From the NCBI GenBank assembly GCA_001972305.1, contig BDDD01001816.1, positions 124,001-188,000 on the forward strand: a stretch of DNA of 64,000 bases, given 5' to 3'. Below are positions 1 to 64,000 of the stretch, piece by piece. Under the pieces are notes generated by a model. The model did not search any database and was not told the origin of the DNA. It saw only the letters and a list, made by a program, of their open reading frames with translations. A program made the translations under genes and the position numbers. Within the stretch, counting starts at the first letter, position 1; each line of letters opens with the position of its first letter. This DNA is from Cephalotus follicularis. Taxonomy: Eukaryota; Streptophyta; Magnoliopsida; Oxalidales; Cephalotaceae.

Positions 1-1885
1 TCAGATATAGTAGCATTTAGAGCCTTTCAGTAAGTTTTCTAGATGAGGACCTTGTCCTCAGACTTTTAGCCCCCAGCCTAGAAAAAGCAGCAAGTAAGAA
101 TAATTGTTCAGATGAGAACACAGGTTCTCGGCAGGTTAACTGCACAGCTCGGCATAGGCCGAAGACCAGCTCAGCTCAGGCCACTTCAAGTTGGCAACTA
201 TATTATGTAACCAGCTCGGCATAGGCCGAAGACCAGCTTAGCTCCGGCCACTATAAGTTGGCAACTATATTATTTAATCAGCAGCAAAGCAAGCAGAGCA
301 GAGAAAAGCCAGTTCCCAGCTTAGATCTTCTCGTCAGGTTTTTAGCCGAGAAAGACCCCATCTCTTTATCAGATCTCTTTCTTTTAATCAGTTGTATTCT
401 TAAGTTTATTTCAGCTTTAATGAACATTCTAGAATCAGCTAAGCAGAGAAAGAAGTGAGTTTTCAAGTACTTTGAGTGTTTGTTTTTTGTATGACATGAC
501 ATATGTTTTGTTACAGTCTTTTCCCCAATTGGGATAGTTATTCATGCTCATGGTAAGATTTCTTCAGCACATTCCTTTTTATGGATGCATTAGAGGTTGT
601 TTTGTTCTCAGTCACTTAGTTAGTTGGACTAATCCCCTCACAGATTATTTTACAGACTAGCCAGTTGGAGGAGACCCTCAAGCTCAGCAGTAGATAGTGA
701 AACGAGGTAGTTTTTGAGCTCATCACCATGGAAGGTAAGCTCAGGCGTTTAGCATTGCATAGAATTGGGCATTCTTTTGGGTTTCTATATCCCCTTTTTG
801 TAGTAGAGTAGCCGAGAGCTTTTCTTTGTGTAAGGATATATTATTCTTTTGCCTGCCAGGGATGGCAATGTATTTTTATGCCAGGGAACAAACATGTATG
901 ATTTTATGCTTTGAAGAAACTTTATGGATGCTTTCAGTAGGTAGATTTGTTTTTCTTGTGATTTTATGGATATTTCATGTTTTGAGTTTTGTGTTCCCAG
1001 GTCTGGCCGGGGGGGCTAGAGAGTCCCTGGCTAGTATAGCGGAGATGAGCTTAGCGGGGGAGAGTAGTTTAAGTCTAAGGATGATACTTTAAGTTTTTAG
1101 AGTGTTACTCATGGAGGTAGGCTGTCCCCGGGTAAGGTTGGGCCTTGGAGTATGGCACCGAGAAGGAGTCCTCGGGTCGAAGCTAGGGGAGGCTTGTTGA
1201 GGAAGGCCAGGGATGAGTTATATGTTTTGGAGTAATAGTGTTTTAAGTTATGCTATGCATTTTGATGTTAGTAGTGTTGTTGGCTGGCCAGGGGAGAAAG
1301 GTAGCGGGGGACAAGGTGCGTCCCTGGGGCCCGTGCAGGCCTTAGTGTTTATGTTTTGACGTGAGGCGTGCGTGCCTTTGTCCTTGGGCGCTGGTGATAT
1401 TGCGCATTAGCCGAGGCCCTCTCCTCGGTATTTTGTGTGATGCGTCCCTGGTGTGATCCTCTAAGGTCTCTCCCCGGGAATGTTTGTTAAGTGAGCTCAT
1501 GAATTGCACGTGTGTGCCCTCCCTGGGCACGTTGTTGCGCGTTTATCCTTGGCCCTCTCCCCGGGCATGATTTTGTGTGATAACTGAAGTGATCTTGTGA
1601 GGAGCACGTGGGTGACCTCCTCGGGCATAAGTGATGCACGTTTTGGAGCTTTGGTTAAGTAGTGCTGGGGACACAAGCAGGAAAGGAGTTGGTTCCCCTG
1701 CCCCAGTTGCCCCGTTAGCTGCGCGCCCAGCCCAGCCTTTCTCCTCGGGCTTCTTGAGCGATGGGTTTCCCAGGGAGTCTTCAGATGGCTCCTCGGGCAG
1801 TTTTAGTTTGAGAGGGTTGTTGGCAAGGAGTGCCATCCCCGGCATGACACGTGTCACATAGTTAGAGCGGGAACGGGTCCTGACA
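1..1885 (+). repeat. LTR 1 of the TR-GAG array (3' part)
   Basis: Matches 4,500-6,454 and 9,011-10,965 along its whole length and ends in GGGTCCTGACA, the same end as the other two LTRs (the third reads TAACA). A primer site follows three bases later. The left part lies outside the window. The last ~250 bases are clearly more GC-rich than the rest and are open in several frames in all three LTRs; I read this as a property of the U5-like end, not a gene. Confidence 0.9.
145..278 (+). repeat. 67-bp minisatellite in LTR 1, two copies
   Basis: The unit begins CAGCTCGGCATAGGCCGAAG and repeats at 145 and 212. LTRs 2 and 3 carry three units at the same place, so the copy number differs between sister LTRs. 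The first bases contain a short inverted repeat (TCGG...CCGA). Confidence 0.9.
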
Positions 1886-1888
1886 ACG

Positions 1889-1900
1889 TGGTATCAGAGC
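1889..1900 (+). other. Primer binding site, tRNA-iMet type
   Basis: TGGTATCAGAGC lies three bases after the LTR end at 1,885. It is the usual plant LTR-element primer site complementary to the 3' end of initiator tRNA-Met, and it fixes the element as plus strand. Confidence 0.92.
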
Positions 1901-2026
1901 TTAAGTTTTTGTTTTTCCTTGTGCTTCCTATGTTTGTTAGTGGGGTATCTTTATGGGGTTGCATTCGTCCATTGCATCTAAGTTACGACGATATCGTGAT
2001 ACGTCTTCAGGTTGTTGTAGAAGACG

Positions 2027-3400
2027 ATGCCACCGCGGACTCATAGCACGGCTCGTGGCAGAGGTCGCGGTAGAGGAAGTGGAAGAGGAAGAGAGATTCC
2101 TTGCCGGACAGTGGAGCAAGAGGTTCCTATAGAAGCTCTAGAGGAGCAAGCGAATATGGAAGTAGAAGGACAGGGAGCTCGACAGGTACCAGAGGAGCCT
2201 ATCCCAGCAACACAATCAGCCGCACGTATGCCTCCGCCAGCACCTGCCAGTGGACCTACGGAGATGATGGAAGCAGCAATGATGTGGGCTCAGACTATGG
2301 GTTTAGTAAGACCTCAGCCCCTTCCTGTCGAAGGCATGCAACGGTTAGGTGCAACGTTGTTTGAGAGAATAGGAGACCCCATGGATGCAGAGTTATTGTT
2401 AAACCACATTGAAGAGATCTTCGCGTGGCTAGATATAGCAGAGGATTCACGGGTAAAGAATGCTTCCTTCTTTCTTGCAAGACGTGCTCGAAGATGGTGG
2501 TTAGCTCTTGTAGCCCGACATGAGAGCTTGGCAGGGATCTCGTAGGAAATGTTCAAGAAGGATTTTACGCAGTACTTCTTTCCACCTACGTTTGTTCAAG
2601 AGATGAGAAGAGAATTCCTTCATCTGCGGCAAGGGAATGGGTCTGTGTCCCAGTACTAGTACCTGTTCTTGGAGTTCTCACATTTTTTCTCCAGCCCTTG
2701 TAGCAGACCAAGAAGAGAGATGTCAGAAGTTCCTGGAAGGGACAAGATTCGAGATCAGACATATGGTATCCGTCACCCCGTGGTTAGTGTTCAACGATTT
2801 GGTGGAAGCTGCCAAGAGAGTAGAGTCGACCCTAGCAGACCAGAGTGTGCGTCAAGAGCAAGGTCGGAAGAGATCCTCATCTCACTCAGAGCTAGCAAAG
2901 AACCCCTCCAAAGTTTAGAAGTAGTGGGGGGAGCCTAGTCATCGGGCAACGTCAGAGGCGGAGCATCCCAGCAGACACAAACTGCCTCAGTTACTAGCAG
3001 CATACAGGGGGGTTCTTACCAGAGTGACAAGACCCCTCAGTGCCAAGTATGTGGTAAGTCCCATTCGGGGGAATGCAGGAAAGGAAGTTATGGATGCTAT
3101 AGATGTGGCGAGGCCGGGCACATGAAAAGAGATTGTCCTCAGCAATCTCTTAGCGAAGCGATGACTCCCATGACAACACCAGCAGCGAAGCAGACTCCTA
3201 GCAGTGGAACAGCCAGATAAAGTCAATAGGCAATAACACCGAGAATAAGTTTCTCAGTACCTCAGAATAGCACCGCCATAGCTACTGGTCGAAGACCTCC
3301 AAGCAGACCAGGGGCTACGGTGAGAGTTTACTCCCTTCTCAGACGGGCGGATATGATAGCACCAGACATGCCACCAGGTGAGATCTTGTGTTCTCTGTTT
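2027..3400 (+). pseudogene. Fossil gag, copy 1 of the TR-GAG array
   Basis: Starts at an ATG after the leader with an Arg/Gly-rich N-terminus (MPPRTHSTARGRGRG), as in many Gypsy gag proteins. The capsid-like core follows (LLNHIEEIFAWLDI, then a RRWW segment), then two CCHC zinc knuckles around 3,040-3,140 (CQVCGKSHSGEC and CYRCGEAGHMKRDC). The reading ends with RVYSLLRRAD-like sequence, which in complete Gypsy elements leads into the protease; here the 3' leader and polypurine tract follow instead. The protein would form the virus-like particle and bind RNA. The copy is broken, with several breaks, and is clearly homologous to 6,596-7,920. Confidence 0.85.
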
Positions 3401-3519
3401 CTCCTTTAGTAGGATAAGTTAAGTTATAGTATCTGTTAGTTAAGCATAGTTGCAGAGAAGCCAGTGATGATAGAATAGTTCTTCCTAAGGTTTGGCTTGA
3501 GGAATTTTGAGGACAAAAT

Positions 3520-3537
3520 TTCTTAAGGTGGGGAGCA
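3520..3537 (+). other. Polypurine tract before LTR 2
   Basis: AAGGTGGGGAGCA lies directly before the LTR start (TTTAATACCCCG here; TGTAAACCCCG in the sister copy). This is the plus-strand priming site expected at the 3' end of an internal region. Confidence 0.75.
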
Positions 3538-4244
3538 TTTAATACCCCGTTTCATTTTTTTTTTCAAGATTTAAGTGTTCTTTTTAAGTTGTTGATATGA
3601 GTTCGTTTTGGACTTTGAGCCTTTGTGTAATAATCAACAAGTGGGGAAAGTGTTAAGCCAAGGTTTAAGTGTAAATTGTGGAAGTTGGAGGATTTGAGTG
3701 CAAAGCTTATTGAGGAAGATTACAACTTCCAAGACAAATGATGGCTTAAGTTGGGTGTAGTGTGGAGATATCTTGAGATTTGGCCATCCTTTCTTCTAGC
3801 TTCTGCAGATTAGAGAGTTTTATAGAGAGAGAGAGACTCTAGTTTTCCTTTTTCGTCTTCTCCTCGTTCTTGGGCCTGGACCAGTAGCAGTTGAAGCTTT
3901 CCGAGCGCAGTAGTGGAAGAAGCAGACAAGGAAACGGAAAGAAGCAGTCAAGCCATAGGAAGAGAGTAGCTGAAGAGAAGTGGCATTAACGTCCAAGGAA
4001 GTACCAAGAACTGTGAGTGGGACATCCTTTTTTTTAAGCATTTTATTGTTCATCTTATATTCTTTGAGAAATCCTTCTCCTCAGCTTCAGTTTTGTTTAA
4101 GTGAGCTTAAATCGGAATTTGTTTTCCCTAATGTTTTATGTTAGCCATTCCTTCAGAGTGGAGTGTTTCCCATAGCAAGATGTTAAGAATCCTTTATATC
4201 ATTCATCCTCGGATGAGATGACATGTACGTGTTCACCCCCCTCC

Positions 4245-4480
4245 TCAGCGTATCAATTGTCTATGATGGGTTGTTGAGCAAGTCTGCCCCCAGGTTCCAT
4301 ACCTGGATCTCCTTACATTGTTGCTAGGACATTGTAAAGGGTTTGAGCAGAGCCGAGCACATATGTACAAGCTCCACCCTCCTCGGCCTATCATCACAGG
4401 ATGAGAAGTTGAGTTAGTCTGTCCCCGGGTTCCATACCTGGATATCCTTGCATTGTTGCTAGGACAATGTACAGGGATTG
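4245..4480 (+). repeat. Duplicated ~135-bp unit in LTR 2
   Basis: The phrase GGTTCCATACCTGGAT followed by a TTGTTGCTAGGACA segment occurs twice, about 135 bases apart. LTR 3 shows a related arrangement at about 8,790-8,990. Confidence 0.75.
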
Positions 4481-4644
4481 AGTACACCGAAGCTAAATTA
4501 TAAGATATAGCAGCATATAGAATCTTTCAGTATGTTTTCTAGAGGAGGACCTTGTCCTCCGACTTTTACTCCAAAGCCTAGAAAAAGCAGCAAGTAATAA
4601 TAACAGTTCAGATGAGAACAAAGGTTCTCGGTAGGATAACTGCA

Positions 4645-4846
4645 TAGCTCGGCATAGGACGAAGACCAGCTGAGCTCAGGCCAATATAAGTTAGCAACTA
4701 TATTATGTAACAAGCTCGGCGTAGGCTGAAGACCAGCTCAGCTCAGGCCACTATAAGTTGGCAACTGTATTATGTAACCAGCTCAGCATAGGCCGAAGAC
4801 CAGTTCAGCTCAGGCCACTATAAGTTGTCAACTATATTATGTAATC
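4645..4846 (+). repeat. 67-bp minisatellite in LTR 2, three copies
   Basis: Same unit as at 145-278, with three copies that differ slightly from one another. Confidence 0.88.
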
Positions 4847-6457
4847 AGCAGCAAAGCAAGCCCAGCAGAGAAAAGCCAGTTCCCAGCTCAGTTGTTCTCC
4901 TCGGGTTTTTAGCCAAGAAGGACCCCAGCTCTTTATCAGATCTCTTTGTTTTAATTAGTTGCATTCTTAAGTTTATTTCAGCTTTAATGAACATTCTAGA
5001 ATCAGCTAAGTAGAGAAAGACGTCAGTTTTTAATTACTTTGAGCGTTTGTTTATTGTATGCCATGACACATGTTTTGTTACAGTGTTTTCCCTAGTTGGG
5101 ATAGTTATTCATGCTCATGGTAAGATTTTTTCAGCACATTCCTTTTTATGGATGAATTAGTGGACATTTTGTTCTCAGTCACTTAGTCAGCTGGACTAAT
5201 CTCCTCACAGATTATTTTACAGATCAGCCAGCCAGAGGAGACCCTCCATCTCAGCAGTAAATAGCGAAACGAGGTAGTTTTTGAGCTCAGCACCATGGAA
5301 CATCAGCTCGGGCGTTTGGCATTGCATAGTATTGGGCATTCTTTTGGGTTTCTCTACCCCCTTTTTGTAGTAGAGTAGGCGAGAGCTTTTCTTTGTGTAA
5401 GGATATGTTATTCTTTTGCCTGTCAGGGATGGTAGTGTATGTTTATGCCAGGGAACAAACATGTAATGATTTTATGCTATCAAGAAACTTTATGGATGTT
5501 TTGAGTTGGTAGATTTGTTTTTCTTGTGATTTTATGGATATTTCATGTTTTGAGTTTTGTGTTCCCAGGTCTGGCCGGGGGCTAGAGAGTCCCTGGCTAG
5601 TATAGCGGAGATCAGCTTAGCAGGCGGGAGTAGTTTAAGGCTAAGGTTGATACTTTAAGTTTTTAGAGTGTTACTCGTGGAGGTAGGCCATCCCCGGGTA
5701 AGGTTGGGCCTTGAAGTATGGCGCCGAGAAGGAGTCCTCGGGTCGAAGCCAGGGGAGGCTTGTTGATGAAGGCCATGGATGAGTTATAAGTTTTGGAATA
5801 ATAGTGTTTTAAGTTATGCTATGCATTTTGATGTTAGTAGTGTTCTTGGCTGGCCAGGGGAGAAAGGTAACGGGTGACAAGGTGCGTCCCCGGGGCTCGT
5901 GCAAGCCTTAGTGTTTATGTTTTCACGTGAGGCGTGTGTGCGTTTGTCCTCGGGCGCTGGTGATATTGCGCATTAGCCCAGAACCTCTCCTCAAGATTTT
6001 GTGTGATGCATCCCCGGTGTGATCCTCTAAGGTCTCTCCTCAGGAATGTTTGTTAAGTGAGCTCATGAGTTGCACGTGTGTGCTCTCCCCGGACATGTTG
6101 TTGCGCATTTAGCCCTGGCCCTCTCCCCGGGCATGCTTTTGTGCGATAAGTTAAGTGATCTTGTGAGGAGCACGTGGGTGTCCTCCGTGGGCATAACTGA
6201 TGCGGCGCGTTTTGGAGCTTTGATTAAGTAGTGCTGGGGACACAAGCAGGAAAGGAGTTGGTTCCCCTGCCCCGGTTGCCCCGTTAGCTGCGCGCCCAGC
6301 CCAGGCTTTCTCCTCCCGCTTTTTGAGCGATGGGTTTCCTGGGGAGTCTTCAGATGGCTCCTCAGGCAGATTTAGTTTGAAAGGGTTATTGGTAAGGAGC
6401 GCCATCCCCGACAGGACATGTGTCCCATAGTTAGAGCGGAAACGGGTCCTGACAACG

Positions 6458-6469
6458 TGGTATTAGAGC
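6458..6469 (+). other. Primer binding site of the second unit
   Basis: TGGTATTAGAGC, three bases after the end of LTR 2; the same iMet-type site as at 1,889 with one difference. Confidence 0.85.
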
Positions 6470-6595
6470 TTAAGTTTGCATTTTTCCTTGTGCTTCCTAT
6501 GTTTGTAAGTGGGGTATCTTTATGGGGTTGCATTCATGCATTGCATCTAGGTTATGATGATATCGTGATATGTTAGCATGTTATTTTAGAAGACG

Positions 6596-7920
6596 ATGCC
6601 ACCGCGGACTTGTAGCACGGTTCGTGGCAGAGGAAGAGGCAGAGGAAGAGTGATTCCTTGCCAGACAGTGGAGCAAGAGGTTCCTATAGAACCGCCAGAG
6701 GAGCAAGCGAATGTGGGAGTAGAAGGACAGGGAACTGGACAGGTACAAGAGGAGCCTATCCCAGCAGCACAATCAGCCGAATGTATGCCTTCGCCATCAC
6801 CTTCTAGTGGACCTACGGAGATGATGCAAGCAGTAACGATGTGGGCTCATACTATGGGTTTAGTCAGACCTCAACCCCTTCCTGTCGAACGCATGCAACG
6901 GTTAGGTGCAACGTCATTTTCGGGAATAGGAGTCCCCATGGATGCAGAGTTGTTGTTAAACCACATTGAAGAGATCTTCATGTGGCTAGATATAGCAGAG
7001 GATTCACGGGTAAAGAATGCATCCTTCTTTCTTGCAAGAGGTGCTCGAAGATGGTAGGAAGCTCTTGTAGCCCAGCATGAGAGCTTGGCAGGGATCTCGT
7101 GGGAGAAGTTCAAGAAGGAGTTTAGGTAGTACTTCTTTCCACCTGCGTTTGTTCAAGAGAAGAGAAGAGAGTTCCTTCATCTACAGCAAGGAAATGGGTC
7201 TGTGTCCCAGTACAAGTACCGGTTCTTGGAGTTGTCACATTTTTCTCCAGCCCTTGTACCAGACCAAGAAGAGAGATGTCCGAAGTTCCTGGAAGGGCTA
7301 AGATTCGAGATCAGACATATGGTATCCGTCACCCCGTGGTTAGTGTTCGGAGATTTGGTTGAAGCTGCCAGGACAGTAGAGTCGAGCCTAGCAGACCAGA
7401 GGGTGCGTCATGAGCAAGGTCGGAAGAGATCCTCATCTCAGTCAGAGCAAGCAGAGAACCCCTCCAAAGTTCAGAAGCCGTGGGGAGCCTAGTCATCGGG
7501 CAATGTCAGAGGCGCAACATCCCAGCAGACACGAACTGCCCCAATTGCTAGTAATGTACAGGGGAGTTCTTACCAGAGTGACAAGACCCCTCAGGGCCAA
7601 GTATGTGGTAAGTCCCATTCGGGGGAATGCAGGAAAGGAAGTTATGGATACTATAGATGTGGCGAGGACAGGCACATGAAAAGTGATTGTGCTCAGCAAT
7701 CTCTTAGCGAAGCAATGACTCCCATGACAGCACCAGCAGCGAAGCAGACTCCTAGAAGTGGAACCGCCAGATCAAGTCAACAGGCGTCAACACCGAGAAC
7801 AAGTTTCTCAGCACCTCTGAACAGCACTGCCAGAGCTACTAGTGGCAGACCAGGGGTACAGTGAGAGTTTACTCCCTTCTCAGACAGGCGGATATGACAT
7901 CACCAGACATGCCACCAGGT
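6596..7920 (+). pseudogene. Fossil gag, copy 2 of the TR-GAG array
   Basis: Second copy of the gag at 2,027-3,400, with the same order: Arg/Gly-rich start (MPPRTCSTVRGRGRG), capsid-like core containing LLNHIEEIFMWLDI, a charged linker and the two zinc knuckles at about 7,600-7,690. The reading again gives way to leader and polypurine tract shortly after the RVYSLL-like segment, so the gag-only layout is common to both units and was probably already present in their ancestor. Broken, with several breaks. Confidence 0.83.
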
Positions 7921-8061
7921 GAGATCTTGCCTTCTACGTTTCTCCTTTAGTAGGATAAGTTAAGTTATTGTATATGTTAGTTGAGCATAGTTGCAGAGAA
8001 GCCCGAGATGATAGAATACTTCTTTCTAAGCTTTGGCTTGAGGAATTTTGAGGAAAAAATT

Positions 8062-8078
8062 TCTTATGGTGGGGAGGA
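8062..8078 (+). other. Polypurine tract before LTR 3
   Basis: TGGTGGGGAGGA immediately precedes the TGTAAACCCCG start of LTR 3. Confidence 0.75.
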
Positions 8079-10965
8079 TGTAAACCCCGTTTCTTTTTTT
8101 TTTTTTAAGATTTAATAGTCCTTTTTAAGTTGTTCATATGAGTTCCTTTTGGACTTTGGGCCTTTGTGTAATAATGGACAAGAGGAGAAAGTGTTAAGCC
8201 AAGGTTTAAGTGTAAATTGTGGAAGTTGGAGGATTTAAGTGCAAAGCTTCTTGAGGAAGATTACAACTTCCAAGACAAGTGATGGCTTATGTTGGGGGTA
8301 GTGTGGAGATATCTTGAGATTTGGCCATCCTTTCCTCTAGCTTATGCAGATTAGAGAGTTATATATATAGAGTGAGAGTCTAGTTTTCTTTTTTCGTCTT
8401 CTACTCATTCTGGCGCCTGGACCAGTAGGAGTTGAAGCTTTCCGAGCGCAGCAGTGGAAGAAGCAGACAAGGAACGGGAAAGAAATAGTCTAGCCATAGG
8501 AACAGAGTAGCAAAAGAGAAGTGGCGTTAGCATCCAAGGAAGTAGCGAGAACTGTGAGTGGGACATCCTTTCATTTAAGCATTTTATTGTTCATCTTATA
8601 TTCTTTGAGAAATCCTTCCCCTCAGCTTCAGTTTTGTCTAAGTGAGCTTATATGGGAATTTGTTTTCCCTAATGTTTTATGTTAGCCATTCCTTCAGAGT
8701 GGAGTGTTTCCCAGAGCAAGATGTTAAGAATCCTTTATATCATTCATCCTCAGATGAGATGACGTGTACGTGTTCACCCCTCTCCTCAGCGTACGTATTG
8801 TCTACGATGGGTTTTTGAACGAGTCTTCCTCCAGGTTCCATACCTAGATCTCCTTACATTGTGGCTAGGATAGTGTGCAGGGTTTTAGCGCATCCGAGAA
8901 CATATGTACAAGCTCCTCCCTCCTCATCCTGTCCCCGGGTTCCATACCAGGATCTCCTCGCATTGTTTCTATTACAATGTATAGGGATTGAGTACAACAG
9001 AGCTAAGTTATTAGATATAGTAGCATACAGAGCCTTTCAGTAAGTTTTCTAGAGGAGGACCTTTTCCTCGGACTTTTAGGCCAAAGCCCAGAAAAAGCAG
9101 CAAGAAAGAATAACAGTTCAGATGAGAACACAGGTTCTCAGCAGGTTAATTGCACAGCTCGGCATAGGCCGAAGACCAGCTCATCTTAGGCCACTATAAC
9201 TTCACAACTATATTATGTAACCAGCTCGGCATAGGCCGAAGAACAGCTCAGCTCAGGCCACTATAAGTTGGGAACTATATTATGTAACCAGATCGGCATA
9301 GGCCGAAGACCAGCTCAGCTCAGGCCACTATAAGTTCGAAACTATATTATGTAATCAGCAGGAAAACAAGCACATCAGAGAAAAGCAAGTTCCCAGCTTA
9401 GTTGTTCTCCTCGGGTTTTTAGCCGAGAAGGACCCCAGCTCTTTATCAGATCTCTTTGTTTTAATTAGTTGTATTCTTAAGTTTATTTCAGCTTTAATTA
9501 ACATTCTAGAATCAGCTAAGCAGAGAAAGTAGTAAGTTTTCAATTACTTTGAGCGTTTCTTTATTGTATGCCATGACATATGTTTTGTTACAGTCTTTTC
9601 CCTAGTTGGGATAGTTATTCATGCTCATGGTAAGATTTCTTCAGCGCATTCCTTTTTATGGATGCATTAGAGGATGTTTTGTTCTCAGTCACTTAGTCAG
9701 TTGGACTAATCCCCTCACAGATTATTTTACAGATCAGCCAGTTGGAGGAGACCCTCCATCTCAGCAGTATATAACGAAACTAGGTAGTTTTTTAGCTCAG
9801 CACAATGGAACGTCAGCTCGGGCGTTTAGCGTTGCATAGCATTGGGCATTCTGTTGGGTTTCTCTACTCCCTTTTTGTATTGGAGTAGCCGAGACCTTTT
9901 CTTTGTGTAAGGATATGTTATTCTTTTACCGGCCAGGAAAGGCAGTGTATGTTTATGTCAGGGAACAAACATGTAATGATTTTATGCTTTCAAGAAACTT
10001 TATGGATGTTTTGAGTTGGTAGATTTGTTTATCGTGTGATTTTAAGGATATTTCGTGTTTTGAGTTTTGTGTTCCCAGGTCTGGCCGGGGGGCTAGAGAG
10101 TCCCTATCTAGTATAGCAGAGATGAGCTTAGCGGGGGAGAGTAGTTTAACGCTAAGGTGGATGCTTTAAGTTTTTAGAGTGTTACTCATGGAGGTAGGTT
10201 GTCCCAGGGTAAGGTTGGGACTTGGAGTATGGTGCCGAGAAGGAGTCCTCGGGTCGAAGCCAGGGGAGGCTTGTTGATGAAGGCCAGGGATGAGTTATAA
10301 GTTTTGGATTAATAGTGTTTTAAGTTCTTCTGTGCGTTTTGATGTTAGTAGTGTTCTTGGTTAGCCAGGGGAGAAAGGTAGCGAGGGACAAGGTGCGTCC
10401 CCGCGGCCTGTGCAGGCCTTAGTGTTTATGTTTTCACGTGAGGCGTGCGTGCGTCTTTCCTCAAGCGCTGGTGATATTGCGCATTAGCCCATGGCCTCTC
10501 CTCGGGCTTTTGTGTGATTCGTCCTTGGTGTGATCCTCTAAGGTCTCTCCCCGGGCATGTTTGTTAAGTGAGTTCGTGAGTTGCACGTGAGTGCTCTCAC
10601 CGGGCATGTTGTTGCACGTTTAGCCCTGGCCCTCTCCCCGGGCATGCTTTTGCACGATAAGTTAAGTGATCTTTTGAGGAGCACGTGGGTGTCCTCCTCG
10701 GGCATAAGTGATGCGGCGCGTTTTGGAGCTTTGGTTAAGTAGTGCTGGAGACACAAGGAGGAAAGGAGTTGGATCCCCTGCCCCGGTTGCCCCGTTAGCT
10801 TCGCGCCCATCCCGGGCTTTCTCCTCGGGCTTTTTGAGCGATGGGTTTCCTTGGGAGTCTTCAGATGGCTCCTCGGGTAGTTTTAGTTTGAGAGGGTTGT
10901 TGGCAAGGATAGCCATCCCCGGCGGGACATGTGTCCCTTAGTTAGAGCGGGAACGGGTCCTAACA
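8079..10965 (+). repeat. LTR 3 of the TR-GAG array (full length, 2.9 kb)
   Basis: Runs from TGTAAACCCCG to GGGTCCTAACA. It carries the 67-bp minisatellite (9,155-9,356), a GGACTAATCCCCTC block near 9,701 and the GC-rich end seen in LTRs 1 and 2. No primer site follows it, so it is the outer end of the array; the next bases are AAATC. The matching target duplication, if any, lies left of the window. Confidence 0.9.
9155..9356 (+). repeat. 67-bp minisatellite in LTR 3, three copies
   Basis: Same unit as at 145-278 and 4,645-4,846. Confidence 0.88.
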
Positions 10966-11027
10966 AAATCTCTATATATTAAAACGTTATGCTACAAGTT
11001 TTTAATCAAAAAATTGTTTCTTGCTGC

Positions 11028-11065
<38 letters not shown>

Positions 11066-11560
11066 CACTGTTTTACTGCTTCATGTCAAGAAACTAGTTT
11101 TGTACATGTTTTACAAACCAAAATGATACTCCAGTGCATAAAGAAAACTGTTTTTGGTGTTGCATGTGTTTAAACATCAACAATTTTTCGTTTTGTTCAT
11201 GATTAGGGCTAAACCGTCAACGCTTAGGTTATGTGTTATAACGTCAGCGTCAACGCTTTCTTCGTATATTGGCTAGCATACCGTCGACGCTTAGCTATTT
11301 GTTATCATGTTACCGTTGACGCTTTGGTATTGTTTTGCAAGGCATTGGTTCGATGCTTTGACCAGCGCTTGTTATAATATTGTCCTTAAGGCGTCGATGG
11401 TTTTGCCCAATACATCGACATTTTCCTCTGTGGTTCGTGTGTGTACATGTTTTATGTATATGTTTGTGATATTTTTGGATTTGGGTTGTAAAATTAGGAC
11501 TTCCAAGGCGTCTGTTGTGATTTTGTACGTGGCTTTTGTTCTGTTGTAGTATGTCTTTGG
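10966..11560. other. Unassigned LTR-like spacer
   Basis: No gene is seen. The stretch holds a TA/TG microsatellite (11,027-11,065) and then a run of GCGTCGACG-like palindromes (about 11,215-11,420) of the kind found in LTRs D, X and Y. It is probably LTR-derived, but I could not fix its ends or owner. Confidence 0.4.
11027..11065 (+). repeat. (TA)n(TG)n microsatellite
   Basis: About 12 bases of TA followed by about 26 bases of TG. Confidence 0.95.
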
Positions 11561-11739
11561 ATTCGAATAGCAAAGGTACGAATATTTCTCGTTTCTTTGC
11601 TATTCTCTGATTTTATAGAAATAGATTCAATATTACTTTTCTGTTTGGATTTTCGTTATCGGATATTGATTTTGGTTTTATAGAGTCTGTTTTATTACTT
11701 TGAAGAATAAAGTTTAATATTACTGATTTTATAATTAGA

Positions 11740-11880
11740 ACATGACTTTCACTATCGAAGTATGTTAAACGAGTATGACTTTCACTTTCGAAGGTATGCT
11801 GATTTTGATTAAACGAACATGACTTTCACTATTGAAGTATGTTAAACGAACATGACTTTCACGCTAGGAAGTATGTTAAT
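11740..11880 (+). repeat. Short tandem repeats of ~35 bp in the LTR A family
   Basis: Four copies of a unit with core ACATGACTTTCACT followed by GAAGTATGTTAA, of varying length. The reverse-complement partner at 51,475-51,580 has a similar set, so the repeats belong to the LTR family. Confidence 0.85.
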
Positions 11881-12074
11881 TTTCGGATATGGATATGATT
11901 ATGATATGTTCAAAAATTGTTTAGAAAATCTATTTATGTTTTGAATTGTTTTGGAATAAAACAATATTTTGGCATAATAAAATACAGAGAAAAACTTACC
12001 TATGAGGTCTCATAGGCATGTTCTTTGGCACGGAGGACATGACACCTACCGTGGCGGTATGATCAGTCTACGGC

Positions 12075-12075
12075 G

Positions 12076-12116
<41 letters not shown>
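12075..12116 (+). repeat. (CT)n(AT)n microsatellite
   Basis: About 27 bases of CT followed by AT repeats, inside the inverted LTR A copy; the partner at 51,246-51,264 has only the AT part. Confidence 0.93.
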
Positions 12117-12815
12117 CCCAAGGGAAGGGTATGGATCTATTTGAGGCATATGAGTCGATTCTAGTTATTATCGGATTCGGATTTTGGGATTGATTGTGTA
12201 GTGTCGTACACGTCTTTCCGTTTCGCATGTTGGCCTCATGAACCCCTTGCACTTATATATATGTACATCGGATATCTGTTATGGAATTATGAAATCGGAT
12301 AAAGTTATGAATTTATGTTATTCGAAAATTTTAATATTATGCTATTCAGAAAGTTATGAAGATTTTATAATTGTTTTATTTAAATATTTTGCTTTACATT
12401 ATAAAAAATATTTAACTACGTTATTTTCTTATTTTAAAGTTCAAATACTTGTTTACCGTTTACTGTTGTATTTCCTTATCCATACTGAGGTTTGCTCAGT
12501 CGCATTTTTGTTTCCATGCGGCAGGTTTTCAGGAGTAACGGGAAATGCGTGATGAGAGTTGTCCACCCATGTATGCGGACTATCCAAGAGATTGGTCCGT
12601 TTGCATCATCAGTAGTGTTGTGGTCTTGTTTTGGCCAGTCTTTGATCAATACTATGTTTTATCGGATTATGGATTTTGGATCATGGTTTTTGGTTTATGT
12701 TTTCAGACTATGTTCATGTTTCAGTTATGATTATGTTTCAGACCACCACTTTCGTTTATGAATCAAGATTAGTTTTATGTTCTGTTTTGTTTAGTCATGT
12801 ATGGTGACCTGAATC

Positions 12816-12922
12816 AAAACAAACCGAAAATGGGCAGTCCACATACCCAAAAAAAATCGACAACCCTCACAAAACAGATCAAAAAGGTCCGAAAATTTTA
12901 TACAGAAAAACGGGGCATTACA
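12816..12922 (-). repeat. End of the 3' LTR of element A
   Basis: Nearly identical in the same orientation to 53,067-53,173 (AAACCGAAAATGGGCAGTCC onward, ending in GGGGCATTACA). The polypurine tract of A follows at 12,923. Only this short LTR end is in direct orientation; the rest of the expected LTR is replaced by the inverted copy to its left. Confidence 0.8.
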
Positions 12923-12958
12923 TCTCCACCACCTTAAAAGAAGATTTCGTCCCGAAAT
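12923..12958 (-). other. Polypurine tract and 3' end of element A internal region
   Basis: On the minus strand, AAGGTGGTGGAGA precedes the LTR start; the adjacent GACGAAATC stretch is typical of Gypsy 3' ends. Confidence 0.8.
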
Positions 12959-14508
12959 CAAAAACGACTACTAACCTGAATCAAACAGATTATCCCAACG
13001 GAACACACCATATCATATCAGCAAAAACCTCAAACAATATATAAAAGCAGTATGGATAACCATTAAAAACCATACTCTTAGGATTTCCTGAAAATGGGGC
13101 ATGTATTATCCGTTTATCGAACTCCATGCTACCTGATAAACCACAGTTTATATGTTTGGGGATCAACTCTCATATCTCCTCACAATCTATATGCTGGGGC
13201 TCAGCCCGCAACAGATTACATCACAACTAAATCCAATATACCATTTGCACATGAAGGACAATCTTTTCAATACTCTCAATGATGGCCTTGATCATATCCA
13301 ATAATATCATACGCATGCGAAAGATAATTATGTCAATGAATAATCAATTGAGTGCATTGTAACTCGTATAATCTCCCCAAAATTGGGCATGTAGTATTCG
13401 TTTATCGGACCTATGCTACCTGTAAGGAAAACACAATTTATATCCACACTCCTGAAGGAGGAACCAACAGTTACAAATGGGCTTAGCCCTCAGTAAACCA
13501 CAAATTAAATCCGAATTATCATTCCCATCTCTTAATTGTGAACTGATGAATATCCAATACATCAACACACATATCTCATAAGCACTGCCACATGTCGGCA
13601 GGTCGATAACTGAATAAACATATCTCTTAAGTTACCTCTTATACATAACAAGTCTCATAAATCTATACAGTTTAGTTTATAATCAAAAGGTACTCTTCAC
13701 AAGCCATATAAACAAAAGGCCATCTTTACAAAACATATAAACAAAGCCATATCCAAAATCATAAGTAATAAATGTGTGCAGAGGTGTAGCAGATATATAT
13801 AATATCGATCATGTGAGATGCATATCTAGCATAAAAAGATGTAAACAATGTCATATCATATCCATATAAGCCATAACACAATCTATCATCAGTAACTCCA
13901 CCATAAATCATCATCCAAAGCCTTTTGTCCCATATCAATCCATGACTATGGCATATCTATTACATATCATATCCGTTTATGGTCCATAACCGTTTACGAT
14001 CCATGTCCATTTACAATCTATATTCGTTTATGATTCATAGCCATTTAGCACTCCACTAGAAATCTCGAGGTAAACTCCATTTGTAGTTTACATCGAGTGG
14101 TTGACAAAATACCTATATTGTCCCGTACCAGCATATATAAGTAGTTAACTGTCCTAACAGTTCATTCACAATCTATTTCGAGCATCCTTGCAATGCCCAT
14201 CCCTTCGACAATAGTCCATCCGATCACTAACCATTCAATATTGACCCATTCGACCACCATATGATCAATAACGATCCATTCCATAACTGCCCATTCGATA
14301 ACGGGTCACGCGATCACTATCTGTTCAATAATGGCCCTTACGATCACTATCTATTCAATAAAGGTCCTTAACAATACGATGCGATCGATAACGATACACT
14401 AGCCATCCATACACTATCCATTCACAATGACCATTCATATTCTATCTTGATCAACCACTATTCGATATAGGAGCTATTCAGACAACACTTACACCTTTCG
14501 GCCCATTC
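12959..14508 (-). other. Internal region of element A, left part (non-coding, repeat-rich)
   Basis: No protein-like reading was recognised. A block containing GGGCATGTA, then CCGTTTATCG or TCGTTTATCG, then CATGCTACCTG or CTATGCTACCTG occurs at about 13,092 and again at 13,384, showing an old duplication of about 290 bases. From 13,965 to 14,050 short CGTTTATGATCCAT-like units repeat, and from 14,190 to 14,470 units built on CCATTCGATAAC and CGATCACTATCTATTCAATA repeat with much variation. Confidence 0.7.
14504..14508. repeat. Target site duplication of element B, left copy
   Basis: CATTC immediately left of B; the same five bases follow its right end at 50,109-50,113. Confidence 0.9.
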
Positions 14509-17211
14509 TGTAACACCCCCGAACTGTGGGAGCACTTACGGGTCATATAACATAACTTAACAAAAGATAACATAATTTAAAGCTTGACTTTATTAAAACA
14601 TGATGGTCTGAAACATAACTAAAGCTAAACATAGTCTAAAAGTTTAAATATAAACCAAAGTGTCATAAAAAGAAACAATCATATTGTTCATAAAACAGGT
14701 CGTAACATGACCATAAAACAAACTAAGCATAGTAGGATCAAACTCCTAGATGATCCTCAGACCTAAGGGAGACACCTCTCATCACACATTGCCCCAATGC
14801 TCCTAATAACCTGCTGCATGGAAACAAAAACGCAGCTGAGCAAACCTCAGTACAGATATAGAATGTACAAATAGTAAACGATAGTTTTAAAGCAGTAAGA
14901 TTTCAAAAGTTACTTCAAAACGGAAATCTTAAGCAATAATCAGTTTAAACATTCTTTATAAATGGCATCAGCATTTAGTATAAACGAAATCCATAACTTT
15001 CTAAACATATGCAAACCTTTCAAAACATAAGTTCTGTAGTGAGCATCATAACATATCACATATCAAAAACACATAGAAGCAAGGGATTTGTGACGTCCAC
15101 ATGCCAAATAGAATGAAGTGTAGGGACTACATAATCAATTCTCATAACATATCATATCATATCATATAACTAGGATCGATCCATACGCCCCTATCACAAA
15201 TCCTACTCAAGGATATCATGAACATAGAGGGACGTCGTAGACTAATCACACCGCTACGGAAGTATCATGTCCCCGTGCCAAGCCTGCGACATGCCTATGG
15301 TACGCCCCATCGGTGGGTACAAATAAACTCATTACTTCACCATTTCAAAAATATTGATTTGATCATAATCAATGTGAAACACATTAAGGTTCTTTGAAAC
15401 ATATCCATAAATTGTTATCAATCAATATAATTTCATATAACACATACTTTCATAATCGGAAATCAAGTCATTTATTTTCACAATAAAGAGTCGATTGTAT
15501 AACATTTCGTAAACATATCATAGCTGAATTATAAAGCCAGAAAATATTCACTTTCATAAAAATATCAAATTGACTTTATTTCGAAACATATCAAAATACG
15601 AAGTCTAACAGAGTTCATAAAATCGAAGGAATAAAACAAGGGACGAATATCCTTACATATTCATTAAAAACAAAAACTGAATTTAATTCAAATAATTCAG
15701 ATGTCCAAGAAGAGAGATATCCGTACCTTATGCGATCACAGAATAACTTACGAATTGATCGATATATTCTAACTGCACCTCGATAGCACAATATCTATAA
15801 GATATGAAATCATTCAAATAAGGACTTAAAACCAACTGCGGACACTAAAACACAATCATAATGGTGTTTCTGATTCAAAAGAAGGACAAACGGATAAGGA
15901 AACTTGAAAATAGAAATTTTCTGGACTAACCAGCTGACTGTTACAAAAGTCCAGTTGACTATGTAAGGGATGGCAGTCGACAGTCGACTGTGACAGGGGT
16001 CCAGTTGACTGTTCAAGATAAAGCAGTCGCCTGATCAACAGAACAGTTGACTACTCAAAGCAAAATAGTCGACTGTCCTGGGCGACAGAAAACAAAAAAT
16101 CTAACAATCCTATACAATTTTCTATCAGGACATGGATACCTCAATACCAGAGAACCATGACCATTTAAACAGACTTCTGTGCAATGTCTAAGAGTAGAAA
16201 GAACACTTAATTAAAATGGGGTATGTAGACAGTGGTTACATTTTAAAAAAAAAGGGAATTCTAACCCATTGTATACACATGTATATAACCAATTTGCAGT
16301 CAAATGCCACTTACTAATTACCAAAACCAGATTACACCCTGTTCAAGACGCTTAAAGGCTCATTAACAGACTCGGAAACCATGAAAGGACATAGAGTGGT
16401 AGGAATCAAAACGAAATTCTAACAGCCTATATACACATGCGATCGATTTCATAAAAAAACAGGACTAACCATCACAGCAAAGCGACAAAACTAACATGTA
16501 ATGGCGATACACAAATGTAGGAGTAATACAACAATTTTCCAAACTCAAAATGGCTGCTCAAAAGGAAAGAGGGAAAGAAAACACAAGAATTCTACAGTTT
16601 GTCTACGGAGTGTACAACATAACAAAACCATCAATAAACGAAATCATGGAGTACAAACCTGTTTTTTTTGATGAAGAACTTGCACGAAGGACAAAAAAAT
16701 TTCCCAAATCGCATGTCGGTGCGTCCAGGCGTAGAAAAAGAAAAATAGCATACAACAGTGGGCAATACCATACTTAAACAGAAAAAAGGAGACAAATTCG
16801 GCTGGGGTAAGGAAAGAAGGGAACACAATCTGATAGATAAGGAAGAGAGGAGGATCTTAGGGAATTTGAGAGGAAGGAGGAGAGATTTTGGGTGAGGGAG
16901 TTAAGAGAGGGAGAGATAAATGGGAGAGATGAGAGAGAGAGAGAGAGAGAGAAGGAAAATAAAATAAAAAGGATTTTGTTTATAAAAAAGTTTTAAAATA
17001 AAATTTAATAAAAAAACTAATTTATAAATAAAATAAAAATAAATAGAATAAACATAAACCTTACCAAAACACATACGCACACCAACATACCCAAAAGTCA
17101 AGGCTAGTATCAGTTAGTCCCAAACACGTAACCCAACATAAAGTAGACAGGCGACATAACAAAACATATTAAAAGTCCGAAAAAATACGCACAGACAAAC
17201 AGTATATTACA
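14509..17211 (-). repeat. 3' LTR of element B (2.7 kb)
   Basis: Runs from TGTAACACCCCCGAAC to TATATTACA. It aligns with 22,019-24,197 plus 49,435-50,108. At 15,945-16,080 it holds a cluster of AGTCGACTG-like palindromes, and a GA microsatellite at about 16,927-16,953. Confidence 0.93.
15945..16080. repeat. Cluster of CAGTCGACTG-like palindromes in B 3' LTR
   Basis: Six or seven exact or near copies of the ten-base palindrome in about 135 bases, some exact and others as CAGTTGACT or AGCTGACTG variants. The sister LTR has a longer, different set at 23,455-23,665. Confidence 0.85.
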
Positions 17212-17229
17212 TCCACCCCCGCTTAAAAG
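17212..17229 (-). other. Polypurine tract of element B
   Basis: On the minus strand, CTTTTAAGCGGGGGTGGA lies directly before the 3' LTR. Confidence 0.85.
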
Positions 17230-17244
17230 TATTTCGTCCCAAAA

Positions 17245-20200
17245 TCATAAACAAACACATACCTTAAACAAACAAGCGAGGGTATTCTTCTCGAATATGC
17301 TCCTCCAACTCCCATGTAGCATCACTCTCAGAATGGTTCCTCCATAAGACCTTGACAAAAGTAATGGTCTTACTTCTCGTGACCCGCTCATGTCGATCCA
17401 GAATAGCTTCAGCCTCCTCCTCACAGGATAAATCCTCACGAATCCTGTCCAAAGGATGGTGGACCACGTACATGGGGTGATACTGATAACCCCTCAACAT
17501 AGACAGATGGAACACATTATGGACATGTGCTAACTATGGAGGTAAAGGTAATTGATATGCCACTGCGCCAACCTTTTCGAGAACTTCAAAAGGTGCTATA
17601 ATCTGAGGACTCAACTTTCCCTTCAACCCAAACCACCGGACTCCTTTCCAAGGTGAAACCTTCATAAACACATGTTCACCTGCTCTAAACTCCAAGTCCC
17701 TCTGATGTCTATTTGCATAACTCTTCTATTGGGATTGAGCTGCCTTCAGTCTTTCCCTAGCTTGTCACTTTATCAGTAGTGATCTGGACTAGCTCGAGTC
17801 CTCAATAACTCTTTCTCCTACCTCATCCCAACACGTCAGAGATCGACAGTTCCCCCCATACAAAGCCTCAAACGGAGCCATCCGAATGCTAGCATGCCAA
17901 TTGTTACTGTGGGCAAACTCCACCAAGCTCAAATACTGATCCCAGTTTCCAGTTCACTCTAAAGCACAAGACCTTAGCATATCCTCTAAAGTCTGGATGG
18001 TCCTCTCTGGCTGCCCATCTTTCTGTGGATGGAAAGTTGTACTGTAACTGAGCCTCGTACCCCATGCCTTCTGAAATTCCTTCCAAAACCATGAAGTGAA
18101 ACGAGGGTCCCTATTCGAAACAATGGCTACAGGTGTCCTGTGAAGTCTCATAATCTCCTGCTGGAAAACCTCCACCAAACGGTCGACAGAGAAATCCTCT
18201 CGGATAGCCAAGAAGTGAGCCGATTTGGCTAATTGATCCACTACAACCCAAATAGCATTTTTTCTCCTGAAAGTTCTCAGCAAACCAGTAACAAAATCCA
18301 TCGAAATACTTTCCCATTTCCATACTGGACCCTCCAAGGGTTGTAACAATCCACTAGCTCGTTGGTGCTCAATCTTGACCTGCTGATAGACCAAACACCT
18401 CCCAACAAAATCGGCTACATCCCTCTTCATTCCCTTCCACCATAAATTGGTCTTCAAGTCTCTATACAGTTTTGTAGAACCAGGATGTATAGAAAATGGA
18501 GAACTGTGTGCCTCAGACAAAATGGCTTCTCTGATAGTAGGATCAGCCGGTACACACAACCGTCTACCCAGCCATATAACACCATGCTCATCCACGCAAA
18601 ATTCTGACTGCTTACCCTCCTCAATATTCTGGACTAAGGTCCATAACTCCCCATCATCACTTTGAGCTGCCTTAATCCGAGATATAAGAGTAGGTTCAAT
18701 GCTCATACCGGCCATATAACCTGCAGAATCCCAAACAAACAAATTCAAATCCAAATGCTCCATATCTGCTATCAACTGTGACTGAGTAAGCAAAGCCGCT
18801 ACACTCCTATAACTCTTTGTACTAAGAGCATCAGCTACCATGTTTGCTTTACTAGGGTTGTACTGAATATTTAGATCATAATCCTTCAGAAGCTCCAACC
18901 ATCTTCTCTGCCGCATGTTCAACTCCTTCTGAGTAAAAATATACTTGAGACTCTTATGATCGGTGAACATGTCATAGGTTTCTCTGTACAAATAATGCCT
19001 CCAGATTTTCAATACAAAAACAACTACTGCCAACTGAAGGTCATGTGTAGGGTAAGTCACTTCATAAGGCTTCAACTGTCTCAAAGCATAAGCTATCACA
19101 TGACTACGCTGCATCAATACACATCTCAAACCCTTCATGGAAGCATCACTATAAATTTGATATCCACCTGACCCAGACGAGAAACGAAGAATCGGTGCAG
19201 ACCATTCTTCAACTTCTCAAAGCTTGCCTCCTGTTCTTCATTCCATACAAACTTAGCTCATTTCCTCATAAGCTGAGTCAGTGGCAAGGCTATGGAGGAA
19301 AAGCCTTCCACAAACCGCCAATAGTAGCCAGCCAAACCCAAAAAGCTCATGACCTCCGTCATTGTGGTAGGTCTCAGCCATTTAATAATAGCCTCCAGCT
19401 TAGCAGAATCCACACTAATACCTTCCGCTGTAACCACATGGCCTAAGAATGCCACCTCTTCCAACCAGAACTCACATTTCGTAAACTGTGCATATAGTTG
19501 ATTCTTCCTCAAGATTCCCAACACTATACGAAGTTGATCTTCATGTTCCTCTTTCGACGTTAAGTACACAAGGATATCATTTATAAACACAATCACAAAC
19601 CGATCTAAGAACTCGTGAAATACCCAATTCATCAGATCCATGAAGACTGCCGGCGCATTCGTAAGTTTGAACGGCATCACCAGAAACTCATAATGCGCAT
19701 ACCGTATGCGAAAAGCAGTCTTTGGTACATATTCATCTTTTACCCGTAACTGATGATATCCACACCTCAAATTGATCTTAGAAAAATACCGTGCACCTTG
19801 GAGTTGATCAAATAGGTCATCAATCCTAGGCAAAGGGTATTTGTTCCTAATAGTAATCAGATTCAGATCTCTGTAGTCTATGCACAGCCTCATAGAACCG
19901 TCCTTCTTCTTCACAAACAGAATTGGAGTGCCCCACGGCGAAACACTTGGCTGGACAAAACCCCGATCTAACAACTCTTGCAACTGCTCCTTCAGTTCTT
20001 GCAACTCAAGCGGTGCCATCCTATATTTTGCTTCAGATATAGGTGCCGCACCATGAATGGGCTCGATGGTAAACTCCATTTCCTGTTACGGTGGCAATCC
20101 TGGTAACTCCTCTGGAAACACATATGAAAACTCTCTAACCACAAGATAATCCTCGAGACGGGGTACATCCTTAGAGACATCTTTCACAACAGTTAAGAAT

Positions 20201-20780
20201 CCCTCAGCGCCCTTCGCTACCAACGTCTGAGCCTTCAAAACTGAAATAATCTTCACATCCTTCTTCGGTCGTGAACCCTAATAAATAAAATCAGGTCGAT
20301 CCACATCTCAAAACAAAATCCTCCAAGCGTGGCAATCAATCGTAGCTCGATGGTGATCCAACCAGTCCATACCAAGAATCATATCAAAATCATGCATATC
20401 AATAGGGAGCAGATCCGCCTCACAGATTTTATCATAAAATGAAACAGGACAATCACATAAACACTCAGATATCATAACAGAAGGCCCCATAGGGATCGAA
20501 AGAACCAGAGCTGGATCCAAAGACTGAAAAGGCACCCCAAGATATCGACCAAAAGATCTCGCTACCACAGAGTGAGTCGATCCAGTATCATACAATACAT
20601 AAGCCTTACAATTACCAACAAAGATAAAACCGGAAACCGTACCTAGAGCATTGGCAGCCTGATGAGTCATCAAAGTGAAGACTCTGCCTCCCACATTGCA
20701 TTGCCCAGCATCAGTACCATTTTCTCTCCTTTCCATTGTGAGAGGATCAAGACAATCTTTCACAAAGTGACCCATCTGAC
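17245..20780 (-). pseudogene. Fossil pol of element B (protease to chromodomain)
   Basis: In minus-strand order: protease with YDTGSTHSVV and LGMDWLDHH (about 20,308-20,700); reverse transcriptase (about 19,258-20,079) with [26 protein letters not shown] and [11 protein letters not shown]; RNase H (about 18,750-19,140) with FTDHKSL and [10 protein letters not shown]; integrase (about 17,900-18,700) with the zinc-binding [11 protein letters not shown] segment and the core start SMDFVTGL; and a chromodomain at 17,245-17,515 with KVLWRNHSESDATWELEEHI. These would process the polyprotein, copy RNA to DNA and insert it; the chromodomain is thought to guide insertion to marked chromatin. Broken, with several breaks. 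Confidence 0.9.
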
Positions 20781-21860
20781 CATATATGAATCAGGCCCCA
20801 TTGGCCTTATAACGGGTTACCAATGGATGATATCTACCACAAGTATCACATCGGGCAATCTGAACATTGGGGTTACCCCCACCCGCAGCACCCTGAGCAT
20901 TCCTCTGATCAATACCTTGCTGGCGCTATTGTCCCCCTCCGTATTTCGATTGTGATCCTTCTTCTGTTGCTTACCATTTTGGCCCTTATTCCATGAACCG
21001 CATTGCCCCTTATTCTGCTGTCAAGAATCTTGATCATTCCTAACTCGTTTCTTGTTCCCCTCCTGGCGTGCTGCCTGGAAGTCCAATGTCTCCAATTCAA
21101 TGTTCTTCGCAACATTTGCGACCTCAGATACATCAGTAAACCTGGAATTCATCAGCTTACCCTTGAGCTGGTAATGCAACTTCCACTTAAACTTTTCAGC
21201 TTGCTCCAATGCCGACCCCGCCGTGAATCCAGCAAACACCTCCAATCTGGTGAATCGGGCTAAAAACTCGATGACTGATTCACCATCCTTCTGTCTTGTA
21301 TTGACAAACTCTTTTGCATAAGCCTCCTTATCAACAGTGGGAAAATACTGTTGATAGAAGTCTTCCCGGAACTAAGACCATGATAAAGCATCAACATAAC
21401 CTTCACCTTTAGCCAACCTCAACATCTTCCACCACTTTTGAGCTTCTCCTTCAAGCTTGTAAGCAGCCAACCTTACTTTCTGCTCATCGTCACATCCCAG
21501 CACATCAAAATTTTCTCCATGTGCGCAATCCAGTGTTCAGCTTCCACAGGTGTCAGGGCTAAACTAAAAGACTGCGGCCTCTATTTCTGGAACCGCTCAA
21601 GCCAAACATAAACAGGAGGGTCAGGCCTGTCCCTAGCTTCCATACTAGCCTAAACCTCAGCCGGTGCATTTTCCTCGGCCACTTGCTCCCTACGGCCTTG
21701 TCCCGAATTCTGTTGGTCCATTACACGATTTACCTCTTGAGCAACTGCCTAACGTACCAACTCTTCCACATAAGGCTCATTTCCGGCTTCTTCCCGAGCC
21801 TCGGCTGGTGCAGTTGTCTGAGGTGTGTTACTTGTGCGTACAATCTACGAAAAGATGTCA
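20760..21860 (-). pseudogene. Fossil gag of element B
   Basis: The N-terminal part starts near 21,860, just inside the primer site. The core is most readable at 21,021-21,245 (GSALEQAEKFKWKLHYQLKG and a following VANVAKNIE segment), which resembles the C-terminal gag region of Tekay-type chromoviruses. A cysteine-rich zinc-knuckle region follows at about 20,770-20,860 (CDTCGRYH, then GHFVKDC), directly before the protease. Broken, with several breaks. Confidence 0.75.
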
Positions 21861-22000
21861 AAACATGAAATATAAAAAAGAAACACAAAAGCCAAAACAG
21901 AAGACATATCAGAAAGACCATAATGAAATAGGCCTAACCCAAGTCTACCCAATCTCACAGGTCAAGCCTCGTTAGTTCTTGTAAGGAAAGAGAAACCTAT

Positions 22001-22012
22001 TCTTTGATACCA
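22001..22012 (-). other. Primer binding site of element B
   Basis: On the minus strand TGGTATCAAAGA, a variant of the iMet-type site, seven bases from the 5' LTR end at 22,019. Confidence 0.85.
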
Positions 22013-22018
22013 TAAGTT

Positions 22019-24197
22019 GTAACACCCCCGAACGATGGGAGCCCTTACAGGTCATTTAACATAACTTAACAAAACATAACATAATTTAAAGCTCAACTTT
22101 ATTAAAACGTGATGGTCTGAAACATAACTGATAGCATAACTGACGCTAAACATAGTCTGAAAGCTTAAACATAAACCAAAGTTCCATAAAGAGAAACCAT
22201 CATATTGTTCATAAAACAGGTCCTAACACGACCATAAAACAACATAAGCATAGTAGGATCAAACTCCTAGATGAACCTCACACCTAAGGGAGACACCTGT
22301 CATCACACATCGCCCCGATGCTTCTGATAACCTGCCGCATTGAAACAAAAACGCGGCTGAGCAAACATTAGTATAGATATAGAATGTAAAAATAGTAAAC
22401 GAAACTTTTAAAGCAGTAAGATTCCAAAAGTTACTTCAAAACGGAAATCTTAAGCAATAATCAGTTTAAACATTCTTTATAAATGACATCAGCATTTAGT
22501 ATAAACCAAATCCATAACTTTTGAACATATGCAAACCTTTCAAAACATAAGTTCCATACTGAGCATCATAACATATCACATATCAAAAACACATAGAAGC
22601 AAGGGATTCGCGATGTCCACATGCCAAATAGAAATGAATTGGACGACACTACACAATCAATTCTCATAACATATCGAATCATATCATATCATATAACTAC
22701 GATCAATCCATACGCCCCTATCACAAATCGTACTCAAGGATATCATAAACATAGAGGGACGTCGTACACTAATCACACCGCTATGGAAGTGTCATGTCCC
22801 CGTGCCAGGCCGACGACATGCATATGGTACGCCCTATAGGTGGGTACAAATAAACTCAGTAGTTCACCATTTCAAAAACATTGTTTTTATCATAATCAAT
22901 TTAAAACACATAAAGGTTCTTCGGAACATATCCATAAATAGTTATCAAACAATATAATTTCATATAACACATACTTTCATAATCGGAAATCAACTCATTA
23001 ATTTTCACAATAAAGAGACGATTGTATAATATGTCGTAAACATATCATAGCTGAATTATAAAGCCAGAAAATATTCACTCTCATCAAAATATCAAACTGA
23101 CTTTATTTCAAAACATATCAAAATACGAAGTCTAACAGAGTTCATAAAACTGAAGGGATAAAACAAGGAACGAATATCCATACATATTCACTAAAAACCA
23201 AAACTGAATTTATTTTAAATAATTCAGTTGTCCAAGAAGAGAGATATCCGTAACTTATGCGATCACAGAATAACTTACAAATTTACCAATAAATTTTAAC
23301 TGCACCTCGGTAGCACAATATTTATAAGATATGAAATTATTCAAATAAGGACTTAAAACCAACTGTGGACACTAAAACATAATCATAACGGTGTTTTCGA
23401 TTCAAAAGAAGGACAAACGGATAAGGAAACTTGAAAACAAGAATTTTTTGGACTAACCAGCCGACTGTTACAGAAATCCAGTTGACTATTTAATGGATGG
23501 CAGTCGACTGTACAGCATAGGTAGCCGACTACACAAACAGAACTGCAGCCATTCGACTATTATAGGGGTCCAGTCGACTGTGCAAGACAAAGTAGCCGCC
23601 TGATCAACAGAATAGCTGACAACTCAAAGCAAAAGAGTCGACTGTTCAATAAGGCAGCCGAATGTCCTGGGCGACAGAAAACAAAAAATCTAACAATCCT
23701 ATACAATTTTCTTTTAGGACCTGGATAACTCAATACCATAGAACCATGAACATTTTTAAACATACATCTGTGCAATGTCTAACAGTAGAAAGAACATAGA
23801 ATTAAAATGGGGTATGTAGACAGTGGTTACATTTATAAAAAAAATAAGGAATTCTAACCCATTGTATACACATGTATATAACCAATTTGCTATCAAATAC
23901 CACTTACTAATTACCAAAACCAGATTACAGCCAGTTCAAGACGCTTAAAGGATTATTAGCAGACCCCGAAACCATGACAGGACATAGAGTGGCAGGAATC
24001 AAAACGAAATTCTAACAGCCTATTTACACATACAACAAAACGGGACTAACTATCACACCAAAGAAATAGAACTAACTTGTAATGGCAATACACAACCGTA
24101 GGAGGAACACAATGATTTTCCAAATTTGAAACGGCTGCTCGCAAGGAAAAAGGGGAAAGAAAACACAAGAATTCTACAATTTGTCTACGGAGTGTAC
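22019..24197 (-). repeat. 5' LTR of element B, first part
   Basis: Matches 14,509-16,620 of the 3' LTR. It is interrupted at 24,197 by Copia element C and continues at 49,435. It holds a GTCGACT palindrome cluster at 23,455-23,665 that is longer than that of the sister LTR. Confidence 0.92.
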
Positions 24198-25389
24198 TGT
24201 TAGAGATGAAGTGTTGCGAGCCAGTGTCGAGCTAGTATTTACTTTATCTTGTATAAATGATTTATAAATTCCGTAGAGATGTTTATGTTTTATCAATGGC
24301 TATGAGTTCGTTTCATTATTACATGTTTTATTAATTGTAAATGAATGTCCTGGAATAAAGTTAGAGAACCAAGTTCATGATGAGATCATGATGTGAGAGT
24401 TGGATTCTCGTTATACTTTATTTTGAATCTTCCTCGTCATAGGATTGACACTCAGGGCATGATCAATTCGGATAGGCCAACACGTATTGGGATATCAGTA
24501 AGCAGAGGGCGACTGATCTCTCACTCACTCGCATGGATGATGCTATGACAACTACATGGGTGCTAATTTAATGAGTTAACTGAAGGTGACTGTTGATAAA
24601 ATATCTGCATGGAGTTTTACTTACATGTCAGACATAATTCTAGTTTTACAGCAGTGCATGTGGTCCTTGGACATGAGCAGTCACTGGATGTCTTGTGCAT
24701 ATGGTCTTGTGTTTTGATGATGCTTAAATACATATTCTATGAAGTGTATGCAGGCATTAGTTGGACATAGTACGCTTATGTATGGAGGCATGTGAACTGG
24801 CAACAATGAATCCATTGCTTCTAGTAAAAGAAGATTATGCTCAGGATGATTTTCGTTAGCGATTAAACGCCTGGCCCGGCTAGCCACGATATCAAGAGTG
24901 TGATATCATTGGTTGAATATTAGAGGGGCACCTCTAATATTATTTAGTCTAATGAAAGATAGTCACGAGGCTAAAGATTAAATTATTGGGGTCAGACATA
25001 ATCCATACCCTATATTTAATTAGATCATTGTCAATGGAGGGACTATAAGTCAATGCACCTGTAAATAGTGGTTCGCAAATGATTCATGTTACCTGGGGGT
25101 CGTTGTGCATTGTTAGATGTCGATGTCGACTAGTAGGATCCCTGAGATTAAATTGATAAACTAATCTTGGAAGAAAAGAATTAAAACATTTTTAATTCAA
25201 AATATTCGAGATAATATTTTTATGTGATAATAAATATTTAATCGAATAATTGTGAGTGTCACAATATTAATCCTACAACAAACGTAATAGTGAACCCATA
25301 GGGTCACACACAATACAGGTTAATATTTCCAACACGTCATGAGAGAAAAATAATTGGGATGTTATATCCTAAATTATATTTAACGAGAT

Positions 25390-25426
<37 letters not shown>

Positions 25427-26010
25427 TTATTTAATGAGATTAAATATATATATATATAATGAGATTAATTATATTACAGAAAGAAAGAAATTTAGAAGGA
25501 AAGGGGTTCCTTTTAGACAACAGGGATGGTTGAATTAGGAGATTGTGTTTAAGTGGGATTAGTCTAGCAGCTAATATATAAACACATCTCCCTATTCACA
25601 ATTAAGACTTTTGCTCTATTTTTCAATACCCTAGCCACCTCTCTCATTCTCTCTCTCATACAATCAAGTGTTGATAACTTGTGAAGCAATTGTGTTGGAG
25701 ATTGAAGCTTGGTGTGGATACCTTGGAGGCTTTCTATGCTTGGAAGCTAGAGCCGTTCCAAACGTTCAACAAGTAGCTGTGCTTTTGAAAGCAAGAAGAC
25801 TCATTGGAAGAAGGAAGGAGCTGCTCCATTCATGTGAGTAATTCCGCATGCTCCTCCCTATTATTTTATATCTAACTATATATGTATGCTCAAAAGATCC
25901 TAGAAACGAACCATATGGTTTGATATTCATGAGATGATCACACAATATATGTATATTAGGGTTTTATGCATCTAGATATTTTATTGCTAAATAGCCATAA
26001 GGTTCCAACA
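24198..26010 (+). repeat. 5' LTR of element C (1.8 kb)
   Basis: Starts TGTTAGAGATG and ends GGTTCCAACA with a primer site two bases later. Two parts recur in the 3' copy: 24,650-25,130 matches 45,093-45,575, and about 25,425-25,925 matches 48,945-49,434. An AT microsatellite lies at 25,397-25,421. The CTAATATATAAACACATC segment near 25,570 contains a plausible TATA box for the element promoter. Confidence 0.9.
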
Positions 26011-26012
26011 AA

Positions 26013-26024
26013 TTGGTATCAGAG
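26013..26024 (+). other. Primer binding site of element C
   Basis: TTGGTATCAGAG two bases after the LTR end; iMet type, as in the Gypsy elements here. Confidence 0.92.
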
Positions 26025-26238
26025 AGGATTTGATGCATATATATAGTTAGAAACATGTTGTTGATGATATGTTTGAATTGTTTGGGTTAAATCCATGAGA
26101 AGAAAGCATGGGATGCAAAATTGCTATTACAAGAAGTCGTGAAAGCGTCGACGCTATCGAGAAAAATTAAGATAATAGTTTTCTAATTATAATTAATGAG
26201 ATTAATTATCCTTGATGAGATTAAGGTAAATTAGAATC

Positions 26239-26340
26239 TTAGAAGGATTGGAAGACTTCTCCTAGAAGGATTGGAAGACTTCTCCTAGAAGGAATAAGAG
26301 ACTTCTCCTAGAAGGAATAGGAGACTTCTCCTAGAAGAAA
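26239..26340 (+). repeat. 24-bp minisatellite in the C leader
   Basis: Four to five units of the type GAAGACTTCTCCTAGAAGGA with small changes; each has an internal GAAG...CTTC symmetry, so a unit can fold on itself. Confidence 0.92.
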
Positions 26341-26860
26341 AAGAGTTTTTCTATTTACCCAATCAACTATCTATATTTTTAGAAATATATCTATCAAGTT
26401 TATTTGTTGATTCAATGAGATTGAATATGCATGATGGTATGGCTATGAACTTGAGCTGGTTTGTCTTATTTAATTCTAGTGTTGAATGTATGGTTTTTAT
26501 TTTTCATATTTTCTGGTTGTAATAACTTTTGAGACTTGCATGTCTCACTTCTCTCTCTTAATTTGTATCTACAATTCTTCTTCACCTCATTGTAACTCCC
26601 CTTGATTTATTTCAAGGTTTATGTAGTTTATAGTTGGTTTATGTAATTGAAGAGCGAGCGTCGCAGTGGAAGCAAGTTGGAGGAGAGTGATGATATTACA
26701 AGACTCGTGCATGTATGGGAGCGAATGCATGATTGTAATAACATACCAAGGAATGAGATCAGCAGCTTGTTTGAGAATGAAACAAGTTGCAGTGGTAAAA
26801 CTCCATAACCTGCCATTAGAGTATAGTATGTATGTGATGCATGTCTAAATTCTGCTCTTG

Positions 26861-26903
26861 AGGTTCCAACGGCCTCCCCTTAGAGGTTCCAACGGCCTCT
26901 CCA
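26861..26903 (+). repeat. Doubled short repeat with GAGG...CCTC symmetry
   Basis: GAGGTTCCAACGGCCTC occurs twice, 23 bases apart. Confidence 0.85.
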
Positions 26904-26945
26904 TATTATGCCATTTTCCTGTAATTTGATTAATAAAGGTTTGGC

Positions 26946-26947
<2 letters not shown>

Positions 26948-27021
<74 letters not shown>
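26948..27021 (+). repeat. (AAT)n microsatellite
   Basis: About 24 uninterrupted AAT units. It makes a meaningless poly-Ile reading on the minus strand. Confidence 0.97.
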
Positions 27022-27024
<3 letters not shown>

Positions 27025-27114
27025 ATTTATATAAATATTCCTCAATTATACCATGATATCAAGTTATAGCGAAACGATCACAAGAGAGTGTTTGGTCGTT
27101 GCCTTCTGCCATTA

Positions 27115-27465
27115 CAACTTATATAGATGCTTCTGGACATTGTAAGTGTTTTGGCCCCCGTCAAGGCTTGCCTTTTCTTGGGACATCTATATGAGTTGAA
27201 CATGAGATGTACATACGAATGAATTGTGAAAGTGAATGTTTGACCCCATCAAGATTCACGTTCATTGATTCATTGTGTGTTGGATGGTAGGTTAAACTTG
27301 ACTAGAATACATATGACATTTTGGCCCCCGTCTAGGTCATGTGTAGACTAGAGGCAAAAGCGATGATCGGGAATCATGCTATTGTATTGTTTGCAAGAGT
27401 TTGCCTAACTACAAGATTCAGTATAGCGTTTTGGCCCCAATAAAGGTTATACTGAATATGTTGTA
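27115..27465 (+). other. Array of four stem-loops with a common loop in the C leader
   Basis: Four imperfect hairpins follow each other. HP1: CAACTTATATAGATG (27,115) pairs with CATCTATATGAGTTG (27,184) with one G-U pair. HP2: AATGAAT and GTGAAT (27,218, 27,232) pair with ATTCAC and ATTCATT (27,254, 27,268). HP3: CTAGAATACATATGAC (27,302) pairs with GTCATGTGTAGACTAG (27,336). HP4: TACAA and ATTCAGTATA (27,410, 27,416) pair with TATACTGAAT and TTGTA (27,448, 27,461). The stems are unrelated in sequence, yet the loops agree: TTTTGGCCCCCGTCAAGG, TTGACCCCATCAAG, TTTTGGCCCCCGTCTAGG, TTTTGGCCCCAATAAAGG. This is what selection on an RNA fold with a recognised loop would leave. A role in packaging or dimerisation (GGCC is self-complementary) is inference. 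Confidence 0.8.
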
Positions 27466-27678
27466 GGACAATGATCCCTACTCGAAAATAAGATCCATGA
27501 GACTTGGATTGTTGTTTCTCATCTCCCATAATATTTGAGGGTTATGGGATTCGCGTAAAACAGTGGGCGCCTGAGAGGAAAAACACCTAAAATATTAAAG
27601 ACCAAATCTTTATGGTTATAAACATTTAAATTGAATTTATCTGAATATTGACTTTATTTTATATCTGTAGAAATCACA

Positions 27679-28640
27679 ATGACAAACCCCTTTACTGTAA
27701 TTATTAAGAAGAATCAGTTGACAGGTCCAAATTATGTGGACTACCTCTGGAATGTCAAAACAGTTTTCAATTCCGAGGACATGGATTATGTCTTAGAGGC
27801 CCCTATGCCAGCACTGCCTGCTGAAGATGCCTCAACCAACGATCATGCCATTTATAAGAAATGGGTGGCTGATGAAAAGCAAGTCAGAAGCTACCTAATG
27901 GAATTGATGAGCAATGCCCTACAAGTCCAGCATGAATCATTGCTAGACTCTAGGGAAATTCTCCTACATCTTCGCCAGTTATATGGAGAGACTAGTAGGA
28001 ATGCTCGGTTCCAGCTCACTGCTGAGCTGTATGGCACAAACATGGCTGAAGGATGTTCAGTTAATGATCATGTACTGAAGATGATCAATGTCATAGAACG
28101 TCTTGCTGCTCTTGATATAATTCAGGACGCTGAATTAAGCACATATCTGATCCTTCAGTCGCTTCCACCTTCCTTCTCTGGTTTCATCACCAATTTTAAC
28201 ATGAATATGATAGTAGATACTTTTCCTGATCTTCTAAACGTGCTGAGGGAAGACAAAGTAAATATGAATAAGGGCAAGGTGCCAGTCATGATGGTAGGAT
28301 CATCCTGTAGGCCCAAGAGGAAAGGCAAGTCCAACCTTGAGAAGGGAAAGACTAAAATTTGGGCAATACCACCACGACCGGCATCTTTCAAACCAGCAAA
28401 ATCCAGACCATATAATCAGACAAACCAGCAAGCTGTTGTTGTGCCAGACACTATCACAAGAGTTGCACCTGTTGAGGAGTCTGCCTTAGAAGCTCCTGCA
28501 AAGGGACCGTTCTTCCACTGTGGGAAGCCAGAACATTGGAAAAGGAACAATGTGACATTCCTTCAATCAATTGGCAAACGTATGCCCTATTTGTCTTATA
28601 TAGAGGTGGATATCAATATTTCTGATTCATCTTCCTAGAT
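27679..28640 (+). pseudogene. Fossil gag of element C (Copia type)
   Basis: Opens with MTNPFTVIIKKNQLTGPNYV, the LxGxNY-type start of plant Copia gag, followed by a UBN2-like capsid region (LRQLYGETSRNARFQL, MAEGCSVNDHVLKMI, LILQSLPPSFSGFITNFNMN) and a basic linker. One zinc-knuckle-like segment (FHCGKPEHWKRN) lies near residue 275. It would form the particle and bind element RNA. The reading is open for about 320 residues, close to the family length; the element as a whole is broken. Confidence 0.88.
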
Positions 28641-29275
28641 TTTAGACAGCGGATGTGGTACTCACATATGTTCTAATTTACAGGCCCTCACGGATAGAAG
28701 AAACCTTGAGAAGGGTGAGGGAGATCTACGGCTTGTGGATGGTTCAATAGTTGAAGCCATAACCATAGGATCAGTGTATATTTTGTTACCTTCGAGCCAG
28801 AGTTTAGAACTCAAACTTTGTGTTTATTTGCCTCATATTTTCCTTAATATTATTTATATTCCAGCATTAGATGTTGAAGGTTTTCATAGTATTTTTAATG
28901 ACAAGTGTTGTTCTATTTTATTTAATAATATGATTTATGAAAAATGTTTCCTTCATGATGGATAATATATATTGAGTAAACGTGAGACTGTTTTCAATAT
29001 GCAAAAAGACAATAAAAGAAAGAGAGATGAAGTTAATCAATCCTACCTATGGCATTGCAGACTTGGTCATATAAGTGAGAAAAGAGTCCGCAGGTTGATC
29101 TCGGATGGATAATTTCATTTTGCAATGTATCAACTGCTTCCAACTTGTGAACCTTGTGTTAAAGGTAAAATAACCAAATCTCCCTTCACCAGGAAAGGGG
29201 AAAGGACCCTAGAACTGCGAGGTCTAGTACATACTGATGTATGTGGACCAATGATAGTTGATGCCCGAGGTGGAT
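28630..29275 (+). pseudogene. Fossil protease and start of integrase, element C
   Basis: The protease begins with ILDSGCGTHICSNLQAL, the Copia aspartic-protease motif region. The pre-integrase zinc-binding segment follows (WHCRLGHISEKRVRRL at about 29,050 and CEPCVKGKITKSPF at about 29,145), then LVHTDVCGPM, which opens the integrase core. The reading is then split by the insertion of solo LTR D. Broken, with a few breaks. Confidence 0.85.
29271..29275. repeat. Target site duplication of D, left copy
   Basis: TGGAT directly before D; the same bases follow it at 34,309-34,313. Confidence 0.93.
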
Positions 29276-29689
29276 TGTCACACCCCGTTTACAAAAAACG
29301 CAGCATTAAAGCGGTAAAGGCAATTAACATATAATACAGCTCATGCAAAACCGTGAAATTTAAAACTTTTCCAAGCATAGCAGTTGAGGAAGCATAAAAG
29401 AACATAAGCTGTCAACACGTAACGTGCGTCCCATACCGCACGCTACCCAAATACAGGTCATAAAAGTTAATCGCCCATAAAACGGAGCGTGAACAATACA
29501 ATATAAAATTTCTTCAGAAACAGAACCATAATAATGGAACATTATTCATCAATACATAGATTCAATTATTACAAAGATCCATAAACGTTTCTCAAAAGCA
29601 GAAACAACATAAACTCCAATTTGCTCCACGGGGCTCAACGGTAGCAAACCACTGCATCAACCTGAAATCAATCTAAAACTGTAGGGGGG

Positions 29690-29714
29690 TTAGCCTTTGT
29701 CCTCACTCGGCTAA
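29690..29714 (-). other. Conserved stem-loop in LTR D
   Basis: TTAGCC and GGCTAA enclose a 13-base loop, GAGTGAGGACAAA in transcript sense. The same loop occurs in LTRs X and Y at the same distance (about 400-415 bases) from the LTR end. Confidence 0.8.
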
Positions 29715-30269
29715 GTCATAACAGTAAATCGGGATCAACATAATGCATGTCATGATATGAATGCATAAATGATGTAGTGCAGTGGAGGCCCAGTTTATAC
29801 ATATATGAAAATACGTATATCAGTACAGTAAAATATCGGTGTTACATATATAAGAAATATATGTATACAGTAACAGTACAGTAGTAAGTAATGTCCGTAA
29901 AGGACCAGTAAACAGTACAGTACAGTATGTCCACATAGGACCACAACAGGCAGTTTGTCCACATAGGACCACAATAACAGTCAGGATGTCCACACAGGAC
30001 CACAACAGGCAGTTTTATCAACACAAGCAGTAAATATGTTCCCCAAAAGGAACCAGACAAACCAGTCGTCATGACCGTCGCCACCTCCTGGCCCCAACGT
30101 CACGCACTCTTACTCCATCCCCGTTTGCGAACGGTTTTGGGGCAAGTCCTCCGTAAGTTGTTTAGCATGGCGACTAAACCAACAACAGGTTACTAGCACA
30201 GCGGCTAAGTAATCAACAGGTTATTAGCACGATGGCCAATAATCAACAAGCACAAGCATTTCACAGTAC

Positions 30270-32085
30270 AAGTCAAGCAATTACATATAATTACTTGATC
30301 AAATATATTTGTTTAAAATATACTTTTCCGTTCACAAGTTGTAATAAGTTTTAAACTTAAAACAATGCATTTCTCTGTCTTTGGAAATACTTCCTCAGTC
30401 ATTTTGAAAATATATAAATTCTTAAGTCGACAAATATACATTTTCGCACAAAACATTTGGTTTCATAATCAAACCCTTAAAACAGTTCTCTGTCATTGGA
30501 AATACTTCATTTCGAAAATATATAAATTCAGGTTTTGACAAATATACATTTTCGTACCCAAATGATCATAACAATCATGCAAGCTTTTCAAAATGGTTTT
30601 AACACTTTTAGGAAAGCAACCATAATGCAAGTCACAGTAACAATGCAAACATATGCTCAGAATGCATCTAGGTTCGTTTCTAGAGTCGTTTCGGGTCTAA
30701 CGGTTCTCATTCGTGCGAAATTCTGCTGTCCAGGAGGAAAGACGTTGATGTCATTTCCAAAGGCGTCGATGTCTTTTCCAACATGCGTCGATGTCCGAGT
30801 CTCAGGGTCAACGCATTCCTCTGCAGAAGGCATCGATGTCCATTTCTTACGCGTCGATGCTCACGGTCTGGAACCTTTAAAACGACAGCGTATTTTAGAT
30901 GGCGTCGACGCATTAAGGTAAGAACCTTAGGCGTCGACGCATTAAGGTAAGAACCTTAGGCGTCGACGTCTTTGACGTCAAAATCTAGGTAGGTAGCCTA
31001 GGGCGTCGATGACTTTCCAAAGACGTCGATCCCTCTCAGTCAGTAACAAGGAAAGACTAAAAAGACGTCGATGTTTATCTAAAAGACGTCGATGTCTTTT
31101 CCAACAGTAGTCGTCTTCTACCTCACCACTCAACAAGCAGTAGCCTTAACAACCCATAATCATGCATAATAACAGGAAATCAAGGCAAGGAACTAACACG
31201 CAGATACTCAGAACATATCTAGCATCTCATGACATCAATCCAGTAACAAAATCAGCACAAGAATTAAGCATTTTATACATTCAAAACCATAAACCATGCA
31301 TGAATGTCAAACTCGAAATTACAGTATGGCTTTCCCCTACCTTTGATTCCCAATCAGGAATTGCAGTATCACTAGCACAATCGAACCGCAGGTTCAATTG
31401 CTGAACCTTTCCGATAACCGTGGAACCGAAGCCGGTTCTCGCCAATTGATAAATTCCTCGATGCCAAAACCAATTGCCACTCGCACACTGCACATACAAC
31501 ACATTTCTATTATGTTCGACACACAAAACATTTCCGCCGCCGAAACGCCGGTCGGATTTTGACCGACACAACCAGGCGACAAAACATACATCAACGGGTT
31601 CCACATTGAACGGTGAACACAGAACCGGTCATGACTCGTCGGGAATCGGCGCCGAACGCCGTGCCACAGCCGGCAGTGAGTTGTGACTCACTGAGTGAAC
31701 TCGTCGGACCTCCACAGGTCCGATCACCACCCAAAAACGCCACATATCCACTAGTTATACACATCCATGGCCGTGACTCGCCAAGACTCGACGCCAAACG
31801 CCGTGTCTCAGGCGACAGTGAGTCGACTCGCTGAGTCGACTCATTCAACTTATTCCGGCAATTTTCGGCCGAATCACGGCGCACCTAGTCCTCTACACCA
31901 AAACCCAGGCCACCCGCGACGCAAACGGCGTCGGGAAACGCCAGGATCTTGCGCGAACAGTGGTGGCCAGGAGAAGAGAAAAGAAGAAAAAGAGAAGAAG
32001 GGGGAGGAGGTTATCGTCGGTTGGAGGCCCTGGGTTGACCGGCGTGCTCTCCCGGTCCGGTAGCTGCCTCCGGCGTCCTCTCCCC
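30270..32085 (-). repeat. Tandem duplication inside D, copy 1
   Basis: Starts AAGTCAAGCAATTACATATA; the same start recurs at 32,086. The copies agree almost base for base over long stretches, with a few small insertions, for example one extra palindrome unit near 30,930 in this copy. Confidence 0.95.
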
Positions 32086-33893
32086 AAGTCAAGCAATTAC
32101 ATATAATTACTTGATCAAATATATTTGTTTAAAATATACTTTTCCGTTCACAAGTTGTAATAAGTTTTAAACTTAAAACAATGCATTTCTCTGTCTTTGG
32201 AAATACTTCCCCAGTCATTTTGAAAATATATAAATTCTTAAGTCGACAAATATACATTTTCGCACAAAACATTTGGTTTCATAATCAAATCCTTAAAACA
32301 GTTCTCTGTCATTGGAAATACTTCATTTCGAAAATATATAAATTCAGGTTTTGACAAATATACATTTTCGTACCCAAATGATCATAACAATCATTCAAGC
32401 TTTTCAAAATGGTTTTAACACTTTTAGGAAAGCAACCATAATGCAAGTCACAGTAACAATGCAAACATATGCTCAGAATGCATCTAGGTTCGTTTCTAGA
32501 GTCGTTTCGGGTCTAACGGTTCTCATTCGTGCGAAATTCTGCTGTCCAGGAGGAAAGACTTCGATGTCATTTCCAAAGGCATCGATGTCTTTTCCAACAT
32601 GCGTCGATGTCCGAGTCTCAGGGTCAACGCATTCCTCTGCAGAAGGCGTCGATGTTCATTTCTTACGCGTCGATGCTCACGGTCTGGAACCTTTAAAATG
32701 ACAGCGTATTTTAGATGGCGTCGACGCATTAAGGTAAGAACCTTAGGCCTCGACGTCTTCGACGCAAAATCCAGGTAGGTAGCCTAGGGCGTCGATGTCT
32801 TTCCAAAGACGTCGATCCCTCTCAGTCAGTAACAAGGAAAGACTAAAAAGACGTCGATGTTTATCTAAAAGACATCGATGTCTTTTCCAACAGTAGTCGT
32901 CTTCTACCTCATGACTCAACAAGCAGTAGCCTTAACAACCCATAATCATGCATAATAACAGGAAATCAAGGCAAGGAACTAACACGCAGATACTCAGAAC
33001 ATATCTAGCATCTCATGACATCAATCCAGTAACAAAATCAGTACAAGAATTATGCATTTTATACATTCAAAACCATAAACCATGCATGAATGTCAAACTC
33101 GAAATTACAGTATGGCTATCCCCTACCTTTGATTCCCAATCAGGAATCGCAGTATCACTAGCACAATCGAACCGCAGGTTCAAATGCCAAACCTTTTCGA
33201 TAACCGTGGAACCGAAGCCGGTTCTCGCCAATTGATCAATTCCTCGATGCCAAAACCAATTGCCACTTGCACACTGCTCATAAAACACATTTCCGTTATG
33301 TTCGACACACAAAACATTTCCGCGGCCGAAACGCCGGTCGGATTTTGACCGACACAACCAGGCGACAAAACATACATCAACGGGTTCCACATTGAACGGT
33401 GAACACAGAACCGGTCATGACTCGCCGGGAATCGGTGCCGAACGTCGTGCCACGGCCGGTAGTGAGTCATGACTCACTGAGTCAAGTCGTCGGACCTCCA
33501 CAGGTCCGATCACCACCCAAAAACGCCACATATCCACTCGTTATACACATCCAGGGCCGTGACTCACCAAGACTCGGTGCCAAACGCCGTGTCTCAGGCG
33601 ACAGTGAGAGTCGACTCGCTGAGTCAACTCATTCAACTTATTCCGGCCGTTTCCGGCCGAATCACGGCGCACCAGTTGTCGAAATGGGTATAGCTAGTCC
33701 TCTACACCAAAACCCAGGCCACCCGCGACGCAAACGGCGTCGGGAAACGCCAGGATCTTGCGCGAACAGTGGTGGCCAGGAGAAGAGAAAAGAAGAAAAA
33801 GAGAAGAAGGGGGAGGAGGTTACCGTCGGTTGGAGGCCCTGGGTTGACCGGCGTGCTCTTGCGGTCCGGTAGCTGCCTCCGGCGTCCTTTCCC
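32086..33893 (-). repeat. Tandem duplication inside D, copy 2
   Basis: Second copy of 30,270-32,085, with about 20 extra bases near 33,673. Unique LTR sequence continues from 33,894 to the LTR end. Confidence 0.95.
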
Positions 33894-34308
33894 GGTCTCT
33901 CTGCCGATCTCTCTCCCAATCTCTCTCGTCCCCTCTCCCAGATGCAGGCGCTTTGTGCGCCTGCGTTGTTTCATGTACGGGCGCGTGATGCGCCCGTGTG
34001 TGTGCCTCTCCCATTTATTCTTGCTTCCTCCTTAGCATTTTCTGGTAAAATACTAAGGTGCGGGTCCCGATTTTTCCGCAAATCGTGACATAAATTATCA
34101 TAACGACCACCAAAATAATCGCAATAATATTGCGAACATTTGGGCTTTATTGTCGCGCATTAAAAATAGACTTTATTAGCCGTCTTAGCTAACACGATTA
34201 CGGCTTAAATGCGTAATGCCTTTTTATTACTCCGGGCTCTATCGATTTTATCACGACTGTACACGTACCAATTTCAAAATAATTATTTATGAAATTCGGG
34301 GCGTTACA

Positions 34309-35837
34309 TGGATATTCCTACTTCATAATCTTTACGGATGATCATTCCCATTTTGGTTATTTGTACCTGATGCGGCACAAATCTGAAGCCTTTGTAAAGT
34401 CTAAAGAATTCAGACATGAAGTAGAGAAAAAGACTGGTAAAAGTCTGAAGATTCTTCGATGAAATCGAGGTGGTGAATATCTCTCCACCGAGTTTTTAAC
34501 TTATCTCAAACATAATGTGATTATCTCTCAGTGGACCCCTCCGGGAATACCACAGCATAATGGTTTGTTTGAAAGGAGGAATCACACTTTGCTAGACATG
34601 GTGCGTAGCATGATGAGTGATGCTGGACTTCCACTGTCTTTCTGGGGTTATGCTTTAGAGACTACTGTTCTCTGATTGAACAGGACTCCAACGAAATTTG
34701 CTCCCAAGACCCCATATGAGATATGGAATGGGAAGAAACCCAATCTTAGTTACCTAAGGATATGGGGCTGCCCTACATATGTTAAGCAGGCATCAGCAGA
34801 TAAATTGAAATATAGGTCTATAAAATGCAAACTTGTGGGATATCCTAAAGAAACACGACTATATTACTTCTATTATCCACCTGACAACAAAGTGTTTGTA
34901 GCCAGGCATGCTACTTTTCTTGAGAAAGACTTCCTGTTGGAAGATAGTAGTGGGAGTATGATAGAATTAGATGAACGATCTAAAGAACCACAAGTTGAGG
35001 GCCTATCTAACCATGTTCAAATTGATGTTCCTGAAATGTTGGCTACTACAGATACACAACCTCTGCGTAGAACTACCCGATTACCTAGGGAACCTGAGAG
35101 ATACTATGGTAGCTTTCTCATTGAAGGTACCTAAGAGGTAAATTTTATGAATGATGATCAAGTAAGCTACAAAGAAGCCATATGCGATATGGACTCAGAG
35201 AAATGGCTTAAAGCCATGAATTTTGAAATGGAATCCATGTACTCCAATCAAGTTTGTAATCTAGTGGATGCACCTGAAGGGGTTAAACCCTTAGGTTGCA
35301 AATGGATTTTCAAAAGGAAGCTTGGAGACGATGGAAAGGTGAAGACCTTCAAAGCTAGGCTGGTAGCCAAAGGTTAGAATCAAAGAGAAACTTTCTCTCT
35401 CGTAGCCATGCTTAAATCCATTCGGATTTTACTTGCTATAACTGCATATTTTGACGAAGAGATATAGCAAATGGATGTGAAAACTACTTTTCTTGATGGA
35501 AACATTGATGAAGACATTTATATGACTCAACCTGAGGGCTTCATATCCACCAGTAAGGACCAGAAAGTGTGCAAGCTTAAGAAGTCCATTTATGGGCTAA
35601 AGCAAGCTTTGAGAAGTCGGAACATCCGATTCGATGAGACAATCAAAGAGTTTGATTTCATTGAGAATCGAGATGAACCATGTGTGTATAAAAAGCTTAG
35701 TGGGAGCTCCATGACTTTCCTAGTCTTGTACGTTGATGACATACTCCTTATAGCAAATGATATGACCATGTTGTCAAACGTAAAGACTTGGTTATCTACA
35801 GTTTTCTCCATGAAATACTTGGGAGAAGCTTCCTATA
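34309..35837 (+). pseudogene. Fossil integrase and reverse transcriptase of element C
   Basis: Continues the Copia pol after D: integrase core (FTDDHSHFGYLYLM, WTPPGIPQHNG, ERRNHTLLDMVRSMM), the integrase C-terminal part (TPYEIWNGKKPNLSYLRIWG), then reverse transcriptase (EKWLKAMNFEMESMYSNQV, CKWIFKRKLG, MDVKTTFLDGNIDEDIYMTQ, KSIYGLKQA, LVLYVDDILLIAND). The reading is cut by the 5' LTR of element E inside the RT. Broken, with a handful of breaks. Confidence 0.9.
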
Positions 35838-35999
35838 TGTAACGCTCGGGAATTTGATTTCATGTATTATTGTAATCCTCAATGTACTTTTACCTTGAAT
35901 TAATAAAAGAGTGATTTTTTCTGGTTAATATCTTGAATATTAAGTTGACTTAGAGCATTTGGAAGTGTGATTCTAAGTATAATTGTGTGGATTTTTGGC

Positions 36000-36155
36000 C
36001 AGGACAGCGGGCTGGTGTGATATACCAGCCGACTGTTGCACTAAAGGGAGAGGCAGTCGACTGGTGTGAGGAACCAGCCGACTGGCCACTGTCGTGACAC
36101 TTGGCACAGACTGCCAGTCGAGGCAGTCGACTGCCAGGGATGGCAGTCGACTGGA
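36000..36155. repeat. CAGTCGACTG palindrome cluster 1 in LTR E
   Basis: About seven exact or near copies (GCAGTCGACTGG, CCAGCCGACTG and similar) in 155 bases. Confidence 0.88.
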
Positions 36156-36984
36156 TCGTGCCCTGTTTTATCTGCATGTTACGAGATCACATGCAGCCCT
36201 TGATAAGACCACTTGCAGGCGCCTTCTGATCATCAAGAGGATGTGTTGATCATGCACACCACACCAGAACCTGCAGGAACAGAGGAAAGAAAAGAAATGA
36301 CAAGTGTGAGTGTGTGCATGTGGTTGTAAGAGAGGGAGGGGGGCTTTTAATGCCATGCAAATGAATTTGAGGAGGAAAGCTGCATAAATGTTCTCTGCCT
36401 TCATCTCTGTCACTCTACAATCTGCTAAGAATATACCAGAGATTTTGAGAGTGAAAACAGTGAGAATTTGTGTGAGAAATAGTGAGAAGGTGTGACATTC
36501 ACCATTGTTAAAGCTTGGAGCTTGGATTGGAGTTGCTGAGCTATTCTTGGAGCTTCTGGGAGGCTCATATTTTCTTGAAAAGGACATAAAGAGGTGGACC
36601 TCCGATTTCTAACTTGAAATCAAAGGTAGGGGTAGTTGTAGAAAGTTTTATGCATGCACTTTGAGTTTAAGTGGAATGAGGTTATAAATGAATGGTATTG
36701 TTGTTTTGGCAGTAGATTCCAGTAGTGTTGATGTTATGATTATTGTGGATAGATAATCTAACATGCTTACTGAAATTTTGAATGGAGAATTGAAATGGAT
36801 TTTCATGCAATGCCATATTTGGGTTGTCCTTTGATTTATGATAAAAACAGAGAATGATGCATGAATTAAGTTGTGTTTAGGACAATGTATGTTTATTGGT
36901 GCTATTCTGATAATTGAATGCTTGTGGACAAGTTCTAATTGGGTATAGAATGGATTTAGCAGTGAATTATTGCCACTGTCCAGC

Positions 36985-37210
36985 CCAGAACAGCCGACTG
37001 CTCAGCTAAGCAGTCGACTGCCAGAACATTCAGTCGACTAGAACGTAATACCAGTCGACTACGCATGCGATATTACCCATAACAGTCGACTGTAAAATGA
37101 ATACAGTCGAGTTCCTGGTACTCATGGTAAACAAGTCAACTGTCTGGGGATGGCAGTCGACTACCTCAGGAAATCCAGCAGACTGTTAAGAGAAACAGTC
37201 GGCTGTTACT
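36985..37210. repeat. CAGTCGACTG palindrome cluster 2 in LTR E
   Basis: About ten copies spaced roughly 15-30 bases apart in 225 bases. Confidence 0.88.
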
Positions 37211-38051
37211 GCAGAAACTGGGTTGATAGAGAAAGAAATAAGCCTAGGCTAATTACCAACAGCCCTAGGTGCATTCTGAGCATATGTTTGCATTATTACA
37301 GTGAATTGCATTATGGTTGATTCTAAATGTGTTAACCATTTTGAAAATTTTGCATGATTATTTTTAATCATTATTGCGAAAATATGTATTTGTCAAATAT
37401 ATGAATTTATATATTTTCAAAATGGCTGGGGAAGTATCCCCAAATACGGAGAACTGTTAAAGGATTGACTATGCAATCCAAATGTATTGTTTTAAGTTTT
37501 ATAACTTATTTCAACTTGTGAACGGAGTAATATATTTAAATAAATATATTTGGTCAAGTGAATATGCTTTATTGCTTGAATTGTGTTGTGTAAATACGGA
37601 GACTGTTGGGTTAGCCATCGTGCTAAACAACTTACGGAGGACTTGCTTCAAACCGTTCGCAAACGGGATGGGGTAAGAGTGCATGACGTTGGGGCAAGGA
37701 GGTGGCAACGGTTGTTGCGACTTGTTTGTCTGGTTCCTTTAAGAACATACTTATTGCTTGTGTTGATACAAATTACGGAGTTATCCTTGTACGGTGAACA
37801 TGCATATATTCTTATATGTAATTACGGAGTTATTCTTGTATGACTATGATGTTGTTGGTTTTATATGAATCTTGTTGGGCATCACGTAGTATGGGATGCG
37901 TGATGCGTATTTAAATTCGGCTCATTTATGTTATTGCTTCCGCTATCAAGGTTTTTATTTATTGGTATACTTGCAAGAGCTGAATTATCCTGTGTTGATT
38001 GCCTTACCACTTTATATTTTGTCTTAAAACGGAAAACGGGGTGTGACAACG

Positions 38052-38063
38052 TGGTATCAGAGC
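38052..38063 (+). other. Primer binding site of element E
   Basis: TGGTATCAGAGC three bases after the LTR end at 38,048. Confidence 0.93.
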
Positions 38064-38162
38064 ATATATCCATTATATGCTTAGCTTTGATAAGTTCCTT
38101 GGCAATTAATGAATTGTTTCCTTGAGATGACTACTAATGACATCTTTTCCATATAGGAACAA

Positions 38163-39200
38163 ATGGACCGAAGGAGAACACGTGCTAGGGCTAGGGCTAC
38201 TAGATCCAATGCCCCTGAGGAAGTGGGTATGCCGCAAGGAATGAATGTTCCCCAGGATGAGAGAGATCCGATGGTTCGCATTGTGGATTACTTCCAACAG
38301 CAGATGGCTTTTAATATGGCCAACGCAGAGGAAATGCGCCGGAATTATGCGCAGGCACACCCACGACACCGGGCTCCTGACCACTGCCCGGGAGAAGATG
38401 GCCACCAGTTTGGGAGGGACATTGAGAAGTTTATGAGACAGAATCCACCTAGCTTCCGGGGTGAACTTGATGCTACGGTTGCTGAAAGATGGCTTCAAGA
38501 CATAGAAAAGATTTTTGAAGTAATGGACTGTACCGACACTCAGAAATTGAAGTTTGCCGTGTACCGTCTATGGGGAGAGGCCACTCACTGGTGGGAGATG
38601 GTCAAAGCAAGGTGGGAGTCAGTGGGGCTCGATGCTACATGGGAGAGATTCCAGGCAGAGTTCCTCGATTCCTATGTACCCCAGATTGAGCAGGAACGGA
38701 GGGAGACAAAGCTTCTTGAGTTATGCCAGGGGGAGATGATCGTGGACGAGTACCAGGCCAGGTTTATGGAGCTAGCCAGGCATTCACCTTATCTAGTGGC
38801 AGATGAAGTGAAAAAGATTCGGAGATTTCTGAAGGGGCTGCGACCGGATCTTCGGTCGAGGATTAGGGCTATGGAGCTGGGTACGTTTTCGGAGGTCGCT
38901 CAAAAGGCGAGGCTGTTGGAGAGCATATCCAGTGAGGACAGAGCATAGAGGGCTAGAACACAACAGAATAAACAGAGCCCGACAAGACCAGCTTCTTCGA
39001 AATGGCAAGATGGTGGTTCTCCGAACAAATCATCGAAGAACAGATCTGGACAGGCTGCCACACGGGGTACTCCTAGTCAGGGGAGTAATGCGGGATCTGG
39101 AGCTTGTTATCACTGTGGTCGTAAGGGCCACTTATAGAAGGACTGCTGGAGGATGAACGGACTATGTTTGAGATGTGGGGCATCTGCCCACTCAGTGAGA
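38163..39200 (+). pseudogene. gag of element E (fossil)
   Basis: Starts with MDRRRTRARARATRSN about 100 bases after the primer site. The capsid region contains PPSFRGELDATVAERWLQDI, YRLWGEATHWWEMVK and the conserved FLDSYVPQIEQERRETKLLEL, MIVDEYQARFMELARHSPYL and FLKGLRPDLRSRI segments of Retrotrans_gag. Two zinc knuckles (CYHCGRKGH near 39,108 and [14 protein letters not shown] near 39,165) close it and run into pol. Length is usual for the lineage. Fossil copy with about one break. Confidence 0.88.
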
Positions 39201-42200
39201 GATTGCCCGAAGAGTCAGCCTACAGCACCTACTGGACCAGCTAGTAGCAGCGGAGCCGTAGCGGGGCCTTCACAGCGAAGGGATATTGGCAAGGACATTG
39301 CGAGAGGTAGAGTTTTTGCCCTTTCACAGACAGAGGTTCCGGAGTCTACCCCGGTTGTTGGAGGTACACTGTATATTTATGGTTTTGCTGCTAGAGTGTT
39401 GATGGACCCTGGAGCATCACATTCTTTCATATCATCACATTTTGCATCATGTTTAGATGTAACGCCAGACTCTATGCCATATACCATGGATGTGAGTACA
39501 CCTACCAGAGTTTCCATGTATACAAATACTGTGTATAGGTGTTGCGAGATGTCCATAGCAGATGTTGTACTGTACGGAGACCTGATTGTGTTACCCATTC
39601 ATGACTTCGATGTCATCTTGGGGATGGATTGGCTGTCAGCACATCGTGCTAACATGGACTGCTACAGCAAGACTGTTGATTTTTGTCTGCCCAATGGTAC
39701 TGCTTTCCAGTTTAAGGGAGACAAGGGATTTTCTACACCGATTATTTGCTTCATCCGTGCGTCGAGGTATCTCGAGAAGGGATGCGAAGGATATCTTGCT
39801 TATGTGATTGACCGGAGGAAGGAGAAGGGGCTGAGTATTGAGGAAATTCTTGTTGCAAGTGAATTTCTGGATGTTTTTCATGCAGATCTAGAGTCATTAC
39901 CACCGAGGAGGAATATGGAGTTCGTTATCAATCTTACACCGGGTACAGCTCCTATTTCTAAAGCACCCTATAGAATAGCTCCTGCAGAGTTGAAGGAACT
40001 GAAATTACAGTTGCAAGATCTAATCGATAAAGGTTTCATTCGACCTAGTGTTTCCCCGTGGGGTGCACCTGTGCTGTTTGTGAAGAAGAAAGATGGATCG
40101 ATGAGACTTTGTATCGATTACCGGATGCTGAACAAGGCAACGATTAAGAACAAGTATCCTCTACCCCACATTGAGGAGTTGTTCGACCAGTTACAAGGAG
40201 CGAGAGTGTTCTCGAAGCTTGACTTGAGGTTAGGTTATCACCAGTTGCGGGTAAGGGAAGGAGATATCGTGAAAACTGCCTTCCGGACAAGATATGGTCA
40301 CTATGAATTCCTTGTGATGCCTTTTGGTGTCACTAATGCACCGGCTGCGTTCATGTCTTTAATGAACGATGTGTTTCGACCGTACTTGGACCAGTTTGTC
40401 ATTGTGTTTATTGACGACGTGCTAGTATACTCGAGGAGTGAGGAGGAACATGCCTTCCATTTGAGGTTGGTTTTGCAGATTCTCCGAGAGCAGCAGTTGT
40501 ACGCCAAATTCAGTAAGTGCGAGTTTTGGCTTGACCATGTGATCTTTCTTGGTCATATAGTATCTGGAGAGGGCTTGGCGGTGGATCCGTCAAAGACAGA
40601 GGTGGTACGGAATTGGCCGCAACCGAGGAACGTGACTGAGGTGCGCGGTTTTCTTGGGTTGGCGGGTTACTACGGGAGGTTCATTCAGAACTTCTCGAGG
40701 ATTGCCGTAGCATTGACAAAGCTGACACAAAAGAAGACTTTGTTCATATGGGACGAGGACTGTGAGAAAAGCTTCCGAGAGCTGAAGGACCGATTGAGTT
40801 CCGCTCCTATCTTGGCATTACCTGAGGGTAATGAGGGCTTTGCAGTTTATAGCGATGCATCAGGTAAGGGCTTAGGCTGCGTGTTGATGCAGCGAGGGAA
40901 GGTGATTGCTTATGCTTCTGGGAAGCTGAAACCGTATGAAGAAAACTACCCGACTCATGACCTTGAGCTTGCAGCGATTATCTTCTCCCTCCAGAAGTGG
41001 AGACACTATCTCTATGGGGCGCAGTTTGAGATCATTACGGATCACAAAAGTTTGAGGTACCTGTTCTGTCAGGACACACTGAATATGAGACAGCGCAGGT
41101 GGGTAGAGTTCTTTAACGACTACGACTGCAGTATCCAGTACCATCCAGGGAAGGCAAATGTAGTTGCGGACGACTTGAGCCGTAAGGCTATGATTGCTAG
41201 TACAATGGTGTCGCAATGGAAGATGTTAGAAGACTTCCAGGAATGGTCCCCATTCAATCAGTCACCGGGGATCTTTCTAGCCGACATGCGGGTAGAACCA
41301 GTGCTGCTGCCTTACATCAAAGATGCACAACAACATGATCCGGAGTTGCAACGGATTCGAGAGAATCTGGATTCGGAGTCTGATTTTAGAGTGCATGATG
41401 ATAGTGTTATGAGATATCGGGGACGTGTGTGTCTTCCGAATGAACTAGAGTTGAAGAGTAGGTTGCTTCACGGGGCTCATAAATCTCTGTACAGTATACA
41501 TCCTGGTAGCACCAAGATGTATCAAGACATGAGGAAGTGTTACTGGTGGCCCGGCATGAAGCGGGAGATCGCCGAGTATGTGGCAAAGTGTTTGACTTGC
41601 CAGAGGGTCAAGGCCGAACATCAGAGACCAGCAGGACTGTTGCAGTCATTACCAGTGGCGGAGTGGAAATGGGAACACATCACGATGGACTTTGTTTCTG
41701 GATTTCCACTGACTAGGCATTGTCATAATGCCTTGTGGGTTATTATTGATATACTCACCAAATCGGCGCACTTCCTGCCCACACATGTCACTGACTCAGC
41801 GAGCAAGTTGGCTCGACTTTATGTGAAGGAGATTGTGAGACTGCACGGTGTCCCGGTGAGCATCGTTTGTGATAGGGATTCGATCTTCACTTCCAACTTC
41901 TGGAAGAGATTTCAGACAGCCTTCGGAACAAGATTGAATCTCAGTATTGCTTTCCACCCTCAGGCAGATGGACAGTCGGAGCGTACCATCCAGACCTTGG
42001 AGGATATGCTTCGGGCTTGTGTGATAGACTTTGGTGGAACCTGGGAAGACCATATTCCTCTGATAGAGTTTTCGTATAATAACAGCTATCACTCGAGTAT
42101 CGGTATGGATCCATACGAGGCACTGAATGGGAGGAAGTGTAGATCACCTGTCTGCTGGGATGAGGTTGGTGAACGACCATTGCTTGGGTCGGAGTTGGTG

Positions 42201-42370
42201 GAGGAGACTTCGGGGAAAGTCAAGTTCATCAAGGAGAAGTTGCTAGCGGCACAGAGTCGGCAAAAGAGCTACGTCGACAGTGTAAAGAGAAGGCCTTTAA
42301 CCTTCAGTGTGTGAGATCACGTGTTTTTGAAAGTGTCTCCGTGGAAAGGGGTGCAGAGGTTCGGGTTGGG
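39153..42370 (+). pseudogene. pol of element E (protease, RT, RNase H, integrase; fossil)
   Basis: A long open reading of about 1,050 residues. Second zinc knuckle at residues 5-18; protease with [13 protein letters not shown] (about 83-94) and [12 protein letters not shown] (about 155-166); reverse transcriptase about 270-470 with [26 protein letters not shown] and [13 protein letters not shown] (the FIDD site near 419-422); RNase H about 560-680 with [14 protein letters not shown] and [10 protein letters not shown]; integrase zinc site ([11 protein letters not shown] to CLTCQ, about 783-817) and core from TMDFVSGF near 845. No chromodomain or 3' LTR of E is seen before fragment F begins. 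The best preserved pol in the window. Confidence 0.92.
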
Positions 42371-42379
42371 ACGGCATCT

Positions 42380-43754
42380 TCCCTTTTTCTCTTGTATGCA
42401 CCGCAGATGCTAGTCGCGAAATTTGTTTTCCCATGTTATGCTGACTAGTCATCACAGTGCTGATAAGAAGTTCCATGCTCTTTTCTAACGACGACATCCT
42501 AGGTGTATCATCCCTTTGGTTTGGCAAGCTTGATGGTTGTTGATTTGAAAATTGATTTTGCGGTGGGAAGGATGGACGATTAGTGTTTGAATTTTGGGAG
42601 AACCTTGTAAATGTCTGCTGTGGTGCAGACTGGCTAGGGAAGCTCGAAGGTTGTCCCGAAAAGTGTGGAGGTGGGACACCAACGCTAGAAGGGTTCCCCG
42701 AAAAACTAGACTGTCCTCGCATGTTTTACCCTTGACTCCACGAGAAGTTTGGATGATTGCGCCAACTCGGATTGTAAGTGTTACTATACGGGTTGTATTG
42801 GTTCATAGCAGACACATTCTCAGGAGTATATTGATTTTCAATGTAGTTTTGGCATTCTTCGATCACATGACTTGGTGACTGGCACCAAGAACACATAGGG
42901 GTGTTTTGATTGATTTGATTTACTTGTGGGGAACCCCTAATAAGTGATTCTAGTCTATTCACGAGACTGCTTAATTGTGCCTCTTTAGCAACTGCTCCTT
43001 GTATAGCGTACCCTTTATTTGGTAATGCTCTCTCGGAAACTTGAGCTGACTCCCACTCCCCAGTTCGCTCACCTAAATCTAAAAGGAAATTCTATGCATC
43101 GTTTTCATCAGTGTACGAGGTGAAACCATTGGGACACATAGATTCGACGAATTGCTTGGTCTGGTAGTCTATCCCTTCGTAGATAATTTGGCATAAATGC
43201 CACGCGTTCAAACCATGATGGGGACACTCTAAGAGAAGATCCTTAAAACGTTCCATACACCTAGAAAACGATTCATTTGGTTTTTGACGAAACTGGAGAA
43301 TGTCATTCCTAAGTTTATTCGTTTTATGAAGCGGAAAGAATTTCTCAAGGAACGAGACAGTGAACTGATCCCAAGTGGAGATGGAATTAGTTGGGAGACT
43401 GTAGAGCCATTTCTTAGCTCCATCTTTAAGAGCAAAGTTTATGAATCGCAACTTGATATCATCGTCAGATAGTTGCTGAAGTTTCGTGAGGGCACATACC
43501 TCCTCAAACTCGCGAAGGAAGAGATACGCATCCTCATTGGGTACACCATGAAAGTGCAGGAGCATACTAATTAATTGTGATTTCAACTCAAAGTTGGTCC
43601 CGTTAGGTGCAGGCAACAGGATACTGGATGGTTGCGCTGTCCGAGCGGGGTAGAATTTGTCGCGAAGAGTTTGAAGTGGTCGTGCGTCCGCCATTGGTAT
43701 TGGTCGATGAATTCTTTCTAAACGATTATTTGGACCACGAACCCAATCGGTCAT
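42380..43754 (-). pseudogene. Fossil gag of element F (Athila/Tat-like)
   Basis: Read on the minus strand from 43,754: MTDWVRGPNNRLERIHRPIP, then the capsid region with LLHFHGVPNEDAYLFLREFE, QQLSDDDIKLRFINFALKD, AKKWLYSLPTNSISTWDQF and FLEKFFPLHKTNKLRNDI, which closely follows the Athila-type gag pattern and differs clearly from the chromovirus gags elsewhere in the window. A zinc knuckle (CSWCQSPSHVIEEC) lies near 42,890, then an Asn/Gln/Pro-rich tail. Fossil, with a few breaks. Confidence 0.85.
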
Positions 43755-45092
43755 AAACTAAAACTAAGAATCCTAAACTAATGGTAAAAATTAACTTAGC
43801 AAAATTAGGGTTTGTTTAAAGCTTATGCAAGGATTATGAGAATTTGTTATTAAAGCTTATGCAATACCCTAATTAAACTAAGCTAACGGAAACACTAAGG
43901 TCAATGCAAGAAACCTAATTAATCTATGTTGGAAACTTGTTAAAGTTTATGCGAATGAAGTTAAATGTTTGTTAATAATTATGCTGAACCTAGTTACCTA
44001 AGTTAGAATTTGTTAGAAAAACAGAAAAACAGAAAATAATAATAAAAATAATAATAAAAATAAAAATTAACGTAGAGCACACACTAATAAACTAATTATT
44101 CTAACTAACACAAATCAATGCAGAAAAAATCACAGAATAAAACAAACCCAGACAAGACGTATGAGTAGTCATGCTAGGTCTATACGAAGTGTGTTCGATG
44201 CGACAAATCGTATGAGTAGACTCCTTTGAATTAAGCTCTATTTATTCACCAACTTTCAGCTTCACCAACAAGATGAGTGTGGATTTTAATCAGACAAACA
44301 AAGTGTGTGCGAAGGCAGAAATATTGAAGAACAAATAAAAATATTCAAGGATTTTTTATTGATGGAATTGAAACAATAACAATCTAGGCTTTGTTCTAAC
44401 CCAAAACCCTAAAAACTAGCTACAAAACATAATAAAACTAAACTAAGGAGAGAAGGAAAATTAGGGTTTCTACCACCCTCTCTACTGTTTTTGGCCGAAT
44501 AACATTGTTTATATACTACTAAGTTGATCAAAAACGGAATAAAAGCAATCCTAGTTACAAAATATGGCAAAAATCTAAACTTTCTATCTCTGCTGCAGAG
44601 GAAGGCGTCGACTTCTTTTTGAAAGGCGTTCTTTGTGTAAAAATCAAGACTTTACTGAAATGCGAGAGAAAGGCGTCGACTTCTTCTTGAAAGGCATTGA
44701 CGTCTTTGGCTCAAAAGTTACAGGACAATTTTGTTGAAAGACATCGATGTAAATGTTGAAAAACGTCGATCTGCATGAAAGGCGTCGACTCCTATCTGAA
44801 AGACGTCGACTTCTTTTTCATAGCCCCTTTGAAGATTCTTGTGTTGCCCAAAAAAGACGTCGACTTCTTCTTGAAAGACGTCGACTTCTTTGCCCTGTTT
44901 TCTGCAAAATTTGGCATTTCTTCAATCTTTACACTTTTAACTCCAATTTTGCTCACTTTTTGGTAGTATTCTTGCACTTTGGTGATTTAACACTTGTACC
45001 TGAAAATCATTAAAACACAACCAAAGTAGTCTATTCCAAGCATAAAAATATCACAAATAATGCATTAAAAACAACACATTTTTATGCTAAAC
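43755..45092 (-). other. Leader/LTR-like sequence of element F
   Basis: No coding. From 43,760 to 44,560 it is AT-rich with leader-like features. At 44,600-44,895 there are about ten GGCGTCGACTTC-like units. The last 150 bases (44,950-45,092) read on the minus strand resemble the start of Athila/Tat LTRs. I could not fix the LTR boundary or a primer site. Confidence 0.55.
44600..44895. repeat. GCGTCGAC/GACGTCGAC cluster in F
   Basis: About ten units of the form AAGGCGTCGACTTC or AAGACGTCGACTTC, often followed by TTCTTGAAAG, so it is a degenerate tandem repeat of about 25-30 bases as well as a palindrome cluster. Confidence 0.85.
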
Positions 45093-45581
45093 AACAGCAG
45101 TGCATATGGTCCTTGGACATGAGCTGTCACTGGATGTCTTGTGTATAGGGTGTTGTATTTTATGATACTTAAATACATATTCTATGAAGTATATACAGGC
45201 ATTAGTTGGACATAGTACGCTTATGTATGGAGGCATGTGAACTGGCAACAATGAATCCATTGCTTCTAGTAAAAGAAGATTATGCTCAGGATGATTTTCG
45301 TTACCGATTAAACGCCTGGCCATTCTAGCCATGATATCAAGAGTGTGATATCATTGGTTGAATATTAGAGGGGCACCTCTAATGTTATTTAGTCTAATGA
45401 AAGATATTCATGGGGCTAAAGATTAAATAATTGGGGTCTGACATAATCCGTACCCTAGATTTAATTAGAGCGTTGTCAATGGAGGGATTATACGTGCATG
45501 TAACTGTAAATAGTGATTTGCAAATGATTCATATTACCTGGGGGTCGTTATGCATTGCTAGATGTCGATGTCGACCAATAG
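45093..45581 (+). repeat. 3' LTR of element C, first remnant
   Basis: Aligns with 24,650-25,135 of the 5' LTR at high identity (CAGTGCATATGGTCCTTGGA onward), same orientation. It ends where LTR-like sequence G begins. Confidence 0.93.
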
Positions 45582-47583
45582 TGTAATACCTAGTACCTGT
45601 TTTAGAGGATTACAATTTAAGGCCTTGTTTGGCTCATGGGAAGGATTAAGTGGGATTGGTGGCATTTTTTTAAACATGTGGTGGAGAATGGTTTAAGTTT
45701 TATATTAGTATTTTGGTTAGCTTATTGAGGAAGCTTGTTGTTCCCAAGGTTGTGTTGGGATAAGGGTTGTTGGAGTTGGTAGTACTTTTTGGTAAGTTGA
45801 GTTGAGCTCTTGTCTTCTTCTTCTTTCTTCGCCGAGCATTGGAATCTTTGTCTTGCTTTTGAGCTTGGAGGGGAGCTCCTACCTTCTCTTGTTTCGGTAA
45901 GGGCATGGTGGTACATTGTGCTCGAGTCGAGGAAGAGGATGATGGCCTGGATTGGCTGGTTAAGTTATGTTTATGTATGTGTTTGTGTTTCTTTCTAGGT
46001 TGATTCGTGTTAGTTTTGCAAACGACGGTCCCTTTGCTAAGACGAAGCACCTCAGGGTTTGTCGACGATAGCGTGTGGGGTGTTTCTGTGATTGGGACAT
46101 TCTCCTCTTTCCTTTATTTGATATTTACGTGTGCCTGCTATTGTCCTCTGGTTGGATATTTTCCTTGGGGATTTGGATCCAGGTTATCTTGTATATTTGT
46201 GTTCTTGATCTGGGATGAGCTTGGGAGCTCGGGCGGTCCTCAGGATTTTGTATTTTAGTCCTCGGATGTGTTGTTATCTTTGTTCATGATTCTCTCCTTA
46301 TACCTTGGTGTTCCTCTGTTATGAGAGGTGCACAGAATTGCACAGCTTTGTTTCATGGTTTCCCCTGGTTGTACAGGTAGAGTCTAGCGAGTTGAGGCTC
46401 GGATAGATACTAGCGGACGAGGTCTGGATAGACATAGCAGGCAAGGCCTGGACAAGTGTGTGTTTCTCCTGGTATGGCGGCAAACCACGGATACTGTGGG
46501 GGATAGCGAGCTGAGGTTTGGGTAGATTCTAGCGGACGAGGTCTGGATAGACATAGCAGGCGAGGCCTGGATATGCGTGTGTGGTGTCATGGTGTATGAC
46601 GGCAGACCACGGGATGTGGTGATGTGTGTTGTCTTCCTTATTTGGATTCTTATACTTGTTGATATTTGACTCTCTTGACAGGCTTCGAGGAGCTGGATAT
46701 TGTGATGTGGTTGAGTTGTACATTCTTTTATTTTCCTCTGATATGTTCTTGCTTCTCCCAGTTGGGTATGACTTGATATGCGTTTCCCTATACGTCCAGT
46801 GGTTGTGGATGCTCTGGAGAATGCTTGTTCTTGCTCACTAGTCATTTGGACTAATCCCCTCCCAGTTGTTTTGCAGAGGAAGTTGCTGTGGCTGCCAGGG
46901 CAGTCTGTTGGGTTGACAAGGTAGTCTGCGGGGGATGAGCAGAGCTGCTGGATTCTCGGGCTCGTCCTTGCATGCATTCATGGAGGCATATGGGTTTTAT
47001 TACTTTTCTTGTATGGTCCTCGGTCTGAGGAGGAAATGATATTCTTTTGTATGGGTCCTCGGCTTTTGAGCAGGGGACGATACTTGTGAACTTAATTTAT
47101 TATTTTTTGAATGATATTATGATGTATTCAGGAGATGATTATTGTGTTTAATGAAGAGATTTCGTGTTTTTACTTGAAATGTTTGTGTTACGATCTTCTG
47201 CTTGTTTGCCGTGAAGGTTGTCCGAGGTCGGGTAGGTCGGGGGATCTCCCCGGGGCAGGGGTCAACTTGTGGGGCACGTGTCCTGACCTCAGGGTTGTTA
47301 GTACTGGGATGGTTTATGTTATGGTTTGGCACTTGTCGTCGGGCTCTGTCCGAGGAGAACATGTTGTTCGAGGAGACGTCTGAGGAGAACGTGTTGTCCG
47401 GGGGGGACATGCTTGGCGAGGACATGCCCGAGGTTAGTTGTCCAATGAGGAGATGCCCGAGGATGGCCCGTCTGGGGAGGGCATGTCTTAGGATGGTGGT
47501 GCAGGCCTGCTATGATAAGTCGTGTTGTGTTGGGTGGTGTTGGCATTCCTTTCCCGGGATCCCTGGCAAGACGTAGTGTTACA
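45582..47583 (+). repeat. LTR-like sequence G (2.0 kb) inside the 3' LTR of C
   Basis: Bounded by TGTAATACC and AGTGTTACA. Near 46,845-46,876 it has the same TTGGACTAATCCCCTC block and TTTTGCAG end that the TR-GAG LTRs show at a similar relative place, which suggests plus orientation and distant kinship. A 119-bp unit is doubled at 46,384-46,621. No gag or pol follows, so it may be a solo LTR or a remnant; clear target duplications were not found. Confidence 0.6.
46384..46621 (+). repeat. 119-bp tandem duplication in G
   Basis: The segment AGCGGACGAGGTCTGGATAG and its surroundings occur at 46,412 and 46,531; the two copies are well conserved. Confidence 0.88.
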
Positions 47584-48939
47584 TTCTCTACCCTGGCTCC
47601 CACCACTGGCATGTTCCTTTAGTGTAACGGTGCGCTTGGGCAATGGTTGTTGTGTTCCCTTTAGTTAAACGGTGAGTTTTGGAATGATTTTGTGTACGTT
47701 TGGTGCACCTCACTACATGAACATCGATGGAGGGGCTTCGCAAGCCCACCCCGTCGGCAATCATGAGCTTAGCACTACACCATATGAACATCGATCGAGG
47801 AGCTGCCTTGTCGGCAATCATGTAGCGTTAGTTTCATGCAAGGGGCCCGCGAATCACTGCTCAGCCACTACCGAGGAGACACTTCAACTAGTAAATGCTC
47901 AAAAACATGCTTGACATGCACTGCTCAACAAGGGACGCCCGACGTGGACTACTCTACAAGGAAGCTTACCATGCACTGCCCAGCAAGGGATGTACATCAA
48001 ACTGACTCCTCTGCTAGGACGCACATCGCACTAACTACCTAGCAAGAACATGCATCTTACATGGCCATAACAGCTGTATTTCGTCACATAAGATCTGAGG
48101 AACCTCGTCTACCCAGAATCTAAATGCTAAAACACAACTCACAAAACAACTCAACACAAAATGGTTAAGGTAGTATAACCATAAACGAAACCACAGTAAA
48201 ATGTCACATACCTGGGTCTCTCAAGACCAGCTCCTATAACGCTTACCACTTCCTTGGAACTCCGAATCCACCATACCACTGGATTCTTCACATTCCTGGA
48301 ACTCGAACAGCCCATGTAGGGCTTTGGATCTACCAGCGGATCCACGTTTCGCTATCTCCGATGTCAAACACACCAGGGATACCAACTCACTGCTCAGTGC
48401 ACTGAGGAACTCTGAATCCACCATACCACAATCGGGTAAGGACATCAAACACCAGTGAGAATCAGCTTCAACCACGTTTGACTGCAGAAAAAATGGAGAA
48501 GAAGAGAAACAAGACTTGTAGAGGAGATGCTCGGTCATGCCAGAAGTAAGGATCCAACGAAGAGGAAGCTTGACTTCACACGGAGTACTCACAACTCACC
48601 CAAATAGCCTTTTCTTCCTTCTTCTTCTTCCTGCCTACTTCTCACGGACTTCTTCTCTTTTCCCTTATTTTTCTTTTCTGCCGAAGGCGCCAGATATATC
48701 ATTTCACACACTCTCCCTGACACACGTCTTTTCACATTGGAATTGGTTAGCTTCCCTTGTAAGCTTCACATATGGGCTTAGTCAAAATAAATGACTTTTC
48801 CCAATAACGCCACTTTTGGACCTTAATATTGCACAAGAGAGGACTCCCAAATGGATCAAGGAAAATAATAAAACCCAAACCAGGCCTTCACAAACAGATG
48901 ACAAGAGAATCCTATGCAAAATCGTACCTGGCTATTACA
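47584..48939. other. Unassigned LTR-like stretch
   Basis: No gene. Between G and the last C remnant lie a doubled CCTTTAGTGTAACGGTG-like unit (47,618-47,675), two ACATGAACATCGAT-like units (47,716 and 47,785), degenerate ACTGCTCAACAAGGGACG units (47,915-48,040), a repeated GGAACTCCGAATCCACCATA block (48,254 and 48,408) and a CT-rich, GGCGCC-containing end that resembles LTR H. It ends CTATTACA. Probably an LTR fragment of the H type, possibly minus strand. Confidence 0.45.
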
Positions 48940-49434
48940 ATAAATATATTTAATGAGATTATATATAATTAATGAGATTAATTATATTAAAGAAAGAAAG
49001 AAATTTAAAAGGAAATGGATTCCTTTTAAATAAGAGGGATGGTTGAATTGGGAGATGGTTTTTAAGCGGGATTAGTTTAGCAGCTAATATATAAACACAT
49101 CTCCGTATTCACAATTAAGACTTTTGCTCTATTTTGAAAAACCCTAGCCACCTCTCTCTTTCTCTCACTCATACAATCAAGTGTTGATAGCTTGCAAAGC
49201 AATTGTGTTGGAGATTGAAGCTTGGTGTGGATACCTTGGATGCTTTCTATACTTGGAAGCTAGAACCGTTCCAAATGTTCAACAAGTAGCTGTACTTTTG
49301 AAAGCAAGAAGACTCATTGGAAGAAGGAAGGAGCCGCTCCATTCATATGAATAATTCCGCCTGCTCCTCCCTATTGTTTTATATCTAACTATATATGTAT
49401 GCTCAAAAGATCCTAGAAACGAACCATATGGCTT
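48940..49434 (+). repeat. 3' LTR of element C, second remnant
   Basis: Aligns with about 25,425-25,925 of the 5' LTR (ACCCTAGCCACCTCTC and GAACCATATGG segments). The sequence of B's 5' LTR resumes at 49,435. Confidence 0.93.
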
Positions 49435-50108
49435 GATTTTTTTGATGAAGACACTTGCACGAAGGACAAAACAATTTCCCAAATCGCAGGTCAGAGCGTC
49501 CAGGCGAAGGAAAAGAAAAATAGCATAGAATAGTGGGCAATAACATACTTAAATAGAAAAAGGAGATAAATTCGGCTGGGATGAGGAAAGAAGGGAACAC
49601 AATCTGATGGATAAGAGAGAGAGGAGGATTTTGGTGAATTTGAGAGGAAGGAGGAGAGATTTTGGGTGAGGGAGTTAAGAGAGGGAGAGATAAACGGGAG
49701 CGATAAGAGAGAGAGAGAGAGAGAGAAGGAAAATAAAAGAAAAAGGATTTTGTTTATAAAAAAGTTTTAAAATAAAATTTAATTAAAAAAACTGATTTAT
49801 AAATAAAATAAAAATAAATAGAAAGAGAGAGAGAGAGAGAGAAGGAAAATAAAAGAAAAAGGATTTTGTTTATAAAAAAGTTTTAAAATAAAATTTAATT
49901 AAAAAAACTGATTTATAAATAAAATAAAAATAAATAGAATAAACATAAACCTTACCAAAACACATACACATACACATACTAACATACCCAAAAGTCAAGG
50001 CCGGTATCAGTCAACCCCAAACACGTAACCCAACATAAAGTAGACAGGCGACATTGCAAAACAGATTAAAAGTTTGAAAATATACGCACGCACAAACAGG
50101 GTATTACA
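49435..50108 (-). repeat. 5' LTR of element B, second part
   Basis: Continues the LTR of 22,019-24,197 beyond element C and matches 16,664-17,211 of the sister LTR. It ends in GGGTATTACA and is followed by the CATTC duplication. Contains a private 116-bp tandem duplication. Confidence 0.92.
49707..49937 (-). repeat. 116-bp tandem duplication in B's 5' LTR
   Basis: The block from the GA repeat through GGAAAATAAAAGAAAAAGG to AAATAAATAGAA is present twice with essentially no differences. The sister LTR (16,927-17,050) has it once, so it arose after B inserted. Confidence 0.95.
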
Positions 50109-50113
50109 CATTC
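50109..50113. repeat. Target site duplication of element B, right copy
   Basis: CATTC, matching 14,504-14,508. Confidence 0.9.
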
Positions 50114-50485
50114 GATCGATCGCTTAGCAATTACGGCTTATTCGGTTGGTCACTTACCCATTACGGCTCATGCGGTCAATCTATTAATCGCTATACAGTT
50201 CATAGCCCTCACTAACTCATCCAAAGTTTGCTCATTATGTGCACCCTCTTGTGCAACAACTGACTCAGCTTCCTGATTAACTTTCCTTAGTCGTCCAACT
50301 CTACGTGCCATCAATGAAACAAAACCGAGATGGGGTAAAACAAAGAGAGACAGAAATTCTGAATAACAAGGACATACCGAAAAGACTATTAAGGAATAGC
50401 CCTAACCCAAATGTCTAGTCATCTCATAGGTCAAACCTAGATAGGTCTTCTAAGGAAAAGAAAACCTATTCTCTGATACCAAAAC
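50114..50485 (-). other. Internal region of element A, right part, with gag-like start
   Basis: After the primer site, a short minus-strand reading at 50,168-50,311 begins MARRVGRLRKVNQEAESVVA and resembles the first residues of a Gypsy gag; it does not go on into a capsid domain. The rest, next to B, has the same CGATC-rich repeat style as the left part of A. The element is non-coding apart from this remnant. Confidence 0.65.
50470..50481 (-). other. Primer binding site of element A
   Basis: On the minus strand TGGTATCAGAGA, four bases from the 5' LTR end at 50,486. Confidence 0.88.
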
Positions 50486-53173
50486 TGTAACACCCCTAAT
50501 TCGGACTCGGGATGTCACCCCCGATTCGGGATCGGGATGTCACACAAAACTAACTTACAGAATCATATCAGAATAAAACAATTTATCCTTTACTTAAGTC
50601 ATCAAAACTATAAATTCGAAACGTTACTATAAACTCAAATCTAAGAATTATATTCAGATCAAAACTAAAACTCGATGTCTCAATAAATCTCTAAAGGTCT
50701 GCACATGACTACAATAATCAATTGAAATAATAATGTTTGATCTTCTAACTAATTCTCTGATATCCGGGTGGAACACTCATCACACTAGCCCATGCTTCCC
50801 CTGAATACCTGCCGCATGGAAAGAAAAACGCTGTTGAGCAAACCTCGGTATAAACAAGAATATAAAACAGTAAGCGAAAATTTGAAAGATAAATAAATAT
50901 CTTAAAATCATGATTTTCCTGTAAAAAACGATTAAAATATACTTTCATAAGTAAAACAGAATATTCATATCAAACAGTTATAAAGTCACATCATTTTCGA
51001 ATATTCAAATCTTCTGAATTTTCCAAATTTCTAAAATCATCAGAATAGCAAAATATCATCATTTATCCGATTTCATAATTCGATACAGAGATCCGATGTA
51101 CATATAATATGCAAGGGGTTCATGACGCCACATGCCAAATGGAATGACGTGTATGACACTACACAATCAATTCCTAGAATCCGAATCTGATAATATTTAG
51201 AGTCGACTCATACGTCTCAAATGGATCCATACCCTACCCTCGGGATATATATATATATATATAGATGTCGTAGACCGATCATACCACCACGGTAGGTGTC
51301 ATGTCCTCCGTGCCAAAGAACATGCCTATGAGACCTCATAGGTAAGTATAACTCTGTATGTCATTATGCCAAAATATTGTTTTATTCGAAAAACAATTTA
51401 AAACATAAACAGATTTTCTAAACAGTTTCTGAACATATCTGAAAACAATAATCATATCCGTATCCGAAAATTAACATACTTCTGAAAGTGAAAGTCATGT
51501 TTGTTTAATAGAAATCATCATACTTTTGAAAGTGAAAGTCATACTCGTCAATTAACATACTTTCGATAGTGAAAGTTACGCTCAAATTTATAAAATTAGT
51601 AAAATTAAACTTTATTCATAAAGTAATAAAACAGACTTTATAAAACCGAATAAGTATCCGATCCGTACATATTCATAAACCAAAAGGAGTAACGGAGAGT
51701 TCGTACTAAAAACAATATTGAATCCATTTCAATAAAATCAGAAGAATAGCCAAGAACGAGAAATATCCGTACCTATTCATTAAACAATAAAACTGACTTT
51801 ATGCAATTCAAATCAAAGGATGATAAGCAAGAACGAAGAATCTGTACTTTATTCATAAAAGTAAAACTAACTTTTTACTCTAATAAAATCAATAGGAGAG
51901 TATCAAGGAATGAAACATCCGCACCTCATGCAATCACCAAAATAATATATATCGATAATTCTCTAGACCGCTCCTCGGTTGTTGCAAATATCTAACAGAA
52001 ATAAAATCATTAAAATAAGGACTTGAAATAAAATCAGACCTCGACTCATGGGTCACTATACACTGATCATGACCATATAAGATAATGATAGGTTTGATAA
52101 GTCCAATTGGCAGAAGCCTCGCCTAAACATAATTTCAAATTCACTAAGGTACATTCAAGTGGTCGTCAATATCATTCAATTTCGAATCGTAAAACAAGTT
52201 CATCTCATAATATCACAAAAACAGATATAGAAATACAGAATTCAACAGAAAATAGAATTTAACAGATCAATGTTTGAAGTTTACCGAAAGCAGACGGAAT
52301 GGACCAGTGAGCCAAAATCACACCGCGAAATTGGAACATATCATGCCTAAACGGAAAACGGAGTTAGAAAATGTTATCATAAACGCGTCGCTGGGGACTA
52401 CCGGCGTGTGGGCTCAGCGCCGCTGTTGGCCGGCGCGTGTCTGTCACGCGCGGTCACCGATCTGCTACAAGAAAAGGAGGATCTGAAGTGCCAGATGTCG
52501 GGGATCATGGATATGGGGCACGTTTGTCGAGGCATCGCTGCATATGGCCGGAACGAACGCATTTTACTATGGTTAACTTTACCATCGATCCGCGCTGCCG
52601 GCGTGGCCATGGGTTAGGGCTGGTCGGGTTCGCTTCGTCTTAATGCCAGGATACTGATTCTGGGCTCGCCTTGTCATGATGGTCACCAGAGCTGAAGAAT
52701 TGACCCAAACCAGAGGCGGGAGAGAGAAGTCAATCGCGAGCGCAAAAGGGCCATTTTCTGGTGCAGGGATGGCGTTCGGTGTGCTCAGGACCCCGTGGGG
52801 GTTCTACCGTTACCTTCACCGGTGTCATATCGCCATAGGCGTCGACGGTAGAGGTAGAGAAGGGAAGAGGAAAGGGGATAGTGGAGAGAGAAATAGGGAG
52901 AGACGGTGTGAGAGAAAGAGAGAATGGGAGAGAAAAGAAAAGAATATAAAAAAGAGGGTTTTTGATTTTTAAAGGCTGAAATTGGGGTTTAACACTTAAA
53001 TAAAAGCCAAAATATTCATACGCTCCCACTAAGATAAGGCTAATACTCACTTAGCCTATCCAAGAGCAAAACAAACCGAAAATGGGCAGTCCACATACCA
53101 AAAAGAAATCGACAGCCCTCACAAAAAAAATCAAAAGTTTCAAAAATTTAATATAGAAAAATGGGGTATTACA
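50486..53173 (-). repeat. 5' LTR of element A (2.7 kb)
   Basis: From TGTAACACCCCTAATTCGG to GGGGTATTACA. Related in sequence and layout to the LTR of B (for example the CCACATGCCAAAT block near 51,130 and the CCGCATGGAAA block near 50,812). It contains tandem TGAAAGTGAAAGTCA-type units at 51,475-51,580. Near 52,380-52,860 there is a GC-richer stretch, then a GA-rich one; short readings there look accidental. Confidence 0.88.
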
Positions 53174-53578
53174 GTTCCCACCATAGAGACATGAGGGTTC
53201 AGCTAGGGTTCACCAACCCTAGCTACAACCCATTTCCATGTACCACAAACAAAGAAAGAGGAAAGAGATGATTGCCAATAGGTGATGCCTCCTTCCTTCA
53301 AGACTAGCTCCCTCTACACTTTAATCCCAAAAACACCAAGGATCTCCAATTCCTCCTTAAGCCACGGATAAGGAAGACGAAATGTTGGAGTCCAAGTGTT
53401 TAACCTATACTAAAACCCTCTAGGTAAAGATAAGATGCAGTATATAAGTTATCTCCACCTATAGAGAGCTTTGATGGGTGAAAGGTTGGTTAAAAATGGC
53501 ATTGTCTTCAAACAAGACATTTTTGGCCTAGACGGCTAGTGTAAGATGAGATGCAATGAAGAGAAACAGCACCGACTA

Positions 53579-53615
<37 letters not shown>

Positions 53616-54480
53616 TGTGTTGTGAGAAAAGTATATCTTGTCCCATGTGACCTCTTGTCCTTTTGTCATTAAAGAAAACCTTCTTTAATTCTTTTTGTCC
53701 TCTCTCATTTAATGCTCTAGTACAACTCTCTAGCTTCTTGAACACACTTCTCTTTTCCCACCAACTTTTCTTAAGTTGACAAGTCCCAAGTGTCTGCCCA
53801 GCATGGCGTCAATGCCATGTGTCTTTTCTTACCAAGGCGTCAATACCAACGATAAGATGAAATAGGCTATCTCATCCCGTCAAGACGTCAACGCATGCCA
53901 TTCATGGCTTTAACGTTTAAGTCTCTGGTTTATGTAGTGTCAACACATGCTCTTCATGGCGTCGATGCCCAAGACATAGGATGAGGCAATCTCTTCTATT
54001 TTCAATCCTTCTGCTTTGAATATTTCATCGTGGTATTGCATGCACTTAAATCCAACAAATGAATTACTCACTAGCAAAGTAACATCTCCGTGATGTTATC
54101 GTTTCACTAAATGACATGCGTCCCTCATATGTCAACCTGTTCAAAGCCAGGCAGGACCTGACAGCCTGTCGATCTCTGGTATGATGATAAATTCCCATAA
54201 CATCCCGATTTCTGGTAAGACTATTCTAATAGTAACCAACTATCAGAACAGCCCTGGTGTGAGCGCCAGTCACCCCCAAGATCCCTGTATTACCGTCTCT
54301 ATCTATCATAGTCCGAATAGCCAGTAATTTACTCAGTCATCGGCATATGTGTCATGTTTCCCTCGTCATACTTAGGTCTGATCATAGCCTAGGGATTGGA
54401 TGAATGTCACCCTTAGATTTTCTATGATGACTATAAATCTATGAATGCATTGAGACTATCGGTAGATCTCCCATGGAAGC
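53174..54480 (-). other. Non-coding flank, probably LTR/3' region of Copia fragment J
   Basis: No gene seen. It holds a GA microsatellite (53,580-53,612), a cluster of GGCGTCAATGCC and GCGTCGATGCC units (53,795-53,975) and, at 54,085-54,480, minus-strand sequence in the style of a Copia LTR next to the J coding fragment. A polypurine tract or exact LTR ends could not be fixed. Confidence 0.5.
53580..53612 (+). repeat. (GA)n microsatellite
   Basis: About 15 GA units. Confidence 0.95.
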
Positions 54481-56297
54481 CTATCGTTTGCAGTCCACCT
54501 ATGCCCGAGTCATTCTCAGATATTTAAGTATCCCCTTGACTATTTCCCAGTGTTTCTCACCAGGATGGGACTGAAATCTACTAGCCATTCCCAAGACGTA
54601 TGCGACATCAGGTCTAGTACATAGGATGTTGTACATGATAGAGCAAACAGTCGAAGCATATGGCTGCCTACTCATGCGAGCCCTCTCCTCATTTGTCTGT
54701 GGAGACATCCTCTTGGAGAGGTGAATTCCCTAGCCAATCGGAAAAAGGACAAGCTTGGAATTCTCAAGGCCATACCGTTACTGCACCTTACTGATGTACT
54801 GGCTTTGGGAAAGTCCTAAAAACCAATTACATCTATCTCTATAGATCTTTATACCCAATATGTAGGAAGCCTCTCCCAAATCCTTCATGGAGAAGTTATT
54901 GGACAACCATACTTTAATGAACTGCAACATACCCACATCATTCCCTATGATTAGTATGTCATCCACGTATAGTACCAAGAAAGTGATGTTTGGGCCATCC
55001 TATTTCTGGTAGACACAAGGCTTTTCAACATTTTTGATGAAATTGAAAGTCTTAACAGTCTCGCAAAAACGGATGTTCCAGCTACGGGATGCTTGCTTAA
55101 GACCGTAGATAGACCTTTGGAGCGTACACACTCTCTGTGGATGCCCCTTGGATGTAAACCCGTCGGGTTGGGACATATAAATGCCCTCTTCAAGAAAGCC
55201 ATTCAAGAATGATGTCTTGACATCCATTTGCCATATCTCATAATTGTAATGAACGGCAATAGCAAGCAATATCCGGACGAACTTAAGCATAACAGGTGGT
55301 GAGAAAGTTTCGGTGTAGTCGACACCTTGTCTTTGCCTATACCATTTCGTAACCAATCTCGCTTTGTAAGTCTCTATCTTACCATCAGCGCCAATCTTCC
55401 TCTTGAATATCCATTTACAACCATTAGGGTTAATACCCTATGGTGCATCAACCAAGTTCCATACTTGGTTGGTGTCCATATAGTCCATCTCAAATTTCAT
55501 GCCCTCTAGCCATGCCCTAGAGTCAGTGTCTTCACTGCTTCCTCATAACTGACAAGCTCATCATCATCGATGTTGTTGAGTTCATTAGTGCCCTCAATGA
55601 GAAAGCCATATCTCTTGGGGGCAATCAGAACTCTACCTGATCTCAACTCCTGAGGAGTGCCTAACTGAGATACAATCTCAGGTTGGGAACCTTCCCTAAC
55701 TATTTCTGTAGAGGGTTGAACTTCTAATTCCTCCTCATCCTGTGGGCTTTCACAAGGTGATAACTCTCTCAGTTCCACCTTGCTCCCACTACTCCCTGCA
55801 AGCAGGTATTACTTATGTAGGAATGTAGCAGTTCGCGAAATAAATACCTTTCGATCCCTGTGATGGTAAAAGTAGTATCCTCTTGACTCTTTCGGATACC
55901 CCACGAACTGGAAACGATCTGCCCGTGCCTCCAGCTTAGTAGTCTCATGCCTCCTAACATAAGCTCGACAGCCCCATAACCTCAAATGGTTTAGGCTAGG
56001 TTTCCTCCCTTTGTATACCTTGAAATGAGTGGAGGGGACGGATTTGGAAGGAATCCGGTTTAGGATGTGCGCTGCCGCCTACCGTGCATAACCCAAGAAT
56101 GATATAGGAAGATCCGCGAAAGACATCATGGACAGGACCATATTCATCAACGTCCGATTCCTCCGTTCAGACAAACCATTATGCTATGGTGTTCCAGGAG
56201 GTGTCCATTGAGAGAGAATTCTGTTATCCCTACGATAACCTTGGAATTCAACAGATAGGTATTCACCACCTCGATCTGACCGAAGGATCTTAATGGG
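54480..56297 (-). pseudogene. Fossil Copia pol fragment J (integrase to reverse transcriptase)
   Basis: Read on the minus strand from about 56,297: integrase core segment (RSDRGGEYL, then a TPPGTP-like part), integrase C-terminal region near 55,800-56,090, an acidic linker, then reverse transcriptase with QMDVKTSFLNGFLEEGIYMS, RSIYGLKQASRSWNIRF, VLYVDDILIIGNDVG and LGEASYILGIKIYRD, and a short piece beyond RT (IVKGILKYLRMTRA). Clearly Ty1/Copia; similar in plan to C but a different copy on the other strand. No gag or protease is visible. Broken, with many breaks. Confidence 0.88.
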
Positions 56298-56364
56298 GAG
56301 ACTAGAGCATTATTAGTATAATTATATTATATCCAAATGTGCGACCTACTCAGTCATCCACGGG

Positions 56365-56505
56365 TATAGGTGACCTCTACAGTCATCTCTCTTATGTGTG
56401 ACCACTACAGTCATCTCTCATTGGTGACCTCTACAGTTATGTCTTGTATGGGTGACCTTCGACCATCTCTCTTACCGGTGACCTCTATTGTCATCTCTGG
56501 TACTA
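56365..56505 (+). repeat. ~30-bp tandem repeats in LTR H
   Basis: Five units of GGTGACCTCTACAGTCATCT type with changes. Confidence 0.88.
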
Positions 56506-56650
56506 CTCTTATTATTGTATATTTAATGCTACTAACTATTTAACTTAGAGAAGGTAATGTAGTATGCCTAATCAATGCGAGTTTGCCACTGCGCTCTTAG
56601 GCGCCATCCGATTGGGCGCTAATCTTCTCTGCGTCATGAAGGACTGGTGT

Positions 56651-56930
56651 GCTCGGCATGCGAGGACTATGATGCTCGGCGACCATGTGAACCGGTCTGC
56701 TCAGCATGCGAGAACTAGTATGCTTGGCGACCATGTGGACTGGTTTGCTCGGCATGCGAGGACGAGTATGATCGGCGATAATGTAGATTGGTCTGCTTAA
56801 CATGCTAGGACTAGTATGCTCAGCGACCTTGTGAACTGGTCTACTCAGCATGCGAGGACTTGTATGCTCAGCAACCATGTTGACTAGTCTACTCGGCATG
56901 CAAGGACTAGTATGACTTCGAGCTAGGAAG
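56651..56930 (+). repeat. 48-bp tandem repeats in LTR H
   Basis: About six units made of two related halves, GCTCGGCATGCGAGGACTA and GCTCGGCGACCATGTGGACT. As 48 is a multiple of three, both strands show repetitive open readings, which I take to be a by-product. Confidence 0.9.
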
Positions 56931-57743
56931 GTCTGAGTCCTCTGGAGTCCTCTGCAGGTTGGCTAGAATCCTCTGCCTCTTCATTTCTTCAAGTACTGAG
57001 ATACGCCATAACAATTATCTTACCTTGGCAACTCCAATATCCACTGTTCAACGCAGCAACCTAATTCTAACGTTAACTAAATCCTAATCTAACAACCACA
57101 TCAATGCGAGCAAACAACACAAAATCAACAAATACACGATACAACACACATACAATCACAGACATATCTGTCAAACATCAGGCACATAGTAAACCTACCT
57201 CGATTATTTTTTAAAATGGAGAACACAAAACTCTTTACTCGGATTCTGGACTTCCTCTTATCTAACAACAGTTGCGTATCCAAGCTCTCTTCTTCCACTT
57301 CGCTCTCCCGCTGCTTTTCTCAAGTTCAGAGATGAAGATATATATAGGGAAGCAGGAGGCATCAGATTCTCAAAGGCGCCTTCCCTTTTGTCTTCTTCCT
57401 TCTCGTGACACCAGGCCCCATCTTTCTCTCTTTTCTCCTTTCTCTCAACCGCTCTAGAATGGGGAAAAAGAAAAAGAATCTTCCAAAACCATGGCTCATG
57501 GGTGATGGCCCTCTTTTATATTCATACAGTGAAGATTCCAGAAACTCCTCAGAAATTCTAATCGCCTCACTCCAATTGGCCAGCTCTCTTCCGTTTCTCT
57601 CTTCACCGCCCAACACTTCACTTCTACTATTCATGTCCAAATTGGCCCAATAGGAAGAGAATAATTTCCAAGGCCCATATCAATATAGAAATATCATTTA
57701 TATATTTTATAAGAATTGTAGATGTATTATTTGGGATATTACA

Positions 57744-58845
57744 TCCTCCTTTCCTAAAAGAAATCTCGTCCCGAGATTTCTTAGGGTCAAAATAAATGTG
57801 GGTATAAGGCATTTATATCTTCCTCTCTCTCGCAGGTAGCTTCCTTCACTCCGTAGTGTTGCCGTAATACCTTTCCCAAAGGAATGGCTTTGTTTCTCAA
57901 TTGCTTAATCTGACAATCGAGGATCTGGATAGGTATTTCTTCAAAACTCATATCCGTCCTCAATTCCAATGGCTCCCATTGCAACACATGAGAAGGATTC
58001 GGATGGTACTTTTTTAACATTGAACATGGAATACATTATGTACATCCGCTAGGCCGGGTGGTAAGGCAAGTCATTAGGTGACGACACCAACTCTCTCAAG
58101 GATCTCATAAGGTCCTATAAATTGAGGGGCTAGCTTTCCTTTCTTGCCAAACCTCATAATCCCTTTAATCAAATAGACTTTAAGGAATACATGATTGCCA
58201 ATGGCGAACTCTAACTCTCGCCTGTGATGGTCTACATAACTTTTCTGTCTGCTTTGTGTTGTTAAACACATTTCTCTGATAATCTTCGTCTTCTCAGTTG
58301 TTTCTTGCACAATCTTAGGTAACAAAAGACTCTGGTCACCAACTTCAAACCAGCAGACTAGGGTTCTACATTTTCGTCCATAGAGAGCCTCGAATGGTGG
58401 TGCCATGCCAATGTTAGCATGATACTCGTTATTGTACGAGAACTCTACTAATGATAGGTGTTAGTCCCAATTGCCACCCCAATCTAAAATGCGAGCTCGC
58501 AACATGTCTTCCAGGCTGTCAAGAGTCCTCTCAAACTGACCATCAGTCAGGGGATGAAAAGCTGTGCTGAAATTTAGCTGAGTACCAAAAGCTTCTTGCA
58601 GTTTCCTCCAAAATCGCGATGTGAATCGGCGGTCTCTATTAGACACCACGTTAATTGGAACTCCATGGAGTCTAACAATTTATGCAATGTACATAGTTGC
58701 TAACATTGTAAAAGAATAAGTGGTCTTGATTGCAAGAAAATGATTTGGTAAAGCGGTCCACGATTATCCGTATAGCATCGCGGTCAGTCTTCATTATGGG
58801 TAGTTTGGTTACAAAATCCATTGTAATATGTTCCCACTTCCATTG
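57744..58845 (-). pseudogene. Element K: fossil chromovirus pol 3' part (integrase and chromodomain)
   Basis: On the minus strand: integrase core ([11 protein letters not shown] at about 58,835, then [20 protein letters not shown] and [20 protein letters not shown] near 58,500-58,650), the PPFEALYGRKCRT segment near 58,400, the integrase C-terminal part, and a chromodomain at 57,787-57,950 (ILDCQIKQLRNKAIPL, EEDINALYPHLF) of Tekay/Del type. The rest of K is displaced to the right by X and Y and lies outside the window. Broken, with several breaks. Confidence 0.88.
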
Positions 58846-60755
58846 TGTCACACCCCGTTTCCATAAACAACATATATGTGGTGAAAATTAACTTAGAACA
58901 TTCAGGTTATGCAAAATACCATAAAAAAATTTAAACTTTTAAACATGATAACATGTGCGGAAGCATTAAAACCATAAGCTGGAAAGCACCTAACGTGCAT
59001 CCCATACAACACGTTACAAAAATACATGTCTGTCATAATTAAAAGCCCACAAAACGGAGCGTGATCAAATTACATTATCCGTCAACAACATAAAACTCAA
59101 ACCAACAGTACGGTACCTAACTCTCATTTAATACATAATCAGCTTAATAAAACCGAAAGGCATAACCTCAATAAGAGCATTATTAAAACTTGTCCTTCAT
59201 CCATGATGGTCTATATCGGACCTCTGCATCAATCTGTAAAGTAGGGGATTAGCCTTTGTCCTCACTCGGCTAATCACAAGAGTAACTTAGGATCAACCTT
59301 AAATGCATGTAATGTAATGTATGCATAGATGATACAGTACAGTACGGTAATAGTATGTTTATATATGAAGATATATTTGTATCAACAGTACAGTAGTAAC
59401 CCGGCCAGGGCTACGTAAAACACTCACAGTAGCGTCCGCATAGGACTAGTAAATAGTATGTCCACAAAGGGACCAGTAAACAGTCAGTCAGTATGAACAA
59501 CGCCGCCAACTCCTGCCCCCACATCGCACTCTTACTTCTGTACCGTCTTCCAAAACCACGAAGCAAGTCAATAGTACAGTACAACGAGTTACCCAACCAA
59601 CTCCTGGCTCTTAGGTCAACCCTGCCACTTGTCATCACTGGAAAACTCCGCCATGCAACTAGCACGGCGCAATCACAATCGCAGTCCAAACACAAAACAG
59701 TAACAGTGCAGTCATAGTACAGTCACAGTTCAGTTCATGTAGTTTTATAAAGTGATCGCTTGATAAAAAACATAACAGTTTATTTCAAGTTATTTAGAAG
59801 CTATAAATACTTTAAATCATGCATTTTCGTTACACAGAAAATACTTTAAACAGTTCACAGTAGTGGAAATCACTTTCCCAGTTGTTCAAAAGTATGTATA
59901 TGTCGAATATATATTTTCGTACTAAAATAAAGATTTTTCAGAATCATAAATGCATTTCTAAAATGATATAACAATTTTAGAAATTAATCACAGTCAATGA
60001 ACAGTCAATAAACAGTAGATATGCAATGCAAACATATATTCTAATGTGCCAAAAGTCAAAACAGGATCATCGTACATCATTTGCACGGAAATAGTCGAAA
60101 CAGTGTCTTAAAGTATGGACGTTTAATTCCTCGGCGTCGACGCTTATGTCCTCTAAGCGTCGACGCTCAACACTTGACGTCAGTGCTTCCCAGTACCTTA
60201 GGCGTTGATGTTTACTCCTTAGGCATCGATGTTATAATGTATGGTGTCGATGGTTCTCATGCATTCAGTAGCAATATCACGTTTTACAGTCCAAAGCGTC
60301 GACGCTTATACCAGAGTGTCAACGGTTATGTGTATAGTTCGTCTTCTTCCTCACGACGTTACCAAACCAGAGGATTCTCAACCAAAATACATGTAATTTG
60401 ACATGCAATAAAACTAGGAAACTGACATGCAATGACAGATTACACATCCAATAAAACATGGCTTCAATTCAGTGATAAAAAACAGTCCAAAAAGCCGTGA
60501 AATCCATGCATAAACATGATTGATCAAACACTAAATATTACACACAAAATACAATTATGGCTTCCCCTACCTCTGGCTTCAAGTTAGAAGCCGAAAGTCC
60601 ACTACTTTTAGTACTCAATCTAGTCACTTCGAGCTCCCAGGTTTGGTCTGGATGCTCCCAGGTTTGCTTCAGCAGTTGTTCTCCAGGCTTCAAGCTCTTC
60701 GTTGCTCAACAATGGAGTTTGAGCTTCTATCTCTCTATCTTTTCTGATTTCTTTC
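58846..60755 (-). mobile_element. Element X: LTR inserted in integrase of K, itself split by Y
   Basis: Begins TGTCACACCCCG, the same end as D, directly within K's integrase core. It resembles Y's LTR along its length, including the stem-loop (59,247-59,275), the GCCGCCAACTCCTG block near 59,500 and the GCTTCCCCTACCTC block near 60,560. A GCGTCGACGC cluster lies at 60,125-60,320. It is cut by Y at 60,756 and its other end is outside the window, so I cannot say whether it is a solo LTR or a full element. Confidence 0.82.
59247..59275 (-). other. Conserved stem-loop in LTR X
   Basis: GATTAGCC and GGCTAATC pair perfectly over eight bases around the same 13-base loop as in D and Y. The stem is longer than in D and Y by two matching bases. 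Confidence 0.82.
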
Positions 60756-63317
60756 TGTCACGCCCCGCCTTTCCAGAGGCAGACATTAAAGCAGTAAAGG
60801 CAATAAGGGCAATTAACACATAAAACAAAGCTCATGTAAAAACCATAAAATTTAAAACTTTAAACCAAGAATCAGTTGTGCAAGCATAAAATATCCATAA
60901 GATGTAACCCGTAACGTGCATCCCATACTACACGCTACTCAACAAGTCTATCATCGTTAACTGCCCGCTAAACGAAGCGTGATCGTAGTACAAGTTCAAA
61001 CCCATCATAAATTACATCCATAAGAATGATACATAAGAATCCCCTCAACAATTTAGTTTATTACATAACAGGAGAATAGTAAAACTAAGAACAACATAAT
61101 GCTTGCTCTTCATCCATGTCAATCCAATAGGTCCACAGCACCAGTCAGTAAAGTAGGGGGTTAGCCTTTGTCCTCACTCGGCTAAGTCATAAAAGTAGTT
61201 CGGGTTCAAAGTTAAATGCATGTCATGATATGGAGGCATGGATGATGCAGTACAGTAGAAATTCTAGTTTATATATGTATATACGAAATATATATATTTA
61301 ACAGTACGGTAAAATATCAGTGGGTACATATATAAGAAAATATATGTATGCAGAAACAGTACAATAGTAACCCGGCCAGGGCTACGTCAACAAGCACAGT
61401 AATGTCCGAGAAGGACCAACAGGCAGTATAGGATGTCCACATCGGACCACAACAACAGGCAGTATGTGTAACGCCGCCATCTCCTGGCCCCACGTTACAC
61501 TCCCACTCCAGTCCTTACCTCAGGCAACCGAGCGAGGCAACAGTACAGTGAGTTAGCAAGCAAAACTCTTTGCCCCTAGGTCAACCCTACCACTAGCCGG
61601 CGCTGGCAGCCTCTGCCATGCAACTAGTGGCTCAAGCACAAACACATAACAATTCACAGAGCAAACAGTGAATTCAAGCAGTAACAGTACAGTAGACAGG
61701 ACAGTAGTGATCGTTTAGATCCACAATAGGCAGGTTATTTCCAAAATGTTTCAAAAGTGACAACATTTGAAATATTACATTTTCAGTAGAAAATATTCTT
61801 TCAAACAGTTCAGTAGGTGGGAAATTACTCCCTCAGTATGATCAAAATTATAATAACATTCATCTTATATTTTGTACTTAACATACTAGTTTTATATGCA
61901 TTTCTAAAGCAATAATAATTAGAAATCATAAACCAATTTCAAACAGTCAAGAACAGGCAGTAAAACAGTACATATGCGATGCACACAAATGCTCTAATGC
62001 ATCCTAAGAGAAAACGGGATCGTTGAGCATCAAAACCGTAAAAACTGTCCAAACAGGACTTTAAAGCGTCTGTGTTTATTCCTCAGGCGTCTATGCTTAT
62101 GTGTCTTAGGCGTCATCGTTTAGTCCCTTAGCGTTAGCGCTTTCAGTGTTTGGGTGTCGATATCTACTCCTTCAAACATCGACGTTTAAACGCATATAAA
62201 ACGCAGTTCATAGTGTTAAGCGCCGACGGTCATTACTTAGGCGTCGACGGTCTAGAACAGGGGTCGTCTTCTACCTCACGTCATAGCTAAACAGTGGCAT
62301 TTACATGCATATAACATGCATTCCAACAGGTATAAAGCATAGAAAAAGGTCATGCAGTATCCTGTGAAACACCCAGTACAAGATAGCACCATTTCAATGA
62401 CTAAAAACGGATCATCAAGCTATGAAATTCATGCAAGAACATCACTGTCCAAACATTAAGCATTGAACATGAAACTACAATCATGGCTTCCCCTACCTCA
62501 GGCCTCAAGTTAGAAGCCGAAAGTCCATGTCTTTTAGTATTCCACGAAGTCACTTGAGTCCCCAGGTACGGCTTGGAAGCTCCCTGGTTCGTCCTAGCAG
62601 CTGGTGTGCAAGCTCCAAGCTTCCTTGCTCAACAATGGTGGTTAAGTCCTTCTCTCAAGTTCTCTTGCTCTTTTTTACCACTCACAGAGTCTCTATCAAG
62701 TCTCTGGTTCTCTGTAACTGAAAGGAGGGTGAGAGGAGTAGGTATTTTATTCCAAACGTTTTTCTTTCTTCTGCTAAAACCCACCAGATGAACTCATCCC
62801 CTTCATGCAGACCAGGTGCAACAGGTGTAATTCTCTTCTTCTTCCCAGGCCATGCACTGAAGGATTCTCCCTCTATCCCATGCCCTGTTGTTGTAGGTAT
62901 GTTTGGCAACAAAAGGCATGCACGCCACGTCCTTAAAAGTCTGCCAAGATGCCTGATAAAAGGCCAAAAACCACCTCCCTGCGACACGTTCATCTGTTGT
63001 CATGAATGTGCAGAACACGCCGCAAAGCATTGACAGTTACATGCAAGCGTCGGTGCTTATATGTTGTATTTAAACACGCGTTTTAACGTCTTAAGCGTCG
63101 ACGCTCCAAGTCTAGGCGTCAGCGCTTTAACCCTAAAACTATGCCGTTTTACCAAGACACACATTTAACATTCCCCTCACAATTGGATTCCAATTCCTTC
63201 ATCATTAGTGTTTGGGAAACATCATCAAATTCGGAAATTCCATCCTTTATTAATTCTACAATTCAAAAGTACAAATACATTGTGAAATTACAATACAAGA
63301 AAATCTCGGGCGTTACA
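60756..63317 (-). repeat. 3' LTR of element Y (2.6 kb)
   Basis: From TGTCACGCCCCGC to CGGGCGTTACA, followed by a minus-strand polypurine region and pol. Same family group as D and X. GCGTCGACG-type palindromes occur at 62,055-62,250 and 63,040-63,130, and the conserved stem-loop at 61,161-61,185. Confidence 0.9.
61161..61185 (-). other. Conserved stem-loop in LTR Y
   Basis: TTAGCC and GGCTAA around the 13-base loop GAGTGAGGACAAA (transcript sense), about 405 bases from the LTR end, as in D and X. Confidence 0.8.
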
Positions 63318-63358
63318 TCCACCACTCCTTCAAGGAATTTCGTCCCCGAAATTAAAAC
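63318..63358 (-). other. Polypurine tract and 3' end of Y internal region
   Basis: On the minus strand, GACGAAATTCCTTGAAGGAG followed by TGGTGGA precedes the LTR start, as usual for chromoviruses. Confidence 0.82.
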
Positions 63359-64000
63359 AAATCTAGAACAAGTGCGGGTAGCGTTCTCGGATGTCCTCCT
63401 CACACTCCCAAGTTGCTTCATCAGGTTTGTGAAACTGCCATTGAACCTTGACCATGGAGATGGTTCAGTTCTTCAGAATCTGTATCTTCCTATCAAGAAT
63501 CCGTACAGGCAACTCCTCACCAGATAGATCATCCTGTGCCGGAATAGTATCATGATCAAGGACATGTGATGGGTCCGGGATATATCTCCTCAGCATAGAT
63601 ATATGAAATACGTCGTGCACGTTTGACAGTGCAGGAGCTAAGGCAAGCTGCTAGGCTACCTCCCCAACTCTCTCTAAAATCTCAAAAGGACCAATGTAGC
63701 GTGGAGCTAATTTTCCCTTCTTCCCAAACCTTTGCACGCCTTCCATGGTGAAACTTTCAAGAACACATGATCGCCCACACCGAAGGTTAAAGGCCTTCTC
63801 TTGACACTTTCCATATAGCTCTTCTGCCGACTCTGAACAGCAAGCAGCTTCCTCTTGATCGTCCTGATCTTCTCTGAAGTTTCCTCCACTAACTCAGTCC
63901 GGAGTAAAGGTCGCTCCCCGGACTCATCCCAACGCACAGGAGATCGGCACTTCCTCCCATACAGTGCCTCAAACGGTGCCATGCCGATACTGGAATGATA
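63359..64000 (-). pseudogene. Fossil pol 3' end of element Y (integrase C-terminus and chromodomain)
   Basis: On the minus strand the integrase C-terminal part reads [20 protein letters not shown], then [20 protein letters not shown] and VFLKVSPW (63,707-63,982). The following GPI-type and chromodomain region (about 63,360-63,600) ends in EDIRERYPHLF. The layout and wording match E and K and point to Tekay/Del. The coding continues beyond the right edge. At least one break is likely in the visible part. Confidence 0.85.

What the first reader, a model, noticed from the sequence alone, without database searches (positions are those of the whole stretch)
27115..27465. Four successive hairpins with unrelated stems but the same loop in a Copia leader
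Seen: four stems of quite different sequence (for example CAACTTATATAGATG with CATCTATATGAGTTG, and ATTCAGTATA with TATACTGAAT), spaced about 80-110 bases apart, each enclosing TTTTGGCCCCCGTCAAGG or a close variant. If this were only a decayed tandem repeat, the stems should resemble one another; instead the pairing and the loop are kept and the stem sequence is free. That is the mark of an RNA structure read through its loop. The GGCC in most loops is self-complementary, which would suit kissing-loop dimerisation or packaging (inference). I do not know of a described element with such an array.
Basis: partly seen in the sequence, partly recalled or inferred. Interest (0 to 1): 0.8.

Follow-up and report, generated by a model that had tools for sequence, protein, structure and literature searches.

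The report
Four-hairpin RNA array in Copia leaders
A plant jumping gene carries, just ahead of its first gene, four RNA hairpins whose stems differ but whose tips match, and its relatives keep the same layout with other shared tips, which suggests a repeated RNA address label that marks the element's own transcript.

Summary
The element is one copy of a large Copia family in a 1.58-Gb plant genome. In 78 fetched leaders the four hairpins keep 95.3% standard pairs (30-43% with slid partners). Pair variants shared by 4 or more copies mostly keep pairing (29 of 45); private ones mostly break it (25 of 118 keep). The hairpins are more stable as sense than as antisense RNA. Relatives (gag 34-68% identical by piece) keep four hairpins at nearly the same spacing but carry other tips: TTGTTGAGCACACTCAAGG (B) or a GCCAAAGC tip (D). 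Within an element tips are largely shared and stems unrelated: the natural arm pairing is best in 12 of 12 elements with four placed hairpins. The 'loop' is itself a capped helix: 5' bulge, about 5 bp, C/A-only apical loop, so GGCC kissing is not supported. A D-type family whose gag-pol is only relics has multiplied and keeps the array, which argues for a cis role other than translating its own gag. Best reading: a repeated recognition element for packaging genomic RNA, reader unknown. Structure near certain; packaging likely, untested. No described equivalent found.

The parts
27054..27063 (+). probable primer-binding site (TGATATCAAG) just after the 5' LTR end; the array lies between it and gag
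   Evidence: Read by eye; likeness to the tRNA-Met site TGGTATCAGAG is recalled; no 3' LTR found in the window to fix the LTR end
27115..27198 (+). hairpin 1, cap TTTTGGCCCCCGTCAAGG at 27149-27166
   Evidence: z -5.26, 0 of 200 shuffles; 93.8% standard pairs in 78 leaders, slid 30.6-47.3%
27216..27277 (+). hairpin 2, decayed cap TTTGACCCCATCAAGA at 27239-27254; full cap usual in other copies
   Evidence: z -3.07, 1 of 200 shuffles
27302..27351 (+). hairpin 3, cap TTTTGGCCCCCGTCTAGG at 27319-27336
   Evidence: z -3.13, 1 of 200 shuffles; 92.5% standard pairs across A and B, slid 16.8-55.5%, but both-sided changes no more frequent than in one slid control
27411..27461 (+). hairpin 4, cap TTTTGGCCCCAATAAAGG at 27429-27446
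   Evidence: z -4.63, 0 of 200 shuffles; 92.2% standard pairs across A and B (slid 30.3-43.0%), 50 both-sided cells (slid 6-29), both-sided change in 8 of 11 pairs (slid 5-8)
27524..27549 (+). further hairpin without the shared cap (TCCCATAAT/GTTATGGGA); similar sequence in B and C leaders
   Evidence: 7 of 200 shuffles as good; seen by eye in relatives; not tested for covariation
27679..28638 (+). Copia gag ORF (319 aa) downstream of the array; zinc knuckle decayed here, full CX2CX4HX4C in copies such as L040, L046 and L214
   Evidence: PF14223 E=2.4e-15

Best explanation
The leader of this Copia lineage carries an array of (usually) four sense-strand RNA hairpins between the primer-binding site and gag. 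Each hairpin is a stalk (lower stem, any sequence that pairs) that presents the same small cap: a 2-3-nt bulge on the 5' side, a helix of about 5 bp with a lineage-specific sequence, and a 4-5-nt loop of C and A. Shown here by comparison: the structure, its maintenance on sense RNA, and its persistence across lineages while the caps change and stay largely alike within an element. The most likely reader is the element's own Gag (its zinc-knuckle part) and the most likely purpose is selecting full-length RNA for packaging into virus-like particles; a family with broken gag-pol that kept the array would then be packaged by partners.
For: Structure. Maintenance: 95.3% standard cells over 76 stem pairs in 78 leaders against 30.1-43.4% for slid partners; variants private to one copy keep pairing in 25 of 118, variants shared by 4 or more copies in 29 of 45, Fisher p 5e-7. 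Sense RNA: one-sided changes from Watson-Crick pairs give G-U:A-C 13:18 when private and 19:5 when shared, p 0.007; sense more stable than antisense in 57 of 57 (unit 3, cap A), 82 of 85 (unit 4, cap A) and 27 of 27 (D), control 84 of 148. Free stems, own partners: within elements the natural arm pairing is the single best of 24 in 7 of 7 A, 4 of 4 B/U2 and 1 of 1 all-B elements; between lineages own arms beat swapped arms by 3-6 kcal/mol on average in each of the four positions. Between-lineage compensation in unit 4, e.g. T-A to C-G and G-C to C-G or T-A. Same layout in lineage D (spacing 91/84/124), whose gag is 34-39% identical to the window's in two loci. Cis role beyond own translation: L202, L203, L206, L210 keep D hairpins although a relic gag-pol follows; their tail recurs at 93-95% in the 39 non-self matches scored. 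Gag of related copies has a CCHC knuckle.
Against: No binding, packaging or expression data. Within family A, swapping partner columns among pairs of the same type reproduces the kept/broken counts, and both-sided changes are only slightly in excess (14 cells against a mean of 9.0, 72 of 1000 permutations as high), so within-family covariation alone is weak; in the A-B comparison unit 3 shows no both-sided excess over one slid control. Cap columns are only mildly more conserved among shared variants than linkers (shared/private 0.34 against 0.42), and stems are not (0.47). The mutation spectrum explains part of the shared/private contrast: 'would-keep' changes rise from 48 of 272 to 30 of 113 in linkers too. 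The between-lineage swap used only three stem clusters per position. The 3' part of the broken family was not read, and its first-look count (2265) is not a copy number.
Confidence: 0.55

Rival explanations
1. Translation control: the array helps ribosomes reach gag by internal entry or shunting across a leader full of upstream AUGs.
For: Upstream AUGs are not depleted: 16 in the window leader against 18.5 in shuffles, and near or above shuffles in 6 other leaders (11-21 against 13.0-21.3), so plain scanning to gag looks unlikely if this leader is on the gag mRNA.
Against: A family with relic gag-pol keeps the hairpins. BARE, a plant Copia, packages an RNA pool distinct from the translated one (PMC3735527, passages including the abstract), so AUGs in packaged RNA need no rescue.
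Confidence: 0.17
2. A host RNA-binding factor reads the caps, for instance for nuclear export or stability of unspliced element RNA, as repeated export elements do in some retroviruses (recalled).
For: Repeated caps on free stems fit any multivalent reader; an intron-like stretch follows the array in B and C leaders (by eye), so unspliced RNA may need help to leave the nucleus.
Against: Caps differ sharply between lineages living in one genome (A, B, D), which fits a lineage-specific reader better than one host protein. Splicing was not tested.
Confidence: 0.14
4. By-product: a decayed tandem repeat, or palindromes made by template switching, without function.
For: Extra hairpin copies do arise (5 caps in L183, 6 in L169; a leader piece a second time downstream in L195).
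Against: Shared/private contrast, G-U asymmetry, sense bias, swap tests, and the same four positions across deep divergence.
Confidence: 0.03

Closest known systems
Retroviral and retrotransposon packaging signals (psi): stem-loop clusters of HIV-1 and MLV (recalled); Ty1 region +230-580; BARE packaging and dimerisation signals
   Same: Position between primer-binding site and gag, several hairpins in a row, sense RNA, retained by a non-autonomous relative (BARE2 for BARE1, PMC3735527 passages).
   Different: Here four hairpins with mutually unrelated stems carry nearly the same cap, and the caps change between lineages while the layout stays. For Ty1 psi is not precisely defined and Gag's preferred site in vitro involves a pseudoknot (PMC8396678 passages).
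Sirevirus LTR palindrome arrays (CACCGGAC...GTCCGGTG)
   Same: Plant Copia elements with arrays of hairpin-forming sequence (PMC2829016 and PMC10760457 passages).
   Different: Those are copies of one palindrome in the LTR, so the stem is what repeats; here the stem is free and the tip repeats, downstream of the LTR.
Conserved Hairpin Site of fungal GalEa Copia elements
   Same: A Copia hairpin right after the 5' LTR conserved across families (PMC5445492 passages).
   Different: Single hairpin with conserved stem and the less conserved loop, in elements without a primer-binding site; here the reverse and in four copies.
Dispersed coat-protein hairpins of RNA phages (MS2 operator and pseudo-sites)
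   Same: Multivalent recognition by repeated sites is proposed there (PMC8472981, one passage); a bulged stem under a short loop is the recalled geometry.
   Different: Different virus class; here the cap helix itself has conserved sequence and the sites sit in one leader.

Membership tests
Ty1/copia LTR retrotransposon | copia-type gag and RVT_2 reverse transcriptase downstream | tested here: met
   PF14223 E=2.4e-15; PF07727 E=8.3e-52 in the interrupted downstream part
Conserved structural RNA element | pairs kept beyond chance in relatives with changes on both sides | tested here: met
   (unit 4); within family A alone and in unit 3 the both-sided excess is weak or absent
Retroelement packaging signal | lies in the leader between primer-binding site and gag | tested here: met
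   primer-binding site assigned by eye
Retroelement packaging signal | required for and sufficient to direct RNA into particles; bound by Gag | not testable with these tools
   indirect only: array kept in a family with relic gag-pol
Kissing-loop dimer initiation site | self-complementary apical loop | tested here: not met
   typical apical loops CCCC, CACA, CCACA, CAAA in predicted folds; exception: decayed hairpin 4 of the window copy leaves GGCC open
Sirevirus palindrome array | repeated palindrome with CGG-CCG core in the LTR | tested here: not met
   array lies after the presumed LTR end and the stems are unrelated
Known Rfam family | match at the gathering score | tested here: not met
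   one sub-threshold match in the window leader and one among 5 relatives
Plant miRNA precursor | conserved stem arm giving a defined small RNA | tested here: inconclusive
   arms are the variable part, which speaks against it; no small RNA data

The most novel reading that the evidence does not exclude
A modular self/non-self label: each lineage has its own cap, displayed on four stems, that its own Gag reads; caps and reader drift together so that related Copia families in one genome sort their RNAs, and non-autonomous families persist by wearing the cap of a host lineage.
Probability: 0.3. Interest if true: 0.88.

Novelty: new variant of a known kind. Interest (0 to 1): 0.77.

Why it matters
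How plant LTR retrotransposons pick their own RNA for packaging is poorly known (PMC3735527 says fairly little is known of the packaged RNA outside BARE; PMC8396678 says Ty1's signal is not precisely defined). A compact array with exchangeable caps, present in many copies and in three cap lineages of one genome, makes that question testable: caps can be exchanged between lineages in binding assays, and broken families show what must be kept in cis.

Tried and rejected
Other collections: the gag query found no relative in viral contigs or genome contigs; the cap pattern matched 38 stretches of viral contigs, of which I viewed 45 bases on each side of each match: one contig has three identical copies, none looks like this array. 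Folding z-scores along the window do not single out the leader. Twelve other Copia leaders, picked from the 150 best PF14223 hits, have no A, B or U2 cap within 4 substitutions (0 of 12; D caps were not sought there); a general search for repeated tips flagged L148, whose repeats lie upstream of its primer-binding site, by eye in its LTR. Of 40 loci that I chose from the first 100 listed of 1373 gag-pattern hits (L149-L188), 31 hold at least one A, B or U2 cap, one (L161) is D, and 8 none; three of these (L153, L172, L187) keep the gag-side end of the leader, by BLAST for L153 and by eye for the others. The 12 B loci and 10 further D loci were chosen from the listed hits. Seven gag stretches were fetched; L211 gave no gag match. 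The paper searches listed no description of such an array; only listings were seen, except for the papers whose passages are cited. The first unit assignment for the swap test mixed positions and was replaced. Rows dropped before counts: 5 of 98 loci with partial leaders (93 leaders, several of them views of one element, 78 distinct), stem clusters with one member; in the D swap test, loci with fewer than three hairpins, all of L205 and one stray match in L201; in the D sense test, L205, L161 and that stray match.

Full report
What is there. The window is plant DNA, a stretch of one contig of a 1.58-Gb assembly. A Copia element runs on the + strand: LTR-like sequence up to about 27053, a leader, and a gag ORF at 27679-28638 (PF14223). 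Its pol is split by inserts and carries stops; RVT_2 is recognised in the later part, and no 3' LTR was found in the window. In the leader, four hairpins at 27115-27198, 27216-27277, 27302-27351 and 27411-27461 each fold better than almost all shuffles (0, 1, 1 and 0 of 200 as good), and the leader as a whole has z -5.5. The caps start at 27149, 27239, 27319 and 27429. By 150-nt z-scores the pieces within the array rank 29th to 251st of 852, so they are not exceptional within the window.

The family. The loop pattern TTTTGGCCCCNNTNWAGG occurs 1417+1477 times in the genome against 1+4 for the reversed pattern. A search with the leader gave 2482 first-look candidates, of which 40 were scored, all at 92% or more. 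I read 98 loci (L039-L136), some of them views of one element; 93 hold most of the leader, 78 of these are distinct, with pairwise identity 0.82-0.97. In the alignment the usual state of the second cap is complete too (ending in A instead of G), so the family state is four near-identical caps.

Selection on pairing. Over 76 stem pairs, 95.3% of cells are standard pairs; with partners slid by 1-3 bases, 30.1-43.4%. Because inserted copies decay freely, variants private to one copy approximate neutral change and variants shared by several copies reflect change in active elements. Private pair variants keep pairing in 25 of 118; variants shared by 4 or more copies in 29 of 45 (p 5e-7). Controls temper this: in linkers the spectrum of shared changes also shifts towards pair-keeping kinds (30 of 113 against 48 of 272; stem columns 20 of 43 against 13 of 101), and permuting partners among pairs of the same type leaves the counts unchanged, so this test shows respect for the partner base, not for one particular partner. 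Both-sided changes in family A are only slightly in excess (14 cells against 9.0, 72 of 1000). G-U against A-C changes are 13:18 when private and 19:5 when shared (p 0.007); a G-U pair of the sense RNA is an A-C mismatch in the antisense. Folding agrees: sense is more stable than antisense in 33 of 36 (unit 1, cap A), 14 of 14 (unit 2, cap A), 57 of 57 (unit 3, cap A), 82 of 85 (unit 4, cap A) and 27 of 27 (D), against 84 of 148 control pieces. With the cap removed the bias stays in unit 1 (35 of 35), is weaker in units 3 and 4 (37 of 48, 51 of 72), and is gone in the U2 set (4 of 13).

Relatives with other caps. A gag peptide pattern (669+704 hits) led to leaders whose BLAST matches to the window leader are 66-74% identical. 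They hold hairpins in the same places, but units 1, 3 and 4 carry TTGTTGAGCACACTCAAGG or close variants, with TTTGGACCACATCCAAGGG-like caps in unit 2; in L191 all four units carry the first. That cap has 415+397 exact hits against none for the control. A third lineage, D, found through L161, has caps around GCCAAAGC (pattern 246+242 against 0+1) on long hairpins, with spacing 91/84/124 (L202) and 91/84/125 (L204) against 90/80/110 in the window and 89/82/110 in L191. By aligned piece, gag identity to the window's is 47-68% in three B or C type loci (L212, L213, L217) and 34-39% in two D type loci (L215, L216); L211 gave no gag match.

Free stems, kept partners. Folding every 5' arm with every 3' arm of the same element, the natural arrangement is the single best of 24 in 7 of 7 A, 4 of 4 B/U2 and 1 of 1 all-B elements, in 37 of 40 elements with three placed hairpins, and in 5 of 6 D elements with three or four. 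Across lineages, medoids of the three stem clusters with two or more members pair better with their own arm in all four positions (mean -18.4 against -12.5, -20.4 against -15.6, -17.7 against -14.8, -16.3 against -10.2 kcal/mol; natural arrangement best of 6 in units 1, 2 and 4, not in unit 3). Base by base in unit 4 (109 distinct sequences) 92.2% of cells pair, 30.3-43.0% when slid, with 50 both-sided cells against 6-29 and both-sided change in 8 of 11 pairs against 5-8; pairs 6 and 7 are mainly T-A and G-C in A, and mainly C-G and C-G or T-A in B. Unit 3 has 92.5% paired (slid 16.8-55.5%) and 11 both-sided cells, no more than one of its slid controls.

Geometry of the cap. In the predicted folds of intact caps a 2-nt bulge (3 in U2) on the 5' side separates the stalk from a helix: UUUGGC/GUCAAG with loop CCCC (A), UUGAG/CUCAA with CACA (B), UUGGA/UCCAA with CCACA (U2), UCA-GC/GC-UGA with CAAA (D). 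A, B and U2 share UUG...CAAG around two variable pairs. None of these apical loops holds G or U, so none can pair with itself. Decayed caps differ: in hairpin 4 of the window copy GGCC falls in a 10-nt loop.

A broken family that keeps the array. L202, L203, L206 and L210 have D-type leaders (four hairpins matched in three of them, three in L203) followed by the same sequence; the other three are 89-93% identical to L202 over about 880-900 bases. A search with that tail gave 40 scored matches, the 39 others at 93-95%, out of 2265 first-look candidates. In the end of L202 and the next 2 kb (L218) no Pfam domain is found with stops masked; plus-strand stop-free runs in L218 reach 76 codons at most; pieces of gag, integrase and RT match relics at 39-49%. 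So the copies appear to have multiplied with broken coding sequence, and the hairpins remain. Such a family needs proteins from elsewhere and does not need to translate its own gag, which points to a cis-acting role such as packaging. The far 3' part was not read.

Mechanism. I take the array for a multivalent recognition element: stalks of any sequence hold up like caps, one reader binds them. Gag is the likeliest reader because the element lives by it, it carries a CCHC knuckle in related copies, and caps differ by lineage. This step is inferred. Upstream AUGs are not depleted (16 against 18.5 in the window leader), which leaves internal initiation possible.

Compared with what is known. Sirevirus LTR arrays repeat a palindrome (PMC2829016, PMC10760457 passages); GalEa elements have one conserved hairpin (PMC5445492 passages); Ty1 psi is not precisely defined (PMC8396678 passages); BARE2 keeps packaging and dimerisation signals without Gag (PMC3735527 passages). 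Rfam has no match at a gathering score in the window leader and five relatives. Nine paper searches listed nothing closer; most subscription papers are not held. I call it a new variant of a known kind, leader recognition RNA, with an arrangement I could not find described.

Noticed in passing
L195 about 867-1078; perhaps also L194 and L197: A 212-base piece of leader with caps 1 and 2 is present a second time, 85% like the first, by eye inside the gag reading region. L194 and L197 also have a second cap about 590 and 890 bases downstream of another.
   Followed up: partly
L169, L183: Leaders with 6 and 5 caps: array number varies by duplication of pieces.
   Followed up: no
L150, L157, L163, L167 and others, between array and gag; window 27560-27678: Intron-like stretch read by eye: AG|GTTTCC or AG|GTATCA, TTTACTAAT, T-rich tract, TTTATATCTGTAG|A just before the gag ATG, largely kept in B and C leaders; splicing untested.
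   Followed up: no
window 26860-26905: LTR end region holds two tandem copies of GAGGTTCCAACGGCCTC, itself a short hairpin; also present in several B and C leaders.
   Followed up: no
window 26946-27021: A perfect (TAA)25 tract sits between the AATAAAGG signal and the presumed LTR end of this copy.
   Followed up: no
window about 29300-34310 and from about 35842: The Copia is interrupted at least twice (limits by eye); the second insert has repeated CAGTCGACTG palindromes near its 5' end and a Gypsy-like gag-pol frame after about 38160. Similar AGTCGACTG palindromes occur upstream of gag in the other Copia L148.
   Followed up: no
window 1-10966: Two full and one partial tandem copies of a roughly 4.5-kb unit, about 90% alike, each with a 67-base tandem repeat.
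   Followed up: no
window 27059-27065 with 27292-27298: The best fold of the leader closes hairpins 1 and 2 into one domain by a long-range helix next to the primer-binding site (limits approximate); not tested in relatives.
   Followed up: no
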